Positions 1 through 64,000 of a stretch of 64,000 nucleotides of DNA are shown piece after piece (the stretch's first letter is position 1; every line of letters begins with the position of its first letter). This DNA comes from Natronolimnobius sp. AArcel1. GTDB taxonomy: Archaea > Halobacteriota > Halobacteria > Halobacteriales > Natrialbaceae. The DNA lies in assembly GCF_011043775.1 (NCBI RefSeq), contig NZ_JAAKXY010000002.1, forward strand, positions 682,001 through 746,000, read 5' to 3'. The translations under genes were made by a program, and so were the position numbers. The notes beneath the pieces were generated by a model that was not told the origin of the DNA, did no database searches, and saw nothing but the letters and a program-made list of their open reading frames with translations.

Positions 1-470
1 CGCCTGCACTTCGCCGACCTGTTTTCCAACGGTTTCTTCAACAGTTTCACTGACTGTTTCCTCGACGGTTTCGTTCACCGTTTCTTCAACCGTTTCGCTG
101 ACTGTTTCCTCGACGGTTTCGCTGACGGTTTCTTCGACAGTTTCACTGACCGTTTCCTCAACAGTTTCGTTCACTGTCTCTTCGACGGTTTCGCTGACTG
201 TTTCCTCGACGGATTTATCGACTGCTTCGCCGACAGATTCTTCGACGGTTTCGCTCACGGTTTCCTCGACAGTTTCGTTTACTGTCTCTTCGACGGACTT
301 GTCGACTGCCTCGCCGACGGATTCCTCGACAACATCTTCGACCTGTGTCTGGACTTCACCAACCTGTTTCTCGACGGTTTCGCCAACGGCAGTCTCAACT
401 GTTTCCTCGACTTTCGCCTGGACGTCGTCGACTTGCTTTTCGACGGTTTCACCGACTGTCTCCTCGACTG
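1..470. repeat. Degenerate tandem repeat, 12-base and 24-base periods
   Basis: Read on the plus strand the DNA repeats blocks such as GTTTCCTCGACG and GTTTCGCTGAC at 12 and 24 base spacing. The copies differ mostly at codon third positions of the minus-strand protein. This is a coding repeat, not a CRISPR array: there are no conserved repeats separated by unique spacers. Confidence 0.8.
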
Positions 471-663
471 CCTGTGTCATCCAGTTCGGATCGAACCGTG
501 CCATCTTCCAGACGACGTGGATCACGTACGAAATAAAGACCCCAATCCCGAACGCGAGTCCAGCGTTTGTGGTGTCGAGCACGACGATTAAAACGATTGA
601 GAGCGCAATCAACGCCCCATACGCGATATCAACTGCCGCATCGACACGGACCGGATTCAGCAT
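1..663 (-). CDS. Membrane-anchored VxxT tetrad-repeat protein (C-terminus outside window)
   Basis: This reading frame starts at the ATG complementary to 661-663 and stays open to the window edge, so only the first 221 residues are visible. Residues about 9-55 form two hydrophobic segments, a probable membrane hairpin. From about residue 66 to 215 the chain repeats four-residue units such as VEET, VSET and VNET, with Val nearly every fourth position. A longer unit, ESVGEAVDKSVEET, occurs twice (about 113 and 142). Codons vary freely (all four Val and all four Thr codons are used), so the pattern is kept at protein level. A long amphipathic helix or coiled coil projecting from the membrane is likely. 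Function is unknown. It is divergent from the transporter gene beginning at 927. Confidence 0.8.
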   Translation of the reverse strand, partial: MLNPVRVDAAVDIAYGALIALSIVLIVVLDTTNAGLAFGIGVFISYVIHVVWKMARFDPNWMTQAVEETVGETVEKQVDDVQAKVEETVETAVGETVEKQVGEVQTQVEDVVEESVGEAVDKSVEETVNETVEETVSETVEESVGEAVDKSVEETVSETVEETVNETVEETVSETVEETVSETVEETVSETVEETVNETVEETVSETVEETVGKQVGEVQA

Positions 664-926
664 CGGTCGCTGTCACCCGCCAGTTGTGCTCGCACACCTT
701 CGAGGGTGGATTCCGCTCGAGTCTGTCGGTGCTGTTCGGTTCGCTCGCCTCGCCATCGAAGGACATCCGCCCACGCAACATACATCGTGTTCGACCGTAC
801 GGTAGTCGTAATTGAAACGTTTTCCGTCGCCTCTGTACTTGTGACAACGTCGTGTCTCGTTGGCCCACCGTCAACTAATGATTCAAATAGGGTCCTTTTT
901 AGGATCAGCGCACTTGAGTTCACAGT

Positions 927-2162
927 GTGACTGAAGTATTGCTTTTTGTCGGGTTACTGGTTGCTGTGTTCGTCGGGTACAACATCGGCGGCGCAACGAC
1001 GGGGCCGGCATTCGGGCCAGCCGTCGGTGCAAACGTCATCACCAAGCTGATGGCGGCTGCGCTGATGTCTATTTTCTTCTTTCTGGGCGCGGTGACGATT
1101 GGCCCGAACGTCGTCACGACACTTGGCGAAGAGCTCGTTCATACGACCGAGATATTCACGCTGCAGGCCAACGTCGCGGTTCTCTTTTTCATCGGCACCG
1201 CGCTGTTTATTGGAAACTACGCCGGTGTCCCCGCATCGACATCGATGACTGCCGTCGGTGCGATCGCCGCACTCGGGTTTGCAACAGGCGAACTCGCATG
1301 GGACGTACTCGGCGAGATCGCCGTCTGGTGGATTGTTGCACCAATTATCGGCTTCTGGGTCGGTGGGATTATTGGCCGATACTTCTACACCCGGATCAAC
1401 GAGTGGGTCGCCATCGAAGGCACGAGCGGGGGCAGACAGATGATCACGGTCGACCGTTCGGGTGTTGCGCCGCGACTCCAGTTCGGCGACGACGCAACCC
1501 GCCGTGAAATCACAGGCGCGTTCGTCGTCGTCGGTATCGGCTGTCTGATGGCCTTCTCGTCGGGAACAAGCAACATCGCAAACGCCATCGCACCGATCTA
1601 CGGCGCTGACGTCGACATCCTCGAGGTCTTCGGGCTCGGCGACCCCGGGACGATTGCGGGCGTTGAGGCCGACATGCTGTTGCTGATCGTCGTTGGCTCT
1701 ATTGCCGTTGCAATCGGCTGTTTCACGATTGCGCGGCGAACGCTCGATACGCTCGGCAACGACATCACGAACCTGCCGCTGACGGCCGCAATCGTTGTCG
1801 CCGTCATCGCGTCGGGGATCGTTATCGGACTCTCCTGGATCGGCATTCCGGCGAGTTTCGTCGTCATCGCGACGATGAGCATCATTGGACTTGGCTGGGG
1901 TCGCGCAACCCGGACAACGACGATTTCGGACGCCCGGCAGGGCGAGGAGACGCGGGTGTCTGTCGGTGCGTTGACCGCCGATGAGGAAGGCGAACCCTCG
2001 CCAGAAATCGGCGAAGAAGAGCCCGAAGACATCCCTAAAGCCTCGGATCTGTTCGATCCGTCGACGACCGCTCGTGTCATCCTCATGCAGAACGTCGTCC
2101 CGCTCATCTCGACCGTCGGCGCGTTCATCACCTTCCGATTCATCCCCATCTTCGGACTGTAA
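927..2162 (+). CDS. PiT-family inorganic phosphate (or anion) transporter
   Basis: A 411-residue polytopic membrane protein with about ten hydrophobic segments. It shows the duplicated PiT signature: YNIGGATTGPAFGPAVGAN near the N-terminus and GTSNIANAIAPIYG near the middle. The two copies are the inverted repeats that form the substrate path in this family. A charged cytoplasmic loop (about residues 335-375) precedes the last helix. The start is GTG. A TTTTTAGG stretch at 895-902 is at the right distance for a TATA element of a leaderless transcript. PiT proteins usually move phosphate with Na+ or H+; substrate here is inferred from the family. A second, diverged PiT gene lies at 32481-33674. 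Confidence 0.88.
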   Translation: MTEVLLFVGLLVAVFVGYNIGGATTGPAFGPAVGANVITKLMAAALMSIFFFLGAVTIGPNVVTTLGEELVHTTEIFTLQANVAVLFFIGTALFIGNYAGVPASTSMTAVGAIAALGFATGELAWDVLGEIAVWWIVAPIIGFWVGGIIGRYFYTRINEWVAIEGTSGGRQMITVDRSGVAPRLQFGDDATRREITGAFVVVGIGCLMAFSSGTSNIANAIAPIYGADVDILEVFGLGDPGTIAGVEADMLLLIVVGSIAVAIGCFTIARRTLDTLGNDITNLPLTAAIVVAVIASGIVIGLSWIGIPASFVVIATMSIIGLGWGRATRTTTISDARQGEETRVSVGALTADEEGEPSPEIGEEEPEDIPKASDLFDPSTTARVILMQNVVPLISTVGAFITFRFIPIFGL

Positions 2163-2464
2163 TTGGGGGCCTGTTCCTCGAGCGGGAAATTTTCAACCAC
2201 CAAACAAAAACTTGCCCTTTCGTCGGAACCAGTTCTTTGCCGTGTTCGGCAGTCTGCGGGTCGTTAGACTGTGACATTCGCCACTAGTGAACCGCCGCTA
2301 TCTATTTCGACAATTGCTGGACACTTGTCGCTTACGAACCTCGTTCTGAACGATTTTTCCGACATTTGTCGACATTCTTCTCTTCAAACGGCTCAATTAA
2401 GCGGTAAAGACAATTTAGGACTGAACAGCAAGCTATACCAGTGCGGGACGTGAATCACCAAGTG
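2163..2464. other. Intergenic region before ferredoxin with TGTCG/CGACA motif cluster
   Basis: About 300 bases without a convincing gene. It is AT-richer than its surroundings. It contains CGACA/TGTCG half-sites at 2308-2312, 2326-2330, 2360-2364, 2367-2371 and 2370-2374. The last ones form CGACA-TT-TGTCG followed by the palindrome TGTCGACA. The position suggests a promoter/operator region for the ferredoxin gene. No regulator can be named. Confidence 0.4.
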
Positions 2465-2854
2465 ATGCCCACGGTAGAATACCTCAACTACGAAGTAGTG
2501 GACGACAACGGCTGGGACATTTACGACGACGACATCTTCTCGGAGGCCGCCGACGCCGGCCTCGACGAGGAAGACTACGGGTCTCTCGATGTCAACGAGG
2601 GCGAGTACATCCTCGAGGCCGCTGAGGCACAGGGCTACGACTGGCCCTTCTCGTGCCGTGCTGGTGCGTGTGCAAACTGTGCTGCAATCGTTGTCGAAGG
2701 CGAAATCGACATGGACATGCAGCAAATCCTCTCCGACGAGGAAGTCGAGGAGAAAAACGTCCGCCTGACCTGCATCGGCTCCGCTGAGACCGACGAGGTC
2801 AAAATCGTCTACAACGCAAAGCATCTCGACTACCTGCAGAACCGCGTCATTTAA
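2465..2854 (+). CDS. fer: Halophilic [2Fe-2S] plant-type ferredoxin
   Basis: This is the well-known haloarchaeal ferredoxin, a soluble acidic electron carrier for pyruvate and 2-oxoglutarate ferredoxin oxidoreductases. The ATG at 2465 gives the characteristic start [10 protein letters not shown] and 129 residues; an in-frame GTG at 2441 would add eight unneeded residues. Cluster ligands are Cys64, Cys69, Cys72 (in [11 protein letters not shown]) and Cys103 (LTCIG). The acidic N-terminal insertion of halophilic ferredoxins (about residues 10-45) and the C-terminal [14 protein letters not shown] are present. The gene stands alone. Confidence 0.97.
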
Positions 2855-2975
2855 ACGCACTGCAGTACCAGCGGTTCAATCACCCCATTCGGGGATTTTT
2901 CGCGGCGTCACCATCGCATAGCCGCTGGCTCGACCGTCCACACGAGCCGAAAGGATAACACCCCCTCGCTCGAGA

Positions 2976-3992
2976 GTGACCACTGTGACACTCGCTGTCG
3001 TCTCGGCGACGGGACCGGACCTCCTGCGACTCGTTGCCGTCCCCGTGTTCACCTGGGCTGCCATTCGAGATATCAAGACCAGACGCATCTCGAGTCAGGT
3101 CTGGATTCCACTCGCACTGTTGGGCGCGCTGTTGCTCGCCTGGGAGGGGTGGCTCGCCTGGAACGCCGACTCGCTCGTCTGGGCGCATGAGTTTCTCATC
3201 CCAGCGGCGGTGAGTCTTGGATTCGTCGTCCCGATTGCGTATCTGTTCTGGTGGATCGGCGGGTTCGGCGGCGCAGACGCGAAGGCGTTGCTCGTCCTCG
3301 CGCTGTTGTTTCCGACGTTTCCAGCCTACACGGTCGGCTCGTGGACGTTCCCGCTCACGGAGACGCCAGTTGGCGCGCTCTCGTTTACGATTCTGACCAA
3401 CGCGGTTCTGGTCGCGATCACGATTCCGGTCGCACTCGCGGTCCGCAACGCCCTCGCCGGGCGCATCGCACCGGTGATGTTCATCGGCTGGCCGATCAGT
3501 TGGGACCAACTCGAGGACCACCACGGCCGCCTGCTCGGCACACCATCCGGCGGCGCTCGAGGCGGCCTCGACCTCGATGCCTTGCGAATGTACCTGCGCT
3601 GGCGTGGCCTCACGCTGACTGCTGTTCGGGACAACCCCGACTACTACCGCAATCCTGAGACACTTCCCGACGAGCCCAATCCGCCGACAGATGGCGCTGT
3701 AACGGCTGACGTTCCGGTCGAAGACGGTGGCACTGTCGACGCCGAGACGCTCGAGGGTGAGGGAGACACTGACGCACCGTCCGACGACCCGTGGGGCGCA
3801 GCGGCGTTTCTCGAGGATATCGAGGGCTCGGCCTACGGAACGACGCCGACGGAGCTACGCGAGGGACTCGACGCCGCCGTGGAAAAAGACACTGTCTGGA
3901 TTTCGCCGGGCACGCCGTTTCTCGTCCCTGTATTCGTTGGACTGGTGATCGCGCTCGTGTACGGAGACGTTCTGATCGGCGCGTTGCTATAA
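2976..3992 (+). CDS. A24-family prepilin/prearchaellin peptidase
   Basis: A 338-residue membrane aspartic protease of the PibD/FlaK type, which removes class III signal peptides from pilins and archaellins. The two catalytic Asp are recognisable: one in RDIKTRRIS (about residue 32, after the first helix) and one in GGADAKAL (about residue 96), the GxGD-type motif. About six membrane segments follow. There is then a long acidic hydrophilic insert (about 170-305) before a last C-terminal helix. GTG start at 2976 is chosen; GTG at 2985 is equally possible. No pilin gene is visible nearby. Confidence 0.8.
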   Translation: MTTVTLAVVSATGPDLLRLVAVPVFTWAAIRDIKTRRISSQVWIPLALLGALLLAWEGWLAWNADSLVWAHEFLIPAAVSLGFVVPIAYLFWWIGGFGGADAKALLVLALLFPTFPAYTVGSWTFPLTETPVGALSFTILTNAVLVAITIPVALAVRNALAGRIAPVMFIGWPISWDQLEDHHGRLLGTPSGGARGGLDLDALRMYLRWRGLTLTAVRDNPDYYRNPETLPDEPNPPTDGAVTADVPVEDGGTVDAETLEGEGDTDAPSDDPWGAAAFLEDIEGSAYGTTPTELREGLDAAVEKDTVWISPGTPFLVPVFVGLVIALVYGDVLIGALL

Positions 3993-4229
3993 TTAGTCAA
4001 ACCCGACGAATCGCTCGTACAACGGCACCAGCGCCGTCCAGAAGACGACGAACACGGCCCCGATTCCGATGACTACCAGCCACGGTGTTCCCGCGCCGAC
4101 CGGCGGGCCACTCGCGAGGAGCGCGAACGTCGCGATGAACAGAAATATGCAGACGAGTACGCTGCCGACCTCGAGTGTGGTCGCGATTGGATGGGCGCGA
4201 AACTGGGCGACGATGCTGGCGGGAGGCAT
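3993..4229 (-). CDS. Small two-helix membrane protein, unknown function
   Basis: A 78-residue protein with two hydrophobic segments (about 18-40 and 50-70) and short polar ends. It is convergent with the prepilin peptidase gene, whose stop codon it nearly touches. No family is recognised. Length, composition and start (MPPASIVAQFR) fit a real small haloarchaeal membrane protein. Confidence 0.6.
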   Translation of the reverse strand: MPPASIVAQFRAHPIATTLEVGSVLVCIFLFIATFALLASGPPVGAGTPWLVVIGIGAVFVVFWTALVPLYERFVGFD

Positions 4230-4280
4230 ACTCGAGACTCACACTGAACCGTCAAAACGGTCACGGCGCTGGAATGGCGA

Positions 4281-4700
4281 TCAGACCTGTGAGTCGATAT
4301 CGGCGGCAATGTCGTCGAGTTCGTCGTCTGAGAGTTCCGGTGGCTCGCCCGCAACGGCGTGGATGGGGCCACCGCCGTCGCCCTCGAAGCGCGGGACGAT
4401 ATGGCAGTGGACGTGTGGCACTTCCTGGCCGGCTTCCTCGCCGTTATTAAAGGCGACTGTCGTCGCGTCGGCGTCGACGCTTTCCTCGACGGCGGGGACA
4501 AGCCGGTGAATCGTCTCGTAGAGATCACTCGAGACGTCATCGGGAACGTCGTTCAGTCGCTCGTACTCGTCTTTCGGGATGACGAGTGTGTGTCCCGGCG
4601 CGAGCGGGTTCGCATCGAGAAATGCAACCGTCGTCTCGTCTTCGTACACGATGCGGGCTGGAATCTCTCCCTCGACGATCTGGGTGAAGATCGTGCTCAT
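4281..4700 (-). CDS. HIT-family nucleotide hydrolase/transferase
   Basis: A 139-residue histidine-triad protein. HIT proteins cleave nucleoside phosphoramidates or dinucleotides through a His-AMP intermediate. The triad HVHCH is at residues 96-100, followed by IVPRFEG. The start MSTIFTQIVEGEIPA is typical; an upstream in-frame extension to 4838 lacks conservation and was dropped. The substrate cannot be told from sequence. Confidence 0.92.
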   Translation of the reverse strand: MSTIFTQIVEGEIPARIVYEDETTVAFLDANPLAPGHTLVIPKDEYERLNDVPDDVSSDLYETIHRLVPAVEESVDADATTVAFNNGEEAGQEVPHVHCHIVPRFEGDGGGPIHAVAGEPPELSDDELDDIAADIDSQV

Positions 4701-5028
4701 ACGCGAGTGTGTGTCGGCTCGACGTAAGAAGCTTACTCGCACCGGTGGGTGCCTGCGTGGCTGTGTATCGCGATTTTGTGCCCAGTTGTAATCGTTTTCG
4801 TCCACTTTTTCCGGATAATTCTGGTAAACTATCCGCAATTTGGGTGCACCGTCGCTGCGTTGATTATGCTCCCTCCACTCGAGTCAATTGCCCACATGGG
4901 CTGACCGTGTCGCGGTGGCGGAGATACTCTCACGCAAGCGACACACCACACCCACACCACCACCATCACATCGCTTACCGCTCCCGCCATCGCCCCATCA
5001 TTTTCACGACCGTCAACGACCTCGAGTC
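4701..5028. other. Intergenic region, 328 bases, no gene seen
   Basis: Between the divergent-side end of the HIT gene and the 3' end of the glycosylase gene I see no convincing reading frame; the open frames here encode low-complexity His/Pro or Val/Trp runs. Near the HIT start there is a small inverted repeat, GTAAG-AAG-CTTAC, at about 4725-4737, possibly part of its promoter. Confidence 0.4.
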
Positions 5029-5715
5029 TTACTCTCGACTCCCAGTTCCATCGCATAGGTCTTCGAGTGTCTCCTCGAGCGCCGCGAGGTACTCGGCGGG
5101 TTCGTAGCCGAGTCGGCCGATCCAGACGTCTTGATACGAAGGATGAAGTATCGGTAGCAGCCACGTTTCCAGCCCGCGACAGCGAATCGGTTCGAGAACG
5201 GTGTCGATGAATCCCTCGAGCGATTCGCCTTCGGCGGCGAGCACCGTTTTCGTCGCGTGCTTGCCGGTCGCGAGGATGACATCCGGATTGACCGCCTCGA
5301 GTTCGGCGAGCAGATGCGTCCGGCAGTTCGCGCGCTCCTCGGGGGTTGGCTCACGATTGCTCGAGGGGTCCTCGAGGTCTGCTGGAAAGCACTTGACCGC
5401 ATTTGTATAGTAGGCGTCGTCGCCATAGCCGACGTCGGCGACCATCCGGCGGATGCGCCGGCCCGAATGTCTCGAGGTGTAGGCCTTCCCAGTCCAGTTG
5501 CCGCCCTGCCAGCGTTCGGCATCGGTGTTGCCAGCGCCGGGTGCCTCGCCGACGACGAAGACGCTGGCCTCGAGTGAGCCAGTCCTCCACGAGATACACT
5601 CGCGGGTTTCGGCGAGGGCGGGACAGCGCGTGCAGTCGGACTCGAAGACGTGTCGCGAGTCAGGGAACACAGGTTCTGGCTCGGAATCGGTGTCAGTTGA
5701 CGTGGGTGGGGACAC
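5029..5715 (-). CDS. Uracil-DNA glycosylase superfamily protein, Fe-S type
   Basis: A 228-residue protein of the uracil-DNA glycosylase fold, expected to remove uracil from DNA. Motif 1 is GEAPGAGNTDA, motif 2 is LPILHPSYQD, and the middle reads YYTNAVKCFP followed by NREPTPEE. Four Cys are placed as in Fe-S glycosylases: DCTRCPAL near the N-terminus, KCFP and the Cys in RANCRTHLL. Motif 1 differs from classical family 4 (GEAPGxxED), so this may be a haloarchaeal subgroup of family 4/5. The N-terminal 20 residues are acidic. Confidence 0.82.
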   Translation of the reverse strand: MSPPTSTDTDSEPEPVFPDSRHVFESDCTRCPALAETRECISWRTGSLEASVFVVGEAPGAGNTDAERWQGGNWTGKAYTSRHSGRRIRRMVADVGYGDDAYYTNAVKCFPADLEDPSSNREPTPEERANCRTHLLAELEAVNPDVILATGKHATKTVLAAEGESLEGFIDTVLEPIRCRGLETWLLPILHPSYQDVWIGRLGYEPAEYLAALEETLEDLCDGTGSRE

Positions 5716-5817
5716 GCTCGAGGGTCGGCGGTCGAGCGATATATGCTGCCCGGCTATTTGCGATCTGTCCCGCGAGCAGGGACAAGTTTACCTTCATTGG
5801 CTGTCTTCTCGCTGGTA

Positions 5818-6066
5818 ATGACATCGCTCACACCGGAGTTGCTCGCTGAATCAGTGTTGTTTCTCTTTTATCTGCTCGTCGCGGCCGTGTTGACCGTTGG
5901 GGGGCTCGCTGTTGAGTATGCCAGTCTCCAGCACTTCGGCGCTGGCGAACTAACGGCCGCACTCTGGCTCGCCGCGATTGGCGCTGTAATGCTCTATGCG
6001 GGCGCGTACGGCATCGCCTACAAGAAACTCCTCGCGCGTACAGCAGCCTCGAGCGACTCCCAGTAA
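5818..6066 (+). CDS. Small two-helix membrane protein, unknown function
   Basis: The ATG at 5818 gives 82 residues, MTSLTPELLAESVLF onward, with two membrane segments (about 12-32 and 43-65) and a basic KKLLAR stretch after the second, suggesting a cytoplasmic C-terminus. It lies about 90 bases upstream of ileS on the same strand. No family is named with confidence. Confidence 0.65.
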   Translation: MTSLTPELLAESVLFLFYLLVAAVLTVGGLAVEYASLQHFGAGELTAALWLAAIGAVMLYAGAYGIAYKKLLARTAASSDSQ

Positions 6067-6157
6067 CGAATTCGTCCGTTTCGGCTGTCTCGTGGTGGAT
6101 GAAACACCGCCACACAGGACCGATTCTCCTTTACTCTCGGAGCGAATCACTGCAGGT

Positions 6158-9100
6158 ATGAGCCGGTTTGGTGAGGTCGACGATCAGTACGATCCCCACG
6201 AGCTCGAGCAGCGGGTGTTCGAGTACTGGGATGACGTCGACGCCTACGAGCGGACGGTGGAGCATCGATCCGACGGTGAGTCGTTCTTCTTTGTCGATGG
6301 CCCACCGTACACGTCGGGGTCGGCCCACATGGGAACGACCTGGAACAAGACGCTGAAAGACGTCTACCTGCGCTTCTGGCGGATGCAGGGCTACGACGTG
6401 ACGGATCGCCCGGGCTACGACATGCACGGCCTGCCGATCGAAACGCGCGTCGAGGAACGTCTCGGCTTCGAGAACAAGAAAGACATCGAGGAGTTCGGCG
6501 AGGAGAACTTCATCCAGGAGTGCAAAGACTACGCCAACGAACAACTCGAGGGGCTCCAATCAGACTTTCAGGATTTCGGCGTCTGGATGGACTGGGACGA
6601 TCCCTACCGGACGTTGACACCGGAGTACATGGAGGCCGCTTGGTGGGGCTTTTCGAAGGCTGCCGAACGCGGCCTCGTTGAAAAAGGTCATCGCTCGATT
6701 TCACAGTGTCCGCGGTGTGAAACTGCGATTGCGAACAACGAAGTCGAGTACGAGGACGTCGACGATCCGTCGGTCTACGTCAAATTTGACCTCGAGGATC
6801 GAGAGGGCGCAATCGTCATCTGGACGACAACGCCGTGGACGATTCCCGCAAACACGTTCGTCGCCGTCGACGAGGAGGGCGACTACGTCGGTGTTCGCGC
6901 CGAAAAAGACGGGCAGGAGGAACTGCTCTATCTCGCCGAGGCCAAACACGAGGCGGTCCTTCGGGAGGGTCGCTACGACGAGTACGAGGTCGTCGAAGAG
7001 TTGACCGGCGAGGATCTGATCGGCTGGGCCTATGAGCATCCACTCAGCGAGGAAGTTCCAGACCACGTCGACGCCGACGGCACGCACGAGGTCTACGCTG
7101 CCGACTACGTCGACACCCACGGCGACGGCACCGGCCTCGTCCACTCCGCACCCGGCCACGGTGAGGAGGACTTCGAGCGCGGGCGCGAACTCGAGTTCCC
7201 GATCTTCTGTCCGGTCGGCGGCGACGGCGTCTACACCGAAGAAGCAGGGAAGTACGAAGGCCAGTTCGTCAAGGAAGCCGACGAGGACATTACCGCAGAT
7301 CTCGAGGACAATGGCGCGCTGCTCGCCTCTGGAACCGTCAATCACAGCTACGGCCACTGTTGGCGTTGTGATCGCGGCATCATCCAGATCGTCACCGACC
7401 AGTGGTTCATCACGATCACGGACGTCAAAGACGAGTTGCTGGACAATATCGAGGACAGCCAGTGGAACCCCGATTGGGCGCGCGACAATCGCTTCCGTGA
7501 CTTCGTCGAGGAGGCACCGGACTGGAACGTCTCCCGCCAGCGCTACTGGGGTATCCCGCTGCCTGTCTGGACGGCCCAAGACCGTGAGGACGACCAGGAT
7601 CGTCTCGTCATCAGCGACCGCGAGGAACTCGCCGAGCGCGTCGATCAGGAGATCGACCCCGAGGATGTGGACCTGCATAAAGACACCGTCGACGACCTCA
7701 CCATCACCGAGGATGGGACGACCTACACGCGCGTTCCCGACGTGTTCGACGTCTGGCTCGACTCCTCCGTGGCGTCGTGGGGGACGCTCAACTTCCCCGA
7801 AGATGACAGCCGCTTCGACGAACTCTGGCCCGCCGACTTCATCCTCGAGGCCCACGATCAGACCCGTGGCTGGTTCTGGTCCCAACTTGGGATGGGAACG
7901 GCCGCACTCGGCGAGAGTCCCTACACAGAGGTCCTGATGCACGGCCACGCGCTCATGCCCGACGGACGTGCAATGTCCAAGTCGAAGGACATTCTGGTCG
8001 ACCCACACGAGGCCATCGAGCGCCACGGCCGGGACACCATGCGCCTGTTCCTCCTGTCGAACAACCCGCAGGGCGACGACATGCGCTTCTCGTGGGACGG
8101 CATGCAAACGATGGAAAACCACCTCCGGACGCTGTGGAACGTCTTCCGGTTCCCGCTGCCGTACATGCGCTTAGACGGGTTCGATCCGCAGGAGACAACC
8201 GTAGACGATGTCGACGAGGACCTCGAGCTGATCGACGAGTGGGTGCTCGCTCGCCTCCAATCGACCAAAGCGGAGATGACCGAGCACTTCGAGGACCGCC
8301 GGCAGGACAAGGCCATCGATGCGCTCATCGAGTTCGTCGTCGAGGACGTCTCGAGATTCTACGTCCAGGCAGTCCGCGAGCGCATGTGGGACGAAGACGA
8401 CAGCGCCTCGAAAACGGCTGCCTACGCGACCATCTATCGCGTCCTGCGCGAGACGGTCACGCTGCTTGCGCCCTACGCGCCGTTCATCTCGGAGACGATC
8501 TACGACACGCTCACCGACGAGGACGGCTTCCGCACCGTCCACATGGAAGACTGGCCGGACGTCGACGAGTACTGGCAGGACGACCAACTCGAGGCCGACG
8601 TTGCCTTCCTTCGCGCCATCGAGGAAGCCGGCGCGCACGCCCGCCAGCAGGCTGGTCGCAAACTGCGCTGGCCGGTCCCACGTGTTGTCGTCGCCGCGGA
8701 CGATGACCGCGTCGCCGCAGCGGTCGAACGCCATACGGAGCTGCTTGCAGACCGGCTCAACGCCCGCGAAATCGAACTCGTCTCCGCCGAAAACCGCTGG
8801 GAGGAACTTGCTTACAGCGCCGAAGCCGACATGAGCGAACTCGGACCAGCCTTCGGCGGCCGCGCTGGCCAAGTCATGAACGCGCTCAACGAGGCCCGAA
8901 TCGACGAACCGTCCCTCGAGGCACTCGAGGATGCCGTGTCGGACGTACTCGAAGACGACGAGTCAATCGCAGAGTCGATGGTGAGTTTCGTCACGGAGAC
9001 GCCTGATGACATCGCTGGCACCGCGTTCGGTGTCGACGGCGACGACCACGGTGTTGCCTACGTCGATGCGTCGCTCACCGAGGATATCGAAAGCGAGGGC

Positions 9101-9370
9101 TACGCCCGCGAGGTCATCCGCCGCGTCCAGGAGATGCGTAAGGATCTCGACCTCGAGGTGGAAGAGCGAATTGCTCTCGAACTCGCCATCGACGACGACC
9201 GCGTCGCTGACCTCGTCACCCAACGCGAGGACCTGATCCGCGAGGAAGTTCGGGCCGACGAACTCGGCGACCTCGAGGTCGCCGATGGGAGTCGCAAGGA
9301 GTGGGACGTCGAGGGTGTGGCGATGACGATTGCACTCGAGCCGCTGGCGGCGACTGAAGCGTCCGACTAA
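6158..9370 (+). CDS. ileS: Isoleucyl-tRNA synthetase
   Basis: A 1070-residue class I aminoacyl-tRNA synthetase that charges tRNA-Ile. The ATP-binding HIGH-like motif appears as HMGT (residues 57-60) after GPPYTSG, and the KMSKS-like loop is MSKSK (606-610). The editing CP1 domain lies between, including TTTPWTIPANT. The anticodon-binding and C-terminal regions follow. The start at 6158 (MSRFGEVDDQYDPHELE) is typical; the frame is open further upstream through the preceding gene but that extension is not IleRS-like. The gene appears to stand alone. Confidence 0.97.
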   Translation: MSRFGEVDDQYDPHELEQRVFEYWDDVDAYERTVEHRSDGESFFFVDGPPYTSGSAHMGTTWNKTLKDVYLRFWRMQGYDVTDRPGYDMHGLPIETRVEERLGFENKKDIEEFGEENFIQECKDYANEQLEGLQSDFQDFGVWMDWDDPYRTLTPEYMEAAWWGFSKAAERGLVEKGHRSISQCPRCETAIANNEVEYEDVDDPSVYVKFDLEDREGAIVIWTTTPWTIPANTFVAVDEEGDYVGVRAEKDGQEELLYLAEAKHEAVLREGRYDEYEVVEELTGEDLIGWAYEHPLSEEVPDHVDADGTHEVYAADYVDTHGDGTGLVHSAPGHGEEDFERGRELEFPIFCPVGGDGVYTEEAGKYEGQFVKEADEDITADLEDNGALLASGTVNHSYGHCWRCDRGIIQIVTDQWFITITDVKDELLDNIEDSQWNPDWARDNRFRDFVEEAPDWNVSRQRYWGIPLPVWTAQDREDDQDRLVISDREELAERVDQEIDPEDVDLHKDTVDDLTITEDGTTYTRVPDVFDVWLDSSVASWGTLNFPEDDSRFDELWPADFILEAHDQTRGWFWSQLGMGTAALGESPYTEVLMHGHALMPDGRAMSKSKDILVDPHEAIERHGRDTMRLFLLSNNPQGDDMRFSWDGMQTMENHLRTLWNVFRFPLPYMRLDGFDPQETTVDDVDEDLELIDEWVLARLQSTKAEMTEHFEDRRQDKAIDALIEFVVEDVSRFYVQAVRERMWDEDDSASKTAAYATIYRVLRETVTLLAPYAPFISETIYDTLTDEDGFRTVHMEDWPDVDEYWQDDQLEADVAFLRAIEEAGAHARQQAGRKLRWPVPRVVVAADDDRVAAAVERHTELLADRLNAREIELVSAENRWEELAYSAEADMSELGPAFGGRAGQVMNALNEARIDEPSLEALEDAVSDVLEDDESIAESMVSFVTETPDDIAGTAFGVDGDDHGVAYVDASLTEDIESEGYAREVIRRVQEMRKDLDLEVEERIALELAIDDDRVADLVTQREDLIREEVRADELGDLEVADGSRKEWDVEGVAMTIALEPLAATEASD

Positions 9371-9464
9371 CGCTGCACGGCCATTTTCGATCAGACGGGA
9401 CTGTCGATTCTGTATCTGTGTTTGTCTTTCCGAGTGGGTGTTCTTTCTGTTCTACCATTTGAAT

Positions 9465-9478
9465 ACTGACTAGTCAGT
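9465..9478. promoter_or_regulatory. 14-base perfect palindrome upstream of the halogenase gene
   Basis: ACTGACTAGTCAGT is a perfect 14-base palindrome 28-42 bases before the halogenase ATG at 9507. This is where TFB/TBP would bind if the transcript is leaderless, so a dimeric regulator binding here could block or aid transcription. The role is inferred from position only. Confidence 0.5.
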
Positions 9479-9506
9479 CAAATCTCACATTCGATGTGCT
9501 TATGCC

Positions 9507-11114
9507 ATGCTACTACATCCCATCACACGGGATTGCATGAATAATTATCAAGATACAGCACAAATCGATTCAATCGGTATCGTCGGTGCAGGCGATGCTG
9601 GGTTGTTCGCTGCGCTCGCCCTCGAGAAAGGTCTCGAGGACGTAGACGTATTCATCGTCGACGATTTTAGTCAACCAGTGCCGCAGGTGGGGAAGAGTAC
9701 GCTTCGATACGTACTCACGTTTTTACACGATCGACTCGAGATTAGTCAGCCGCGGCTGTTAGAGGAGGTGAAACTGGCCTTCAAGACGACGGTGTATTTG
9801 AAGGATTGGTGTGGCCAGGAGTTTCATAGCCCACTCGGGAAGCCGATTCCGACGGTCCAACAGGCCGACCTCTCGCCGGCAATCGAACCAACAGTTCACC
9901 AGGAGACGCTGACCAAGACGAACGAGGCGGTGTTTGACGAGTTCTATTACCGGTATCACGAAGATGAGTTCACAACGCTGTATAACGAACTCGCTGAGAC
10001 ACCCGGAAAGTCCCCGATGGTGATCGACCCACAGAATATTTCGAACATCCAGAAGGGGTTGCCTGATGCCGCGTATCACTTTGACGCTACAGGATTGAAC
10101 CAGTTCCTGCGCACTATCTGTGAGGAGCGCGGCATCGACCTGATCGACGACCGCCTCACCGAGATTCCGACGTCGGATGGGCAGATCGAACGCCTCGAGA
10201 GCGACGATGCGAGCTACGAGGCTGACCTCTACGTCGACGCCTCGGGCTTTCGCCGGCTGTTAATGAGCGAACTCGATAATCCACTGCAGGCGTTCGATCT
10301 GCCGGTCGATTCGGCACTTGTCGCGACGACTGATATCGACATGTCGGACGTCACCTCTGCAACGGTCGTCACCTCGGGCGATGCGGGCTGGTTCTGGCAG
10401 ATCGATACGATTGAACTCCGGGATCTGGGCTACGTCTACTCCTCGGAGCACATCTCCGACGAGGATGCGCTCGCGGAGTTCATCGAGACACGCGACGAGC
10501 CGATTGACCCCGATGAGGTGCAACAGTATCGCTTCGATTCGGGCGTCCTCGAGACGCCCTGGACTGGCAACTGCGTTGCAATCGGGAACGCAGTCGGGTT
10601 CGTCGAACCGCTGCAGTCGACTGCGCTGACGACCTCAGCGAGACTGGCGGATCGACTCGCGATGTTCCTTGGGATGCACGGCCGCGTCAACCATCAAGGC
10701 GTACGCGACCTGTACAACGAGACGACGCATGCAACCTGGGAGGAGGTCTATGACTTCGTCAGCCTCTACTACAAGTACAACTCAGGGACGACACCGTTCT
10801 GGGAGGACGCTCGAGAGGTCCATCCCGAGCCGATCCAACACGTCGAGACCTACCGTGCCTCGGGCTTTTGCGCACCCGAAACACGGGCCGGTCTCACGCG
10901 GACGCGAACAGACCTGAACAACTACTACCTGTACTATCTCGTCTTGCACGGGTTGGGTGTCGAGTCGCCGTTTTATGAGGGCCTCGAGCACGAACCCGAC
11001 CCGGCCGTCCTCGAGCGCATCGAGGAGTACACCGACGGCGTGTTCGACCGACTCGATGACTGTCTCAGCTACGACGAGGTCTATCGCGTGTTCCACCCCG
11101 GGTTCAAATCGTAG
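9507..11114 (+). CDS. Divergent flavin-dependent (tryptophan-type) halogenase
   Basis: A 535-residue flavoprotein of the tryptophan halogenase family. The family uses reduced FAD, O2 and halide to make HOX, which is passed to a substrate held by a catalytic Lys. The Rossmann motif is GAGDAG (27-32). The halogenase signature appears as GWFWQID (294-300), where WxWxIP is usual. Lys93 in AFKTTVYLKDW aligns with the catalytic Lys of characterised enzymes. GNAVGFVEP precedes LQST, where the classical motif has LEST; Gln370 thus replaces the catalytic Glu. VGKST (61-65) replaces the usual GEST/GEAT. The start may also be ATG 9537. No flavin reductase is adjacent. Substrate unknown; halogenation itself is not proven. 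Confidence 0.8.
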   Translation: MLLHPITRDCMNNYQDTAQIDSIGIVGAGDAGLFAALALEKGLEDVDVFIVDDFSQPVPQVGKSTLRYVLTFLHDRLEISQPRLLEEVKLAFKTTVYLKDWCGQEFHSPLGKPIPTVQQADLSPAIEPTVHQETLTKTNEAVFDEFYYRYHEDEFTTLYNELAETPGKSPMVIDPQNISNIQKGLPDAAYHFDATGLNQFLRTICEERGIDLIDDRLTEIPTSDGQIERLESDDASYEADLYVDASGFRRLLMSELDNPLQAFDLPVDSALVATTDIDMSDVTSATVVTSGDAGWFWQIDTIELRDLGYVYSSEHISDEDALAEFIETRDEPIDPDEVQQYRFDSGVLETPWTGNCVAIGNAVGFVEPLQSTALTTSARLADRLAMFLGMHGRVNHQGVRDLYNETTHATWEEVYDFVSLYYKYNSGTTPFWEDAREVHPEPIQHVETYRASGFCAPETRAGLTRTRTDLNNYYLYYLVLHGLGVESPFYEGLEHEPDPAVLERIEEYTDGVFDRLDDCLSYDEVYRVFHPGFKS

Positions 11115-11126
11115 CCAGACTCGAGT

Positions 11127-11210
11127 TATAGTAGCCACTGCAAGTCAGTCCACACCTGATCGCCGCGCTGTCTGGCGATCAGTGTGTAACTCGTTGCAGT
11201 TGTTACTATA
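11127..11210. mobile_element. MITE-like imperfect palindrome (84 bases)
   Basis: The left arm 11127-11164 and right arm 11174-11210 are nearly reverse complementary around a 9-base loop. The innermost nine pairs (CTGATCGCC with GGCGATCAG) and the outermost TATAGTA with TACTATA are perfect, with a few mismatches and one gap between. A near-complete palindrome with conserved ends in an intergenic gap is what a small non-autonomous transposable element leaves. It contains no ORF and no target duplication could be identified. It could alternatively be a bidirectional terminator. Confidence 0.55.
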
Positions 11211-11226
11211 GGATACCACAAAAGAC

Positions 11227-13332
11227 TTGACTGTTTGTTTCGAGCGCCAGTTTGTGGATGCTCGATTCGTCGGCCTCGTGTTCGGGATTGCTGTGCTCGC
11301 CGCCGCGCTCGTCGCCGGTGTTGCGGTCGCGACAGCCACGGTACCGTCGGTCGCCACAGCCGAATTCGACGCCGATGGGGACCAGCCACCCGAGATTGAG
11401 TCAGACGAAGCGTGGCCGACGACAGCCGTCAGCGACACCCTCGAGTACGAAACGACGCTCAGACAGCGTCCCGATTCGCCCGGCGAGTTCGAAGCCGAGT
11501 ACCGAATTGCAGTCCCTGACAGCGTGGACTCACTCGAGATTGACCTCGAGTCGGCGGCAACTGTTGAGGAAACAGACGGGTTCGAAGAAACTGACGAGGG
11601 CCACTACCGCTGGACCGAGTCAAGCGACGTTGCGACGATTCGGACCACGATGCCAGCGAACCAAAGCGGTGGGCACCACGCACACGAGCGGGGGGACGGC
11701 GACGCCTTCCTCGAGACGGGCGAGTGGGGTATCGTGCAGGTGCCGGGGCTCGGGTTCTCGTTCCAGCGCACTGAACCGGTTGGCGTCGAAGAGACTGTCA
11801 CTGTCGATGGCCCCGGCGCAACCGGCGGCGATATCGCGTACTTTGGGCCAGTCACTGAACATGAACGCAGCGTCAGCGGCGAAACAATCCGACTTGCTGT
11901 TCCCGACGACGTAGCCTTACGCGAGGACCCAGACGACATACTCGAAACGCTCGCAGGAGCCAGCGAGCGCCTCGAGATTGGGGCCCGAAACGACGAGACG
12001 TTCGTTGTCGCGGTGCCGGCTGACGCCGGCCTGGGGCCTGAAGGCGTGCAGTATGGAGCGTCCGACGCCTGGGTCAGCGCCGACGCGTCGCTGTCTGACC
12101 CCGGCTCGGTCTGGCTTCACGAGTACGTTCATACCCGACAGGAGTTTGCCCAGTCGGCGGACGGCACGACGGCCGAAACGGCCTGGCTCGTCGAAGCACA
12201 GGCCGAGTACGAAGCCGCTCGACTCGGCCTCGAGAAGGGGCTGATCGAGTATGCAGCGTTCAGTCGCTTCCTGGCCGGTGGCGAGCGCGCGCCGTATGCT
12301 GAAGGCGTTCTTGTTGACCAGACGACGTGGGCGGATGATCGTACGGACTACGTCAAGGGCCGACTCGTCTACGGCGAACTCGACCGTCAGTTTCGGACGG
12401 AAACTGACGGCAAGCACTCGCTCGAGGGCCTCTTTTCCAAACATGCGTCGACGGAGCCACCGCTCGGGGAATCTGCCTTCCTCGACTCGCTCGAGGCAGC
12501 CGGCGGCCAGGATGTCCGAGCGGCGGCTGAACGCTACACGCAGACGGCAGCTACGCCGGAGGTGTGGGACCAGGATGCACATGAGGCCGCGTACGAGCAC
12601 TCGAGTCAGCCGATGAGTTTCGAACTCGAGGCGTCGTCGATTACAGTCGATGACCGCGAGTGGCCGCTCGTCGATGCAGCGGATGGCGATGTGACTGACG
12701 ACACTGCTGACTCAGTACTGGCTGTCCCAGCCGAGGAGCAGGTGACAGTTCCGGTCACCGTCTCCAACGAGGGCGACGCCGAACGCGCCGCTGATGTGGC
12801 GCTGCAGGCCAACGGCGACACTGTGGCTCACGAACGTGGCTCCGTTCCTGCCGGTGAGACGATCACTGAGCGGCTGACGTGGACACCGAAAACACCAGGC
12901 GAGTACACCGTTCGCGTCGGCGACGAGACGCTCACCGTCGTTGTTCGCGCACCCTCGAGCGTGGCCGTGACCGACCTCTCACTCGAGCCTGAGACGCTCG
13001 AGGCGGACGAACCGGTAACGGCGACGGCGACCGTCGACGCGACAGACGACCGGCCCGGCGCGGCGCTCTTGCCGTTCCGAACAACATCCGGAACGGAGTA
13101 CGTCCCCGCTGTCGTCCCTGCTGGCGACACGACTACTGTGTCCCACGAACACACGTTTGCCGAGGACGGCCAGTACGAGGTCGCTGCGGGCGAGGAATCC
13201 GCGACGGTGACCGTCGGTCACAACCCACCCGCAGAACTCGAGAGCGTGCCCGGCTTTAGCGCGCCTATTGCCATCGTCGCGGGCGCACTGGCTGCGCTGG
13301 TGCTGTATCTCCGCCAGCCAGATCGCCACTAA
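11227..13332 (+). CDS. Secreted M1-like gluzincin metallopeptidase with PGF-CTERM anchor
   Basis: A 701-residue exported protein. An N-terminal hydrophobic segment (about 14-37) acts as signal. The middle carries the zinc motif HEYVH (298-302), and Glu323 in WLVEAQAEY serves as third ligand, an arrangement like the M1 family. CARDB-like or Ig-like beta domains (about 490-665) follow. The C-terminus has PGF (675-677), a hydrophobic helix and a basic end, the PGF-CTERM signal recognised by archaeosortase A for lipid attachment. The start is TTG at 11227 or GTG at 11254, the latter giving a more usual signal peptide. It lies just after the MITE-like palindrome, which may affect its promoter. Confidence 0.78.
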   Translation: MTVCFERQFVDARFVGLVFGIAVLAAALVAGVAVATATVPSVATAEFDADGDQPPEIESDEAWPTTAVSDTLEYETTLRQRPDSPGEFEAEYRIAVPDSVDSLEIDLESAATVEETDGFEETDEGHYRWTESSDVATIRTTMPANQSGGHHAHERGDGDAFLETGEWGIVQVPGLGFSFQRTEPVGVEETVTVDGPGATGGDIAYFGPVTEHERSVSGETIRLAVPDDVALREDPDDILETLAGASERLEIGARNDETFVVAVPADAGLGPEGVQYGASDAWVSADASLSDPGSVWLHEYVHTRQEFAQSADGTTAETAWLVEAQAEYEAARLGLEKGLIEYAAFSRFLAGGERAPYAEGVLVDQTTWADDRTDYVKGRLVYGELDRQFRTETDGKHSLEGLFSKHASTEPPLGESAFLDSLEAAGGQDVRAAAERYTQTAATPEVWDQDAHEAAYEHSSQPMSFELEASSITVDDREWPLVDAADGDVTDDTADSVLAVPAEEQVTVPVTVSNEGDAERAADVALQANGDTVAHERGSVPAGETITERLTWTPKTPGEYTVRVGDETLTVVVRAPSSVAVTDLSLEPETLEADEPVTATATVDATDDRPGAALLPFRTTSGTEYVPAVVPAGDTTTVSHEHTFAEDGQYEVAAGEESATVTVGHNPPAELESVPGFSAPIAIVAGALAALVLYLRQPDRH

Positions 13333-13359
13333 AACAGTGCTGCCCACGTTTGCGCCTTG

Positions 13360-13899
13360 TTACTCGAGCGTCACTGTAAACTCACAGCAGTCGTTGCCGT
13401 CGTGGTAACACGCCTGTTTTTCGACGGCAGCGTCGGCGTCGAAGTCAGTGACGAGCCCCTCGAGGATGCCATGTGCGAGGTGACAGTAGTGTCTGTCCCG
13501 CGGCGTCCGATAGGTCAGCTGTACCGTCTCGCCATCGCGTTCGGTCGACACCTCCGGCAGCGTTAGGTTGTCGTTGCCAGCTGCGATTTCCCCGTAGATG
13601 GCCTCGAGATTCGCGAGCAACTCGAGGATGCCCCAGTCGGCTTTACTGTACGCGCCGAACGTCGAGCGAATCGCCGGCGCGAGCGTGCGTCCGAAATCCC
13701 GTTCGATCGCGGCCCGGTCCTGTGTCGCCATCGACGCCAGTGTCTCGAGGATGGCTTCGAATTCGTCGTCGTCGTAGTGTGAGACCTGCAGATATAGCGT
13801 GGGCTCGACGCCTGCTCGTTCGCGGATCGTTTCCCACGTTTCCTCGTCGGTGCGGTCGACGATGTATTCCTCGAGGGTTTTGTGGAGGATGCCGTGCAT
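13360..13899 (-). CDS. H-NOX (heme NO-binding)-like protein with Tyr at the axial position
   Basis: A 179-residue protein starting MHGILHKTLEEYIVDR, as H-NOX domains do. H-NOX proteins hold heme and sense NO or O2. The propionate-binding YxSxR motif is present as Y130-R-T132-P-R134. The helix that normally carries the proximal heme His reads NLEAIYGEI, placing Tyr102 where His is expected. The C-terminus has ACYHDGNDCCEF, a Cys-rich turn also seen in V4R-like domains. Heme binding is therefore uncertain: Tyr could serve as ligand, or the site may bind another compound. The start at 13899 was chosen over an upstream in-frame Met at 13929 because MHG is the family start. Confidence 0.72.
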   Translation of the reverse strand: MHGILHKTLEEYIVDRTDEETWETIRERAGVEPTLYLQVSHYDDDEFEAILETLASMATQDRAAIERDFGRTLAPAIRSTFGAYSKADWGILELLANLEAIYGEIAAGNDNLTLPEVSTERDGETVQLTYRTPRDRHYCHLAHGILEGLVTDFDADAAVEKQACYHDGNDCCEFTVTLE

Positions 13900-14073
13900 G
13901 ATGTTCTCCTCACGCCGCCACCGGCACACCGAGGCCGGTACTTGGCTGGTGGTCAGTGGTCGCCGCCGATTCTAGTCGTTTCGCGTCAGTCCGCTTCGTT
14001 CTGTCGGCCTCTCGGCCACAGTGACTGTCATGTCGGTGTTAGTGCATTGACTTCTATACTGTTTCGGATGTGC

Positions 14074-14928
14074 TTAGAGCGCGTCGGCCAACACCGGTGC
14101 GACCGAGACCGCACTCGCCTCACGCTCGATCGTATCCGTCCCGTAGACCGCTTCGACGCCCGCTCGAGCGAGTTTCGTCGATGCGTTGCGTGCGAGCAGC
14201 GGGTGGACGCAGGTGACGAAGACCCGACCCACGTCCCGATCGCCGAGGACGCCGATTGCCTCGCTCATCGTCGAGCCGGTTGCGATGATGTCGTCCGTGA
14301 CAACGACGTCGCGCCCAGCGACGTCGACATCGCTCGGGGTGATTTCGACCTCGGTGCCCGAGTGACGAACCTTCTCGAAGTAGTCGGTATCGCCCGTGCC
14401 GTAGTGGTCGCGAACGGTCTCTGCAAGGTCGATTGCGCCGGCATCCGGCGAGAGGAAGACGGGATCTGTGAGTTTGTCGGGTAGGGGTTCGGCAAGGCGA
14501 CCTGCCGCATCGACAGCCGTCGCCGTCGGCTCGAAGAAGTCACAAACAGCTGCTTCGTGTGGGTTTACCGTCAGCACGCGGTCCGTACCAGTCGAAATCG
14601 CCTTCGCGACCGCGCGGGCAGAAATTGGGTGGCCCGACTCGAAAGCTGCGTCCTGCCGGCCATAGCCCATGTACGGCAGTACCGTAATCACTTCCTCGGC
14701 ACCCGCCTCTCGAGCGGCGTCTTGTAGCTGCAACACCTCGAGATGGGCGTCGCTCGAGATGGTCGAGGCAACGATGACGGCCCGCTCGGCATCGGCTGGA
14801 AAGTCAGGAACGGCAGCGAGCAGTTCGCCGTCGGGAAACCGGTCGTACTCGACGGCGGCGAGTGGCTCCTCGAGTTCGGCCGAGAGCGCCGCAGCAAGCG
14901 TCTGTGAGGTGGATCCGCTAACGATCAT
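14074..14928 (-). CDS. prs: Ribose-phosphate pyrophosphokinase
   Basis: A 284-residue cytosolic enzyme that makes PRPP from ribose 5-phosphate and ATP for nucleotide, histidine and tryptophan synthesis. Recognisable motifs are YDRFPDGE near the N-terminus, LPYMGYGRQD, NPHEAAV and the PRPP loop VVVTDDIIATGSTM. The length suits the shorter archaeal form. The ATG at 14928 (MIVSGSTSQ) is chosen. A longer in-frame extension to 15036 is not conserved in type. Confidence 0.95.
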   Translation of the reverse strand: MIVSGSTSQTLAAALSAELEEPLAAVEYDRFPDGELLAAVPDFPADAERAVIVASTISSDAHLEVLQLQDAAREAGAEEVITVLPYMGYGRQDAAFESGHPISARAVAKAISTGTDRVLTVNPHEAAVCDFFEPTATAVDAAGRLAEPLPDKLTDPVFLSPDAGAIDLAETVRDHYGTGDTDYFEKVRHSGTEVEITPSDVDVAGRDVVVTDDIIATGSTMSEAIGVLGDRDVGRVFVTCVHPLLARNASTKLARAGVEAVYGTDTIEREASAVSVAPVLADAL

Positions 14929-15036
14929 ACTCGAGGGGACAGCCTGTGGGGTAAACCCGTTTTCGTTCTCCGTTCCGCTCGAGTCCATGTCTCGCAGCCA
15001 TAGTGTGTCAATCGCGTACCCGCTTGTGCCAGTCAC

Positions 15037-15615
15037 TCACTCGTCTGGCTCGTCGAACGCGGCGTCACCGTCGCCACAGTGGCCGCCGTCGGTGTCACCG
15101 AGCATGGTCAGCCCACCGTCTCGGTCGACCAGTGCAAAGAGGCTGAGACAGTCCTGCCCGTTCCACTGGGCTGGTTCAACCTGCGTGAGTTCGTCGTCGT
15201 CGAGACGTGCCAGCACGCGGAATGAGCCGGGATCGCTCGGCCACTCCTGCTCGAGGGTCGTCCCGTCGCCGGCCTCGAGTTCGTGGGTCGTCCAGTGTTC
15301 GATTTCGTCGTCGAATTCGACGATGATGTCGACCGTATGGGCCTCACTGTGAACGTTTTCGATACTGATTCCACCCAAGACAGTTTCCGAGTCACCGGCG
15401 TCGTCCGCCGTGTCATCACTCTCAGCGTCGTCGTCGGCAGTTTCAGTCGATGCGTTCGTTTCTGACTCGGCTGGGTCATCCTCAGCGTCGTCGCTGCCAT
15501 CGGATTCATCGGCTGGTTCGGAGTCGTCGTCTGCACCGCCGGCACAGCCTGCGACTGTCACCGCCAGCGTTGCCCCACCACCGGCAAGGAGCCGGCGTCG
15601 TGATATCCCAGTCAT
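15037..15615 (-). CDS. Tat-exported lipoprotein, unknown function
   Basis: A 192-residue protein beginning with a twin-arginine signal (SRRRLLAGGG) and a lipobox ending AGC (Cys24), so it should be exported folded and lipid-anchored. A very acidic Ser/Asp/Glu linker (about 25-78) follows, then a beta-rich domain (about 80-180) with two Cys (QDC and GGHC). The function is unknown. It sits upstream of prs on the same strand, about 110 bases away. Confidence 0.8.
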   Translation of the reverse strand: MTGISRRRLLAGGGATLAVTVAGCAGGADDDSEPADESDGSDDAEDDPAESETNASTETADDDAESDDTADDAGDSETVLGGISIENVHSEAHTVDIIVEFDDEIEHWTTHELEAGDGTTLEQEWPSDPGSFRVLARLDDDELTQVEPAQWNGQDCLSLFALVDRDGGLTMLGDTDGGHCGDGDAAFDEPDE

Positions 15616-15681
15616 CTATTCCGATGCAGGGATGCCGACCAGATAACTTCCCGTCAGACGCTCGGCAGACACCGCGGCTGG

Positions 15682-16578
15682 TCACTCGTCGGTCGCAGAC
15701 GAAAACGGAACGACGGCAAAACCGGTCACATCTGGGACGCCAAGTGAGCGAGACCGCCACTCGAGGCCGTTCTGGTCGGGCCTGTCACCGTTTGGGTCAT
15801 CGTCCACAGCCAGCACACAGAACGTCCCCTGCTCGGTGACTGCATAGACTGTCTCGCCGTACTCGAGCGCGACGACCGGTCCATCTGCCGGCGAGATCAT
15901 CTCACCCCACTTGTCGTCGGTGCCGAGTGCCAATAGCCTGCCGTCGGCTGTGACTGCGTGTGCTCGAGTCAGCGTTCCCGACTCGGTCGCCGGATCAGCG
16001 CCGACGACTGCCATCGGCGCCTCGACACAGTCCATCCAGCCGTTGCCGAGTTTGAACAGGCCGTCGTCGGTGGCTGCGAGTGGAACGCCGGCCGCGGAAA
16101 CGTCCTGGACGTCCGTCAGGCCAACGTGATCCAGCCCGCCGTCGTGCACGCGGTAAACGCCGCTGTCGGTGCCGATCAACTCGCCATCGATTGCGCGAAC
16201 TGTTGCAATTGACTGGTCTGCGAGTGGCGCCCAGTCACCGCCGACAGCGGGTCGGTGTGCGACCGTTCCGTCGGGGGCGGCCGCAAGCAGCGTGTCACCC
16301 GCAACGCCAACAGCGACGGCCGGGCCGAAGCCGGTCTCCGTCGTCGTGTGGTCGGTGTCTGCCTCGCGCTCGAGGATGATGACGTCTTCGTCGGTCGCGA
16401 CGACGACACCGTCTGTCGTCGCTGCGAGGTCGCGTGTGGTACAGCGCGCACAGAGGTCGAATTCACCGACCGTGTCGCCAGCGACGCGGACGCGAACGAC
16501 ACCCAACGCGCTTGCGACGTAGGCCTCGAGTGCGCCCTCGCGGTCGCCGTAGACACGTTTCTCTTCGATCGAATCCAT
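15682..16578 (-). CDS. HVO_0234-type beta-propeller protein
   Basis: A 298-residue protein made of repeated short beta blades, each with a turn such as VVATDEDV, LLAAAPDGT or LAATDDGLF. It resembles a haloarchaeal beta-propeller family I associate with HVO_0234. It begins MDSIEEKRVYGDREG and has no signal peptide, so it is probably cytosolic. CARC (about residues 43-46) is a possible metal site. The function is unknown. It is divergent from glmM. The frame stays open far upstream over glmM, but that part is a shadow. Confidence 0.7.
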   Translation of the reverse strand: MDSIEEKRVYGDREGALEAYVASALGVVRVRVAGDTVGEFDLCARCTTRDLAATTDGVVVATDEDVIILEREADTDHTTTETGFGPAVAVGVAGDTLLAAAPDGTVAHRPAVGGDWAPLADQSIATVRAIDGELIGTDSGVYRVHDGGLDHVGLTDVQDVSAAGVPLAATDDGLFKLGNGWMDCVEAPMAVVGADPATESGTLTRAHAVTADGRLLALGTDDKWGEMISPADGPVVALEYGETVYAVTEQGTFCVLAVDDDPNGDRPDQNGLEWRSRSLGVPDVTGFAVVPFSSATDE

Positions 16579-16716
16579 ACGGAGTAGTCGGTGTCGTCGG
16601 TTGAAAGCGTTCTGTCTCTCCAGATCACTACGGGCTGGTGGATTCGATTGGGCTGGCCCATCAGGTTTCGAACGGCTCCGGAATCCCTTTGAGGTATCCG
16701 GTGTGACTAACGCGCA

Positions 16717-18081
16717 ATGGAAGTGTTCGGATCGAGTGGGACACGCGGGGTTGCAAACGAGGAACTGACGCCCGCGTTCGTGTTGCGCGTCGCGAAGGCG
16801 GCAGCGACGGCTTGGGGGGTCGGCCGGGTCGCCATCGCTCGAGATACCCGCTATACCGGCCGAATGCTCGCCGATGCGGCGGTCAGCGGACTCACGAGTA
16901 CGGGAACGGATGTTGATCGACTGGGTGTTATTCCGACGCCGGGCGCGCAGGCGTACGCCGAACGCGAGGGGGTGCCCGTCATGGTCATCACTGCCTCGCA
17001 CAATCCACCGCAGTACAACGGCGTGAAACTCGTCGGCAGCGACGGCGTCGAACTCGCTGTTGCCGACCTCGAGGAGATCGAGGAAACGCTTCTCACGGAG
17101 CGATTCACCGTCGCCTCCTGGGACGAAACCGGCCGCGTTCGGGAGATCGACGACGCCACCGACGACTACGTCGACGATTTGCTCGCAAACGTCGACCACG
17201 AGCGTATCGCTGACGCCGAACTGACCGTGGCACTGGACCCCGGCCACGGCGCGGGTGCAGTGACAAGCCCGGATTTCTTCCGCAAACTCGGCTGTCGTGT
17301 CGTCACGGTCAACGCCCAGCCTGACGGTCGCTTCCCCGGGCGTGACCCGGAACCGGTCCCCGACAATCTCACCGATCTCGGTCGCCTCGTCCGCGCAACC
17401 GACGCCGATGTTGGCATCGCTCACGACGGTGACGGCGACCGCGCCATTTTCTACGACGAAGACGGCACGTACGTTCAGGGCGATGCGGCTCTCGCTGCAC
17501 TCGCCGCAGCAAAACTCGAGGCCGGCGACACGAGCGTCTCGGCGGTCAACGTCTCACAACGTCTCGTTGACGTCGTCACGGACGTCGGCGCGACGCTCGA
17601 GTTGACGCCCATTGGTTCGACGAACATCATCACTCGCATCGAGGAACTCGAGGCAAACGACAACCGCGTCCCAGTCGCTGGTGAGGGCAACGGCGGCATC
17701 TTCTTCCCCGAATATCGACTCTCGCGAGATGGCGCATTCACCGCCGCTAAATTCCTCGAGTTAGTTGCCGATCATCCCGTCAGCGAGATCGTCGGCCCCT
17801 ACGACGGGTACGCGAACGTTCGGCGCAATCTCGAGTACGAGTCGACCGCAGAACGCGACGCGATGCTTGACGCAGCGGCCAACCACGCCCAGGCCGCTGA
17901 TGCCGAACTCAACACGCGAGACGGCTACCGGCTGGATTACGGCGACGCCTGGGTGCTCGCACGGCCCTCGGGAACCGAGCCACTCGTTCGGGTCTACGCC
18001 GAAGCCCGCGACGAAGCCCGCGCACAGGAACTGGTCGAAGAACTCGGCGAAACCCTCGAGAACGCACGCGCGGATACCTGA
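16717..18081 (+). CDS. glmM: Phosphoglucosamine mutase / phosphohexomutase
   Basis: A 454-residue phosphohexomutase that interconverts glucosamine 6- and 1-phosphate (or related sugars) for UDP-GlcNAc synthesis. The phosphoserine loop is TASHNPP (Ser94), the Mg2+ loop is DGDGDR (237-242), sugar binding is at GEGNGG, and the phosphate-binding loop is RPSGTEP (416-422). All four active-site elements are intact. Haloarchaea carry several paralogues, so the exact sugar is less certain than the enzyme type. Confidence 0.9.
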   Translation: MEVFGSSGTRGVANEELTPAFVLRVAKAAATAWGVGRVAIARDTRYTGRMLADAAVSGLTSTGTDVDRLGVIPTPGAQAYAEREGVPVMVITASHNPPQYNGVKLVGSDGVELAVADLEEIEETLLTERFTVASWDETGRVREIDDATDDYVDDLLANVDHERIADAELTVALDPGHGAGAVTSPDFFRKLGCRVVTVNAQPDGRFPGRDPEPVPDNLTDLGRLVRATDADVGIAHDGDGDRAIFYDEDGTYVQGDAALAALAAAKLEAGDTSVSAVNVSQRLVDVVTDVGATLELTPIGSTNIITRIEELEANDNRVPVAGEGNGGIFFPEYRLSRDGAFTAAKFLELVADHPVSEIVGPYDGYANVRRNLEYESTAERDAMLDAAANHAQAADAELNTRDGYRLDYGDAWVLARPSGTEPLVRVYAEARDEARAQELVEELGETLENARADT

Positions 18082-18091
18082 ACTACTGTTT

Positions 18092-18607
18092 CTATCGTTT
18101 GGACTGCCACTCTTTCGTGTAGCGAACGCCAAGCCGTTCCGTCGCAAGCAAGAGTCGGTGTGTCACGACGAGAAGTACGACTGCGAGGATGATTATTGCG
18201 CCCTCGAGCAGCGTCGAGAGCAGGCCGAGCGAGACGATTAGCGTTGTTGCACACGCTGGTGGATGACGCGTATCGGTCGCGAGCATCCCACCCGCCGTAA
18301 GCGTCGTCGCGACAACACCGCTTGCAGCGAGGCGCAGGCCCTCGAGTGAGCCAGGGTCGGTCGTCCCTGTCATACTGATACCAGTCGCAAACAGCAGGTA
18401 GGCGGCGAGTCCGGCGACGACGCCAATCGTGTGGCCACCAATCACCCGCCGCGGTGCGGTCGCGTTGCTGTCCTGAAAGAGGGCAAGAACGAACGCTGAG
18501 GGACCGAGACTCGGAAACAACATTGGCAGTCCCGACAGCCAGGCCAGTGTGGCAGTTGTCGAGATGAGAACGCCGGTGTGCAGCGTTGTTCCCGTTCGGT
18601 CGTCCAT
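18092..18607 (-). CDS. HPP-family membrane protein
   Basis: A 171-residue protein with four to five hydrophobic segments and the HPP motif in the stretch HPPACATTLIVSLG (about 114-127). Some HPP proteins are linked to nitrite transport; here the substrate is unknown. It is convergent with glmM, whose stop is only ten bases away, and lies beside a universal stress protein gene on the same strand. Confidence 0.82.
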   Translation of the reverse strand: MDDRTGTTLHTGVLISTTATLAWLSGLPMLFPSLGPSAFVLALFQDSNATAPRRVIGGHTIGVVAGLAAYLLFATGISMTGTTDPGSLEGLRLAASGVVATTLTAGGMLATDTRHPPACATTLIVSLGLLSTLLEGAIIILAVVLLVVTHRLLLATERLGVRYTKEWQSKR

Positions 18608-18689
18608 ACAAGATGGTTCCGCTCGGGCGGGAAAACCGCGCTGGTTCGGTTGCCGATCGGTCGTGTGCTCGAGGTTTCCGTCGTCAGCA

Positions 18690-19091
18690 TTAGCGCTCGG
18701 CCGGAACGATTGTCACCGGCACTGACGCGCGCCGTGTTACGTTCTCGGCGACGCTTCCAAGAAGCATCCGCGAGACACCAGCACGGCCTTCGCTGCCCAT
18801 CACGATCTGATCGATACCATGCTCATCGGCGTACTCGAGAATCGCGTCCGCCGGTGTTCCTTCGACGACCTGCGTCTCGAGGTGGCGGTCCGCAGCGCGC
18901 GTCTCAACGTCCTCAAAGAACGCCGGCTCGTGATCATCGGCCGTCGGCTCGCCGCCGTAGCCACTCTCGAGGTCATCTACGACGTGAATCACCGACACCG
19001 CTGTTTCCGATCCGAACACGGTGAGCGCGTGCTCGAGGGCCGCTCGAGCGGGTTCGGAGTCGTCCATCGGAACGAGCACCTGCCGCGTCAT
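18690..19091 (-). CDS. Universal stress protein (UspA) domain
   Basis: A 133-residue single UspA domain. It starts TRQVLVPMDDSEPA, the first beta strand with the acidic nucleotide-contact region. It ends with the ATP-binding pattern MGSEGRAG followed by GSVAENVTRRASVPV. It sits immediately downstream of the TrkH gene on the same strand. UspA proteins next to K+ transporters are common and often modulate them; that link is inferred from context. Confidence 0.92.
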   Translation of the reverse strand: MTRQVLVPMDDSEPARAALEHALTVFGSETAVSVIHVVDDLESGYGGEPTADDHEPAFFEDVETRAADRHLETQVVEGTPADAILEYADEHGIDQIVMGSEGRAGVSRMLLGSVAENVTRRASVPVTIVPAER

Positions 19092-19144
19092 AGTTTACCC
19101 GACGACCGCAGGCGGTGTAAACTCAAGGGTCGGTTGTGACGAAC

Positions 19145-20650
19145 TTACGATCGCCAGTACGCCGGCGTCAGCAACACGAGCACGGGGATGATCTCAATGC
19201 GGCCGATCCACATCATGACGATCATGACCGCTCTCGAGGACGTCGGGAAGCCGGCGTAGTTGTCCATCGGCCCGGCGAGTTCGAACGCGGGGCCGATATT
19301 CAGGAAGATCGATGCTGCTGCACCAAGTGCGGCGAACTCGTTGAAATCACCCGTCCCAGCACGGGTTGCGTCGACGACGAGAAAGACCGTCAGGAGGAAA
19401 AAGATGACAATGGCCAACAGCACGTAGGAGAAGACGTCATTGACTGTATCCTCGTCGACGACGCTGTTGCCGAGTCGGAGCGGGCGAATCGCTTCGGGAT
19501 GGACCGATGTAAACAGGTTCCGACGGAACGCCTTGAGCACGAGCAGCCAGCGCAGCGATTTGATCGAACAGGTCGTACTCCCGGCCATCCCGCCCAGAAA
19601 CATACACAGAAACAGCATGTGCTTTGCACCGACAGTCCAGGTGTCGAAGTCGGTTGAGGCATAGCCCGTCGTCGTAATCAGCGAGACGACGTTGAATAGC
19701 CCGTGGCGAACCGTCGCCTCGAGATCGCCGTCGAGTCCCGGGTTTGACTCGAGAAGAAGGATAGCAACGACGATAGACCCGAAGAATACCATCGAGCCGA
19801 GATAGAATCGCAGTTCCTCGGATTGTAGCGGCCGTTCAAAGTCACCCTGCGTGATGTAGTACAGTAGCACGAAGTTGGTCGAGCCGAGGATCATGAACGG
19901 CATCACTGACCACTGGATGATCGGCGAAAACGCCCCAATACTGTCGGGTTCGGGCGAGAAACCGGCGGTCGCAACGCTCGTGAAGGCATGCGAGACGGCG
20001 TTAAACAGGTCCATGTTGTCCGCGAACCCCAGCAGATGCAGCCCGTAGAAGACACAGATTGCGAGCACGGTGAGTCCGACGTACAGCCCCCAGATTAGCC
20101 GTGCCGTCTCGGAGATATGCGGCCGGAGTTTCGTGACGTTTCGCGTCTGACTTTCGGTCTCCATCAGTTGGGCACCACCGACCATCAGATGCGAGAGCAA
20201 GCCGATGGCGACGATCAGAATCCCCAGCCCGCCGAGCCACTGGATGAGCTGTCGCCACAGCATGATCGCTCTCGAGTGTGCCGAAAAGTCCTCCATGACG
20301 GTCGCACCCGTCGTCGTGAGTCCGCTGACGCTCTCGAAGAGCGCGTTGATCGGGTGTGCGACCGACCCAACACCGGCAACGACGAACGGAATCGCACCGA
20401 CGAGGCCGATACTAAACCAGATGAGCGCAACGACCAGGAACGACTCTCGCTGGCCGAGTTCGCGCTCGTCGGTGATCTGCTCGAGTGCCAACCCGACGCT
20501 GATGGTAACGGCAATCGCGACGAGAAACGGCAGTGGGTCGTCGCCGTCGAACAGCGCGAGCAACAGCGGCGCAGTCAACGGGACGGCGAGCCACTTGAGT
20601 ACCGTTCCGGTGAGGCTACAGCTTGCTCGCCACTCGACACGAATCCTCAT
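19145..20650 (-). CDS. trkH: TrkH-family potassium uptake protein
   Basis: A 501-residue membrane protein with about ten to twelve helices and pore loops typical of Trk/Ktr channels. Selectivity-filter-like stretches are SGLTTTGATV (first), SVATAGFSP (second) and ITTTGYAST (fourth). Extreme halophiles hold molar K+, and TrkH with a TrkA partner is a main uptake route. No trkA is in this neighbourhood; a UspA gene follows. The ATG at 20650 (MRIRVEWRASCS) is accepted. An ATTATAAT element at about 20674-20681 would be a TATA box about 25-30 bases upstream. Confidence 0.93.
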   Translation of the reverse strand: MRIRVEWRASCSLTGTVLKWLAVPLTAPLLLALFDGDDPLPFLVAIAVTISVGLALEQITDERELGQRESFLVVALIWFSIGLVGAIPFVVAGVGSVAHPINALFESVSGLTTTGATVMEDFSAHSRAIMLWRQLIQWLGGLGILIVAIGLLSHLMVGGAQLMETESQTRNVTKLRPHISETARLIWGLYVGLTVLAICVFYGLHLLGFADNMDLFNAVSHAFTSVATAGFSPEPDSIGAFSPIIQWSVMPFMILGSTNFVLLYYITQGDFERPLQSEELRFYLGSMVFFGSIVVAILLLESNPGLDGDLEATVRHGLFNVVSLITTTGYASTDFDTWTVGAKHMLFLCMFLGGMAGSTTCSIKSLRWLLVLKAFRRNLFTSVHPEAIRPLRLGNSVVDEDTVNDVFSYVLLAIVIFFLLTVFLVVDATRAGTGDFNEFAALGAAASIFLNIGPAFELAGPMDNYAGFPTSSRAVMIVMMWIGRIEIIPVLVLLTPAYWRS

Positions 20651-20847
20651 CTGGTCCCCATCTGCGAGAGGCGGGATTATAATGGATTCGAAGCCTGCCC
20701 ATCTGTTTCGGGCTGTGAGAGCTTTGTCGTCAAAAACAGCGCTGGGGACTGTACATACGGCACTCGAGTGAGTGCCCAGTCACAGCCACCCGCGCAGTGG
20801 AGGAACACGCGAGATGAACCGTGGCTCGGCCTCGAGGCGGCGTCTGC

Positions 20848-21111
20848 TTACTGCTGGTTGTGGCCGTGGCCAGCGTACAGCGCGAAGACGTTGATCGCGA
20901 GCAGTGAGAGGAACGTGAGTGTGACACTCGGATCGCCAAGGCCCTGCATGAGGAGTGGCAGGTGGATAAACGGCAAGGCGATCGCGATCCAGAACGAGAG
21001 GAACTGTGCTGGACCTTTGAGCGTGCGGACGAGAGGGCGTCCCTGGTTGCGGTCCGCTTCAGCGCTGGACGGACCGATCGATTCGTTCGAGAGCGGGGAG
21101 TGGTTCGACAT
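20848..21111 (-). CDS. Small membrane protein with His-rich C-terminus
   Basis: An 87-residue protein with a polar N-terminus (about 1-35) and two hydrophobic segments (FLSFWIAIALPFIHLPLL and VTLTFLSLLAINVFAL). It ends in YAGHGHNQQ. The arrangement is typical of a conserved small haloarchaeal membrane protein. Function is unknown. Confidence 0.65.
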   Translation of the reverse strand: MSNHSPLSNESIGPSSAEADRNQGRPLVRTLKGPAQFLSFWIAIALPFIHLPLLMQGLGDPSVTLTFLSLLAINVFALYAGHGHNQQ

Positions 21112-21531
21112 CGTGGACGGTTCACCTTTGCGTATTCACGACATTCACTGTGGACATCATATAAGGGGCAGAACATTGGCCTTGTTTCGGGTCATTTCAC
21201 CCTGTTAGTCAGGATCTCTGTCTGTTTTGAAACAGTCTGAGATCGCGTTTAAAATTTTAAAACAGCCTCTAAGGGCGTCTCTTCGAATTCAGGTGACCGT
21301 CGTCAGGGCCGGCCAATTATTCTCATGCTCGCCTCACCTCCGCTGATCGATTCTGCTGGTACTCAGCGCTCGAGCGACGGTTTGGAGACCATACCGCCGT
21401 TCAGTGACTGCGTACGCACCAGTTACCCGCATAGATGACAACAGGTCGGCCGAATCACGGTGCTATTGACCCGTTTGGGTCCCGCAGCGGCGAGCGCAAT
21501 CCCCTTGTACTGTCGCTGCAATCGATGGCAC
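21112..21531. other. Intergenic region, 420 bases, with AT-rich palindromes
   Basis: No convincing gene. It holds CTGTTT-TG-AAACAG (21222-21235) and the perfect palindrome TTTAAAATTTTAAA (21248-21261), both unusually AT-rich for this genome. It also presumably holds the promoters for hisB and for the small membrane gene. A 41-codon frame at 21435 overlapping the hisB start is not supported. Confidence 0.4.
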
Positions 21532-22125
21532 ATGAGCGAGCGAACGGCGACGGCAACCCGTGAAACCGCCGAAACGACGATCGAGTGTACGATCGGCGTC
21601 GACGGCACCGGATCTGCCGCCATTGATACCGGCATCGGCTTCTTCGATCACATGCTTGAGGCACTCGCCAAACACGGCCTGTTCGACCTCGAGATTGAGT
21701 GTGACGGCGATCTCGAGATTGACGATCATCACACGGTCGAGGATGTCGCGATCGTTCTCGGGACGGCACTCGATGAGGCACTCGGTGACCGGTCGGGAAT
21801 CGTCCGCTATGCGGACCGACAGGTGCCCTTAGACGAGGCTGTTGCCGGTGCGGTCGTCGATCTCAGCGGTCGCCCACGATTTTATTTCGACGGAGAGTTC
21901 TCTCAGGAGTCCATTGGCGGCTTTACGAGCGATATGGCGCGCCACTTCTGTGAGTCGCTGGCGATGAACGCCGGAATTACGCTCCATGTTGACGTCGACG
22001 GTGAAAACGCCCACCACGAGGTCGAGGCGCTGTTCAAGACACTCGCGCGGACGCTCGACGACGCAACACGACTCGACGACCGGCGTGAGGGGACGCCGAG
22101 TACGAAGGGGACGCTTAACGGCTAA
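21532..22125 (+). CDS. hisB: Imidazoleglycerol-phosphate dehydratase
   Basis: A 197-residue monofunctional HisB, the sixth step of histidine synthesis (imidazole glycerol phosphate to imidazole acetol phosphate). The metal-binding repeats are intact: [27 protein letters not shown] and the C-terminal [17 protein letters not shown]. The start ATG 21532 ([12 protein letters not shown]) fits the family. The upstream extension from 21460 is not HisB-like. No other his gene adjoins it. Confidence 0.96.
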
Positions 22126-22145
22126 CACCTGGTTTTCCGGCTGTT

Positions 22146-22877
22146 TCAGGGGCGTCGTAACTCCCCGTTTTCCTCGTGGAACTCCCCATTTTCGACAGCG
22201 TGATCGAGGATTTCGGCGACGTCGTCCGACTCGAGGTCGTAGGCACCACTAGCAAGTGCCTCGACGGCTGTCCGCTCCATCGGCAGGTCACGGTTGCGAA
22301 GGAGTCGAATGACCTTGCTGTAGGCCTGTGGCGGGCGGGGTTCGGTCGTGTTCGGCTTGGATTTGTCGTCCTCGTTGGTACGTGAGTCCGACTCGGTTGG
22401 CTCGTCGGAGTCGCTGGTTTGATCGGCGTCGGTTGCACCGGTGTCGACCGACGACACCGAGTCGTTCGCCGTGGAGGTGGCCGAATCAGCGGTTGCAGCG
22501 TCCACAGCCGCGTTTTCGGTCGCGGCATCGCCAGCAGCAGTGAACGTGATGCCATCGTCTAATTCGTTACTCGAGTCCGTCTGCGCTGGCGTCGTCGCTG
22601 TGTCCGTCGTACTTGAGTCGGAGTCGGACTCCTCGCTGGCGTTGTCACGACGCTGTTCGGGTTCCGGTTCCAAGTCCGCCTCGTGCGTTTCGGCGGGTCT
22701 CTCGCTTCCAGCACGGGCGAGCAACGGCTCGAGGAGGTGCTCGAGGTGGTCTTTACAATCCGAACAGAGGACGACGCGGCGCTGTTCGGCCTCGGTGGGC
22801 TTGAGTTCGGGTGGGAGGAGTTCGAACGTGCCGACTGCGGTTGTCTCACAGAATTCACAGGTCCGGAGTGCGCGCAT
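22146..22877 (-). CDS. Zinc-finger protein with acidic linker and C-terminal helical domain
   Basis: A 243-residue protein. Residues 1-45 carry two CxxC pairs (CEFC and CSDC) around VGTFELLPPELKP, an HNH-like or zinc-ribbon fold. A long Ser/Asp/Thr/Glu-rich low-complexity linker (about 55-180) follows. The C-terminal 60 residues (YSKVIRLLRNRDLPMERTAV onward) look like a small winged-helix or helical domain. Nucleic-acid binding is plausible but unproven. It is convergent with hisB. Confidence 0.68.
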   Translation of the reverse strand: MRALRTCEFCETTAVGTFELLPPELKPTEAEQRRVVLCSDCKDHLEHLLEPLLARAGSERPAETHEADLEPEPEQRRDNASEESDSDSSTTDTATTPAQTDSSNELDDGITFTAAGDAATENAAVDAATADSATSTANDSVSSVDTGATDADQTSDSDEPTESDSRTNEDDKSKPNTTEPRPPQAYSKVIRLLRNRDLPMERTAVEALASGAYDLESDDVAEILDHAVENGEFHEENGELRRP

Positions 22878-22993
22878 GGCTGGTGATATCACGTCGGACA
22901 GTAAAAACGCACGTCAGACAGGGGAGACGGTGACGGACTGACAACCACCGATAATTATACCCCCGCAGTCGTATATCCGCCAGCGAATCGCGA

Positions 22994-23497
22994 ATGTTCG
23001 ACGAAATTATGGAGAAGTTTGAGGGCTCGCCGAGCCAGCAGGCAGTCATTCGCCTGCTCTTAGAGCGGGGCTTCTCCGTCAACGACGACGGACGGGTCGT
23101 ATCGGGCGGAATCGAGATTCCGAACACCGGCATCGCACGCGAGATCGACGTCGACCGGCGGGTCGTCGATTCGACGACCGACGCGATTCTCGAGGATCCA
23201 GAACTACGCCGGATCTTCCAGAACATCTCGCAGGTGCCGAGTCTGATGGATCTGGCACCGGTGTTGGATCTGACAGTGCTGTCGATTGCGGTCGACGATG
23301 CAGAGCGCGAGGGCATCGTCTCGAAGGTGACCGGTACGCTCGCGGACAACGGCGTCTCGATCCGCCAGACGATCAGCGAGGACCCGGAGTTTACCGACGA
23401 ACCACGACTCTATTTGGTGACTGACCAGGATCTCTCGGGTGACGTTATCACCGCGCTTCGAGACATTGAGTTCGTCCGTAAAATCGAAATTCAATAG
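22994..23497 (+). CDS. ACT-domain regulator-like protein
   Basis: A 167-residue protein with an N-terminal helix-turn-helix-like part (about 1-60, SPSQQAVIRLLLERGFSV) and a C-terminal ACT domain (about 93-167, VLSIAVDDAEREGIVSKVTG). ACT domains bind amino acids. This matches an archaeal conserved family of predicted regulators of amino acid metabolism. The partner genes or ligand are not evident from context. Confidence 0.82.
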   Translation: MFDEIMEKFEGSPSQQAVIRLLLERGFSVNDDGRVVSGGIEIPNTGIAREIDVDRRVVDSTTDAILEDPELRRIFQNISQVPSLMDLAPVLDLTVLSIAVDDAEREGIVSKVTGTLADNGVSIRQTISEDPEFTDEPRLYLVTDQDLSGDVITALRDIEFVRKIEIQ

Positions 23498-23545
23498 TTA
23501 GGCCTCCTCGAGTACGGCCATAAGCGCGCTTGTGAGTTCCTCGAA

Positions 23546-23875
23546 TCAGTCCATCGACATACTGTCTGTCGTCACCCAGACGCCGTGATCGCCCCGGATC
23601 ACGCGAGAGAGATAGCCGTTTTCGAACATCCGAACCGTCGCCTCGTAGTCACCGAGTTGGGTCTTTCTATAGGCTGATTGTGAGTGAAATCCACGGCGCT
23701 CGTGTTCTGCGAATCCGACAAGATCTGCTGTTTGATCGAGGTCAGACCGAAGATAGAGCTGTTCGACGTCGTCTTCGGTAAAATACGTCATACTGCGCAG
23801 TTCGTCGCCGACTGTGGTCCGACAGACCGACTGCAGTTCGTCAGCGAGTTCGGAGTCAATTGCGTCGCCGTCCAT
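23546..23875 (-). CDS. Haloarchaeal conserved protein (DUF7522-like)
   Basis: A 109-residue soluble acidic protein with conserved-looking stretches SMTYFTEDDVEQLYLRSDL, FAEHERRGF and FENGYLSRVIRGDHGVWV. I recognise these as a haloarchaeal family of unknown function (possibly DUF7522). No catalytic motif is apparent. It is convergent with the ACT-domain gene. Confidence 0.7.
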   Translation of the reverse strand: MDGDAIDSELADELQSVCRTTVGDELRSMTYFTEDDVEQLYLRSDLDQTADLVGFAEHERRGFHSQSAYRKTQLGDYEATVRMFENGYLSRVIRGDHGVWVTTDSMSMD

Positions 23876-24006
23876 GATGTATGTTATCGTATCGTGTGAT
23901 AATAATGTGTGGGTCTATCACACCGCCGGGACCGACGGTCTCTTTTCGCGACCCTCCGTAGGGTTGATATGGTCATCGCGTGGGTCGACGCGAGAGGTGT
24001 GCGACC

Positions 24007-24615
24007 GTGAGTCAGACGTTCGAGACGATTGCCGAACCTGCTACCGCAGAGTTCGTTGTCCAAGGCTCGGAGTTTATCGGTCACGCACGCCCCGTTGAGT
24101 CCGTCGAGGCTGCCGAAGCGTTCGTCGACCACGTCAGCGAGGAGTACGCCGATGCGACCCACAACGTTCCCGCCTACCGGGTTCGGGCCGATCCCGACGG
24201 CGAGTTTCTGCGCGAGTACTCGAGCGACGACGGCGAACCCTCCGGATCGGCAGGGAAGCCGGCACTGAACGTCCTTGAGCAACAGAGTATTGAGAACTGT
24301 GCCGTCGTCGTCACGCGCTATTATGGCGGTACGAACCTCGGCGTTGGCGGTCTCGTCCGGGCGTACTCGCAGGCAGTCAAAGATGCGGTCGACGCGGCCG
24401 GCGTCGTCGAGGAACGTCCCCACGAGCGAATCCAGGCAACTGTCGAGTACGACGATTCAGGGACCGTTCGCGGGATTCTCGAGAGCGAGGGCTACGAGTT
24501 TGACGCTGCCTACGAGGCCGACGTTTCCTTCGACGTCCGCGTGCCGATTGCCGATGCTGAAACGCTCCGTGATCGGCTCCGAAGCGCCACGAGCGGGCGC
24601 GTTGACCTCGAGTGA
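24007..24615 (+). CDS. IMPACT/YigZ-family protein
   Basis: A 202-residue protein of the YigZ/IMPACT family. The N-terminal domain has the family motifs GSEFIGHARPV, YSSDDGEPSGSAGKP and VVVTRYYGGTNLGVGGLVRAY. A C-terminal EF-G-like domain follows. Bacterial and eukaryotic members are linked to translation stress and ribosome-associated control. The start is taken as GTG 24007 (MSQTFETIAEP); an upstream extension to 23980 is in frame but not family-like. Confidence 0.92.
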   Translation: MSQTFETIAEPATAEFVVQGSEFIGHARPVESVEAAEAFVDHVSEEYADATHNVPAYRVRADPDGEFLREYSSDDGEPSGSAGKPALNVLEQQSIENCAVVVTRYYGGTNLGVGGLVRAYSQAVKDAVDAAGVVEERPHERIQATVEYDDSGTVRGILESEGYEFDAAYEADVSFDVRVPIADAETLRDRLRSATSGRVDLE

Positions 24616-24627
24616 TGAGTTACTGTG

Positions 24628-25491
24628 TTACACCACGCGCACGTCTCGAGAGAGTTGTCCGTCGATCACCGAGAGCACGTTTTTCGGGTTCTCGAGGGAA
24701 TTCTCATCGAATCGCACGTCGAAAAAGCCACGCTCGAGGACGAGTTCGCCCTCGCGCAGGCGGACGTGATCGACCTCGTCCCACGAGATGAGGGTGGCGC
24801 TGTAGGGTCGCTGTTTGACGAGTCCCGCCTCGTAAATTCGAATTTCGGGGTCGACGCCGGTGTCGCTGAGACGAAATCGTCCCTCGATGAGGCCGCTTGT
24901 GACCCACAGTGCTGCGAGCGAACCCCAGAGAACCGCACTGAGCCAGTCCCCAGCGGAGGCGTATAGCAAGGCGATCAGTGGCCACAGAACGAGCAGTACC
25001 CGGTCGATTACTGGCGAACGTGGCGGCTGCCACCGGGCGGTCGAGATCGGCTCACCGCTCACGGTCGCCGCGACAACACGAGTCTGGGACACACTCGAGA
25101 GCCAGTGGCCAGCGATGATGATGACGGTGGCTGATGCGAGCGCGGCAAGCCCGAGGTGACTGCCGATAGTGCCGAAAATCGCAGCGAGCGTGACGGCCAT
25201 AAACGGTGCTGCGAGGCCGATAACCGATGCCCGACGGTATCGCGTGCGGCCGATCTGAATTGGGAGTGTGGGAAATCGACTCGAGGCGACGCTACCTGCG
25301 GCGGCACCGAGTGCGAACCCGGTGAGTGTCACGCCAATAAGAACGAGTCCGGACGCATCCGCTGTGAAGGCTGCTGTCAGCGCGAGTGCTGCGACAACCA
25401 CGCCCACGTAGCCGGCGACGGCGCGTCGAACTGTCTCGTCCGACAGGTTAGTGGCGTTCTCGAGGGAGGGACCAGACCGAGCACGAGGCAT
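24628..25491 (-). CDS. Polytopic membrane protein, unknown function
   Basis: A 287-residue protein with about six hydrophobic segments (residues 25-205). A C-terminal soluble part (about 215-287, EIRIYEAGLVKQRPYSATLI) resembles a bacterial PH-like beta domain. It is convergent with the IMPACT gene and divergent from the S9 peptidase gene. The ATG at 25491 (MPRARSGPSLE) is preferred; ATG 25515 is possible. Confidence 0.72.
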   Translation of the reverse strand: MPRARSGPSLENATNLSDETVRRAVAGYVGVVVAALALTAAFTADASGLVLIGVTLTGFALGAAAGSVASSRFPTLPIQIGRTRYRRASVIGLAAPFMAVTLAAIFGTIGSHLGLAALASATVIIIAGHWLSSVSQTRVVAATVSGEPISTARWQPPRSPVIDRVLLVLWPLIALLYASAGDWLSAVLWGSLAALWVTSGLIEGRFRLSDTGVDPEIRIYEAGLVKQRPYSATLISWDEVDHVRLREGELVLERGFFDVRFDENSLENPKNVLSVIDGQLSRDVRVV

Positions 25492-25612
25492 AGGCCCTGT
25501 TTCACTGGCCTGCATCAAAACTGTGATGGAGCTGAAATATCGGTGGATGACGTCTCCAGCGTGGGGTTCGCTGACCCGAACGTCTTTCTCATGGTATCTA
25601 TTCACAGCACGT

Positions 25613-27715
25613 ATGAACGCCATTGCTGCAGCCGATTATCACGATCTCGTCCACGCCGAAGAACCGCAACTGTCGCCGGATGGCGAGCGTGTCGCCTACG
25701 TCCGTCGAACAGCTGACGATGACGAATCAGACACTGCAACGATTTTTGCGGTCCCCATTGGCGGCGACAATCCGAGCCAGTTCACCGCCAGTGACGGCGT
25801 CGATAGCTCTCCCCGCTGGAGCCCCGACGGCTCGTACCTGGCGTTTGCCAGCACCCGCGGTGATGGGGACCGCCAGCAGCTCTGGGTCTTGCCCACAGAC
25901 GGCGGTGAAGCCCGGCGCGTGACGAGCGTCGTCGGTGGTATCGGCGACCTCGAGTGGAGTCCGGACGGCTCTCAACTGCTCTTCAGTCAGCAAGTCACCG
26001 CTGCAGATCGCGAGGCCGACCGCGACCGAGTGGTCGATCCCGACTACGAGCCCGAGGAATCCGATCCACGGGTGATCGACCGCCCCATCTACCGCGCCGG
26101 CACCGAGTATTTCGACGGACGGCGCAGCCACGTCTACGTACTGGACCTCGAGACCGCACTCGAGGGGAGCGCCGACGACGACGCCGTTACCCGGCTCACC
26201 CACGGCGACCGCGATCACATCACGCCGACGTGGGGCGACGGCAAAACCGTCTACTACGCGCGCAAAGTCACCGAAGACGACGCTGTCGATCCAGATGATT
26301 CGCTTCGCTATGCACTGCTCGAGTACGACCTCGAGGACGGGGACGAACAGGTGTTTACGGAGACGACAGGCTGGCTCGGGTCCGGAGCGATCGATGCGAC
26401 GGAGGACGGCCGCGTCGCGTTCGCGTTCACGCCCGAGGAGCAAGCGTCGATGCGTCAGACGGAGATTCGAGTCCACAAGCGCGTGGACGGGACGGAGACG
26501 ACGCTGACGGACTCACTCGATCGGGACGTTGGGTACGGGTGTGGCTTCGAGTGGGCCCCGGACGGCGACCGCCTCTATTTTACGACGCCTGATGAGGGGA
26601 CGTTCACCCTCTGGTCGGTCGCGGGCGACGGTGGCGACGACCCAACGAAAGTCCACGCCGACGCCACTATCACGGATTTCTCGGTCGGAACCGACGCGGT
26701 CGCGTTCGTCCAGAGCGAGTGGGACCATCCCGGCGACGTGTTCGTGACGACCCGCGCCGGTGCAGAAACCCACCGGCTGACCCGGGTCAACGACGAGTAT
26801 CTTGCAGATCGGGCAGTTCGCCAGCCAGAGGAGATCTGGTTCGAGAGCGATGATGGCACCGAAATTCAGGGCTGGGTGCTCACGCCACCCGCGTTCGATG
26901 CCGACGCCTCGCCCGGTGAGACCTACCCGCTGGTGGTCGAAATCCACGGCGGTCCTCACGCTCACTGGACAACCTCGGGGACGATGTGGCACGAGTTCCA
27001 AGCCCTCGCAGCAGCGGGCTACGTCGTCTTCTGGTGTAACCCACGGGGGTCGACGGGCTACGGCGAGGACCACGCGATGGCAATCGAGCGTGACTGGGGC
27101 GACGTCACGCTCGAGGATGTGCTCGCCGGCGTTGATGTCGTCTGCGAACGAGAGTACGTCGACGACGAGGAGGTGTTCGTCACCGGCGGTAGCTTCGGCG
27201 GGTTCATGACGGCCTGGGCGGTTGGCAACACCGACCGCTTTACCGCTGCTGTCTCCCAGCGCGGCGTCTACGATCTGACCAGTTTTTACGGCTCGACGGA
27301 TGCGTTCAAACTGGTCGAGGGCGACTTCGGAACCACGCCCTGGGAGGAACCCGACTTCCTCTGGGAGCGCTCGCCCGTTTCCCATGTACCCGAGGTCGAC
27401 ACGCCGACGCTTGTGATGCACTCCGATCAGGATTTCCGCACGCCCGCCAACACGGCCGAACTGTTCTATCTCGGCCTCAAGAAACACGGCGTCGACACCC
27501 GTATGGTCCGGTATCCTCGAGAAGGCCACGAACTCTCTCGCTCGGGCGAACCCGCTCACGTCGTCGACCGCCTCGAGCGCATCGTCCGCTGGTTCGACGG
27601 CTACTCCGAGTACAGCGACACGCCGCCAGCCCTCGAGCGTGGTCGAGACGAGGGGCTTTCAGCAGCGGACAGCGATGGCGGCGATGCGGGTGACGATAGC
27701 GACTCGAGCGAGTAG
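25613..27715 (+). CDS. S9-family prolyl oligopeptidase / acylaminoacyl-peptidase
   Basis: A 700-residue cytosolic serine peptidase with an N-terminal beta-propeller of TolB/DPP-like repeats (LSPDGERVAYV, WSPDGSYLAFAS, WAPDGDRLYF) and a C-terminal alpha/beta hydrolase domain. The catalytic triad reads as Ser527 (GGSFGGFM), Asp607 (HSDQDFR) and His639 (REGHELS). These enzymes cleave short peptides or remove N-acyl amino acids. The start MNAIAAADYHDLVHAEEP at 25613 is typical. The C-terminal 30 residues are an acidic Ser/Gly/Asp tail. Confidence 0.93.
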   Translation: MNAIAAADYHDLVHAEEPQLSPDGERVAYVRRTADDDESDTATIFAVPIGGDNPSQFTASDGVDSSPRWSPDGSYLAFASTRGDGDRQQLWVLPTDGGEARRVTSVVGGIGDLEWSPDGSQLLFSQQVTAADREADRDRVVDPDYEPEESDPRVIDRPIYRAGTEYFDGRRSHVYVLDLETALEGSADDDAVTRLTHGDRDHITPTWGDGKTVYYARKVTEDDAVDPDDSLRYALLEYDLEDGDEQVFTETTGWLGSGAIDATEDGRVAFAFTPEEQASMRQTEIRVHKRVDGTETTLTDSLDRDVGYGCGFEWAPDGDRLYFTTPDEGTFTLWSVAGDGGDDPTKVHADATITDFSVGTDAVAFVQSEWDHPGDVFVTTRAGAETHRLTRVNDEYLADRAVRQPEEIWFESDDGTEIQGWVLTPPAFDADASPGETYPLVVEIHGGPHAHWTTSGTMWHEFQALAAAGYVVFWCNPRGSTGYGEDHAMAIERDWGDVTLEDVLAGVDVVCEREYVDDEEVFVTGGSFGGFMTAWAVGNTDRFTAAVSQRGVYDLTSFYGSTDAFKLVEGDFGTTPWEEPDFLWERSPVSHVPEVDTPTLVMHSDQDFRTPANTAELFYLGLKKHGVDTRMVRYPREGHELSRSGEPAHVVDRLERIVRWFDGYSEYSDTPPALERGRDEGLSAADSDGGDAGDDSDSSE

Positions 27716-27796
27716 CTGTCCAGTTCCACGTCTCTCCACGTCCCGAGTCATCCACAACGGGGTAACAACTACGGTCTCGAGGCAGCTATTGTTGGT

Positions 27797-27997
27797 ATGG
27801 ACAAAAACGTCGGCGGCTACGACCGGCCGCTGCGATTTCTCCTCGGCGCGGCGTTGCTTACGTACGGCTATCAGAACCGAGATCGGACGATTGGGACGCT
27901 CGCGTTCGTCGCCGGGAGCGACATTTTCGCGACTGCGATCATCCAGCGGTGTCCGTTGAACGCGCTGTTCGGGATCGACACCTGCGGCGAGGAGTAG
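27797..27997 (+). CDS. DUF2892 small membrane protein
   Basis: A 66-residue protein with the DUF2892 pattern: MDKNVGGYDRPLRFLLGA, then a second hydrophobic segment ending in CPLNALFGIDTC. The family is found alone or at the C-terminus of rhodanese proteins such as YgaP. The function is unknown. The two Cys (CPLN and DTC) are conserved family positions. Confidence 0.88.
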   Translation: MDKNVGGYDRPLRFLLGAALLTYGYQNRDRTIGTLAFVAGSDIFATAIIQRCPLNALFGIDTCGEE

Positions 27998-28080
27998 CAG
28001 TAGAGAGTAGCGCGACTTCTGTGTTCCAGAGTGCACTTGAAACTACGGCAAGCAGTACACGGAACGGAGCTGATTGTCCG

Positions 28081-28284
28081 TCAGTCTGAATTTTGTACAT
28101 CTAACTGACTTTCTACAGCTTCTAAGCGCTCCCCTAACTCATATATTATAATACATAAACTACTGAATAGTCCGAACGTCATCCCAACTATTGAACCGAC
28201 AAGCCCGCCAGAAACCACACCAACAAACACCATGGCCAAAATTGGCAGTACAATAAATACTGGTTCTGTCTGAATTCTCATCAA
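28081..28284 (-). CDS. Small low-GC membrane protein, unknown function
   Basis: A 67-residue protein with two hydrophobic segments (about 8-28 and 30-50) separated by a Gly-rich turn (SGGLVGSIVG), then a short charged helix (ELGERLEAVESQLDVQ) that could form a coiled coil. The codons are clearly AT-richer than in neighbouring genes, which suggests recent arrival or weak expression. Start ATG at 28284 or 28281. Confidence 0.5.
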   Translation of the reverse strand: MMRIQTEPVFIVLPILAMVFVGVVSGGLVGSIVGMTFGLFSSLCIIIYELGERLEAVESQLDVQNSD

Positions 28285-28420
28285 TCACATGGTATCAGAA
28301 CTCAATCATAGTTGTTCTGGTGTCGATTGTTGTTTCCTCTCTTGACCTCGAGTGTCAGACCCTCTGGTGAACACCGAACCCGTATCCCTCCTGTTCAGAC
28401 GAGAAACCGCCTCGAGTGCC

Positions 28421-28430
28421 GTTTCGAAAC
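28421..28430. promoter_or_regulatory. GAAAC/GTTTC inverted repeats upstream of the uxuA-like gene
   Basis: The palindrome GTTTCGAAAC lies 32-41 bases before the ATG at 28462. A further GAAAC at about 28402-28406 makes three alternating half-sites. The position suits an operator near the core promoter of a sugar-acid gene. The regulator is unknown. Confidence 0.4.
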
Positions 28431-28461
28431 ACCGATACCTCCCGCGCAAGACCAGTCGGCT

Positions 28462-29409
28462 ATGGATCCAACCGTAATGCTGCCGCCAAAGCCGGACGAG
28501 CGCTGGACGATTGCCAAGCAACTCGGCCTCGAGACGGCCGTCGTCCGCTTTTGGGGGCACGACGGCGAGTGGTGGGACTACGAGACACTCATGCAGACGA
28601 CGACGCGATTTGCCGACCACGGCTTCTCACTCGATGTCGTCGAGGATCGCCCGCCGATGAACAAGACAGTACTCGGTGAGGAGGGTCGCGACGAGGAGAT
28701 CGAGACCGTCAAAACGCTCATCGAGAACATGGGCCGACTCGGCATCGACACCTACTGCTGGGTCTGGACCGAGAACCCAGTCGGCGTCATCCGCACCTCC
28801 GATTCGATGCCCGGCCGCGGCGGCTCCCAGCGTATCGGCTACGACAACGAGTGGATGGACCGCGCACCCGACCATCCCGCAGCCGACATCACCGAAGAAG
28901 AACTCTGGAACAACCTCGAGTACTTCCTCAACGAAGTGATGCCCGTCGCAGAAGAGTACGGCGTTAACCTCGCGCTGCACCCTGACGACCCGCCACGCTC
29001 GCCGGTTCGTGGCGTCCCGCGTATCGTCAAATCTGTTGAGGACTACCGCCGGATTCTCGACCTCCACGACAGCCCACGCCACGGCGTGACCTTCTGTCAG
29101 GGTAACTTCGCCGCGATGGGTGCGGACATCCCCGAGACGATCCGCGAGTTCGGCGACCGCATCCACTTCATCCACTTCCGCGATGTCGAAGGCGACGCCG
29201 ACTCGTTCGTTGAAACGTGGCACGACGACGGCCCAACGGACATGCGCGCCGCGATGGACGCCTATCAGGACGCTGGCTTCGACGGCCCGATTCGACCCGA
29301 CCACGTCCCACGGATGGTCGGCGAGGACGACCGCGAGGACGCCATGTCCGGCTACACCGACATGGGCCGCCTGTTCTCAATTGGGTACATTAAGGGCCTG
29401 CTCGAGTAG
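28462..29409 (+). CDS. Mannonate dehydratase (UxuA)-like protein
   Basis: A 315-residue TIM-barrel protein of the UxuA family, which dehydrates D-mannonate to 2-keto-3-deoxygluconate. Family motifs include LALHPDDPP, GVPRIVKSVEDYRRILD, HGVTFCQGNF, RIHFIHFRDVEGD and GPIRPDHVPRM, carrying the His, Cys and Asp residues that bind the metal. The N-terminus is shorter than in bacterial UxuA (usually 350-390 residues) and lacks the RWYG start, so the substrate may differ. A short T tract at 29452-29456 may terminate it. Confidence 0.82.
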   Translation: MDPTVMLPPKPDERWTIAKQLGLETAVVRFWGHDGEWWDYETLMQTTTRFADHGFSLDVVEDRPPMNKTVLGEEGRDEEIETVKTLIENMGRLGIDTYCWVWTENPVGVIRTSDSMPGRGGSQRIGYDNEWMDRAPDHPAADITEEELWNNLEYFLNEVMPVAEEYGVNLALHPDDPPRSPVRGVPRIVKSVEDYRRILDLHDSPRHGVTFCQGNFAAMGADIPETIREFGDRIHFIHFRDVEGDADSFVETWHDDGPTDMRAAMDAYQDAGFDGPIRPDHVPRMVGEDDREDAMSGYTDMGRLFSIGYIKGLLE

Positions 29410-29451
29410 CGCAGTTCGACCCTGTCACGTGTCGAAAATACTCTAATCGCC

Positions 29452-29456
29452 TTTTT
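29452..29456 (+). terminator. T-tract, possible archaeal terminator
   Basis: TTTTT about 43 bases after the uxuA-like stop. Archaeal RNA polymerase can stop at short T runs. It also lies just before the operator of the next module, so it may insulate it. Confidence 0.35.
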
Positions 29457-29473
29457 GCTGTGGCGACTCCAAA

Positions 29474-29506
29474 CTTGCACATATTTGCAAGGTGCGAAGA
29501 TATATT
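29474..29506 (+). promoter_or_regulatory. Operator and TATA box of the HTH/TumE-like pair
   Basis: CTTGCA-CATATT-TGCAAG (29474-29491) is a perfect 6+6 inverted repeat. It is followed about ten bases later by TATATT (29501-29506), and the ATG at 29531 is 25 bases past that, as expected for a leaderless transcript. An operator abutting the core promoter of an HTH gene suggests autoregulation. Confidence 0.6.
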
Positions 29507-29530
29507 GAGCGCGGTTGCGTACAGTCAGTT

Positions 29531-30079
29531 ATGACTGGGTTCGATCCCGCTCCAGAATCCGACGCTGCCACACAGCGGTGGCAAACGGGCACGGATACGT
29601 TCGGTCGGGTCTACAATGTCGCGCTCGGCGTTACCTCACCTACCGCGTACACCGAGGTCGCCACTCTCGCAGACTGCTCTCCAAACGCTGCCAAGAAGCA
29701 TCTCGAGCGGTTGGCCGAGATGGGGATCGTTCGCGCAGATAGCGACAGTCGCCCTGCCCAGTACGAACGCAATGACGGCTATCTCGAGTGGCAAGATGCC
29801 AGCCGGATTGCCGACGAACTCACGACAGACGAGATCATTGATCGCGTGGCGACGCTGGAAGCGGAACGTGCGGCGTACGAGGACCAGTTTGGAACGACCG
29901 ACCCGACGACGGTCTCCGTGTTCGACGACGACGACCACGACCACGACGACCACGATCACCACGCCGTCCACGAGCGAATGACGGCGATCTCCGAGTGGCA
30001 GGGAATTATTCGTGAGATCCGGCTGTACGAACTCGCTCGACAGCTCGCAGAGAACGACGGGCATTTGCTTCCAGCCTGA
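29531..30079 (+). CDS. Winged-HTH regulator with His/Asp-rich segment (candidate antitoxin)
   Basis: A 182-residue protein. Residues about 18-80 form a winged helix (ASAAKKH-type recognition helix: CSPNAAKKHLERLAEMGIV), similar to haloarchaeal DUF7342 regulators. A helical region follows, then an unusual run of Asp and His (132-147, including DDHDHDDHDHHAVHE) that could bind metal. The C-terminal helix is about 150-182. Its stop codon directly abuts the ATG of the next gene. Together with the operator this suggests an autoregulated two-gene module in which this is the DNA-binding antitoxin. That role is inferred. Confidence 0.72.
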   Translation: MTGFDPAPESDAATQRWQTGTDTFGRVYNVALGVTSPTAYTEVATLADCSPNAAKKHLERLAEMGIVRADSDSRPAQYERNDGYLEWQDASRIADELTTDEIIDRVATLEAERAAYEDQFGTTDPTTVSVFDDDDHDHDDHDHHAVHERMTAISEWQGIIREIRLYELARQLAENDGHLLPA

Positions 30080-30526
30080 ATGACGCCGTCCGACTCGGAG
30101 TCTCCACCTGACTCGACAGGGCCGCCGGATCGCCAAACGTTGCAATTGCTCGAGCGTCAGCTTGCGTCAGACCCACTTGTTTCGACGACTGCCTTCGACC
30201 CAGATTCGTACGAACCACGGCTCCTCAGTGCGTCACTCGAACGGGACCGGTATCCGGAGTCGATACCAGCGGCTCGAGTCGACATCCGGTGGTTCACGAC
30301 GGCTGATTTTACAGTCCACTATATCGAGGCCCACGACGATGGAAGCCAGTGGGAATGCCGCTGGGATCGCCACCCCAACACGCACAATTCCCGATTGCAT
30401 TTCCATCAGCCACCAACTGCAACCCAGGTCACTGATCTCGACCTTCCGTCACTCCACCCACTCGAGGTGTACTCGACAGTCCTTACTGCAATCGAACAGC
30501 GCCTCGAGACAGTCTGGTCCGACTGA
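30080..30526 (+). CDS. TumE/DUF6516-like protein (candidate toxin)
   Basis: A 148-residue protein whose core reads TADFTVHYIEAHDDG, then ECRWDRHPNTHNSRLHFHQP. This pattern of a strand with VHYxE followed by RWDxHPxxHxxRxHxH resembles the TumE family, toxins paired with HTH antitoxins. The N-terminal part (20-60) is helical and the C-terminus ends in an amphipathic helix. It starts at the base right after the stop of the HTH gene, so translation is probably coupled. The similarity was read by eye; the function is inferred. Confidence 0.62.
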   Translation: MTPSDSESPPDSTGPPDRQTLQLLERQLASDPLVSTTAFDPDSYEPRLLSASLERDRYPESIPAARVDIRWFTTADFTVHYIEAHDDGSQWECRWDRHPNTHNSRLHFHQPPTATQVTDLDLPSLHPLEVYSTVLTAIEQRLETVWSD

Positions 30527-30606
30527 AACGCGTACGAACAGACAACAGTCACGTCTCAGACGAGAGTGTGCAGATCGGACGAAGGTTGAGGGGAACGAGA
30601 AAGAAT

Positions 30607-31284
30607 TCAGGTCGTCCGGAACGCTCGGTCGCCAGCGTCGCCCAGCCCCGGCACGATGAAGCCGTCGTCGTCGAGTCGGTCGTCAATCGAGACCGTCAGC
30701 AGGTCGACGTCGCTGAACTCGCTGTCGACGCGAAGCAGGCCCTCGGGTGCCGAGACCGCCGAGAGGACGATCATGTTCTCCGGATCGGGCGAGTTCTCGA
30801 TGACGTGCTCGAGGACGGTACACATCGTTGAGCCGGTCGCGAGCATCGGATCGGCGATGATGACGGTGTCGTCTTCGGTGATCTCGGGCAGTTTCACGTA
30901 GTCGACAGTGATCGGGAACGAGCCATCCTCTTCGCGGCCGGCTTCTTCGTTGCGGCTCGCGCTGATGACACCCTGGCGGGCGCGTGGGAACGCCTTCAAC
31001 AGTCCTTCGACGAACGGCGTCGCCGCGCGCAAGACATTGATGATTACGACGTCGTCGAGTCCGCGGACCTGCTCGCCCATCGTGGGCTCGAGTGGGGTGT
31101 CGATCTCGACGTATTCGGTTTCCATGCGGCCGTCGATGATTTCGTAGCCACAGATGCGCCCGAGTTTGACGAGGCCCTTGCGGAAGCTCACCTGCTCGGT
31201 CTCGACATCGCGAAGCTGCGAGAGCGTGTGTTTTGCGAGCGCGTGCGTGACCAGATACGCGTCATCCCGGTCTTCGATGGTCAT
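30607..31284 (-). CDS. upp: Uracil phosphoribosyltransferase
   Basis: A 225-residue pyrimidine salvage enzyme joining uracil and PRPP to give UMP. The PRPP-binding loop is DPMLATGST (145-153). [14 protein letters not shown] and the C-terminal uracil-binding GDAGDRAF are also present. The ATG at 31284 ([11 protein letters not shown]) is the family start; an upstream in-frame extension to 31359 is not conserved. Confidence 0.96.
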
Positions 31285-31445
31285 ACATCTATTCGCACGC
31301 GCCGGGACTTTTACGGTATCGATCACCACTGGGTGATGTGTGATGGGTTCGTTCCACACGATTTGGTGCTATTGCAGTGCGTTGGCTGGCTTTGTGTGTG
31401 AATTTCAGGCGTGATGGACACGGCAGTCGCACTCCGGCGAAGAGG

Positions 31446-31452
31446 TTTATAA
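31446..31452 (+). promoter_or_regulatory. TATA box of the DUF5828-like gene
   Basis: TTTATAA lies 30 bases before the ATG at 31482, the spacing expected for a leaderless haloarchaeal transcript. Confidence 0.55.
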
Positions 31453-31481
31453 CAGTCCGAACCATACCACAGCCACGTCGA

Positions 31482-32204
31482 ATGGAAGAGAGTATCTCGG
31501 GATTCAAGGTCCGCGGTGACTGGGGTGACGTCGTCGAACACGGCGAACGTATCACACATGCCCTTCGGGACGCTGGGACCCACGATGAGGCCGCTCTCGA
31601 GGATGCGTCCCTCGTTGACGCCTACGAGGAGTGGGACGAATGGCGACCGAAGGCACACGAAACCCTCGAGAGCGATGTCAGCGAGAAGACGTCAGAGCAA
31701 GCCAGCGTCGAGGAAGGAAAAGGCGAAAAAGCTGGCAAGAACCCGGACGAGGACATCAAGACAGCTGGTGAGAAGCTTTCAGAGTCGTACGAACAACTCG
31801 AGGGGGACGACCCGAATGCGGCTATGGATAACTGGAAAGAGTCAATCGATTACGTCGCGCGCGCGGCCGACTCGGCCAGTCGCAAGGCGCTCCGGCGCGT
31901 CGAGGACACGGTGTATCAGAACGTGATGACCCAACTCGCACCCTACTATTTCGATAACGAGTTGGTCAGTGCGAATATCCAGCAATCGGCTCGCGGGTTC
32001 GACAACGGCGAGCAGTTTGTCTTCGAGGTCAACGTCAACGACGACGAACTGAAAGACCACGTCTCCGATCGACTCAGCGAGTACGACGACGAGATCGATC
32101 GCTGGCACGTTGCCGTCGAGAAGGACACTGACGCAGCCGAAGCAATCGAAGGCGCGGAGCCGCCGCCAGAGCCCGACGAAGAGTCGCAGTCGACGACGAA
32201 CTAA
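31482..32204 (+). CDS. DUF5828-like haloarchaeal protein
   Basis: A 240-residue acidic soluble protein starting MEESISGFKVRGDWGDVV, which I recognise as a haloarchaeal family (DUF5828). The first 60 residues form one small domain. A charged Lys/Glu linker (about 65-100) leads to a helical and then a mixed alpha/beta domain (about 105-220). The function is unknown. The high charge and absence of a signal peptide indicate a cytosolic protein. Confidence 0.8.
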   Translation: MEESISGFKVRGDWGDVVEHGERITHALRDAGTHDEAALEDASLVDAYEEWDEWRPKAHETLESDVSEKTSEQASVEEGKGEKAGKNPDEDIKTAGEKLSESYEQLEGDDPNAAMDNWKESIDYVARAADSASRKALRRVEDTVYQNVMTQLAPYYFDNELVSANIQQSARGFDNGEQFVFEVNVNDDELKDHVSDRLSEYDDEIDRWHVAVEKDTDAAEAIEGAEPPPEPDEESQSTTN

Positions 32205-32210
32205 GATGGA

Positions 32211-32405
32211 TTATTCCGCTGTTCCCTGCTGTTGACCCGCTGCGGCGCCGATACCAGGCACGGCGACGCGTTGTTCAATGCGGTCCATCAGCGAGGTTGC
32301 CGAGAGGACGAACCCACTATCCACCAGTGCGAGACGCGTGTCTATCGGCAGATACTCGACCGTCGAGGAGGCGATTCGACTCGAGTCGCCGTCAGTTGCC
32401 AACAT
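32211..32405 (-). CDS. Hypothetical small protein
   Basis: A 64-residue open frame, MLATDGDSSRIASSTVEYL to GQQQGTAE, convergent with the DUF5828-like gene and divergent from the PiT gene. Composition is protein-like, and it fills the gap exactly, but no family is recognised. A longer form starts at 32450. It may be a chance frame. Confidence 0.35.
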   Translation of the reverse strand: MLATDGDSSRIASSTVEYLPIDTRLALVDSGFVLSATSLMDRIEQRVAVPGIGAAAGQQQGTAE

Positions 32406-32480
32406 CGACGCCCTCGAGCGCTGTTCTGACAACCACAGGTCGGCACACACTTGTAGGGTCCAGTAGTAACTGCCGTGTAG

Positions 32481-33674
32481 ATGGTCGATCCCGCGACGAT
32501 TGCAACGTTTCTCGTAGCCGCGCTCGCCAGCCTCTTTATGGCCTGGGCAATCGGCGCTGGCTCGAGTGGCTCGACTCCGTTTGCACCGGCTGTCGGGGCG
32601 AATGCGATTTCGGTGATGCGAGCCGGTTTTCTTGTCGGACTCCTCGGGTTTGCGGGGGCAGTGTTACAGGGTGCGAACGTCTCCGAGGCGGTCGGAAACG
32701 ACCTGATCGGTGGCGTCGTGCTGTCGGCACCGGCGGCGACGATTGCACTCGTCATCGCGGCGGCACTGGTTGCGATTGGGGTGTTCGCGGGCTACCCGAT
32801 CGCAACGGCGTTTACAGTCACCGGTGCAGTGATCGGCGTTGGCCTCGCAATGGGTGGTGATCCAGCGTGGCCGAAGTACATCGAAATCGCCACGTTATGG
32901 ATTCTGACGCCGTTTGTCGGCGGCGGACTCGCCTACGCAATTGCCCGACTGTTACGAACGGAACCAATTTCCGAAGAGGCGCTGATCATGATTCTCGCTG
33001 CCTTCGTCGGTGTGCTCATCGCAAACATCGAGTTTGCCATCCTGGGCTCCGCCGATGCCGGGGGCGCGTCGATTGCCCAGGCAATCAGCGAGCCCCTCCC
33101 GATTCCCGAACTCGCCGGCATCGTCGCCGTCACCGCAGTGATGGCCGCTGCCTGGGCCGGGGCGATTGGCCTCGACCTTCGCGTCGGTACTGAACGCGGC
33201 GAGCGACATTTTCTGTTGATTCTCGGCGCACTGGTCGCGTTCTCCGCCGGCGGGAGCCAGGTCGGACTGGCGATTGGGCCGCTGATCCCGCTCTCCGGTG
33301 ACCTCGAGATTCCACTGCTCGCACTGTTGTTTGGTGGCGGATTCGGACTCCTCCTTGGTTCGTGGACCGGCGCGCCACGGATGATCAAGGCAATCTCGCA
33401 GGACTACTCCTCGCTCGGACCGCGCCGCTCTATCGCCGCGCTCATTCCGTCGTTTCTCATCGCCCAGACGGCCGTTCTTTACGGCATTCCCGTCTCCTTT
33501 AACGAGATTATCGTCAGTTCGATCATCGGCAGCGGCTATGCGGCGGCCGGTGCCGGTGGCGGCGTCAGCGCCCGCAAAATGGGCTACACCGTCCTCGCGT
33601 GGATCGGCTCGCTCGCCGGCTCGATCATCATCTCGTTCGTCGGGTTCTACGGACTCGATATGCTCTTGTTGTAG
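32481..33674 (+). CDS. PiT-family inorganic phosphate (or anion) transporter, second copy
   Basis: A 397-residue polytopic membrane protein with the two PiT half-signatures altered: GAGSSGSTPFAPAVGAN near the N-terminus and FSAGGSQVGLAIGPL in the second half. About ten to eleven helices. It is clearly homologous in layout to the protein at 927-2162 but shares little exact sequence. The usual Asn of the GTSN motif is replaced in the second half (GGSQ), so specificity or coupling may differ. Confidence 0.82.
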   Translation: MVDPATIATFLVAALASLFMAWAIGAGSSGSTPFAPAVGANAISVMRAGFLVGLLGFAGAVLQGANVSEAVGNDLIGGVVLSAPAATIALVIAAALVAIGVFAGYPIATAFTVTGAVIGVGLAMGGDPAWPKYIEIATLWILTPFVGGGLAYAIARLLRTEPISEEALIMILAAFVGVLIANIEFAILGSADAGGASIAQAISEPLPIPELAGIVAVTAVMAAAWAGAIGLDLRVGTERGERHFLLILGALVAFSAGGSQVGLAIGPLIPLSGDLEIPLLALLFGGGFGLLLGSWTGAPRMIKAISQDYSSLGPRRSIAALIPSFLIAQTAVLYGIPVSFNEIIVSSIIGSGYAAAGAGGGVSARKMGYTVLAWIGSLAGSIIISFVGFYGLDMLLL

Positions 33675-33798
33675 CAGGATTTACACTCAACGCCTCACTC
33701 GAGCGATGATTGAACGTACACGTGTGTGGGCGTGAACGTGGGCATGAACATGGTCCCAGACCGAACGGGCTTTACCGACTGGGCAGTCAGGTTCTCCT

Positions 33799-34539
33799 AT
33801 GGACGCGGATTCGCCCGTCGACCCGGACGACCCCGGAACGGTCCAGTGGCGACGTGATGCCACGACCTCGAGAACGATTCGATTGTTGTGGTCACTCGGC
33901 GTCGGTACCCTCTTCGCTGCGGTGTTGATCATCGCCGTCTGGCGAGTGTACGACATCGCCGGCCAGGCTAGCCAGTTCATACAGACAGTGATCCTTGCAG
34001 CCGTCGCCGCGACGATCGTTACTATTCTTGCGGTCGCCCTCAGCAGCAACTCGGCTCGTCAACTCGAGCGATTGCTTGCGCCACTCCCGATCCCAATGCC
34101 GTCTCGCACCGGGCTTGGTCGGGTGATGGATGCCGCACTCGGGACTGTGGTTATGAGCGTATTCATTACGACACTAATGGTTCTGGGGCGCATCGCCGCC
34201 CAGCCGGAACTGCTCGGCGAGGGCGGTGAGAGTCCCTTTACCGGCATCGCTGCGGCGACGATTCCGCTCGCAGTAGTCGGGCTTGCGCTGGCGTCATTTT
34301 TACACTCTGTTGGTGCTTTCGATCGCAAAGACAAGACGATCTATCTCTACGATCCCGATCAGGCGATCGATCTTTCCAACATCAACGCTGTCTCGGCTCG
34401 GACGATCGGTGACGCCACTATACTCACGCTCGAGTACGCCCAACCCGACGGCCAGTACATTGCCGGCCCCCGGCGGATTGTCGTCCCGCCCGAGGTTGCC
34501 GACGACGTTCACTCGACAGTCGGCGTGCGCCGACAGTGA
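33799..34539 (+). CDS. Membrane protein with C-terminal PH-like domain, unknown function
   Basis: A 246-residue protein with a charged N-terminus, then four hydrophobic segments (about 30-50, 57-80, 110-130 and 150-172). The C-terminal soluble domain (about 175-246) is beta-rich (KTIYLYDPDQAIDLSNINAV). The layout resembles the protein at 24628-25491. Function unknown. Confidence 0.7.
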   Translation: MDADSPVDPDDPGTVQWRRDATTSRTIRLLWSLGVGTLFAAVLIIAVWRVYDIAGQASQFIQTVILAAVAATIVTILAVALSSNSARQLERLLAPLPIPMPSRTGLGRVMDAALGTVVMSVFITTLMVLGRIAAQPELLGEGGESPFTGIAAATIPLAVVGLALASFLHSVGAFDRKDKTIYLYDPDQAIDLSNINAVSARTIGDATILTLEYAQPDGQYIAGPRRIVVPPEVADDVHSTVGVRRQ

Positions 34540-34616
34540 TTGACGGAGAAAATTGACCAGCGCATTCGTAACCGACTCCCGTCTCGATTCCGCTCGTTGT
34601 AGTCGGCCGTTCGTGA

Positions 34617-36020
34617 CTACCGACGCGTCTGATCCGCAGTATCGTCACTTTCCGAATCAGTGTCGTCCGCCTCAGCCGTGAGATCGTCCTCGAGTTTTCG
34701 CAATCTGGCCATCATGATTCGCGTGTTTTCGACATCTTCGACGCTGATCCGGACGCCGTCGTAGGTGATCTCTTCACCCTCTTCGACGAGGCGGCCAGCA
34801 CGATTGAAGATGAAGCCGGCGAGCGTTTCGAACTCCTCGCCTTCTGGAAGGTCGATCTCCATGGCCTCGTTGACGTCTTCGATGTTGACCTCGCCGCGGA
34901 CGAGGACGGTGCGGTCGTCGATTTCCTCGATGGGCTGTTCCTCGCCGCCCTCGAGGATCTCGCCGATGATCTCTTCGACCATGTCCTCCATCGTCACGAG
35001 TCCCTCCGTGGTGCCGAATTCGTCGATAACGATGGCCATGTGCATCCGGTTTTCGCGCATCTCCGTCAGGAGTTCGTCGACGTTTTTCGATTCGGGGACG
35101 TGCAGCGTCGGCTGGATGAGATCTGCGAGGTCGAGGTCTTCGGCTTCGGTTTCGCCGTAGTTGAGATCACGGACGAGATCGCGGATATGGACGACGCCCT
35201 GCACGTTGTCGAGGCTGCCCTCGTAGACCGGAATGCGGGCGTGGCCGCTCTGGATACAGGTCTCGATGGCCTCGTCGATACTCGCGTCTTTTGGCACCGC
35301 GGTCATGTCGAGTCGCGGCGTCATGACCTCCTTGACGATGGTGTTGTTGAACCGAAAGATGCGGGTCAGCATCTCGTGTTCTTCTTCCTCGAGGACGCCC
35401 TCTCGCTCCCCGGATTCGATCATCTCCTGAATTTCGTCGCGGGTGACGTAGGGTGACTCAATCGCCCCCGAGGACCCGATGAGCCGATTTACCTGCCTGG
35501 TAAGATAATCAAAGAGCACGATCAGCGGGTAGAGCAGGTACTCTGTCGCTTTCAGCGGCTTTGCAATCCGACGGGACCACGAATCGGTGTTTTCGACCGC
35601 GTAGGATTTTGGGACGCTTTCACCGAACAGGAGGACAACGGCAGTGATACCAAAGGTTGCCAGCACGACGGCCGTCAGCCCGCCGAAGTAGAGGCCAAGC
35701 AGGGCGGTTGCAATCGAGGACATCGCAATATTGACGATGTTATTCCCAACCAAAATCGTCACAAGCAGTCGGTGTGGGTCGTCTTTGAGTTCCTTGACGA
35801 GGGTGGCATCTTTGAGTCCCTCCTCGACCATCCCCTCGAGTCGGTGTTTCGGGAGGTTGAACATCGCAATTTCTGACGAGGAGAAGAAGCCAGACAGCAA
35901 GATGAGAACGGTAACTGCGACTACGCCGAGGATCGTGATCGTCGAATCCTCGAGTTCGAGCCCGACTACTGATAGCTCGGGAGCAGCAAGCACGGCCTCG
36001 AACAGCAGAGATAACGCCAT
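34617..36020 (-). CDS. CNNM/CorC-family (hemolysin C-like) membrane protein
   Basis: A 467-residue protein with a DUF21/CNNM membrane domain (about 30-200, starting LLSGFFSSSEIAMFNL). Two CBS domains follow (about 215-335; VKEVMTPRLDMTAVP and ARIPVYEG mark the first), then a CorC_HlyC domain (about 345-440; EFGTTEGLVTMEDMVEEI). Relatives transport or regulate Mg2+ or Co2+ and respond to adenine nucleotides through CBS. The acidic C-terminal tail is typical of halophiles. Confidence 0.93.
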   Translation of the reverse strand: MALSLLFEAVLAAPELSVVGLELEDSTITILGVVAVTVLILLSGFFSSSEIAMFNLPKHRLEGMVEEGLKDATLVKELKDDPHRLLVTILVGNNIVNIAMSSIATALLGLYFGGLTAVVLATFGITAVVLLFGESVPKSYAVENTDSWSRRIAKPLKATEYLLYPLIVLFDYLTRQVNRLIGSSGAIESPYVTRDEIQEMIESGEREGVLEEEEHEMLTRIFRFNNTIVKEVMTPRLDMTAVPKDASIDEAIETCIQSGHARIPVYEGSLDNVQGVVHIRDLVRDLNYGETEAEDLDLADLIQPTLHVPESKNVDELLTEMRENRMHMAIVIDEFGTTEGLVTMEDMVEEIIGEILEGGEEQPIEEIDDRTVLVRGEVNIEDVNEAMEIDLPEGEEFETLAGFIFNRAGRLVEEGEEITYDGVRISVEDVENTRIMMARLRKLEDDLTAEADDTDSESDDTADQTRR

Positions 36021-36120
36021 TGATGGAGACGATTGGGCCCGTATCGGTTAACCGTTTTCCATTTCAGGGTAAATCACCGCTGACGACACGTTTACCCGGG
36101 TCGTTATCGAACGAACGTCT

Positions 36121-36423
36121 ATGGGAGATGCCGAGACTTCGATCACGTTCTATCGGCTGCAAGGGTGTCCGTACTGTGAGCGAGTTGCCCGCCTGCTCGG
36201 CGAGTTGGACCTCGCCTCTCAGTCGCGTTTCGTCGAGCCGTTGCACTCGAAACGCAACGCCGTCAAGCGCGTCGCTGGCGTACGAACGGTGCCGGTAATC
36301 GTCGACGAGAACACCGGCGTCACGATGGCCGAAAGCGGAAACATCGTCGACTATCTCGAGGCGACCTACGGCGGCGATTCGGACGCCGACTCCGAGGCGG
36401 CAGCCGCCGGAGGTGACGACTAA
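36121..36423 (+). CDS. Glutaredoxin / GST-N-like thiol protein
   Basis: A 100-residue thioredoxin-fold protein with the active site GCPYC (Cys16 and Cys19), the cis-Pro loop VRTVPVIV and the glutathione-fold AESGNIVDYLE. It probably reduces disulfides using gamma-glutamylcysteine, the haloarchaeal thiol. It ends in an acidic Ala/Asp tail. Its TAA stop overlaps the ATG of the next gene by one base, so the pair is an operon. Confidence 0.88.
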   Translation: MGDAETSITFYRLQGCPYCERVARLLGELDLASQSRFVEPLHSKRNAVKRVAGVRTVPVIVDENTGVTMAESGNIVDYLEATYGGDSDADSEAAAAGGDD

Positions 36424-36944
36424 TGCCGGAATTCGACGTCGTCGACCTCGAGCCGGCGTCTCACCCCGAACCCGGCGAGGACGCACCTGCGTTCACCCGA
36501 CCGCTCGTGACCGACGAGTTCTGGGAGGACCGCTCGCTGTCGTCGGTAGTCACCGAGTCTGAGCGGACAATTCTCGTCTTCACGCCGATGATCGGCTCGT
36601 TTCTCGCGACCTACATTTGGGATGAACTGCGCGAGCGGGGCTGGAGCGGCGCTGACGGAACTCAACTCGTCGGCGTCTCGGCTGCGAACCCCTACACCGT
36701 CACACGATTTCTCGAGGACAATGACCTCGAGGTGCGGCTCTTCGCGGACCCGGCGAACGACGTGGCACGCGCCTACGGCGTCGAACACGATGTCGACGGC
36801 ATGGCGGGAATTAGCGAGCCGCGACCCGCGATCATCGCGCTCGATTCGGACGGCACCGTCGAGCACGCCTGGGCCGCAGAGGAGTGGCCGGAGTTTCCCG
36901 ACTACGACGCACTCGAGTCTGAACTGAATCTCGATCTCGAGTAG
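36423..36944 (+). CDS. Peroxiredoxin-like redoxin lacking all cysteines
   Basis: A 173-residue protein with the AhpC/TSA-type fold: PGEDAPAFTRPLV at the N-terminus, ILVFTPMIGSFLATY in the middle and ARAYGVEHDVDGMAGISEPRPAIIALDSDGT at the end of the domain in two runs. In active peroxiredoxins a Cys follows the Pro of FxPxxxTxxC; here that place is near Ala62, and there is no Cys anywhere in the protein. It cannot be a normal peroxidase. It is translationally linked to the glutaredoxin-like gene, so it may bind it as a non-catalytic partner. Confidence 0.78.
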   Translation: MPEFDVVDLEPASHPEPGEDAPAFTRPLVTDEFWEDRSLSSVVTESERTILVFTPMIGSFLATYIWDELRERGWSGADGTQLVGVSAANPYTVTRFLEDNDLEVRLFADPANDVARAYGVEHDVDGMAGISEPRPAIIALDSDGTVEHAWAAEEWPEFPDYDALESELNLDLE

Positions 36945-37031
36945 GGAGAACCGTCAGTCGGTTCGAGACCGCAGCTAACGCACTGACTCGAGGACGGTAT
37001 TCTTTTGCCGATTCCGCCGCGAGTGACAGGT

Positions 37032-37658
37032 ATGAACGCGAACGACGCCAGTGACGACCGCGCGATTGCGCGCGCAGCGGATGCACTCGACGATGGCGAC
37101 CTCGTTGTCTACCCGACCGAAACCGTCTACGGCCTCGCCGCGAACGCACTCGAGTCGGCGGCCGTCGAACGGGTCTTCGAGGTGAAAGGTCGGGACTGGG
37201 ACAAACCGGTCTCGCTCGCCGTCCCGACGTTCGAGACGGCGCTCGAGGCGGGCTATATCGAGGCAACTGAGCGCGAGCGGGCCTTCGCCGACCGGTTTCT
37301 TCCGGGTCCAGTCACGCTCCTCTGTGAACGGACAACTGTCGTCCCCGATGTGCTGACCGCCGGCCGAGAGCGAGTCGGGATTCGCGTGCCGGACTGCGAG
37401 CCAGCACTTGCTCTGCTCGAGGCCGCAGACTGTCCGATCACGTCGACGAGCGCCAACGTCAGCGGCCAGCCAAGTGCACGGACGGTCGACGAAATCGACG
37501 AGCGAGTCCGGGACGAGGCGGTCGTCCTCGACGGCGGTGAAACGCCGGGTACTGAGAGTACGGTTGTCGACCTCTCGAGCGAGACGATTCACCGTCGCGG
37601 CGCGCTCGCTGACGAAATTGAGACGTGGCTCGAGGGTGAAGACGGCGAAGGACGGTAA
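37032..37658 (+). CDS. tsaC: L-threonylcarbamoyladenylate synthase (TsaC/Sua5 family)
   Basis: A 208-residue YrdC-domain enzyme that makes threonylcarbamoyl-AMP for the t6A37 modification of tRNAs reading ANN codons. Motifs: VVYPTETVYGLAANA, FEVKGRDWDKPVSL, LPGPVTLL, ITSTSANVSGQPS and TPGTESTVVDL. It lacks the C-terminal Sua5 domain. Start ATG 37032. Confidence 0.94.
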   Translation: MNANDASDDRAIARAADALDDGDLVVYPTETVYGLAANALESAAVERVFEVKGRDWDKPVSLAVPTFETALEAGYIEATERERAFADRFLPGPVTLLCERTTVVPDVLTAGRERVGIRVPDCEPALALLEAADCPITSTSANVSGQPSARTVDEIDERVRDEAVVLDGGETPGTESTVVDLSSETIHRRGALADEIETWLEGEDGEGR

Positions 37659-37676
37659 AAGGAGCGGCGGACGGCG

Positions 37677-38018
37677 TTATTCGAGAACGTACTGGTCAGC
37701 AACGACGCGTTCAGATCGGTGACGGTCGTACCAGCGCGAGAGGTCGTTCGCGAACAGCGTTGTGGTGGTTCGAACGCGCTGGGAGGCCGGCGAGCGAAAG
37801 AGTGCGATCAGTGACCACATCGTGCCCGAGGCGATGGCTCCGGCCGCAGAGAGGGTCATCCCAAGCGTGAAGAACGTAAACCCATAGACGAATCCAATCC
37901 CCATTGACGGCAGACTCGTTCCTAACGGCACGTTCGCACTCGCGTTGCGAAGCGTCGGGGCGAGAAAGACAATCGAGAGGCCACTTCCGAACATGAAGAC
38001 GAGGTCTTGCCACATCAT
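37677..38018 (-). CDS. Haloarchaeal small membrane protein
   Basis: About 113 residues with two or three hydrophobic segments (DLVFMFGSGLSIVFLAP, GIGFVYGFTFFTLGMTLSA and the following Met-Trp-Ser helix) and a basic C-terminus. The pattern ANVPLGTSLPS followed by GTMWSLIALFRSP is one I associate with conserved haloarchaeal proteins of unknown function. Starts at ATG 38018, ATG 38015 or GTG 38027 are possible. The promoter palindrome at 38040-38052 supports the ATGs. Convergent with tsaC. Confidence 0.68.
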   Translation of the reverse strand: MMWQDLVFMFGSGLSIVFLAPTLRNASANVPLGTSLPSMGIGFVYGFTFFTLGMTLSAAGAIASGTMWSLIALFRSPASQRVRTTTTLFANDLSRWYDRHRSERVVADQYVLE

Positions 38019-38039
38019 CAAAACCACTTACTCGATCAC

Positions 38040-38052
38040 GAGTTAATAACTC
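38040..38052 (-). promoter_or_regulatory. Palindromic TATA region of the small membrane gene
   Basis: GAGTT-AAT-AACTC is a perfect inverted repeat containing TTATTAA on the minus strand, 22-35 bases upstream of the likely start. It overlaps a second inverted repeat, ACTCG-ATCA-CGAGT (about 38030-38043). A regulator bound here would cover the TATA box. Confidence 0.45.
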
Positions 38053-38222
38053 TCTCGGTGTTGAAATCGGTTTGGAGGCCGTATACTCACTGATTACGAC
38101 CACTTTCAAATCCGACGCGTTGCAGACGATGCAACAGGATAATAGTCAGAAAAAGACCACTACTGCTCGGTCGAACTCGCACTGAACGGGCCGTCGTGCC
38201 CACGGTCGTCCCGCTCAGTCGC

Positions 38223-39746
38223 TTATTCGTTCTCGAGGAGGCCGCTTTGCTCGAGGACGCGGCGGCCGGACTGGATGAGTTGGTGCTGGTGTCGTCGGCC
38301 GGTCTGGTTGTGGAGGTCGCCATCGCGTTTGACGATCTCTCCGTCGACCAGCACGGTGTCGATGTTCTCGACGCCGGACTGGAAGACAATCGTCTCGACT
38401 GGGTTGTGAGACGGCACCGTGTTGATGTCGTCCGTTCGAATCATGGCGATATCCGCACGCTTTCCGGGCGTTAGCGAGCCGACCTCGTCCGCGAGGCCGA
38501 GCGCGCGGGCACCCTCAATCGTCGCGAACTCGAGGGCGTCGTGAGCGGTCAGCGAGAGTTCCATGACCTGTTCGCCGGCTTCGACGGTCGGCTGGTTGTC
38601 GAGTGCGCGCTGGGTCTGGAGCGCCGTGCGGGTCTGGGTGAACATGTCGCCGCTGACGTTCGAGACGATGTCGACGCCAATCGACGGGATTGCGCCGCCC
38701 TCGAGCGTCTCTCGGAGCGGGGGCATGCCCATCCCCATCTGCATCTCGACTTCGGGCGTGATCGAGACGGAGCCACCGGAGTCGCCGATCAGTTCGAACT
38801 CCTCGTCAGTGAGGCGGTTGCCGTGGACGTAGTTCAGATCGTCGCCCAAGAGATCGAGTTCCGCGAGCGTCTCGACGCCGCCGGGACCGAGCGAGCCGAT
38901 GTGCATCGAGGCGGGGATATCGAGTTCGCGCGCGAGTTCGATATCGTGAGTGACGACCTCGTCGCTCGAGTAGTCGGGGCCACGAATCCCCATCGCGAGC
39001 GTGAGCAGGTCGTCGTCATCGGCGTCGGCGAATCGCTCGTCGTGCACGCGGCGGATATCGTCTGGGTGCGGTTCCGTGCTCTCGTCCCACCACGTCTCGT
39101 TGTCGTCGCCTGGCGTCCCGTGGGCGAAGACGGCACGGATGCCCGCGTCCTCAAGCGCGTCGATTGCCCGGTTCGTGTGGCCGGGCGAGTTGGCGACGTG
39201 GAACCAGTCCATCACGGTCGTTGTCCCCGCGTTCAACTGCTCGAGTGCGCCAAAGAGATTGCCCAGGTAGACGTCGTTGGGCGTGTAGTGGCTGCTGATC
39301 TCGCCGAGCATCGTCTCGAGGTACTCCATGAACGACCAGTCGCCGGCGACGCCGCGGACGCCAGCCTGCCAGGTGTGGTGGTGGGAGTTGACGAAGCCGG
39401 GGAAGACGATGGAGTCGCTCGCGTCGATGGTCTCCGCGCCTGGTGCGTCGATATCGTGACCGATCTCCTCGATTCGGCCATTGTCGACCAACAGGCTCGC
39501 GTTCTCGAGAATGCCGTACTCCTCGTCGACGGTGACGATTGTGCCGTTTTCGATCAGCTGGCGTCCGTGCTCGAGTCCGTTTCCGTGGCCCGATCCCTGT
39601 CCACGACCGCGTCCGCGCCCGGGATTGCCCTCGTTGGCGCTGCCAATGCCGGCAAAGGAAAGCGCCGCCAGTGCGCCGCCGCTGAGTCCGAGGTAGTTCC
39701 GCCGCGAGACGCTCGAGTCGGTTTCGGTGTCAGGTTCGTTCATCAT
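38223..39746 (-). CDS. Tat-exported amidohydrolase (deaminase/chlorohydrolase-like)
   Basis: A 507-residue metal-dependent hydrolase. Twin-arginine signal SRRNYLGLSGGALAAL (14-29) and a Gly/Arg/His-rich spacer (about 39-60) precede the catalytic domain. Metal ligands: the HxH of NSHHHTWQ (about 122-124), His in ASMHIGSLG, His in YVHGNRLTDEE and Asp in SIGVDIVSN. The family includes atrazine chlorohydrolase-like and cytosine or S-adenosylhomocysteine deaminases, most of them cytosolic. Export through Tat is unusual and suggests an extracellular amine or aromatic substrate. The start MMNEPD at 39746 gives the signal a normal length. Confidence 0.85.
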   Translation of the reverse strand: MMNEPDTETDSSVSRRNYLGLSGGALAALSFAGIGSANEGNPGRGRGRGQGSGHGNGLEHGRQLIENGTIVTVDEEYGILENASLLVDNGRIEEIGHDIDAPGAETIDASDSIVFPGFVNSHHHTWQAGVRGVAGDWSFMEYLETMLGEISSHYTPNDVYLGNLFGALEQLNAGTTTVMDWFHVANSPGHTNRAIDALEDAGIRAVFAHGTPGDDNETWWDESTEPHPDDIRRVHDERFADADDDDLLTLAMGIRGPDYSSDEVVTHDIELARELDIPASMHIGSLGPGGVETLAELDLLGDDLNYVHGNRLTDEEFELIGDSGGSVSITPEVEMQMGMGMPPLRETLEGGAIPSIGVDIVSNVSGDMFTQTRTALQTQRALDNQPTVEAGEQVMELSLTAHDALEFATIEGARALGLADEVGSLTPGKRADIAMIRTDDINTVPSHNPVETIVFQSGVENIDTVLVDGEIVKRDGDLHNQTGRRHQHQLIQSGRRVLEQSGLLENE

Positions 39747-39897
39747 CCAATTGTACCGCCTGAGTGGAGTTGGAATTTCGTTCGGTATATTCCAACTCGT
39801 CGCTGGCGCGTGACAGATGCCTCGAGTGGCCGGATTCTGCGTGGTCTGCCGACCAAAACGATTATTGGAAAACACAATAAAGTTACATATACTGACG

Positions 39898-40275
39898 ATG
39901 ACCGCTTACGCTGCCCTTTCGTCCCCCGTTCGATTCGCACTCGAGGCGGCTGCCCTCGCTATCCTCACCGCCGTATTGCTGGTCGGCGGCACGCAGTCCG
40001 GACTCGTCGTGCCGACGATGACGTGGGTAACGCCAGTCCTCATACTCGCGGGCTGTGGCTTGGGAGTACTGTTCTGGTGGTCTTCGACCGACAGCGACCA
40101 GGGATTCGTCCACCCTCGGCTGTCCGGACGCACCCTCGTGGCAGGACTGCTCGCCATCCTTGCCGGCGGCGCGCTGTGGATCACATTCGTCCCGTCCGCG
40201 TACGGCGCTGATCTGGTCTACGGCGTGCTGGCGCTGGCCTGGACGGCGTTTGTCTGCTCGAGTATTGAGTACTGA
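39898..40275 (+). CDS. Membrane protein, four helices, unknown function
   Basis: A 125-residue protein with four hydrophobic segments (about 15-32, 42-60, 77-93 and 100-118) and a short polar loop WSSTDSDQGFVHPRLSGR. It starts at ATG 39898 behind an ACATATAC element at about 39885-39892. It is divergent from the amidohydrolase gene. Function unknown. Confidence 0.68.
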   Translation: MTAYAALSSPVRFALEAAALAILTAVLLVGGTQSGLVVPTMTWVTPVLILAGCGLGVLFWWSSTDSDQGFVHPRLSGRTLVAGLLAILAGGALWITFVPSAYGADLVYGVLALAWTAFVCSSIEY

Positions 40276-40295
40276 TTCTGTCAAACCAGTACTCA
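40266..40295 (+). terminator. Perfect 9-bp hairpin over the stop codon
   Basis: TGAGTACTG (40266-40274) pairs perfectly with CAGTACTCA (40287-40295) around a 12-base loop, and the stop codon (40273-40275) is in the left arm. It may be a transcription end, a stability element or an operator for the next small gene. Confidence 0.45.
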
Positions 40296-40344
40296 GTAAC
40301 GGTTTTCAGAGAAATATATGATGGATTGAATGTAATAGGATCGT

Positions 40345-40518
40345 ATGAGAGAACAAGGGACTGACTGGATGGTGGTATTGATGCCTACGTTTGCATTGGC
40401 TGTGTTAGCTTATGGAGTCCTCTCTGGGAGCCTGCTTCTTGCTGTTATTGTGATTCTCTTAGCGTGGATACTCAAGGTGTTATCTCAGATCGAGTCATCA
40501 ATTTCCAACGAGCAGTAA
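40345..40518 (+). CDS. Tiny low-GC membrane protein (57 residues)
   Basis: ATG at 40345 to TAA at 40516-40518 encodes MREQGTDWMVVLMPTF, then a hydrophobic stretch to about residue 44 (two short helices around LSGSLLLAV), and a polar end LSQIESSISNEQ. An AAATATATGAT element at about 40312-40322 would be its TATA box. Codon use is AT-rich compared with neighbours, like the ORF at 28081-28284. Function unknown. It sits directly upstream of the four-hairpin array. Confidence 0.55.
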   Translation: MREQGTDWMVVLMPTFALAVLAYGVLSGSLLLAVIVILLAWILKVLSQIESSISNEQ

Positions 40519-40533
40519 GCGAGCAACGTCGTT

Positions 40534-40635
40534 CGAAAGACGTTTTACGTCTTTCGTGACTGAGCGAATCTCTGATTCGCGATGTCCGCGAAACCGTTTG
40601 GTTTCGCGTGATGACGAGACGCCGGAGGCGTCTCG
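40534..40635. repeat. Array of four consecutive perfect hairpins
   Basis: Four stems follow each other with no mismatch. (1) CGAAAGACGT / ACGTCTTTCG, loop TTT, 40534-40556. (2) GCGAATC / GATTCGC, loop TCT, 40564-40580. (3) CGCGAAACC / GGTTTCGCG, loop GTTT, 40587-40608. (4) CGAGACGCC / GGCGTCTCG, loop GGA, 40615-40635. Spacers are TGACTGA, GATGTC and TGATGA. The stems share geometry (7-10 pairs, 3-4 base loops, a CGA at or near the outer end) but differ in sequence. It lies between two convergent genes. No known element type is recognised. Confidence 0.85.
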
Positions 40636-40697
40636 AACCACAAGCGAACCCGACGAGAAAACGGTACGTGGGCTGGATCAGTGGCCACTCGCATCGA

Positions 40698-41459
40698 TCA
40701 GTCGCCAGCCGTCAGTTGCAGCGCCTGCACAACTGGATCGCCCGTCTCGCTCGAGACGAACGTCGTCGCGAGCCAGGATTCGGCCTGCGTCAGGCGGTAC
40801 TGCAACGTCGAGGTCGGAATTGCCTCTGCTTCGGCGATTTCCTGAATCGAGTGACGCCGCGGCGAGTCGTAGTAGCCGTACTCGACGGCCAACTCGAGGG
40901 CGTCGCGCTGTTTGTAGGGCAACTCCGCCTGCGTTGCGTGCTCGTCGGGCCACTCGCTCGCGCCGTTGACGCGCTCGAACTCGAGGCTGAGTCCCTCGCG
41001 GAGGTTCCCCTTGAGTTCGTCATAGATCGGTCGCACGGCCGCGTCGTCTTCGGCGAGAATCCGCCACTTGTACTCGTGGCCGTGCTGTTCGGCGCGACAG
41101 AGAACGCCATCCTCGAGATGCGTGGCAGCGAGATACGGTACTGATCGGCAGCCATCGCCTTCGGATTGGCGAGAGTAAATGAGTCGGCGCGTCGGGCGTT
41201 CGGCGAGGGTTTCGTACGTCCAGTCGATTGGACAGCCACCCATCCCGCGCACGCTCGAGCAGCGAGTGAGATTCGCCAGTCGGTCGTCGTAGACAGCAAG
41301 CGCCTCGCGTGGCCCCGTGACCTCGTCGAGTCGCCACATCGTCTCCGACGTGGCGTGACAGGAGACGGTTCGCGCGTAGAGCCCCGGATGGTCGATGAAG
41401 GTGTCCATCAGGTGGTCCGCGCCCCGCTCGTAGGTGATGGTAAAGGCGAATTCGCGCAT
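40698..41459 (-). CDS. Bacterio-opsin-activator-type HTH regulator
   Basis: A 253-residue DNA-binding protein. The N-terminal 180 residues are a sensory domain of the haloarchaeal type (MREFAFTITYERGADHLMD onward). The C-terminus is an HTH_10 domain (about 195-240): LPYKQRDALELAVEYGYYDSPRR, split here as LPYKQRDALELAVEYGYY and DSPRRHSIQEIAEAE, then STLQYRLTQAE. Proteins of this class activate local genes in response to unknown signals. Convergent with the hairpin array and the small membrane gene. Confidence 0.88.
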   Translation of the reverse strand: MREFAFTITYERGADHLMDTFIDHPGLYARTVSCHATSETMWRLDEVTGPREALAVYDDRLANLTRCSSVRGMGGCPIDWTYETLAERPTRRLIYSRQSEGDGCRSVPYLAATHLEDGVLCRAEQHGHEYKWRILAEDDAAVRPIYDELKGNLREGLSLEFERVNGASEWPDEHATQAELPYKQRDALELAVEYGYYDSPRRHSIQEIAEAEAIPTSTLQYRLTQAESWLATTFVSSETGDPVVQALQLTAGD

Positions 41460-41549
41460 ACAAACCCCAACGCGGTACGGCGGTATCAACGTCACGTTGG
41501 CATATACCAACTGCCAGCCTCGCTGCGCTCCTGCGTTGTCGCGCTCGCG

Positions 41550-42200
41550 TTAGTTTGCCGCGAGCACGTCGTCTGCGATCAGTTCCTCGCGCGCCTCGCT
41601 CATCGAGGTGACAACGACGTCACAGTGGGGTTCGACGGCCGGTTTCGGCTCGAAGCCGATTGCGAGACCGGCAACCTCGAGCATCGGGAGATCGTTCGCG
41701 CCGTCACCGATGGCGACGCAGTCCTCGAGGGACGCGTCGACGTCGCTTGCGAGGTTCTCGAGGGCGGTGTCTTTGGTGCCCTCGATGAGCGAGCCCGTTA
41801 CGTCGCCGGTCAGTTCGTCCTCTGCCTCGTTCATCGGCAGTCGGTTCGAGACGATGTGATCGACCGAGACGCCCTCGCGCTCGAGTGCGGTTGCGACGCC
41901 GCGTTCGAAGCCGCCGGTCAGAATCGCGGTCGTGACGCCGGCCTCGTTCAGTTCGGCGATCAGGTCCGCTGCACCCTCGCGGAGTTCGACCTTCTCGAAG
42001 GCGGCCTGGGCGTCCTCGGCTGGGAGGCCCTCGAGCAGGGCGGCGCGCTTGCGCAGGCTCTCGGCGTAGTCGATTTCGTCGTTCATCGAGGCCTCGGTAA
42101 TTTCGGCCATGTCGTCGGCGACGCCACAGCGTTCGCCGAGCAGGACGGTCATCTCGGAGTCAGAAAGCGTTCCATCGAAGTCGAAGGCGACGACTGTCAT
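41550..42200 (-). CDS. serB: Phosphoserine phosphatase
   Basis: A 216-residue HAD-family phosphatase for the last step of serine synthesis. Motif I is FDFDGTLSD (Asp7 nucleophile, Asp9), motif II is ILTGGF, motif III has the conserved Lys in EGTKDTAL and motif IV is AIGDGANDLPML. The ATG at 42200 (MTVVAFDFDG) is preferred over the longer frame to 42305. serA lies about 1.2 kb away on the same strand, with a lipoprotein gene on the opposite strand between them. Confidence 0.93.
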   Translation of the reverse strand: MTVVAFDFDGTLSDSEMTVLLGERCGVADDMAEITEASMNDEIDYAESLRKRAALLEGLPAEDAQAAFEKVELREGAADLIAELNEAGVTTAILTGGFERGVATALEREGVSVDHIVSNRLPMNEAEDELTGDVTGSLIEGTKDTALENLASDVDASLEDCVAIGDGANDLPMLEVAGLAIGFEPKPAVEPHCDVVVTSMSEAREELIADDVLAAN

Positions 42201-42374
42201 CGACCGGTGATTGTGCGGCCCCCAATAAACCAGTTCAGGTTTTGTGTGGCAGTGTTGCCCCTGCGCGGACTGGACAATGCCCATCGAAGCATCGGGCGTC
42301 GACACTGCTTTCGGACGTTCTCACACAGCGGACAGTCACGAGCAGTTATGCATCCGTTCGTGGTGGGCCAGTGT

Positions 42375-43280
42375 ATGACAGACTCGAGGACGACCCTGAC
42401 ACGTCGCGGTGCCGTGGCGGCGACGGCGGCCGGTCTTGCGGGCCTCGCTGGCTGTGCGAGCAGCAGTGACGACCAGGAGAGCCCATCGACCGAGACGAAC
42501 AGTAGCGAAACGGACACCAACGACTCGGACGACAGCGAGTCAGGCGTGCAGAGCGAAGACGACATACCGGAGATTTCCGGCCCCGAGACGCCGCCGGAGT
42601 GGGATCACGCCGAGTTCCGCGCGTGGCTGCTTGATGACGATTCTGGAACCGGCAGCCGGCGCTTCGATTACACTGAGACGATTCCGGATGGATTCGGTGA
42701 CGACCTCCCGTCGTTTTTCGACGTCTCCGCAGCGACCGTCGACAGCCACCTCTCCCAATCGTCAACGCAGGTCTTCTTCGGCGCGTTCGACGTCGATGCG
42801 ATGATCGAGGACGCGGCGGCCGCCGATGGCTTCACTGTCACCGACGAGTACCGCGGCTACGGCATCCTCGAGCCAACGAGCGACGGCCCATCGGCTGCAG
42901 TCGGGTCGAACGCCATCGTCATCGGCACCGACTACGAACAGCGCGTCGACGCTCGCTACGGCGAGGAAGCACGGCTCGAGGAGGCCGACGAAACGGTCGC
43001 CCAACTCTTTGCGGAACTGCCCCACGAGAATACGATTAGCGGCCAGTACGGCAGTCCAACGGGCATCGACATCGCCGCCGAAGAGATCATCCTCTGGGGC
43101 GTCTCGAGTCCAGAGCCGATGGCCGACTCGATGACTTGGGTCGCCATTTTCGAGGACGACGTTGAGGTCACCGATGACATGGTTTCGGCGTTTGAAGACA
43201 TCTCGAGTGACGTGTCCGAGTCCGAACTCGACGGGCAGGTCGTTCGCGTGACGGGCGCACCGCCGGATCTCTCGGAGTGA
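42375..43280 (+). CDS. Exported lipoprotein, unknown function
   Basis: A 301-residue protein with an N-terminal signal containing TRRGAVAATAAG (possible Tat) and lipobox LAGC (Cys27). An acidic Ser/Thr/Asp/Glu linker (about 28-70) leads to a globular domain (about 75-300) with repeated alternation of strands and helices. Function unknown. It is placed between serB and serA but on the opposite strand, so it is not part of a ser operon. Confidence 0.78.
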   Translation: MTDSRTTLTRRGAVAATAAGLAGLAGCASSSDDQESPSTETNSSETDTNDSDDSESGVQSEDDIPEISGPETPPEWDHAEFRAWLLDDDSGTGSRRFDYTETIPDGFGDDLPSFFDVSAATVDSHLSQSSTQVFFGAFDVDAMIEDAAAADGFTVTDEYRGYGILEPTSDGPSAAVGSNAIVIGTDYEQRVDARYGEEARLEEADETVAQLFAELPHENTISGQYGSPTGIDIAAEEIILWGVSSPEPMADSMTWVAIFEDDVEVTDDMVSAFEDISSDVSESELDGQVVRVTGAPPDLSE

Positions 43281-43380
43281 GTTGCAGTTGGTCGCACTGG
43301 GGTGCTCGTAGAAACTATCTCCGCTCGTGACGAGTTCGGCAAAAAAGACTCCGTAATCGGGCTCAGTTCGCGGTCCCGAC

Positions 43381-44967
43381 TCAGTCCTGGCCGTTCAGCG
43401 TGATGTAGTCGACGCCGATGATGCGGTCGTCGTCGTTGAGTTCTGCTTTTGCGCCGTCTGGGACCAATCCGTCGACGTTGTAGACGGTCAGTGCCTCTCC
43501 ACCGATGGTCTCGCGGGCGTTGAACATCCCTGCGATGTTGACGTCGTGTTTGCCCATGACGCTCCCGATGAGACCGATAACGCCCGGCTCGTCCGTGTTG
43601 CGCGTGACGACCATCTTCCCGTGCGGGATCGCATCGACGCGGTAGCCATCGACGCGGACGATTCGTGGGTCGTCGCCCGCAAAGAGTGTTCCTTCGACAG
43701 TGACGGCGTCGTCGTCGTTGCTCACCGTGACCGAGATGAGGCTCTGGAAGTCCTCTGCCTGACGGGTCTTCGATTCGGTCACGTCGACGCCGCGGTCTTC
43801 TGCAATCTGCGGGGCGTTGACGGCGTTGACCTGCCACTCGAGCGGTTCGAAGACGCCCTTGAGCGCCGAGGCGGTGACGAATTCGATGTCCTCGTCGACG
43901 ATGTCACCTTCATAGGTGACTTCGACGTCTTCGATGCGGCCCTCGAGTAGTTGGGCAGCGACCTTGCCAGCGGTATCTGCGATTTCGATGTAGGGTTCGA
44001 CACGTGGGAACGCGCTCTCGTCAATCGACGGCGCGTTGAGTGCGTTCGCGACGGGTTCCTCGAGGAGTGCGGCGTTGACCTGTTCGGCCGTCGAGGTCGC
44101 GACGTTCTCCTGGGCGGCTTCGGTCGATGCGCCGAGGTGAGGTGTGACGATTACGTCGTCTTGGCCGATCAGCGGGGAGTCCTCAGCGAGTGGTTCCTCC
44201 GCGAAAACGTCCAGTGCAGCGCCGGCGACGGTGCCGTCCTCGACTTTCGCCGCGAGCGCGTCTTCTTGGATGATGCCACCGCGGCCGACGTTGACGATGT
44301 AGCCGCCCTCGAGCAGGTCGAGTTCGTCTGCGCCGATCAGGCCCTCGGTTTCGGGAGTCAGTGGCGTGTGAATCGTCAGGAAGTCAGCGGCGTCGAGACA
44401 GTCCTCGAACTCGACGAGTTCCGCGCCGAGGCGGTCGGCGCGCTCCTCGCTGATGTAGGGATCGTAGGCGACGATATCCATGCCCAGCGCGTCGAGTTTC
44501 TTGGCGACCTCCTGGCCGACCCGGCCGAGGCCGACGACGCCAAGCGTCTTGCCGTTGAGTTCTGCGCCGAGATACTCGCTTTTGGCCCACTCGCCGTCTT
44601 TCAGGCGGATGTGTGCCTGCGGGATCGATCGGGCGGTCGCGAACGTCATCGCAACCGTGTGTTCGGCGGCCGCGCGAACGTTACCCTCGGGTGCGTTCGC
44701 GACGATCACGCCCTCGTCGGTCGCCGCGTCGATATCGATGTTGTCGACGCCGATACCCGCTCGGCCGACGATCACCAGTTCCTCGGCCGCTGCGAGCACC
44801 TCTTCGGTGACTTCGGTTCCCGAACGGACGATCAGTCCGTGCGCGTCCGAAACCGCCTCGAGGAGTGCGTCGCCCTCGAGTTCATAGCCCGTTTCGACTT
44901 CGTGGCCGGCGTCTCTGAGTACGTCAAGACCCGCATCCGCGATTGGGTCTGTGACCAGCACCTTCAT
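43381..44967 (-). CDS. serA: D-3-phosphoglycerate dehydrogenase
   Basis: A 528-residue enzyme for the first step of serine synthesis. The NAD-binding loop is GLGRVG (146-151), and the catalytic Arg, Glu and His lie in the D-2-hydroxyacid dehydrogenase core (LTPETEG; VTPHLGAST). An ASB domain (about 315-450) and a C-terminal ACT domain (about 455-528, VTRNTDEPGVIGLIG) for serine feedback complete the long form. Start ATG 44967. Confidence 0.96.
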   Translation of the reverse strand: MKVLVTDPIADAGLDVLRDAGHEVETGYELEGDALLEAVSDAHGLIVRSGTEVTEEVLAAAEELVIVGRAGIGVDNIDIDAATDEGVIVANAPEGNVRAAAEHTVAMTFATARSIPQAHIRLKDGEWAKSEYLGAELNGKTLGVVGLGRVGQEVAKKLDALGMDIVAYDPYISEERADRLGAELVEFEDCLDAADFLTIHTPLTPETEGLIGADELDLLEGGYIVNVGRGGIIQEDALAAKVEDGTVAGAALDVFAEEPLAEDSPLIGQDDVIVTPHLGASTEAAQENVATSTAEQVNAALLEEPVANALNAPSIDESAFPRVEPYIEIADTAGKVAAQLLEGRIEDVEVTYEGDIVDEDIEFVTASALKGVFEPLEWQVNAVNAPQIAEDRGVDVTESKTRQAEDFQSLISVTVSNDDDAVTVEGTLFAGDDPRIVRVDGYRVDAIPHGKMVVTRNTDEPGVIGLIGSVMGKHDVNIAGMFNARETIGGEALTVYNVDGLVPDGAKAELNDDDRIIGVDYITLNGQD

Positions 44968-45126
44968 GCGCGAGTCAATCAGGTCGAGTAGGTAAACCCT
45001 TCCGTTGTGTCCCTGCCTGGCAAAAACTACACACGTTTGGAGTAATTGAGACGAATCCGAGTTACAATTTCGATTAGTGATTCGGTAGCGCTCATGCTCG
45101 CGGCTCGCGCTTGATTCAGTTTCTCC

Positions 45127-46617
45127 TCATTCACTCGCTCGAGGCAATGAAATCGTCACGCGCCCGCCGTGGTCGGCACAGGCAGTATACTCGAGGCTCC
45201 CACCGTAATCCTCGAGGATGAGTTCGACGAGCCAGAGGCCAAGTCCACTGCCGTGGTCGACCTGCGTGACTGGCCGCTCGTTGAACACGCCTGTCTGTTC
45301 CGTCTCGGGAATTCCCGGGCCGTTGTCGACGACGTGGACGGTGACAGGTCCCGAGTCATCGACTTCGAGTTTGACGATCGGTTCGGGGGCATCTGTGTGC
45401 TCGAGTGCGTTCTCGAGAACCTCGCGAAAGACCGTCTCGAGGCGGTCATCAGCAGCAACCTGCGTGTCGACGGCGTCGGGAAGGATGAGCTGGCTCTGTG
45501 GGTGCGCAGCTTGGAGGTCCTCGGCAACGGCAGCGAGGGCGGGCCAGAGCGCGACCGGCCGCGTGGTGGCTTCGTTTTGCAGTGTCGCATCAGCAAGCTC
45601 CTTCGCGCGTTCGTTGAGTTCGGCTAACTCCTCGACGGTCGCGACGATATGGGCTGCGTACTCGAGGTGTTCGCCCTCGAGTTCGCGCTCGAGGGTTTCG
45701 GCGAAGCCGCCGATTACAGTGAGATCATTGCGGAGATTGTGCCGAAGGATACGGTGGAGAACCTGCAGGTGTTGCTCGCGGTTCTTGAGCCCGGTAATGT
45801 CGCGTCCCTCCGGGAGCAGCCAGCGGATGTCGCCGTGGTGGTCCGTCACTGGCCGAATCGAAAAGTCGATAATTGCGGTCCGATCGTTGCCCTGCACGCG
45901 GATTTCATCGCGAATCGAGCCACCGTTTGCGGCTCGTTTGACGCCCTCCTGAACGATTTGTTGCGCTCGCTCGTTCGACTGGAACCACACCGCCTCCCAC
46001 AGTGGCGTGCCGACAATTTCGTCGCGCTCGAGGCCGGCAAACGACAGCGCCGTTTCGTTGGCCTCGATCAGCGTGCCATCTGGCTCGAGGAGGCTGGTGA
46101 ACTGGTAGGTGTTGTTGAAAACGGCCTCGAAGCGCCGTTCACGGAGTTTCTGTTCAGAAATGTCTCGAAAGAGCCCGGTAAACAGTCGTTTGTCCGCTGT
46201 ATCTGGGTGTTCTCTGAGACTGACCAGCACGGGAACCTCGTGGCCGTCTTTGTGTAGTGCGGGGAGTTCGATCCCATCCCAGTTGATGTGTTTGTTTCCC
46301 GTTCGAAGGTACTTCTCGAGGCCGGCAGCGTGGGCTGGCCGGAGCCGCTTTGGGATCAGGCTGAGTTTCGAACTGCCAATCAACTCTTCGGGTGCGTAGC
46401 CAAGCAGTTCTTCGATCGCCGGGTTCGCAAAGACAATTGTGCTGTTTTCGTCGATCGTCAGCACGCCCTCGGAGGTGTTTGCGACAAGCCGTCGAAAGAA
46501 CCCGTCGTTGTCGTGGGGCTCGAGCGGGGAGGCGACCTCGTCGCCAGCGAGTTCGTCGGCAGTGTCTCCGTCGCCGTCTCCCGACTCCGACGGTCGCCCC
46601 GGCTCGTCATCTGACAC
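45127..46617 (-). CDS. PAS-domain sensor histidine kinase
   Basis: A 496-residue soluble kinase (from GTG 46617). Two PAS domains (about 30-150, VLTIDENSTIVFANPAIEE; and about 155-275, LIEANETALSFAGLERDE) precede a dimerisation/phosphoacceptor helix RILRHNLRNDLTVIGGFA with the His and an ATPase domain (about 385-496) with N, G1 (VDNGPGIP) and G2 (GSGLGLWLVE) boxes. It has no membrane segment. No response regulator lies nearby, as is common in haloarchaea. The frame is open upstream to 46797, but that part is not PAS-like. Confidence 0.9.
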   Translation of the reverse strand: MSDDEPGRPSESGDGDGDTADELAGDEVASPLEPHDNDGFFRRLVANTSEGVLTIDENSTIVFANPAIEELLGYAPEELIGSSKLSLIPKRLRPAHAAGLEKYLRTGNKHINWDGIELPALHKDGHEVPVLVSLREHPDTADKRLFTGLFRDISEQKLRERRFEAVFNNTYQFTSLLEPDGTLIEANETALSFAGLERDEIVGTPLWEAVWFQSNERAQQIVQEGVKRAANGGSIRDEIRVQGNDRTAIIDFSIRPVTDHHGDIRWLLPEGRDITGLKNREQHLQVLHRILRHNLRNDLTVIGGFAETLERELEGEHLEYAAHIVATVEELAELNERAKELADATLQNEATTRPVALWPALAAVAEDLQAAHPQSQLILPDAVDTQVAADDRLETVFREVLENALEHTDAPEPIVKLEVDDSGPVTVHVVDNGPGIPETEQTGVFNERPVTQVDHGSGLGLWLVELILEDYGGSLEYTACADHGGRVTISLPRASE

Positions 46618-46803
46618 AAACGAAGACAGACACCGTTTCTGTATAGAAGTTCCGACTTTCCGTCGACAATTAAATAAAAGTTGATTGTCATTCGTGCAAT
46701 TTCTTCTCAGATATCCAATTATGTGGCCACGTTGAGTTGTCGACGATTGCTGCGTCAACACTGCGGCAAAAGACCTATCGCTCCGACGGACAACCACACA
46801 GGT

Positions 46804-47178
46804 ATGGACGACGCCGTTGCAGTCGATTTCGGCGAGGACGGACTCGTTCCCGCCGTTGCACAGGACGCCCAGACGGGTGACATCCTTATGCTCGCGTACG
46901 TCTCACCGGAGGCCTTAGAACGGACCCGCGACACCGGGCGCGCTCACTACTACTCCCGAAGCCGTGACGAACTCTGGGAGAAAGGCGCAACCAGCGGCCA
47001 TACACAGGCCGTCGAGGAGATTCGAGTCGACTGTGACGCCGACACGCTGCTGTACGTCGTCGAGCAGGAGGCCGGCGCCTGCCACACGGGCCATCGGTCC
47101 TGTTTCTACCGAACGCTCGAGGGCGAGAACGTCGGCGAGCAAGTGTTCGACCCTGATGCCGTCTACGACGACGAATGA
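46804..47178 (+). CDS. hisI: Phosphoribosyl-AMP cyclohydrolase
   Basis: A 124-residue HisI, opening the purine ring of PR-AMP in histidine synthesis. Zinc and Mg2+ ligands are visible in [16 protein letters not shown] and [13 protein letters not shown], and the start has [12 protein letters not shown] followed by [13 protein letters not shown]. The separate HisE is not present here. The stop overlaps the ATG of the next gene by four bases, so the two are co-translated. Confidence 0.95.
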
Positions 47179-48338
47179 GTCACTCTGCCCACTCGAGCGC
47201 CGCTGACGATCACTCGCAATCGCCACTCGAGGCACTCGAGGCCGCCCGCGATCGCTTTGATCAGGCCCAACAGCGCATCGACGCGCAGGGTGAAGAAACC
47301 GTCGAGCAGGCGGCTACTGCCTACCGCAACGCAACGACACTGCTCGAGCGGTACGTCGACCGAGCGACCGGCACCGGCCGGGAGAACTTCAAGGCCTACG
47401 TCGAACTCGAGGGGCAGTTCGCCACACTCGTCGAGAACCTGCCTGACGACCTCCGCCAGCGCGAGGCCTTCGAGGACGCCCTCGACGCGATCGACAAGCG
47501 CCGACTCAGCGAATCCGACTTCGAGACGGCCCACGCAAAACTCGAGCCAGCAGAACGCTACGACGACTTACTCACCGAACGTGAAGACGCACGCGAGGAA
47601 CTCGAGAACGCCCGGACTGCGGCTGGAGCGCGACTCCGTGAGATCGACGACGAACTCGCAGACCACGAACGCCTGCTCGAGCTCGCGAACGCGGACCTCG
47701 ATGCGCCAGTTGAACGCCTGCGTGAGCCACTCGAGGCGTACAACGACGCCATCCGCGAAGCCGTCGAAACCTACCGACTCGAGGCGTCCGCCCGCGAGGT
47801 GTTCGCACTGCTCGAGCGCAGTCGGTGGTACCCATTCATCAATTACGAACAGCCGCCCGAAGACCTTCGAACGTACGTCACCGACGACCCAGCAGGCGAG
47901 TACACGATTCCCGAGTTGCTCGAGTACGCTGAGTACTCCCGGTCGAAACTGGATCACTACGTCGACGATGCGGACCTCCTGAAACGCCGTGTGGCGACCC
48001 AGCGAACGTATCTCGATAATATTGATGCTGAGGCGCTGCTGCTCGAGTGGCCGCCGGGGCCGGCGGGTGAACTCCGACAGCGCGTCCGCGAGTATCGCCC
48101 GTTCGTCGAGCGAATCGCTGGCGAAGAAGGGGTTGTTGCACTCCGAAACGTCCGCGCGCTCATCGACGACCCAGATATTGATTACGACCGCCTCCAGACG
48201 GCCGCCCAGGCAGTTGCCCAACTCACACCCGAAGAGCGCAAGCGACTGGCCAGTGGGCAAATTGCGGACGAACTCGAGGCGCTGCGCGAGGAACGTGCCC
48301 AACTCGAGGCCGCGCTCGAAGTAGACGACCCGGTCTGA
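47175..48338 (+). CDS. Coiled-coil protein co-transcribed with hisI (DUF7118-like)
   Basis: A 387-residue acidic, largely alpha-helical protein. Coiled-coil-like stretches lie at about 15-60, 120-165 and 360-385 ([17 protein letters not shown]). A more globular mid section (about 200-330) contains [17 protein letters not shown]. It resembles a haloarchaeal family of unknown function (possibly DUF7118). The four-base overlap with hisI implies co-expression but not necessarily a histidine role. Confidence 0.75.
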
Positions 48339-48429
48339 GCGACCGTTTCGAGTGCTAGTCTCACGCACGGTTAGCGGTTTTTGCCGTTACTGAGACGCAT
48401 ATGTGGCTCGAGTAGTATGCATACTAAAC

Positions 48430-49770
48430 ATGAGCGACGACGCGAGCGACGCGAGCGAGGAGTCGGACTGTTCCGAGCGCGGGCTCGGAACACGAAGCGT
48501 CCACGCCGGCCAATCGCCGGACCCGGAGACGGGCGCGATGGCCCCGCCGATCTACCAGACGACCTCCTACGTGTTCGACGACGCCGATACGGCTGCGGAT
48601 CTCTACGCGCTCGAGGCTGAGGGCTACATCTATTCTCGAATCGCGAACCCGACGGTGACCACGCTCGAGGATCGCCTCGCCGCGCTCGAGGGCGGCGCGG
48701 GCGCGGTCGCAACGGCCAGTGGGATGGCTGCACTCGACTCCGCAACGCTCGTCCTCGCCGAGGCGGGCGACAACGTGGTCTGTTCGACGGACACCTACGG
48801 CGGGACGACCGCGTACTTCTCGAAAACGGCGAGCCGACGGGATATCGAGACGAAATTTGTGCCGACACTCGAGTACGACGCCTACGCCGAGGCTATCGAC
48901 GAGGACACCGCGTTCGTCCACGTTGAGACGATTGGCAACCCCTCGCTCGTGACGCCGGATTTCGAGCGCGTCGCCGAGATCGCCCACGACAACGGCGTGC
49001 CGCTCGTCGTCGACAACACGTTCGCGACACCCGCGCTTTGTCGCCCGCTCGAGCACGGAGCCGACATTGTCTGGGAATCGACGACGAAGTGGCTCCACGG
49101 CTCTGGGACGACGGTCGGCGGCGTGCTCATCGACGGCGGCGACTTCGACTGGGGCGCACATGGATACGACGAAATCGCCGGCCCGAACCACGCCTACCAC
49201 GATGTTGACTTCTCGCGAGACTTTGCCGACGCCCCCTTTGCTGCAACCGTTCGCTTTCGCTCGCTGCGCAGTCTTGGCAACCAGCAATCACCGTTCGACG
49301 CCTGGCAAACCCTGCAGGGCCTCGAGTCAATGCCGCTTCGCGTCGACAAACACTGCGAGAACGCCTCTATCGTCGCCGACTACCTCACGGACCACGAGGA
49401 CGTTGCCTGGGTCACAAACCCCGGCCTCGAGTCCCATCCGACCCACGAGAACGCGACGCGCTATCTCGAGGACTACGGCGGAATGGTTACGTTTGGCCTG
49501 AAAGGGGGGTACGAGGCGGGCAAGACCTTCTGCGAGGAAGTCGAGGTCGCCCAGTTCCTCGCGAACATCGGCGACGCAAAGACGCTCGTCATCCACCCTG
49601 CGAGTACGACCCACGGACAGCTTACCCCTACAGAGCGCGAAGAAGCCGGTGTGACTGAGGATCTGATCCGGATGTCCGTCGGCATCGAAGACCCCACGGA
49701 CATTCTGGCCGACCTCGAGCAAGCCATCGACGCGGCGACACGCGCGTGTCGGGAGGGCGAGACACGATGA
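48430..49770 (+). CDS. metY: O-acetylhomoserine sulfhydrylase / Cys-Met metabolism PLP enzyme
   Basis: A 446-residue PLP enzyme that makes homocysteine from O-acetylhomoserine and sulfide. The PLP Lys is Lys220 in [26 protein letters not shown] and [11 protein letters not shown] are further family motifs, and the C-terminus has HPASTTHGQ. The next gene, metX, supplies the O-acetylhomoserine and overlaps it by four bases, which supports the assignment over methionine gamma-lyase. Confidence 0.92.
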
Positions 49771-50969
49771 CGACCCAGGACACAGCCGACCTCGGCGAGT
49801 TTCAGTTTCTCTCCGGAGAGACCATTCCGAGCCTCGAGGTCGCCTACGAGACCTACGGCGACTTTACGGGCGATAATGCCGTCCTCATCTGTCACGCGTT
49901 GACTGGCAGTTCCCACGTGGCGCGCCGACCCGACGCAGGCGACGAAACAGCGGGTCAGGCCCGCGCATGGTGGGGCGACGTCGTCGGCCCTGGGAAAGCC
50001 ATCGACACCACCGAGTATTACGTCGTCTGTGCGAACGTCCCCGGCTCTTGCTACGGAACCACGGGTCCCTCGAGCGAGAACCCCGAGACTGGCGAGCCTT
50101 ACGGGACGGATTTCCCACCCGTCACCGTCGGCGATTGGACCCGCGCCCAGCGGAAACTGCTCGACGAACTCGGTGTCGGGCGTCTGCACGCACTCATCGG
50201 CGGCAGCGTCGGCGGGATGAACGTCTTAGACTGGTTGCGCCGCTATCCCGACGACATCGGGCGGGCGGGCGTCGTCGCCGCTGCTGGCCGACTCGACGCA
50301 CAGGTGCTTGCACTCGATACGGTCGCCCGGCGAGCGATCACGAGCGATCCGAACTGGAACGGCGGCCACTACTACGGCGGCCCCGAACCCGAAGACGGCC
50401 TCGCTCGAGCCCGCCAGATCGGCCACATCATGTACCTCTCGAAGGCCTCGATGAGCCGCAAGTTCGGCCGTCGCTCGGCGGGCCGCGAAACAGTGCATGA
50501 GACCTCGCCGGACCCCGCAGCCGCCTTCTTCCCCTACAGGGAGGTCGAATCGTATCTCGACTATCAGGCCGACAAGTTCGTCGACCGCTTCGACGCCAAC
50601 AGCTACCTCTACATGACCCGCGCGATGGACGACTTCGACCTCTCGGCGGGCTACGAGGGCGACGCCGACGCGCTTGCCGCCTTCGAGGGCGACCTCCTGC
50701 TCCTCTCGTTTACCGGCGACTGGCACTTTACCGTCGAGCAGTCCGAGGCGCTTGCCGAGGCTGCCCGCGAAGCCAACGTCGACGTTGCCCACCACATTGT
50801 CGACTCCGACCACGGCCACGACGCATTCCTCGTCGAACCCGAAAAGGTCGGCCCGCCGCTGTCAGCACTGCTCGAGGAGGGCCTCACGGGACGCCTCATC
50901 ACGGACACTGACGACGAAGACGATACGGACTCGTTCGCGCCAGTCCACACGAGTCTCTTTTCGGATTAG
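49767..50969 (+). CDS. metX: Homoserine O-acetyltransferase
   Basis: A 400-residue alpha/beta hydrolase-fold acyltransferase that activates homoserine with acetyl-CoA. The nucleophile Ser147 is in GGSVGGMN. The Asp is in [11 protein letters not shown] and the His is in [16 protein letters not shown] and [13 protein letters not shown] form the oxyanion region. Its ATG lies within the end of metY (ATGA overlap), so metY-metX is one operon. The C-terminus carries a halophilic acidic tail. Confidence 0.95.
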
Positions 50970-50974
50970 GCACC

Positions 50975-51661
50975 TCAGCCGAATCCAAGCAGTGAGCGAA
51001 GCGTTCGCGTCCGCACGCCACATTCGTCCGCAAACTCGCAGTGTTCACATTTCGAGCGGTTGCTGGTGCGAGCCGGCGGGCCATCCATCCCGCGTACCGT
51101 TCGGAGCGCCCGCCGGTAGCGAGCTTTCCGCCGTGTCGTCAACGTAATCGAGCGAATCACGCCGTAGGCCGGATACTCGAGCCAGGCGCGTTCGATGGGC
51201 GTCTCGTGTTCCCAGCCGAGTGCCTTCGCGGCCGCGACGGCCTGTACTGACTGGGGCTCCCAGACGCCCTGTTCCGGCGGTTTCCCTGTCGAGACGAGCA
51301 CCGGCTCGAGTGGGTCTGCAAGGACCTTGTGGACGATGCCACGGCAGTCGCGGCCGGTGAGCAGCGTGTTTCGCACTTCTGGATCACAGAGTCGTTCCCA
51401 CTGTCCATCCGCTTGCAGCCGGTCGCGCGTCGTCTCGAGTCGGCGCTGATAGGCGGCTGGCTCGAGCGCGAACGGTTCCTCGGCAAGCGTCTCGAGGTCG
51501 GCCTCGAGGAGATCGGCATAGCGACTCGAGAGTGCACGGATGGACTCAACCGATGGCGGTGGCTCGCGGTCGTCCTGATCCTGTCGGCGCTGATAGTAGC
51601 ACTTACGCGGACAGTAGGCGGCAGTTCGCAGGTCGCTGAACGCAACCAGTTGGCGAGACAT
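50975..51661 (-). CDS. Orphan Cas4-like Fe-S protein
   Basis: A 228-residue protein resembling Cas4/Dna2-type PD-(D/E)xK nucleases. The Fe-S Cys set is present: Cys17 (AAYCPRKC; Cys21 also) and Cys205, Cys208, Cys214 near the C-terminus. The nuclease core is degraded: the usual GxxD is GIVHKV and the ExK strand is VLVSTGKPP. GVWEPQSVQAVAAAKAL replaces the Q-motif region. There is no CRISPR array or other cas gene here. It may bind DNA or an Fe-S partner without cutting. Convergent with metX. Confidence 0.7.
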   Translation of the reverse strand: MSRQLVAFSDLRTAAYCPRKCYYQRRQDQDDREPPPSVESIRALSSRYADLLEADLETLAEEPFALEPAAYQRRLETTRDRLQADGQWERLCDPEVRNTLLTGRDCRGIVHKVLADPLEPVLVSTGKPPEQGVWEPQSVQAVAAAKALGWEHETPIERAWLEYPAYGVIRSITLTTRRKARYRRALRTVRGMDGPPARTSNRSKCEHCEFADECGVRTRTLRSLLGFG

Positions 51662-51708
51662 GCCGTGGTTGGCCGCGCCTTCCGATAAGAAGTCTCGGCT
51701 CCCTCAAC

Positions 51709-52299
51709 CTAGAAGTCGACGTCAGTCTCCATCCCTTCGGTCGCGTCCTCGAGGCCGTCCTCGCGAACGTCAGTCGTCATCTGCGCGGAGAGGTCGGCGT
51801 CCGCGAGGATGCTGTCGAACTCGTCGCGGTAGCGGTCGTTTGCGGTTCGGGATTCGTCCTCGGCGACGGCGACACGGCGGTAGCGCCGAATGTCGGCTTC
51901 GCTCACGTCGTACTCCGTCGCGAGCGTCGCGTTGTCTTCCTCGCGGTTGCGGATCGCCGCGAGGTCGACCTCGTCGGCGTCATCGTTACTAACGAGGTGT
52001 AACGACATGCGGGCCTCAAAGACCTCGTCGGGTTCGACACCGAGATCGGCTGCGATTTCCTCGTCGTATTCGTCTTCGTAGAACGACTCTGCGACAATGC
52101 TGAGCTCGTCAGTCGAAAGGTCCGTCTCGAATTCGTAGCGCTCTTGCATCTGCGTGATCACGTTCTCGAGGCGTTCCTTGACCGTCCGGTCATCGCGCTC
52201 GAGTGATCCGCGCGTGTCTTCCTGTGACTGGGTGACGGTTTCCTCGCCGTCGGTGACGTCGGTGAAGATATCCCGAAGCTCCTCGGTTTTTTCGTTCAT
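51709..52299 (-). CDS. Haloarchaeal conserved protein (Cmi4-like)
   Basis: A 196-residue very acidic soluble protein, MNEKTEELRDIFTDVTDGEE at the start, which I recognise as the haloarchaeal family named conditioned medium-induced protein 4. It is predicted alpha-helical. The stretches EIAADLGVEPDEVFEARM and LATEYDVSEADIRRYRRV look like two helix-turn-helix units, so DNA binding is plausible. The name reflects induction in conditioned medium in other haloarchaea; the function is not known. Confidence 0.78.
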   Translation of the reverse strand: MNEKTEELRDIFTDVTDGEETVTQSQEDTRGSLERDDRTVKERLENVITQMQERYEFETDLSTDELSIVAESFYEDEYDEEIAADLGVEPDEVFEARMSLHLVSNDDADEVDLAAIRNREEDNATLATEYDVSEADIRRYRRVAVAEDESRTANDRYRDEFDSILADADLSAQMTTDVREDGLEDATEGMETDVDF

Positions 52300-52479
52300 G
52301 AGTGGACACTCCCGATGGGTGGCTATTTAAGCCTGTTGCCAGCTAACGTTGGGAGTTCTGGGAGTCTCCGTGAACGACAGTAAACGAGAACTTAGTTTTC
52401 TATTTTCGCAAGACTGCGTCGGGGTATGGTATGTCATCAGGGGGCAAGAATTAAGGTCACGCCTTCCGCGTGGTTGAAC

Positions 52480-54666
52480 ATGAACGTTGTAGCCCAGGCA
52501 GATGTGTCTCGAGAGACCTACTGGGGGATCAGTTCCACCGGCTTCGCGGTGTTCTATCTCCTGGCGGCGATTACGATTGCAGTCTTTCTCTATGGTGTTT
52601 ACCGCCGATTCAGCCGGTATACCGAGGGCGACGATGATCCGTTCGCTCGAGTGAACGACCTGCCGGCGCGCGTCCTCAGCGCGGCCAAGATTGCACTCTC
52701 AAACGAGAAACAATTTAACCGCGATCTGTACGGCGGCCTGATGCACGCGTTTATCTTCTGGGGCTTTCTGACCCTGTTTATCGCGACCTCGATTCTCGCT
52801 ATCGATGGCTACGTCTACGAACCCATCGTGCAGGGGAACTTCTGGGAGGGTGACTTCTATCTGGCCTACCAGTTCATGGTCGACGCGATGGGGCTGTTGT
52901 TCGTCGTCGGTATCGGGATGGCGATGTATCGGCGCTACTGGGTCCGTAACGAGCGCCTCTGGGGTCGCCACACCTCGAGCGAGGACGATATCTTCATCTG
53001 GACGCTCTTTGGGCTCGGCGTTGGCGGCTTCATCTTGCAGGGACTGCGCATCTACGCGACGGGCATGCCAGAACACGAGGTCGTCAGTTTCGTCGGCTAC
53101 GGCCTCGGCCTGCTCTTTGGTGCGATTGGCCTCCCGCTTGCGGGTGAACCCGGCGTCAGCACCGCCTCGGGGCTGGTTACCGCCGAAAACCTCCACTGGC
53201 TCTCGTGGTGGTCTCACTCCCTGCTTGCCTTTTTCTTCATTGCGTGGATTCCCTACGCCAAGCCCTTCCACATGCTCTCGTCGTTCGCCAACGTCGTCAC
53301 CCGCGACGAGAAGGCGGGCCAGCGACTCCCGAACGTCCCCGCCGATCTGGACGCGACCAACGCCGACTCTATTGACGATTTCACTTGGAAGGAACTGCTC
53401 GACCAGGACGCCTGTACCAAATGCGGACGCTGCTCCTCAGTGTGTCCCGCCAAAGCTTCCGACCGCCCGCTCGACCCGCGTAACGTCATCCTCGACTTGA
53501 AGAAGTACCGGGAATCACTCGAGGCCGGTGCCGACGAGCAGCCGATCATCGCCCATGGAGGCACCTCAGTCATCGACACGGAGACGATGGAGTCCTGCAT
53601 GGCCTGTATGGCCTGTATGGACGCCTGCCCGGTCGAAATCGAGCACCTCCAGTCCTTTACGCGACTCAACCGCCAGCTGACCGATCAGGGTGACGTCGAC
53701 TCGAGTATGCAGGACGTTTTCCAGAACGTGATGCAAAACGGCAACACGTTCGGCGACTCGGCGCGTAATCGTGGTGACTGGAGCGAGGACCTCGGGTTCG
53801 ACCTCACTGACGCCCGCGAGGAAGAAGTCGAGTATCTCTGGTACGTCGGCGACTATCCAAGCTACGATGAGCGAAACAAGCGAGTCGCGCGCTCACTCGC
53901 CACGATCCTGCAGGAAGCCGACGTGAGCTTCGGCATTCTCTTCGAGGACGAGAAGTCCGACGGCAACGACATCCGCCGGGTCGGCGAGGAACTGCTCTAC
54001 GTCGAACTGGCCGGCCACCACGTCGAGACGTGGGACGAGTGCGAGTTCGAGAAAATCGTCTGTACGGACCCACACTCCTACAATACGTTCACAAACGAGT
54101 ACCCCGAGGTCAACTTCGACGAGCACGCCGACGACGAACTGATGCCCTTTGACTACGACGAGCAGTGGAACGCAGACGGCGAGGTCGACGTCCTCCACTG
54201 GACACAGGCCGTCGAAGAACTCGTCACCGACGGCGCACTCGATCTCCATGGGACGGAACTCGAGTACACCGTTACCTACCACGACCCGTGTCATCTGGGC
54301 CGGTACAACGACGAGTACGAAGCGCCGCGTGACCTCATCGAGGCAACTGGCTGTGACCTCCAGGAGATGCCACGCAACCGCGCCGATTCGTTCTGCTGCG
54401 GTGGCGGCGGTGGCGGTCTCTGGATGGACTTCGAGGAAGAGCCAAAGCCAAGCGAGGAACGACTCCGGGAAGCACTCGAGGACACTTCGGCCGGCTCCGC
54501 AGTCGAAAAGTTCGTCGTCGCCTGCCCGATGTGCATGACGATGTACGAAGACGGGCGTAAAACCGGTGACTTCGAAGACGAGATCGAAATCGTCGATATC
54601 GCAGAGCTGATCGTCGAAGCCATCGGACAGGAGGAGACGGCGGGTCTCGAGGTCGCTGCGAACTGA
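52480..54666 (+). CDS. Membrane-bound Fe-S oxidoreductase (HdrD-like)
   Basis: A 728-residue respiratory-type protein. The N-terminal part (about 15-270) has five to six helices with His, like a nitrate-reductase gamma cytochrome b. Two 4Fe-4S motifs follow: Cys312, 315, 318, 322 and Cys373, 376, 379, 383. The C-terminus has two CCG domains. The second is complete (YHDPCHLGRYN, Cys639-Cys640, CPMC 682-685). The first has lost its cluster Cys (EKSDGNDIRR and CTDPHSYNTF). Such proteins pass electrons between quinone and unknown partners, probably at the membrane. ATG 52480 gives the N-terminus MNVVAQADVS; ATG 52426 is possible. Confidence 0.87.
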   Translation: MNVVAQADVSRETYWGISSTGFAVFYLLAAITIAVFLYGVYRRFSRYTEGDDDPFARVNDLPARVLSAAKIALSNEKQFNRDLYGGLMHAFIFWGFLTLFIATSILAIDGYVYEPIVQGNFWEGDFYLAYQFMVDAMGLLFVVGIGMAMYRRYWVRNERLWGRHTSSEDDIFIWTLFGLGVGGFILQGLRIYATGMPEHEVVSFVGYGLGLLFGAIGLPLAGEPGVSTASGLVTAENLHWLSWWSHSLLAFFFIAWIPYAKPFHMLSSFANVVTRDEKAGQRLPNVPADLDATNADSIDDFTWKELLDQDACTKCGRCSSVCPAKASDRPLDPRNVILDLKKYRESLEAGADEQPIIAHGGTSVIDTETMESCMACMACMDACPVEIEHLQSFTRLNRQLTDQGDVDSSMQDVFQNVMQNGNTFGDSARNRGDWSEDLGFDLTDAREEEVEYLWYVGDYPSYDERNKRVARSLATILQEADVSFGILFEDEKSDGNDIRRVGEELLYVELAGHHVETWDECEFEKIVCTDPHSYNTFTNEYPEVNFDEHADDELMPFDYDEQWNADGEVDVLHWTQAVEELVTDGALDLHGTELEYTVTYHDPCHLGRYNDEYEAPRDLIEATGCDLQEMPRNRADSFCCGGGGGGLWMDFEEEPKPSEERLREALEDTSAGSAVEKFVVACPMCMTMYEDGRKTGDFEDEIEIVDIAELIVEAIGQEETAGLEVAAN

Positions 54667-54729
54667 TACGATCTGCCGTAACTGTTTCCTGAAGCAACCG
54701 CAGGGTACTGGCGCGATATCTGGCTTGAA

Positions 54730-54894
54730 TTAGTCGCGAAACGAGTCGATCACGTCGCGTTTTTCCACGCTCAACACGATTTGTTCGAGTAGTTCCTGTT
54801 GGGTCACCGTTTGTCCCGTCTCGAGACGGATCTCCGCCTGCAGTTCTTCGAGTTGGGATTTCGTCGTGTCCGTGATGGTGACCGACGCACTCAT
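54730..54894 (-). CDS. Small ribbon-helix-helix-like DNA-binding protein
   Basis: A 54-residue protein, MSASVTITDTTKSQLEELQ then AEIRLETGQTVTQQELLEQI and a polar end. A beta strand (SVTITD) followed by two helices matches the ribbon-helix-helix fold of small antitoxins and copy-number regulators. No toxin partner adjoins it. The start at 54894 is favoured because the longer frame to 55260 is not protein-like and overlaps the next gene. Confidence 0.72.
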   Translation of the reverse strand: MSASVTITDTTKSQLEELQAEIRLETGQTVTQQELLEQIVLSVEKRDVIDSFRD

Positions 54895-55041
54895 AGGTGG
54901 TGTATTGTCTCCGAACCAGAAAATAATTCTGTTGCCATGCTGCTCTCGGTCTACTATCCGAACACGATTTGGTGATTGACGACTCAAACAACCATTTGAG
55001 TTCCCGGACAGGCTTTTACCCTCGAGTGAGAGGCCACTGAC

Positions 55042-56172
55042 ATGGACCGACTCGCCGGCCGCCTCGTGAAGCGCCTTCGCGATGGTGATCCTGACGAACC
55101 AGCCGTCGTCGGCCTCGAGGGCGAGGACGCAGACCAGTTCTTCGACGCGCTCGGCTCCGAAACCTCCCGAGCCGTGCTGCAGGCGTGCTACGAGGAGGGC
55201 CGGACCCGCTCTGAGTTGGCTGACGACCTCGAGACGAGCATCCAGAACGTCGGCTACCACGTCGACAAACTCGAGTCTGCGGGCTTGCTCGAGGCGGTCG
55301 AGACGCGCTACGGCGAGAACGGCCGGGAGGTAACGGTGTACGAGCCGTCGAAGCGCGCGGTCGTCGTGGCGGCGGGCGAACCCGGACTCGTCGAACGACT
55401 CGCCGACGCACTCGAGCGCCTGTTCGCGCCGGTGGTGATCGTGGGCCTACTCTCGATGGTCGCCGGCGTTCTCGCTCGCGGACCTGCGCCAATTGGGATG
55501 CTCGGTAGTGACGATGCTGGGGCCGCTGCGACGACAACGACGACCACGACCGTCTCGCCCGCACTCGTGGTCGCGACGACGACGTTTCTGGTCGGGCTGG
55601 CCGCTGTCCTCGCTGCGGATCGACTGGGTGTTCTCGAGCGGTCTCGCGAACCCGACGACCGACGCAGCGGCACTGGGCGAGTGTGGTGTGGCGCTCAGTA
55701 CCGACTGACGCGACTGGGTGTTTTCTCGAGTCTCGCCCTCGCGCTCGGGACATTTCTCGCACTCGACCTCGTCGCGACTGGCACGGGACAGCGTCTCGCG
55801 ATGGCGGGCTGGCTGGTGGTTCAACTGGCGATTCCGGCCGGCGTCCTCGGTGCGGTGATACTGGCCGCGGTGAACGATGGCCTTCTCGTCAGTTGGCTGG
55901 CTGCGAGTGCGCCGTTCGCTGGCATCGGTGGCTATCTGCTTGGGGGGTCGCTTGCACGCAGTGGCTTCGACCCCCTGCTGATTGGTATTAGCCTCGCCCT
56001 GATCGCACTCATTGGAACAGCGATCGGCTCGAGTGCCTATCTGCTCGGACGTGCTGTCGCCACGTGGCGAGGTCGGGGGCCGCCCATCTCGACGCGAGTG
56101 GCTCTCCTCGTGTTGTGCCACCCCTTCGCAATGGTGCTGATATTCGTCGGATGGCTCCGAATTGGGGGCTAA
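55042..56172 (+). CDS. ArsR-type winged-HTH fused to a membrane domain
   Basis: A 376-residue protein. Residues about 30-95 form an ArsR-like winged helix (LGSETSRAVLQACYEEG, then TSIQNVGYHVDKLESAGLL). After a short linker there are about seven hydrophobic segments (about 130-376), with a Thr run (TTTTTTT) between the first two. HTH domains on membrane proteins suggest a membrane-tethered regulator. It precedes a small membrane gene by two bases, so the two probably form an operon. Confidence 0.8.
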   Translation: MDRLAGRLVKRLRDGDPDEPAVVGLEGEDADQFFDALGSETSRAVLQACYEEGRTRSELADDLETSIQNVGYHVDKLESAGLLEAVETRYGENGREVTVYEPSKRAVVVAAGEPGLVERLADALERLFAPVVIVGLLSMVAGVLARGPAPIGMLGSDDAGAAATTTTTTTVSPALVVATTTFLVGLAAVLAADRLGVLERSREPDDRRSGTGRVWCGAQYRLTRLGVFSSLALALGTFLALDLVATGTGQRLAMAGWLVVQLAIPAGVLGAVILAAVNDGLLVSWLAASAPFAGIGGYLLGGSLARSGFDPLLIGISLALIALIGTAIGSSAYLLGRAVATWRGRGPPISTRVALLVLCHPFAMVLIFVGWLRIGG

Positions 56173-56174
56173 GT

Positions 56175-56648
56175 ATGGGTGAGACGGATACCACGAACGA
56201 TGGGTCGAACGACCGAACTCGAGTTATTCCAACTCGAATCAAAGCCATCGCGCTTGCGGTCGGTGTTGGCCACCTGCTGGCTCTCGTCGGCGTGACCGCT
56301 GTTCTCGAAGGCGACCCGTTTGGTCCGACACCGAACGAACTCCTCGCTGCAGATCAATACGGGATACTCATGTTCGTCGTGTCCGTCGCCGGCATGATTC
56401 TCCTTGGGGCGATTCCGGCCGTCCTCGCCTTGCGATGGCGACTTGTGACTCCGCTTGGGTTCGTCGCTATCGCATTTGGTTGGGCGACCTACCAGACGTG
56501 GCTCCGCTCGCTCGAGTCAGTCCCGGGCGCGGGTGCCGGCATCTCGCCGAGTCACCTGTCACTCTATGCGTTTTGGTCGCCACTCATTCTGGTGATCGCG
56601 CTTCTCTGTGGCGGCCTCGAGTACGTCGCCCGCAGACGGTTCGGCTGA
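56175..56648 (+). CDS. Small membrane protein following the HTH-membrane gene
   Basis: A 157-residue protein with four hydrophobic segments (about 22-45, 65-88, 92-110 and 128-150) and a basic end ARRRFG. Its ATG lies two bases after the stop of the previous gene, so the two are probably co-transcribed and may act together in the membrane. Function unknown. Confidence 0.72.
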   Translation: MGETDTTNDGSNDRTRVIPTRIKAIALAVGVGHLLALVGVTAVLEGDPFGPTPNELLAADQYGILMFVVSVAGMILLGAIPAVLALRWRLVTPLGFVAIAFGWATYQTWLRSLESVPGAGAGISPSHLSLYAFWSPLILVIALLCGGLEYVARRRFG

Positions 56649-56681
56649 AAAGAGCGTCGTGGTAGTGGATCGCGGGTAGTC

Positions 56682-59333
56682 TTAGTCTTCAATCTCAATC
56701 GCCGGTCGACCCGGCGCGGCGTTTTTCAGGACGCTGTCGTCGACCTCGTTAGCGGTGACGACTGCGACGTTGGCGTCGAACTCGCGCTCGAGCAGCCATG
56801 CCGCAGACTCCAAAGCGTCGTACTCTGCGTCAGGACCGAGCGTCACCTCGAGCGCCTCGCGTTCGGCCTGCAGGTCCTGGCCGTAGTTCGCGGCGGCGTC
56901 GCCTTGCTCGCGGATGTGGCTCTCTTGCATGAGTTCGCCGATCAGGTTCGGTGCGTCGCTCTCGATGGCGATCTCGAGGGCGTCGTACTTCCAGTCGGGG
57001 GCGATGACGACGTCGATTGCCTGCGGGTCCTCGATGCCGGCGACGTCGATGATGTCGCGAACGTCCTCGCGCGTGTTCGTGACGAGACGACGGCGCTTTG
57101 CGACGTGGTCGCGGTCGACGGTTGCGGCCGGCCACGGGGCGTCGACGACGAACTCGTCGTGGCCAAGCGTCTCGTACAGCTCTTCGGCGAGATGCGGTGC
57201 GACGGGGGCGAGCAGGCGAACGACTGCGGAGAGGCCACGCTCGTAGGTGTCGGCGTGTGGCTCAGTGTAGTCGGCGTACTGGCGCAGCGTGCGCACGAGA
57301 TCTTGGGTCTCGCGCAGTGCGCGGTTAAATCGCAGGTCGTCGTACTCCGAGCCTGCGATGGCGATGGTGGCGTCGATCTCCGCGTCGACGTAGTTCGCGA
57401 TGGCGTCTTTCTCGCCGGCTGGTTCGTCGGTAACGTACGCTTCGACCATCTCCTTGAGTCGACCCAGGAAGGCGTTCGTCGAGCGGACGCCCTCCTCGCT
57501 CCAGTCGAAATCGCGCTCTGGCTGGGCGGCCTGCATCATGAACAGGCGAGCAGTGTCCGCGCCGTACTCCTCGACGATCCGCTGGGGCGAGACCGTGTTT
57601 CCAACGGATTTGGACATCTTCTCGCCCTCGAGTTGGACCATCCCCTGTGCGAGCAGGTTCGTGAAGGGTTCGCGATGCTCGAGGCCTTCGTGGTCTGCGA
57701 GGACCTTGGTGAAGAATCGCGAGTACAGCAGGTGCATTACGGCGTGTTCGATGCCGCCGACGTACTGATCGACCGGCATCCAGTCGTTTGCCCGCTCGAG
57801 ATCGAACGGCGCGTCCTCGAGGTCCGGCGAGACGTACCGCAGGAAGTACCACGAGGAGTCGACGAAGGTGTCCATCGTGTCCGTCTCGCGGGTGGCGTCG
57901 CCGCCACAGGCGGGACAGGTCGTCTGTTTCCACTCCTCGGCAGCGTCGAGCGGGTTGCCGGTCGTGTTGATGAACTCTGGCAGTTCGACTGGCAGGTCCT
58001 CGTCGGGGACCATCACGGCACCGCAGTCGTCGTGACAGTGGACGACCGGAATCGGCGTTCCCCAGTAGCGCTGGCGGGAGATCCCCCAGTCGCGCAGTTG
58101 ATACTGAGTCGCCTCTTCGGCGCTGTCGATGTCCGCAGTCAGGCGCTCGCGGGCTTCGGCGCTTGCCGTGCCGTTGTACTCGCCGGAGTTGACGAGCACG
58201 CCGTCGTCAGTGTACGCCGCTTCACTGATGTCCGGAATTTCGGGCTCTTCGCCCTCATCGGGTTCGGGGGCGACGACCGGGACGATTTCCTCATCCATCT
58301 TCTGTGCGAAGGCGTGGTCGCGCTCGTCGTGGCCGGGAACGGCCATCAGCGCGCCGGTACCCACGTCCGAGAGGACGAAGTCTGCGACGTAGACGGGAAT
58401 CTCCTCGCCCGTCGCGGGGTTGGTCGCCGTCAGGTCGGTCGCGACGCCGTTTGGCTCGTCGCCGTCCGGATCGGCCTCGTGATCGATGAAGTGGCGAACG
58501 TCGTCGTCTTCCTCGGCGACTTGCTCGCTGATTGGGTGATCCGGTGCGAGCGCGAAGAAGGTCGCGCCGTGAATCGTATCGAGACGCGTCGTAAACGCCG
58601 TCACCGCGCCGTGGCCCGAAATGTCGAAGTCGACTTCAGCGCCGTACTGGCGGCCGATCCAGTTGCGCTGCATCTGGCGCACCGAGTTCGGCCACCCTTC
58701 TAAGTCATCAATATCCTCGAGCAGTTCGTCCGCGTACTCGGTGATTTTGAGGAACCACTGCTCGAGTTCGCGCTGCTCGACGGGGGTATCACAGCGCCAA
58801 CAGAGTTCGTCGTCGCCTTCGACCTGCTCGTCGGCGAGGACGGTTTCGCACTCGGGACACCAGTTGACTTCGGCGTCGCGGCGTTCGATGAGGTCTTCCT
58901 CGTGAAAGCGGGTAAAGAGCCACTGATTCCACTGGTAGTACTCCGGGTTGCAGGTTGCGATTTCGCGGTCCCAGTCGTAGCCAAAGCCCATCGCGTGCAT
59001 CTGGTCGCGCATCGTATCGATGCAGTCGACCGTCCAGTCACGCGGGTTGGTATCGCGCTCTTTGGCTGCGTTTTCGGCGGGGAGGCCAAAGGCGTCCCAG
59101 CCCATCGGGTGGAGGACGCTATCGCCACACATCCGGCGGTAGCGGGCATAGGCGTCCGTAATCGTGTAGTTTCGGACGTGGCCCATGTGGAGTTTGCCCG
59201 ACGGATAGGGGTACATTCCCAGCACGTACGTCGGTTCCTCGACGTCGTCGGACGTTCGATACACGTCTGCGTCGTCCCACGCCGCTTGCCAGCGCCGCTC
59301 GACTGCCGCGTGGTCGTATCCCGCGTCGCTCAT
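56682..59333 (-). CDS. leuS: Leucyl-tRNA synthetase, bacterial type
   Basis: An 883-residue class I synthetase charging tRNA-Leu. HMGH (49-52) in GMYPYPSGKLHMGHVRNYT and KMSKS (572-576) are intact, and the CP1 editing domain has TTRLDTIHGATF. This layout is that of bacterial and haloarchaeal LeuRS rather than the long archaeal/eukaryotic type, a known inter-domain transfer in halophiles. Zn-binding-like Cys pairs (CPEC, CWRC, CPAC) are seen. The ATG at 59333 (MSDAGYDHAAVE) is chosen; the frame is open to 59459. Confidence 0.95.
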   Translation of the reverse strand: MSDAGYDHAAVERRWQAAWDDADVYRTSDDVEEPTYVLGMYPYPSGKLHMGHVRNYTITDAYARYRRMCGDSVLHPMGWDAFGLPAENAAKERDTNPRDWTVDCIDTMRDQMHAMGFGYDWDREIATCNPEYYQWNQWLFTRFHEEDLIERRDAEVNWCPECETVLADEQVEGDDELCWRCDTPVEQRELEQWFLKITEYADELLEDIDDLEGWPNSVRQMQRNWIGRQYGAEVDFDISGHGAVTAFTTRLDTIHGATFFALAPDHPISEQVAEEDDDVRHFIDHEADPDGDEPNGVATDLTATNPATGEEIPVYVADFVLSDVGTGALMAVPGHDERDHAFAQKMDEEIVPVVAPEPDEGEEPEIPDISEAAYTDDGVLVNSGEYNGTASAEARERLTADIDSAEEATQYQLRDWGISRQRYWGTPIPVVHCHDDCGAVMVPDEDLPVELPEFINTTGNPLDAAEEWKQTTCPACGGDATRETDTMDTFVDSSWYFLRYVSPDLEDAPFDLERANDWMPVDQYVGGIEHAVMHLLYSRFFTKVLADHEGLEHREPFTNLLAQGMVQLEGEKMSKSVGNTVSPQRIVEEYGADTARLFMMQAAQPERDFDWSEEGVRSTNAFLGRLKEMVEAYVTDEPAGEKDAIANYVDAEIDATIAIAGSEYDDLRFNRALRETQDLVRTLRQYADYTEPHADTYERGLSAVVRLLAPVAPHLAEELYETLGHDEFVVDAPWPAATVDRDHVAKRRRLVTNTREDVRDIIDVAGIEDPQAIDVVIAPDWKYDALEIAIESDAPNLIGELMQESHIREQGDAAANYGQDLQAEREALEVTLGPDAEYDALESAAWLLEREFDANVAVVTANEVDDSVLKNAAPGRPAIEIED

Positions 59334-59473
59334 TTGCTTATATACGAGTGGGCGGGTCGTCTCCCTATAGCTTTCCATCCGCTGGCTTCCGTTCTCATGA
59401 TTGTGGTCGGGTTCGTAACGCCTCGAGAAATTCGTCGTCGACTTGATTTGCTGACCCAAAAATCGGGGCTTCG

Positions 59474-59893
59474 CTATTCGATGTCTATCTCTTTGGACTC
59501 GTCGCTACCGACGACTTTCGGCAGTCGCACCGTCAGGACGCCGTTTTCGTAGCCCGCAGAAATCTCGTCTTCTTCGACCGGCTCGGGCAGGCGAATGCGA
59601 CGGTTCGCCGTCTTCCGACTTCGCTCACGACGGATGTAGTCGCCGTCGGTGAACTCGAGTTCGTCTTCCCGATTGGCCTCGAGACGCAGCGTGCCCTCCG
59701 AGAGCGTCAGTTCGATGTCATCGGTCTCGTAGCCGGGGAGGTCGGCCGTGACGACGAACTCGTCTGCGGTGTCAGCGACGTCGACTGCCACGGAGCCAGG
59801 AACCTGTAGGCCGCCGCTTGCGACGCCTTCTTCGACCTGTCGGCTGACGCGGTCGAGCATGTCCTCGATTTCGTCGAATGGGTTTCCTCGCAT
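59474..59893 (-). CDS. Hsp20-family small heat-shock protein
   Basis: A 139-residue alpha-crystallin-domain chaperone that holds unfolded proteins. The N-terminal arm (1-45) precedes the domain (about 46-130) with ADLPGYETDDIELTL, IRRERSRKTANRRIRLP and the closing ENGVLTVRLPK, followed by a short tail. Halophiles have several copies. Start ATG 59893. Confidence 0.93.
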   Translation of the reverse strand: MRGNPFDEIEDMLDRVSRQVEEGVASGGLQVPGSVAVDVADTADEFVVTADLPGYETDDIELTLSEGTLRLEANREDELEFTDGDYIRRERSRKTANRRIRLPEPVEEDEISAGYENGVLTVRLPKVVGSDESKEIDIE

Positions 59894-60142
59894 ACTTTCT
59901 CCTACGGGACGAAGCGAGATAAATTCTGCCCGTGCCTCGAGGACAGAACGTCACTCAAGGTGGTTGTTATCTTTCGTGCACGTATCGATCCAGTGTTGTA
60001 TAACTATTCGATCGGTTATGCGCTCTCGCTATCCGAACTATCTGATAGCCTATTTGGTTATAACGCGAACTTATTTTTGGAGAGAATATCGGCTGACTTT
60101 GATACCTACAAAATACTAATACTATAAAAATGAAATCAAATT

Positions 60143-61018
60143 ATGAAGCTACAGACCGAATCCCTCGGAAAAGACTACGGGAACGGTTCCTGGGGAATTC
60201 GTGATGTAACGCTCGAGTTCGAGGATGGTATCCACGGACTTCTGGGACCGAACGGTGCCGGAAAATCGACATTGATGGGGATTCTCACAACCGTTTTGAA
60301 ACCGACGACTGGCACTGCCTACTGGAACGGAACCGATATTGTGGAGTCACCAGATACAGTCCGTCACGTCCTCGGATATCTTCCGCAGGAGTTCGGTGTC
60401 TATCCCGATCTCACGCTCGAGGAATTTCTCGAGTACATTGCGGCACTGCGTGGACTCGATTCGGAGACTGCGAGCGCACGAATAGGGGAATTGCTCGAAC
60501 TGACCAACCTGACAGCTGTTCGATCCCGAAAGTTGAGAACGTTTTCTGGAGGCATGCGTCAGCGGGCTGGTATCGCGCAGGCGTTACTCAACGATCCGGA
60601 GTTACTCATCGTTGACGAACCGACTGTTGGACTCGATCCAGCGGAACGCGTTCGACTTCGGAACGCCTTGGGCAATGCCGGTGCTGACCGGATGGTAATT
60701 CTTTCAACCCACATTGTGCCGGATATCGAGGCTACCGCGAAGACAGTCGCGGTTCTCGATTCTGGACGCGTTGTTACTCACTCTGAAACCGAAGCGATTG
60801 TAGATCAAATGACCGGATCTGTCTACGAATGTTGTGTCTCACGGTCTGAACTCCCGTCGCTCAGGGATCGGTACCAGATCTGTCATACAGTTCAACACGC
60901 TGACGGAGTGGACGTTCGAGTCATTGCGGAAACGCCTCCGACCGATAACGCCGAGCGTGTGACTCCTTCGCTCGAGGATGCATATCTCGACATGATTTCG
61001 GTGGACAATGGTCAGTAA
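60143..61018 (+). CDS. ABC exporter ATP-binding protein
   Basis: A 291-residue ATPase. Walker A is GPNGAGKST (35-43), the signature is SGGMRQ (135-140), Walker B is LLIVDEP (154-160), the Q-loop is in LPQEFGVYPDLT, and the H-loop is STHIVPDIEAT. The C-terminal extension (about 215-291) resembles drug and antibiotic exporter ATPases. A CTATAAAA box at about 60117-60124 supplies the promoter. The end overlaps the permease gene by 11 bases, so they are co-translated. Confidence 0.92.
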   Translation: MKLQTESLGKDYGNGSWGIRDVTLEFEDGIHGLLGPNGAGKSTLMGILTTVLKPTTGTAYWNGTDIVESPDTVRHVLGYLPQEFGVYPDLTLEEFLEYIAALRGLDSETASARIGELLELTNLTAVRSRKLRTFSGGMRQRAGIAQALLNDPELLIVDEPTVGLDPAERVRLRNALGNAGADRMVILSTHIVPDIEATAKTVAVLDSGRVVTHSETEAIVDQMTGSVYECCVSRSELPSLRDRYQICHTVQHADGVDVRVIAETPPTDNAERVTPSLEDAYLDMISVDNGQ

Positions 61019-62729
61019 CAGACGGAAAATCTACGCCGTTGCCCGCGCGGATTTACTGCAACGAATCCGCTCGCGTCGATTGGTCGCTGTTTTGGCGGTG
61101 GTCGCATATCTCGGCTACATCGTCAATAGCGGACAGATCGAGTTGTCCTATCAAATCCAAGACGGTGATACGTACGTCAACTATTATGGTGAACCCACTG
61201 CAGACGTCATCGGAATCAAGGCGGGTCTCACCGGTTCAGTAATACTCCTGTTCGGGGGCTTTTTCCTCGTGAAAAACACCCTCGAACGTGACCGGTTGCA
61301 CGATGTCGACCGGTTGATCGCAAGTATGCCGGTGTCCGATCGAACGTATCTCTTTGGCAAGTGGCTGAGTAATATTGCACTCACCGGTGTTGTCGTTGCG
61401 ACACTCGGATTCGTGGCGATAACCTACCATCTGGTCAACGGCGTTGGGACGACGGATCCGATCGCGCTGCTGGTCCCGCTACTCCTGCTCGCGCTCCCGG
61501 TGGGTGCGTTCGTCGGTGCGGTAGCGTTGCTGTTCGAGACGGTCGACCGACTCGACGGGACGCTCGGAAACATTGGGTACTTCTTCCTGGCGATGATCGC
61601 GCTGGTCGGTATCACGCCTGCGAGTGAGGCGCTCCCGGAGGATATTCCACGTTGGCTCATGGCGCTCGATCTCGTTGGATTGCTTGCAGTCTACGAGGTG
61701 ACTGTTAGCGCAGCACTGGACGAGATCCCGGGATACAATGGGGGCCTTCCAGCCTTGGGAACATTCGGTGGAGACGAAGCGTTCACTATGACGGTCGAGA
61801 GCTGGCCGATTTGGGCGGTCTTCCAGCGACTCGGTCTTCTCGCGGTTTCGGCCGGGATCGTCCTCGCCGCAACGATCGCATTTACTCGAGTGGATTCGGG
61901 CTCGAGTCCGTCGTCACCGGATCGATCCGGACTGACGGCGTGGATCCCTTCCACCGGCTCTGCGGGTAGTAACACAGGACAGGAATCCGAGAATCCCACT
62001 GACGGTGGGATGGCTGTATCGGATTCCGGTGGTGTCCATCCGGATGCAGGTGAGTCGTCAACGATCGACGTTTCGTCGTTGACGAGCGTGGAAACGCGCG
62101 ATGCGAGTGGATTTGGACGACTCGTCGATGCAGAGCTTCGATTGGCGCTTCGGGGACGGCAACGGTGGTGGTACGCCGGTGCGCTTGGATTCGTTTTCGT
62201 TCCGCTTTTCAGCCTCGTCACCGCTGGTTCGGCAGACGTCCCGGTCGATACCTTCCGGCAACTAGCTCTTCCGCTCGCGTACGTGTGGCCGATATTCATC
62301 TGGTCCGCGATGGGCGTTCGTCCGAGCCAACACCAGATGACAGAACTCGTGTGGTCGTCTCAACGACCGGTCGGTCAACTGCTCTCGGAGTGGATTGCTG
62401 GCGTTCTCGTGGCCATCGGTATCGGGAGTGGGTTGCTTGTCGCGTTCCTCGCAGCGGGCGAGACAGCACTGGCTCTCGGATTCGCGAGTGCCATCCTGTT
62501 TGCCCCGTCGCTGGCCATTGCGGCAGGTATCTGGAGTCGAACGCCTCGAATGTTCGAACTTACCTACCTGCTCCTGTGGTATTTTGGCCCGCTCAACGGC
62601 GGCGTTCCGGTCGATTTCATCGGTGTGACGACAGCTAGCCTCGAGCAAGGCGTTCCAATCGCGTTCATTGGGGCAAGCGTCGTCTTGCTCGGTGTTGCAC
62701 TCGCTCGCCGTAAATCCGAGATCCAATAG
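61008..62729 (+). CDS. ABC exporter permease, two-module
   Basis: A 573-residue membrane protein partner of the preceding ATPase. It has about six helices (20-300), a Ser/Gly/Pro-rich linker (about 300-370) and a second set of about six helices (380-573), so it may act as a complete pore in one chain. ABC-2-type family membership is likely. The substrate is unknown. The linker composition differs from the acidic style of nearby proteins. Confidence 0.84.
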   Translation: MVSNRRKIYAVARADLLQRIRSRRLVAVLAVVAYLGYIVNSGQIELSYQIQDGDTYVNYYGEPTADVIGIKAGLTGSVILLFGGFFLVKNTLERDRLHDVDRLIASMPVSDRTYLFGKWLSNIALTGVVVATLGFVAITYHLVNGVGTTDPIALLVPLLLLALPVGAFVGAVALLFETVDRLDGTLGNIGYFFLAMIALVGITPASEALPEDIPRWLMALDLVGLLAVYEVTVSAALDEIPGYNGGLPALGTFGGDEAFTMTVESWPIWAVFQRLGLLAVSAGIVLAATIAFTRVDSGSSPSSPDRSGLTAWIPSTGSAGSNTGQESENPTDGGMAVSDSGGVHPDAGESSTIDVSSLTSVETRDASGFGRLVDAELRLALRGRQRWWYAGALGFVFVPLFSLVTAGSADVPVDTFRQLALPLAYVWPIFIWSAMGVRPSQHQMTELVWSSQRPVGQLLSEWIAGVLVAIGIGSGLLVAFLAAGETALALGFASAILFAPSLAIAAGIWSRTPRMFELTYLLLWYFGPLNGGVPVDFIGVTTASLEQGVPIAFIGASVVLLGVALARRKSEIQ

Positions 62730-62849
62730 CTTCTCTGTACGGCCCAACGATTCGGCTCCTTCGACAGTGTCTCGGATTCCTTCTTGAGTGCGTTTGTACA
62801 ATACTGGATTACGTGAGCCGACGGACTCGAGTCCGAGTTCGAACCCGCG

Positions 62850-63047
62850 TTACTCGTGGCCAGTACCCGACGAGTTTGGGTCCGGCCCGACCAGCAGTTC
62901 GGGGGCGACCCGACAGCCGCAGGGCTTGACGTAGGCGTTGCCGGGGCCGAGCACGACGGTCATCGTCGTCGGGTTGCCACAGGCGGAACAGGTGCCGAGG
63001 ACTGACGACTCGTCGGCTGGCTCGTCGCCAGTGGTATCGGCGGTCAT
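62850..63047 (-). CDS. Small zinc-binding (Cys4) protein
   Basis: A 65-residue protein with CSACGNPT and KPCGCRVAP, a CxxC...CxC zinc-ribbon-like pattern, between acidic ends. Haloarchaea encode many such tiny zinc-finger proteins, of which some regulate motility or biofilms. No partner is seen. Start ATG 63047. Confidence 0.75.
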   Translation of the reverse strand: MTADTTGDEPADESSVLGTCSACGNPTTMTVVLGPGNAYVKPCGCRVAPELLVGPDPNSSGTGHE

Positions 63048-63514
63048 CGGCGCTGCCCGCTGGTTGAGTGACTAGCCTCGAGTCGTCGTGTCGGGTCCTC
63101 GAGTGGTGGTGCTGGTGCTCGAGGTGTGCGATTCGACTGGTGTGCGGGATGTTTATATCCCGGTAGAATGAACGGAATCATGCTTGCAAAACCTTGTGGG
63201 GTTTTGGAAGCCGTCTCGGGTGCTCTAACACCCGGGGCATTTCATTCATGCCCGGTTTGGCTTCCAGTTGGAATGTTGATGTGTGGTGACTTATATCTAC
63301 TGTTATGTGAGGAGAATAGATGTGTGTCCGGCAGTGGGTAGACAGGGTGTTTCGACGTCAGAGAGTGTGTGGGAGGGCCGTACATACGGTTCAAACACCA
63401 AATGAGAACACGACTGCTCGACCCGTGTGCATACTGACGGTTGGCGCTCTCTCACGTTCAGCCCCGGTTTGCACGAACCAAACGGTTATTGGGCCCCGTC
63501 ACGATAGTCAGAGT
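63048..63514. other. Long intergenic region with structured elements
   Basis: 467 bases between the zinc-ribbon gene and the wHTH gene. I found no convincing protein-coding gene; the 71-codon frame at 63126 has no family look. It contains the structured-RNA candidate (63145-63270) and a stem GGTGTTT/AAACACC (63346-63352 with 63393-63399) enclosing CCGTA-CA-TACGG. The promoter of the wHTH gene lies at the end. Confidence 0.5.
63145..63270 (+). ncRNA. Candidate structured RNA with own promoter and three-way junction
   Basis: TTTATAT (63152-63158) is a TATA box embedded in the inverted repeat CGGGAT-GTTTAT-ATCCCG (63145-63162). Twenty-five bases on, a transcript beginning near 63180 would contain hairpin AAAACC/GGTTTT (63188-63205). 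Next comes stem TGGAAGCC/GGCTTCCA (63205-63212 with 63259-63266), which encloses two hairpins: CGGGTG/CACCCG (63217-63234) and GGGCAT/ATGCCC (63235-63253). All stems are perfect. No ORF explains this. It could be a small RNA, a leader for the wHTH/RelE pair or the end of an IS200/605-type relic. Confidence 0.6.
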
Positions 63515-63835
63515 ATGAGCCAAGGACGCGATGACGCGGGCCGGTTCGAGGAGTCCGTTACCGAACAAGATATCCTCAAAGTATTCGACTACGAGGATGA
63601 TCCAGTCCTCACAGCGCCAGAAGTTGCTGACGGTCTTCGGCGATTTGGGAAGCAAATCACCCCTGAAGGGGTCCGAAACCGACTTGGTGAGATGGACGAG
63701 AAAGGTCTTGTAAGCCGCAAAAAGCTCGGTGCGAGAGCTGTGGGATGGTGGGCAGAGGTAGCCCCCGAACTTGATTCTACCACTGCCGACACGATTGACT
63801 CGAGAAAAGAGTCTGACGAGTGGGAGGAATTGTAG
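63515..63835 (+). CDS. Winged-HTH protein, likely antitoxin of a RelE-type pair
   Basis: A 106-residue acidic protein with one winged helix-turn-helix (about 18-80: ILKVFDYEDDPVLTAPEV, then GVRNRLGEMDEKGLVSRK). Its stop is six bases before the ATG of a RelE-like gene. In haloarchaea such HTH genes commonly pair with RelE-type ribonucleases. Start ATG 63515. Confidence 0.75.
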   Translation: MSQGRDDAGRFEESVTEQDILKVFDYEDDPVLTAPEVADGLRRFGKQITPEGVRNRLGEMDEKGLVSRKKLGARAVGWWAEVAPELDSTTADTIDSRKESDEWEEL

Positions 63836-63841
63836 CGAGAG

Positions 63842-64000
63842 ATGGCGACAGTGTTGTTGCATCCAGACGTAGAGAAGGAACTGGACTCTCTCCCAAACGA
63901 TATCGAGGATCGAATTCGATCAAAATTGACTGAGGCTGGGGAGAATCCGGACCGTCACCTCAAACCGCTTAACGGACGAGATGAGTACTCGCTCCGCATC
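63842..64000 (+). CDS. RelE/ParE-family toxin (truncated by window end)
   Basis: The first 53 residues are visible, from MATVLLHPDVEKELDSLPND to KPLNGRDEYSLRI. The start pattern (strand, then two helices, then PLNGRxEYSLRI) is that of RelE/ParE-type mRNA interferase or gyrase-inhibitor toxins. The catalytic C-terminal residues lie outside the window. Its position just after a wHTH gene supports a type II toxin-antitoxin pair. Confidence 0.78.
   Translation, partial: MATVLLHPDVEKELDSLPNDIEDRIRSKLTEAGENPDRHLKPLNGRDEYSLRI

Follow-up and report, generated by a model that had tools for sequence, protein, structure and literature searches.

The array of four hairpins that we studied in the window, a stretch of 64,000 nucleotides from Natronolimnobius sp. 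AArcel1, is probably a non-autonomous mobile DNA cassette built of paired hairpins, which would act as single-stranded DNA (ssDNA) and whose arms would be kept perfect by template switching. It looks like parasitic DNA that moves and persists in folded form and not like an RNA gene. Table 1 gives the positions of the cassette, its parts and its surroundings.

Table 1. Features of the four-hairpin cassette and its flanks in the window.
Feature	Position	Strand	Description and basis
Small membrane-protein ORF, 57 aa	40345-40518	+	just upstream of the cassette; translation, Pfam, congener comparison
Left remnant of host repeat R31	40519-40528	+	GCGAGCAACG; directly behind the stop codon of the small ORF; empty R31 copies
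Whole cassette, four-hairpin form, 112 bp	40529-40640	+	TCGTTCG...CGAACCA; ends common to three unrelated hosts, compared with empty sites
Hairpin S1, outer pair, left	40534-40556	+	10 bp, CGAAAGACGT-TTT-ACGTCTTTCG; direct reading; homologues in 63 cores
Spacer TGACTGA	40557-40563	+	nearly invariant, TGACTGA in 57/59 cores
Probable inner cassette (S2+S3)	40560-40611 (boundaries approximate)	+	placed in the two-hairpin spacer, TGA^TGA; two- versus four-hairpin states
Hairpin S2, inner pair, left	40564-40580	+	7 bp, GCGAATC-TCT-GATTCGC; direct reading; missing from the two-hairpin form
Spacer GATGTC	40581-40586	+	family GAKGTCC; core comparison
Hairpin S3, inner pair, right	40587-40608	+	9 bp, CGCGAAACC-GTTT-GGTTTCGCG; direct reading
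Spacer TGATGA	40609-40614	+	sole spacer of the two-hairpin form; core comparison, class-wide pattern
Hairpin S4, outer pair, right	40615-40635	+	9 bp, CGAGACGCC-GGA-GGCGTCTCG; direct reading
Right part of host repeat R31	40641-40673	+	CAAGCGAACCCGACGAGAAAACGGTACGTGGGC; dispersed repeat of 31 nt, identity of up to 97% to copies in other genomes

An earlier note on this DNA had described four perfect stems of 10, 7, 9 and 9 bp at 40534-40635, and direct reading of the sequence agreed with it on the stems, the loops and the spacers. What that note missed was the full extent of the element (40529-40640) and the fact that it is a dispersed repeat. The cassette ends form an inverted repeat that matches at 6/7 bases (TCGTTCG / TGGTTCG). 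The near-invariance of TGACTGA has to be read with the core search pattern in mind, which itself permitted few variants of the fixed parts. The note had also judged the stems to be beyond chance, and folding a 115-nt stretch as DNA bore this out with z = -8.1 on the plus strand and z = -8.4 on the minus strand, where none of 200 dinucleotide shuffles was equal (0/200). For RNA folding of 181 nt we obtained z = -4.1 and -5.1 relative to shuffles. The idea that palindromes clustered here by chance, in a spacer rich in GC, has the high GC content in its favour and nothing more; with z below -8 and well over 1000 matches in 112 genomes its probability is practically nil.

The earlier note had suggested a covariance-model search of haloarchaeal genomes for the four-stem unit. 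With a model built from 12 copies we found the cassette in 112 of the 117 Natrialbaceae genomes, with 1292 hits including partial copies, a median of 11 and a maximum of 29 per genome. The array is thus a dispersed repeat, as the note had listed among its options under the name of a new repeat class. When 61 genomes were searched at the DNA level, the array (query bases 199-312) recurred repeatedly: copies in its own genome and in one other (G033) were 82-84% identical over the full or nearly the full length, matches elsewhere were weaker, and the longer matches showed about 72-87% identity between copies. The fixed parts of the core read GTCGTT-S1-TGACTGA-S2-GAKGTCC-S3-TTGATGA-S4-AACCAC and the stems are variable. 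A shorter core with S1-TGATGA-S4 only reaches further. The pattern for this two-hairpin form, which fixes GTTCGR, the gap length and YCGTGATGACGA and demands no pairing, matched in 174 of 242 Halobacteria genomes; a reversed control pattern gave 0 matches in every genome listed. Among the matches listed, 91 of 103 distinct ones form the hairpin even though pairing was not demanded, and some of the other 12 resemble coding sequence. No annotated gene lay under the match in the 13 plasmid records that contain one (one of these records is unannotated), and no contig in the phage and viral collections matched the cassette. Many copies are old, being located at the ends of orthologous genes in different genera, and every host type has a core lineage of its own, so that jumps from host to host are rare; both points weigh against the mobile-cassette reading. 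In two places (L037 3192-3400 and L050 2062-2270) we saw tandem arrays with N at the junction; these are probably assembly artefacts caused by the palindromes.

We found identical left and right cassette ends in three unrelated hosts, and mostly the cassette sits in or beside a host hairpin. The first, host A, is the hairpin at the right end of TnpB elements, retrieved by a search with the 74-nt 3' end of a tnpB gene; the gene was recognised as TnpB by PF07282 (E = 6.5e-23). This hairpin is empty, GCCTCGGGG-CTTGA-CCCCGAGGC, at seven loci (L160, L163, L165, L170, L178, L179, L182), holds two inner hairpins at five (L161, L162, L174, L175, L189), four at one (L164) and six at two (L158, L159). 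The inserted lengths were 4-5, 58-62, 109-114 and 160-164 nt; the scan for them covers both strands and its counts were not used. The two-hairpin form measures about 60-70 bp. Host B is a hairpin, CGAASTTTTGCKCTG^CGGGCGC..., right behind stop codons. Of 101 genomes, 60 contain its motif (against one control match among the matches listed), and the host hairpin was seen empty, with two and with four hairpins. Comparing filled with empty sites, we observed no target duplication in either host A or host B (GGGG^CTTGA and CTG^CGG, respectively). The third host, R31, is the one in the window, where it reads GCGAGCAACG^[TCGTTCG...CGAACCA]^CAAGCGAACCCGACGAGAAAACGG, and its empty copies read GAGCGAGCAACG^CGAGCGAACCC or GAGCGAGCAACG^CGAGCGAACCCGACGAGAAAAAGG. 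As the junction in the window is one or two bases off the empty copies, the lack of a target duplication is less exact here than for hosts A and B.

Some further features of the hosts were noticed on the way. R31 (CTTTTTAGCGTAGATTTTTGGAGGAG...GAGAAAAAGGTACGTGGGC) is a dispersed 3'-end repeat whose T and A tracts pair as a closing stem, and several copies lie directly behind stop codons. At L198, L201 and L206 the final codons of the preceding gene flank it or are repeated in tandem with it (e.g. GGCAGGTCGTCGAGCGGACGCCGCTGGC), which looks like a duplication of the gene end together with R31. A 19-bp perfect palindrome at L288 from position 1501 (CGAAGTTTTGCTCTGCGGGCGCGCC...) carries the post-stop motif on both strands, a symmetric version of host B. 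Other TnpB right ends have a different hairpin (L168, L169, L176, L180, L186), and one of them, L180, contains an unrelated twin-hairpin insert with a GACCATTCGAG spacer that is missing from L176.

The arrays of different size are also nested. The S2-S3 pair occupies what is the spacer, TGA^TGA, in the two-hairpin form. At L138, L158 and L159 S2 itself houses one more pair, again with this type of spacer (GAGGTCA or GAGGCCA), and at L296 and L297 related pairs in reverse orientation interrupt host B at GGCAAAA^CTTCG. The empty, two-, four- and six-hairpin states of the TnpB hairpin differ by steps of about 50-57 nt, which suggests that arrays grow through pairs of hairpins inserted one within another. 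From these sequence comparisons we read the two-, four- and six-hairpin arrays as related by nested, recursive insertion; single cases may have gone in the opposite direction, by loss. In a genome of another family (G040, locus L016) the outer hairpins S1 and S4 are the same and the inner pair in the TGATGA spacer is different (GTCAGAACG, GCCAGAAATC), which indicates that this spacer receives different cassettes.

The earlier note had observed that structure is kept while sequence varies and had taken this as a sign of selection on the fold, in RNA or single-stranded DNA. The observation held, with compensatory changes in 14 of 35 pairs (12 sequences); the RNA reading of it did not. Across the 63 cores, 1866 of 1951 cells in the stems were Watson-Crick pairs, 28 were G-T and 30 A-C, and the stems are 95-97% Watson-Crick overall. 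The tRNAs of the same genome served as a control and gave 660 Watson-Crick pairs, 31 G-T and 0 A-C, a difference from the cores with a Fisher p = 7e-8, which is indicative only since the cassette copies are related to one another. The class-wide two-hairpin set showed 702 Watson-Crick, 7 G-T and 5 A-C pairs. G-T is plainly tolerated no better than A-C in the cassette stems, and this balance argues that the pairing is kept as DNA and not as RNA; selection on RNA was rejected on this ground. In known systems the TnpB 3' hairpin is transcribed as omega RNA. A structured RNA selected for its fold, either as a small RNA or, for copies at TnpB right ends, as an extended omega RNA, would account for the strong compensatory variation, for an RNA fold better than that of shuffles and for the TnpB 3' hairpin being one of the hosts. 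We nevertheless regard it as improbable, because G-T is not above A-C on either strand, no Rfam family matches in the window, there are hosts besides the TnpB ends, and the loops are triloops, with GNA on either strand, and not RNA tetraloops. The words resembling C/D boxes, to which the earlier note had drawn attention, turned out to be the fixed spacers of the cassette. A box C/D sRNA was rejected as these RUGAUGA- and CUGA-like words come in the order CTGA...TGATGA and not C-D'-C'-D, and there is no G-U excess.

The loops point in the same direction as the stems. Out of 178 triloops 83 were GNA and 44 TNC, together 71% where 12.5% would be expected under equal use, and the closing pair was C-G in 177/178. 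Every TNC loop reads GNA on the opposite strand, and d(C-GNA-G) forms an unusually stable DNA mini-hairpin. When loops were compared, the shared mass was 53 for the reverse complement, 1 for the reverse and 11 for the complement. At the 3' ends of orthologous chaperonin genes (L069 and L072) three of the four loops are exact reverse complements and the stems are identical. The host hairpin can flip its loop as well: the empty TnpB right-end loop is CTTGA in L160 and L163 and its reverse complement TCAAG in L173 and L183. Arms made uniform and inverted loops are the marks by which template switching has been described (PMC8794818; PMC8604942). GNA loops and loop flips in place fit ssDNA hairpins combined with template switching. 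The hairpins reported in PMC8794818 share perfect arms, block compensatory changes and loop inversion with the cassette; they concern a mutational process in RNA genes, whereas here it acts on a mobile DNA repeat. An array of double-stranded palindromes bound by a protein, as in REP/BIME sequences with gyrase or a nucleoid protein, would likewise be constrained at the DNA level, strand-symmetric, intergenic and multicopy. A binder of double-stranded DNA would need a fixed arm sequence, however, whereas the arms vary widely with only the pairing and the spacers kept, and the loops flip freely, so that we give this explanation little credence.

We also considered the position of the arrays relative to genes. 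A 57-aa ORF without a Pfam match precedes the cassette in the window, its stop codon ending ten bases ahead of it; the neighbour on the other flank is a convergently oriented HTH_10 regulator whose N-terminal domain is HVO_2928. The syntenic locus of a congener contains neither the ORF nor the array and has about 49 bp in place of some 420 bp. The difference between the two loci, about 420 bp, thus exceeds the cassette, and the comparison does not resolve its insertion at this particular site. For type-B arrays the upstream gene was co-oriented in all 15 cases with called neighbours, and in a set of 24 arrays the distance from stop codon to core was nearly always 13-19 nt; the one exception in the regular-expression scan, L069, also fits with 16 nt in the gene model. 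A terminator or stabiliser of mRNA 3' ends that was repeatedly recruited to gene ends would explain this regular spacing and co-orientation, the location of type-B arrays behind a TTTT tract, and the 10 nt between stop codon and array in the window. The T tract, however, belongs to the host repeat, which often occurs without the cassette, type-A copies in TnpB ends are found in both orientations to their neighbours, and the congener lacks the array; we therefore consider such a role unlikely. A terminator specific to convergent genes, one of the functions raised in the earlier note, was rejected because the orientation of the downstream gene is mixed in the type-B arrays (11 same, 4 convergent). 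The array is inserted into 3'-end repeats and is not the terminator as such.

For the mobile cassette that we favour, the comparisons show a basic unit of two hairpins with a short spacer (TCGTTCG-S1-TGATGA-S4-CGAACCA), present with constant ends and without target duplication in unrelated host repeats. Its spacer contains a second pair (S2-S3) in the larger arrays, and S2 harbours a third one in a number of copies. The following mechanism may be proposed. The acting form is presumably folded ssDNA, i.e. hairpins with very stable GNA loops, and insertion may take place at hairpins exposed on the lagging strand, with an enzyme supplied in trans that cuts and joins at the hairpin bases. Template switching of the polymerase within each palindrome would keep the arms perfect and flip the loops, and could thereby produce the same fold with different sequence without selection on RNA. 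The most likely candidate for the enzyme would be an HUH/Y1 transposase of the IS200/IS605 type. Transposases of the Y1 kind act on ssDNA hairpins and leave no target duplication, and for these reasons they are favoured here. The number of arrays correlated with the number of Y1 transposases (Spearman 0.32, p = 5e-4, uncorrected for genome size or phylogeny). The link is weak: seven genomes with at least 14 arrays had no Y1 (Y1_Tnp) match, and neither cassette ends nor cassette-type hairpins flanked any of the ten tnpA genes examined. A Y1 transposase as a required resident enzyme was rejected, given the weak correlation and these seven array-rich genomes.

Among known elements the nearest kind is SMR-A, a class of small mobile repeats of Haloquadratum walsbyi (HqIRS42, HqIRS43 and HqIRS55), the mobilisation of which was called 'enigmatic' and the enzyme for which was unknown (Dyall-Smith et al. 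2011; PMC3119063). SMR-A elements are about 110 bp long with inverted ends, occur in many copies, make no target duplication, have no transposase of their own and insert into the near-terminal palindromes of IS605-type elements (PMC3119063). The four-hairpin form in the window has a corresponding length and the two-hairpin form is shorter; the cassette likewise has terminal inverted repeats, inserts without duplication and uses the TnpB right-end hairpin, in addition to other hosts. Its copies are less alike than those of SMR-A, for which identity is commonly >95%, and its arms vary freely. It also differs by its explicit two, four or six nested hairpins and by its post-stop-hairpin and R31 hosts. 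Since the identity is lower and the comparison was made by described features and not by sequence, we call the cassette SMR-A-like and do not file it as a member.

PATEs, or palindrome-associated transposable elements (PMC3119063), resemble the cassette in being geneless, in having palindromes near both ends, in lacking target duplication and in their relation to IS605-type elements; they have no inverted ends, in contrast to the cassette, and some cassettes are hosted by PATEs and by TnpB elements. The bacterial REPIN/BIME elements, for which RAYT (TnpA-REP) is the mobilising enzyme (PMC3116915, PMC8266576), are also paired palindromes of about 100 bp, intergenic and multicopy, and are likewise presumed to act through an ssDNA hairpin and a Y1 enzyme in trans. 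A REPIN consists of two inverted copies of one REP, whereas S1 and S4 of the cassette differ in sequence and nested insertion is the rule. Membership in this group was rejected because of the unlike S1 and S4, the lack of a GTAG tag in the cassette ends and spacers, and the seven array-rich genomes without a Y1_Tnp match. A MITE shares its inverted ends with a resident transposon and usually makes a target duplication; here there is no duplication and the ten tnpA loci lack flanking cassette ends. Integron attC sites go with an IntI integrase and paired R/L boxes; between the hairpins here there are no cassette genes. In the part of the literature that was searched we found neither a nested anatomy of hairpins nor post-stop hosts nor evidence of this kind at the DNA level.

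A more far-reaching and tentative reading is that recursive hairpin insertion is a class-wide archaeal process. A dedicated ssDNA enzyme might put twin-hairpin cassettes into hairpin loops and spacers, including those of the cassettes themselves, and might so build branching trees of hairpins at gene ends and in the genes of TnpB guide RNAs.

Haloarchaeal repeats whose movement was enigmatic in 2011 are now provided with an anatomy, precise ends and empty sites, which makes the question of their movement testable. Abundant compensatory change in perfect stems is usually taken as proof of RNA structure; here DNA hairpins together with template switching explain it better, and the comparison of G-T with A-C pairs separates the two explanations. 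Finally, insertions into the terminal hairpin of TnpB elements have a bearing on changes in their guide RNAs.
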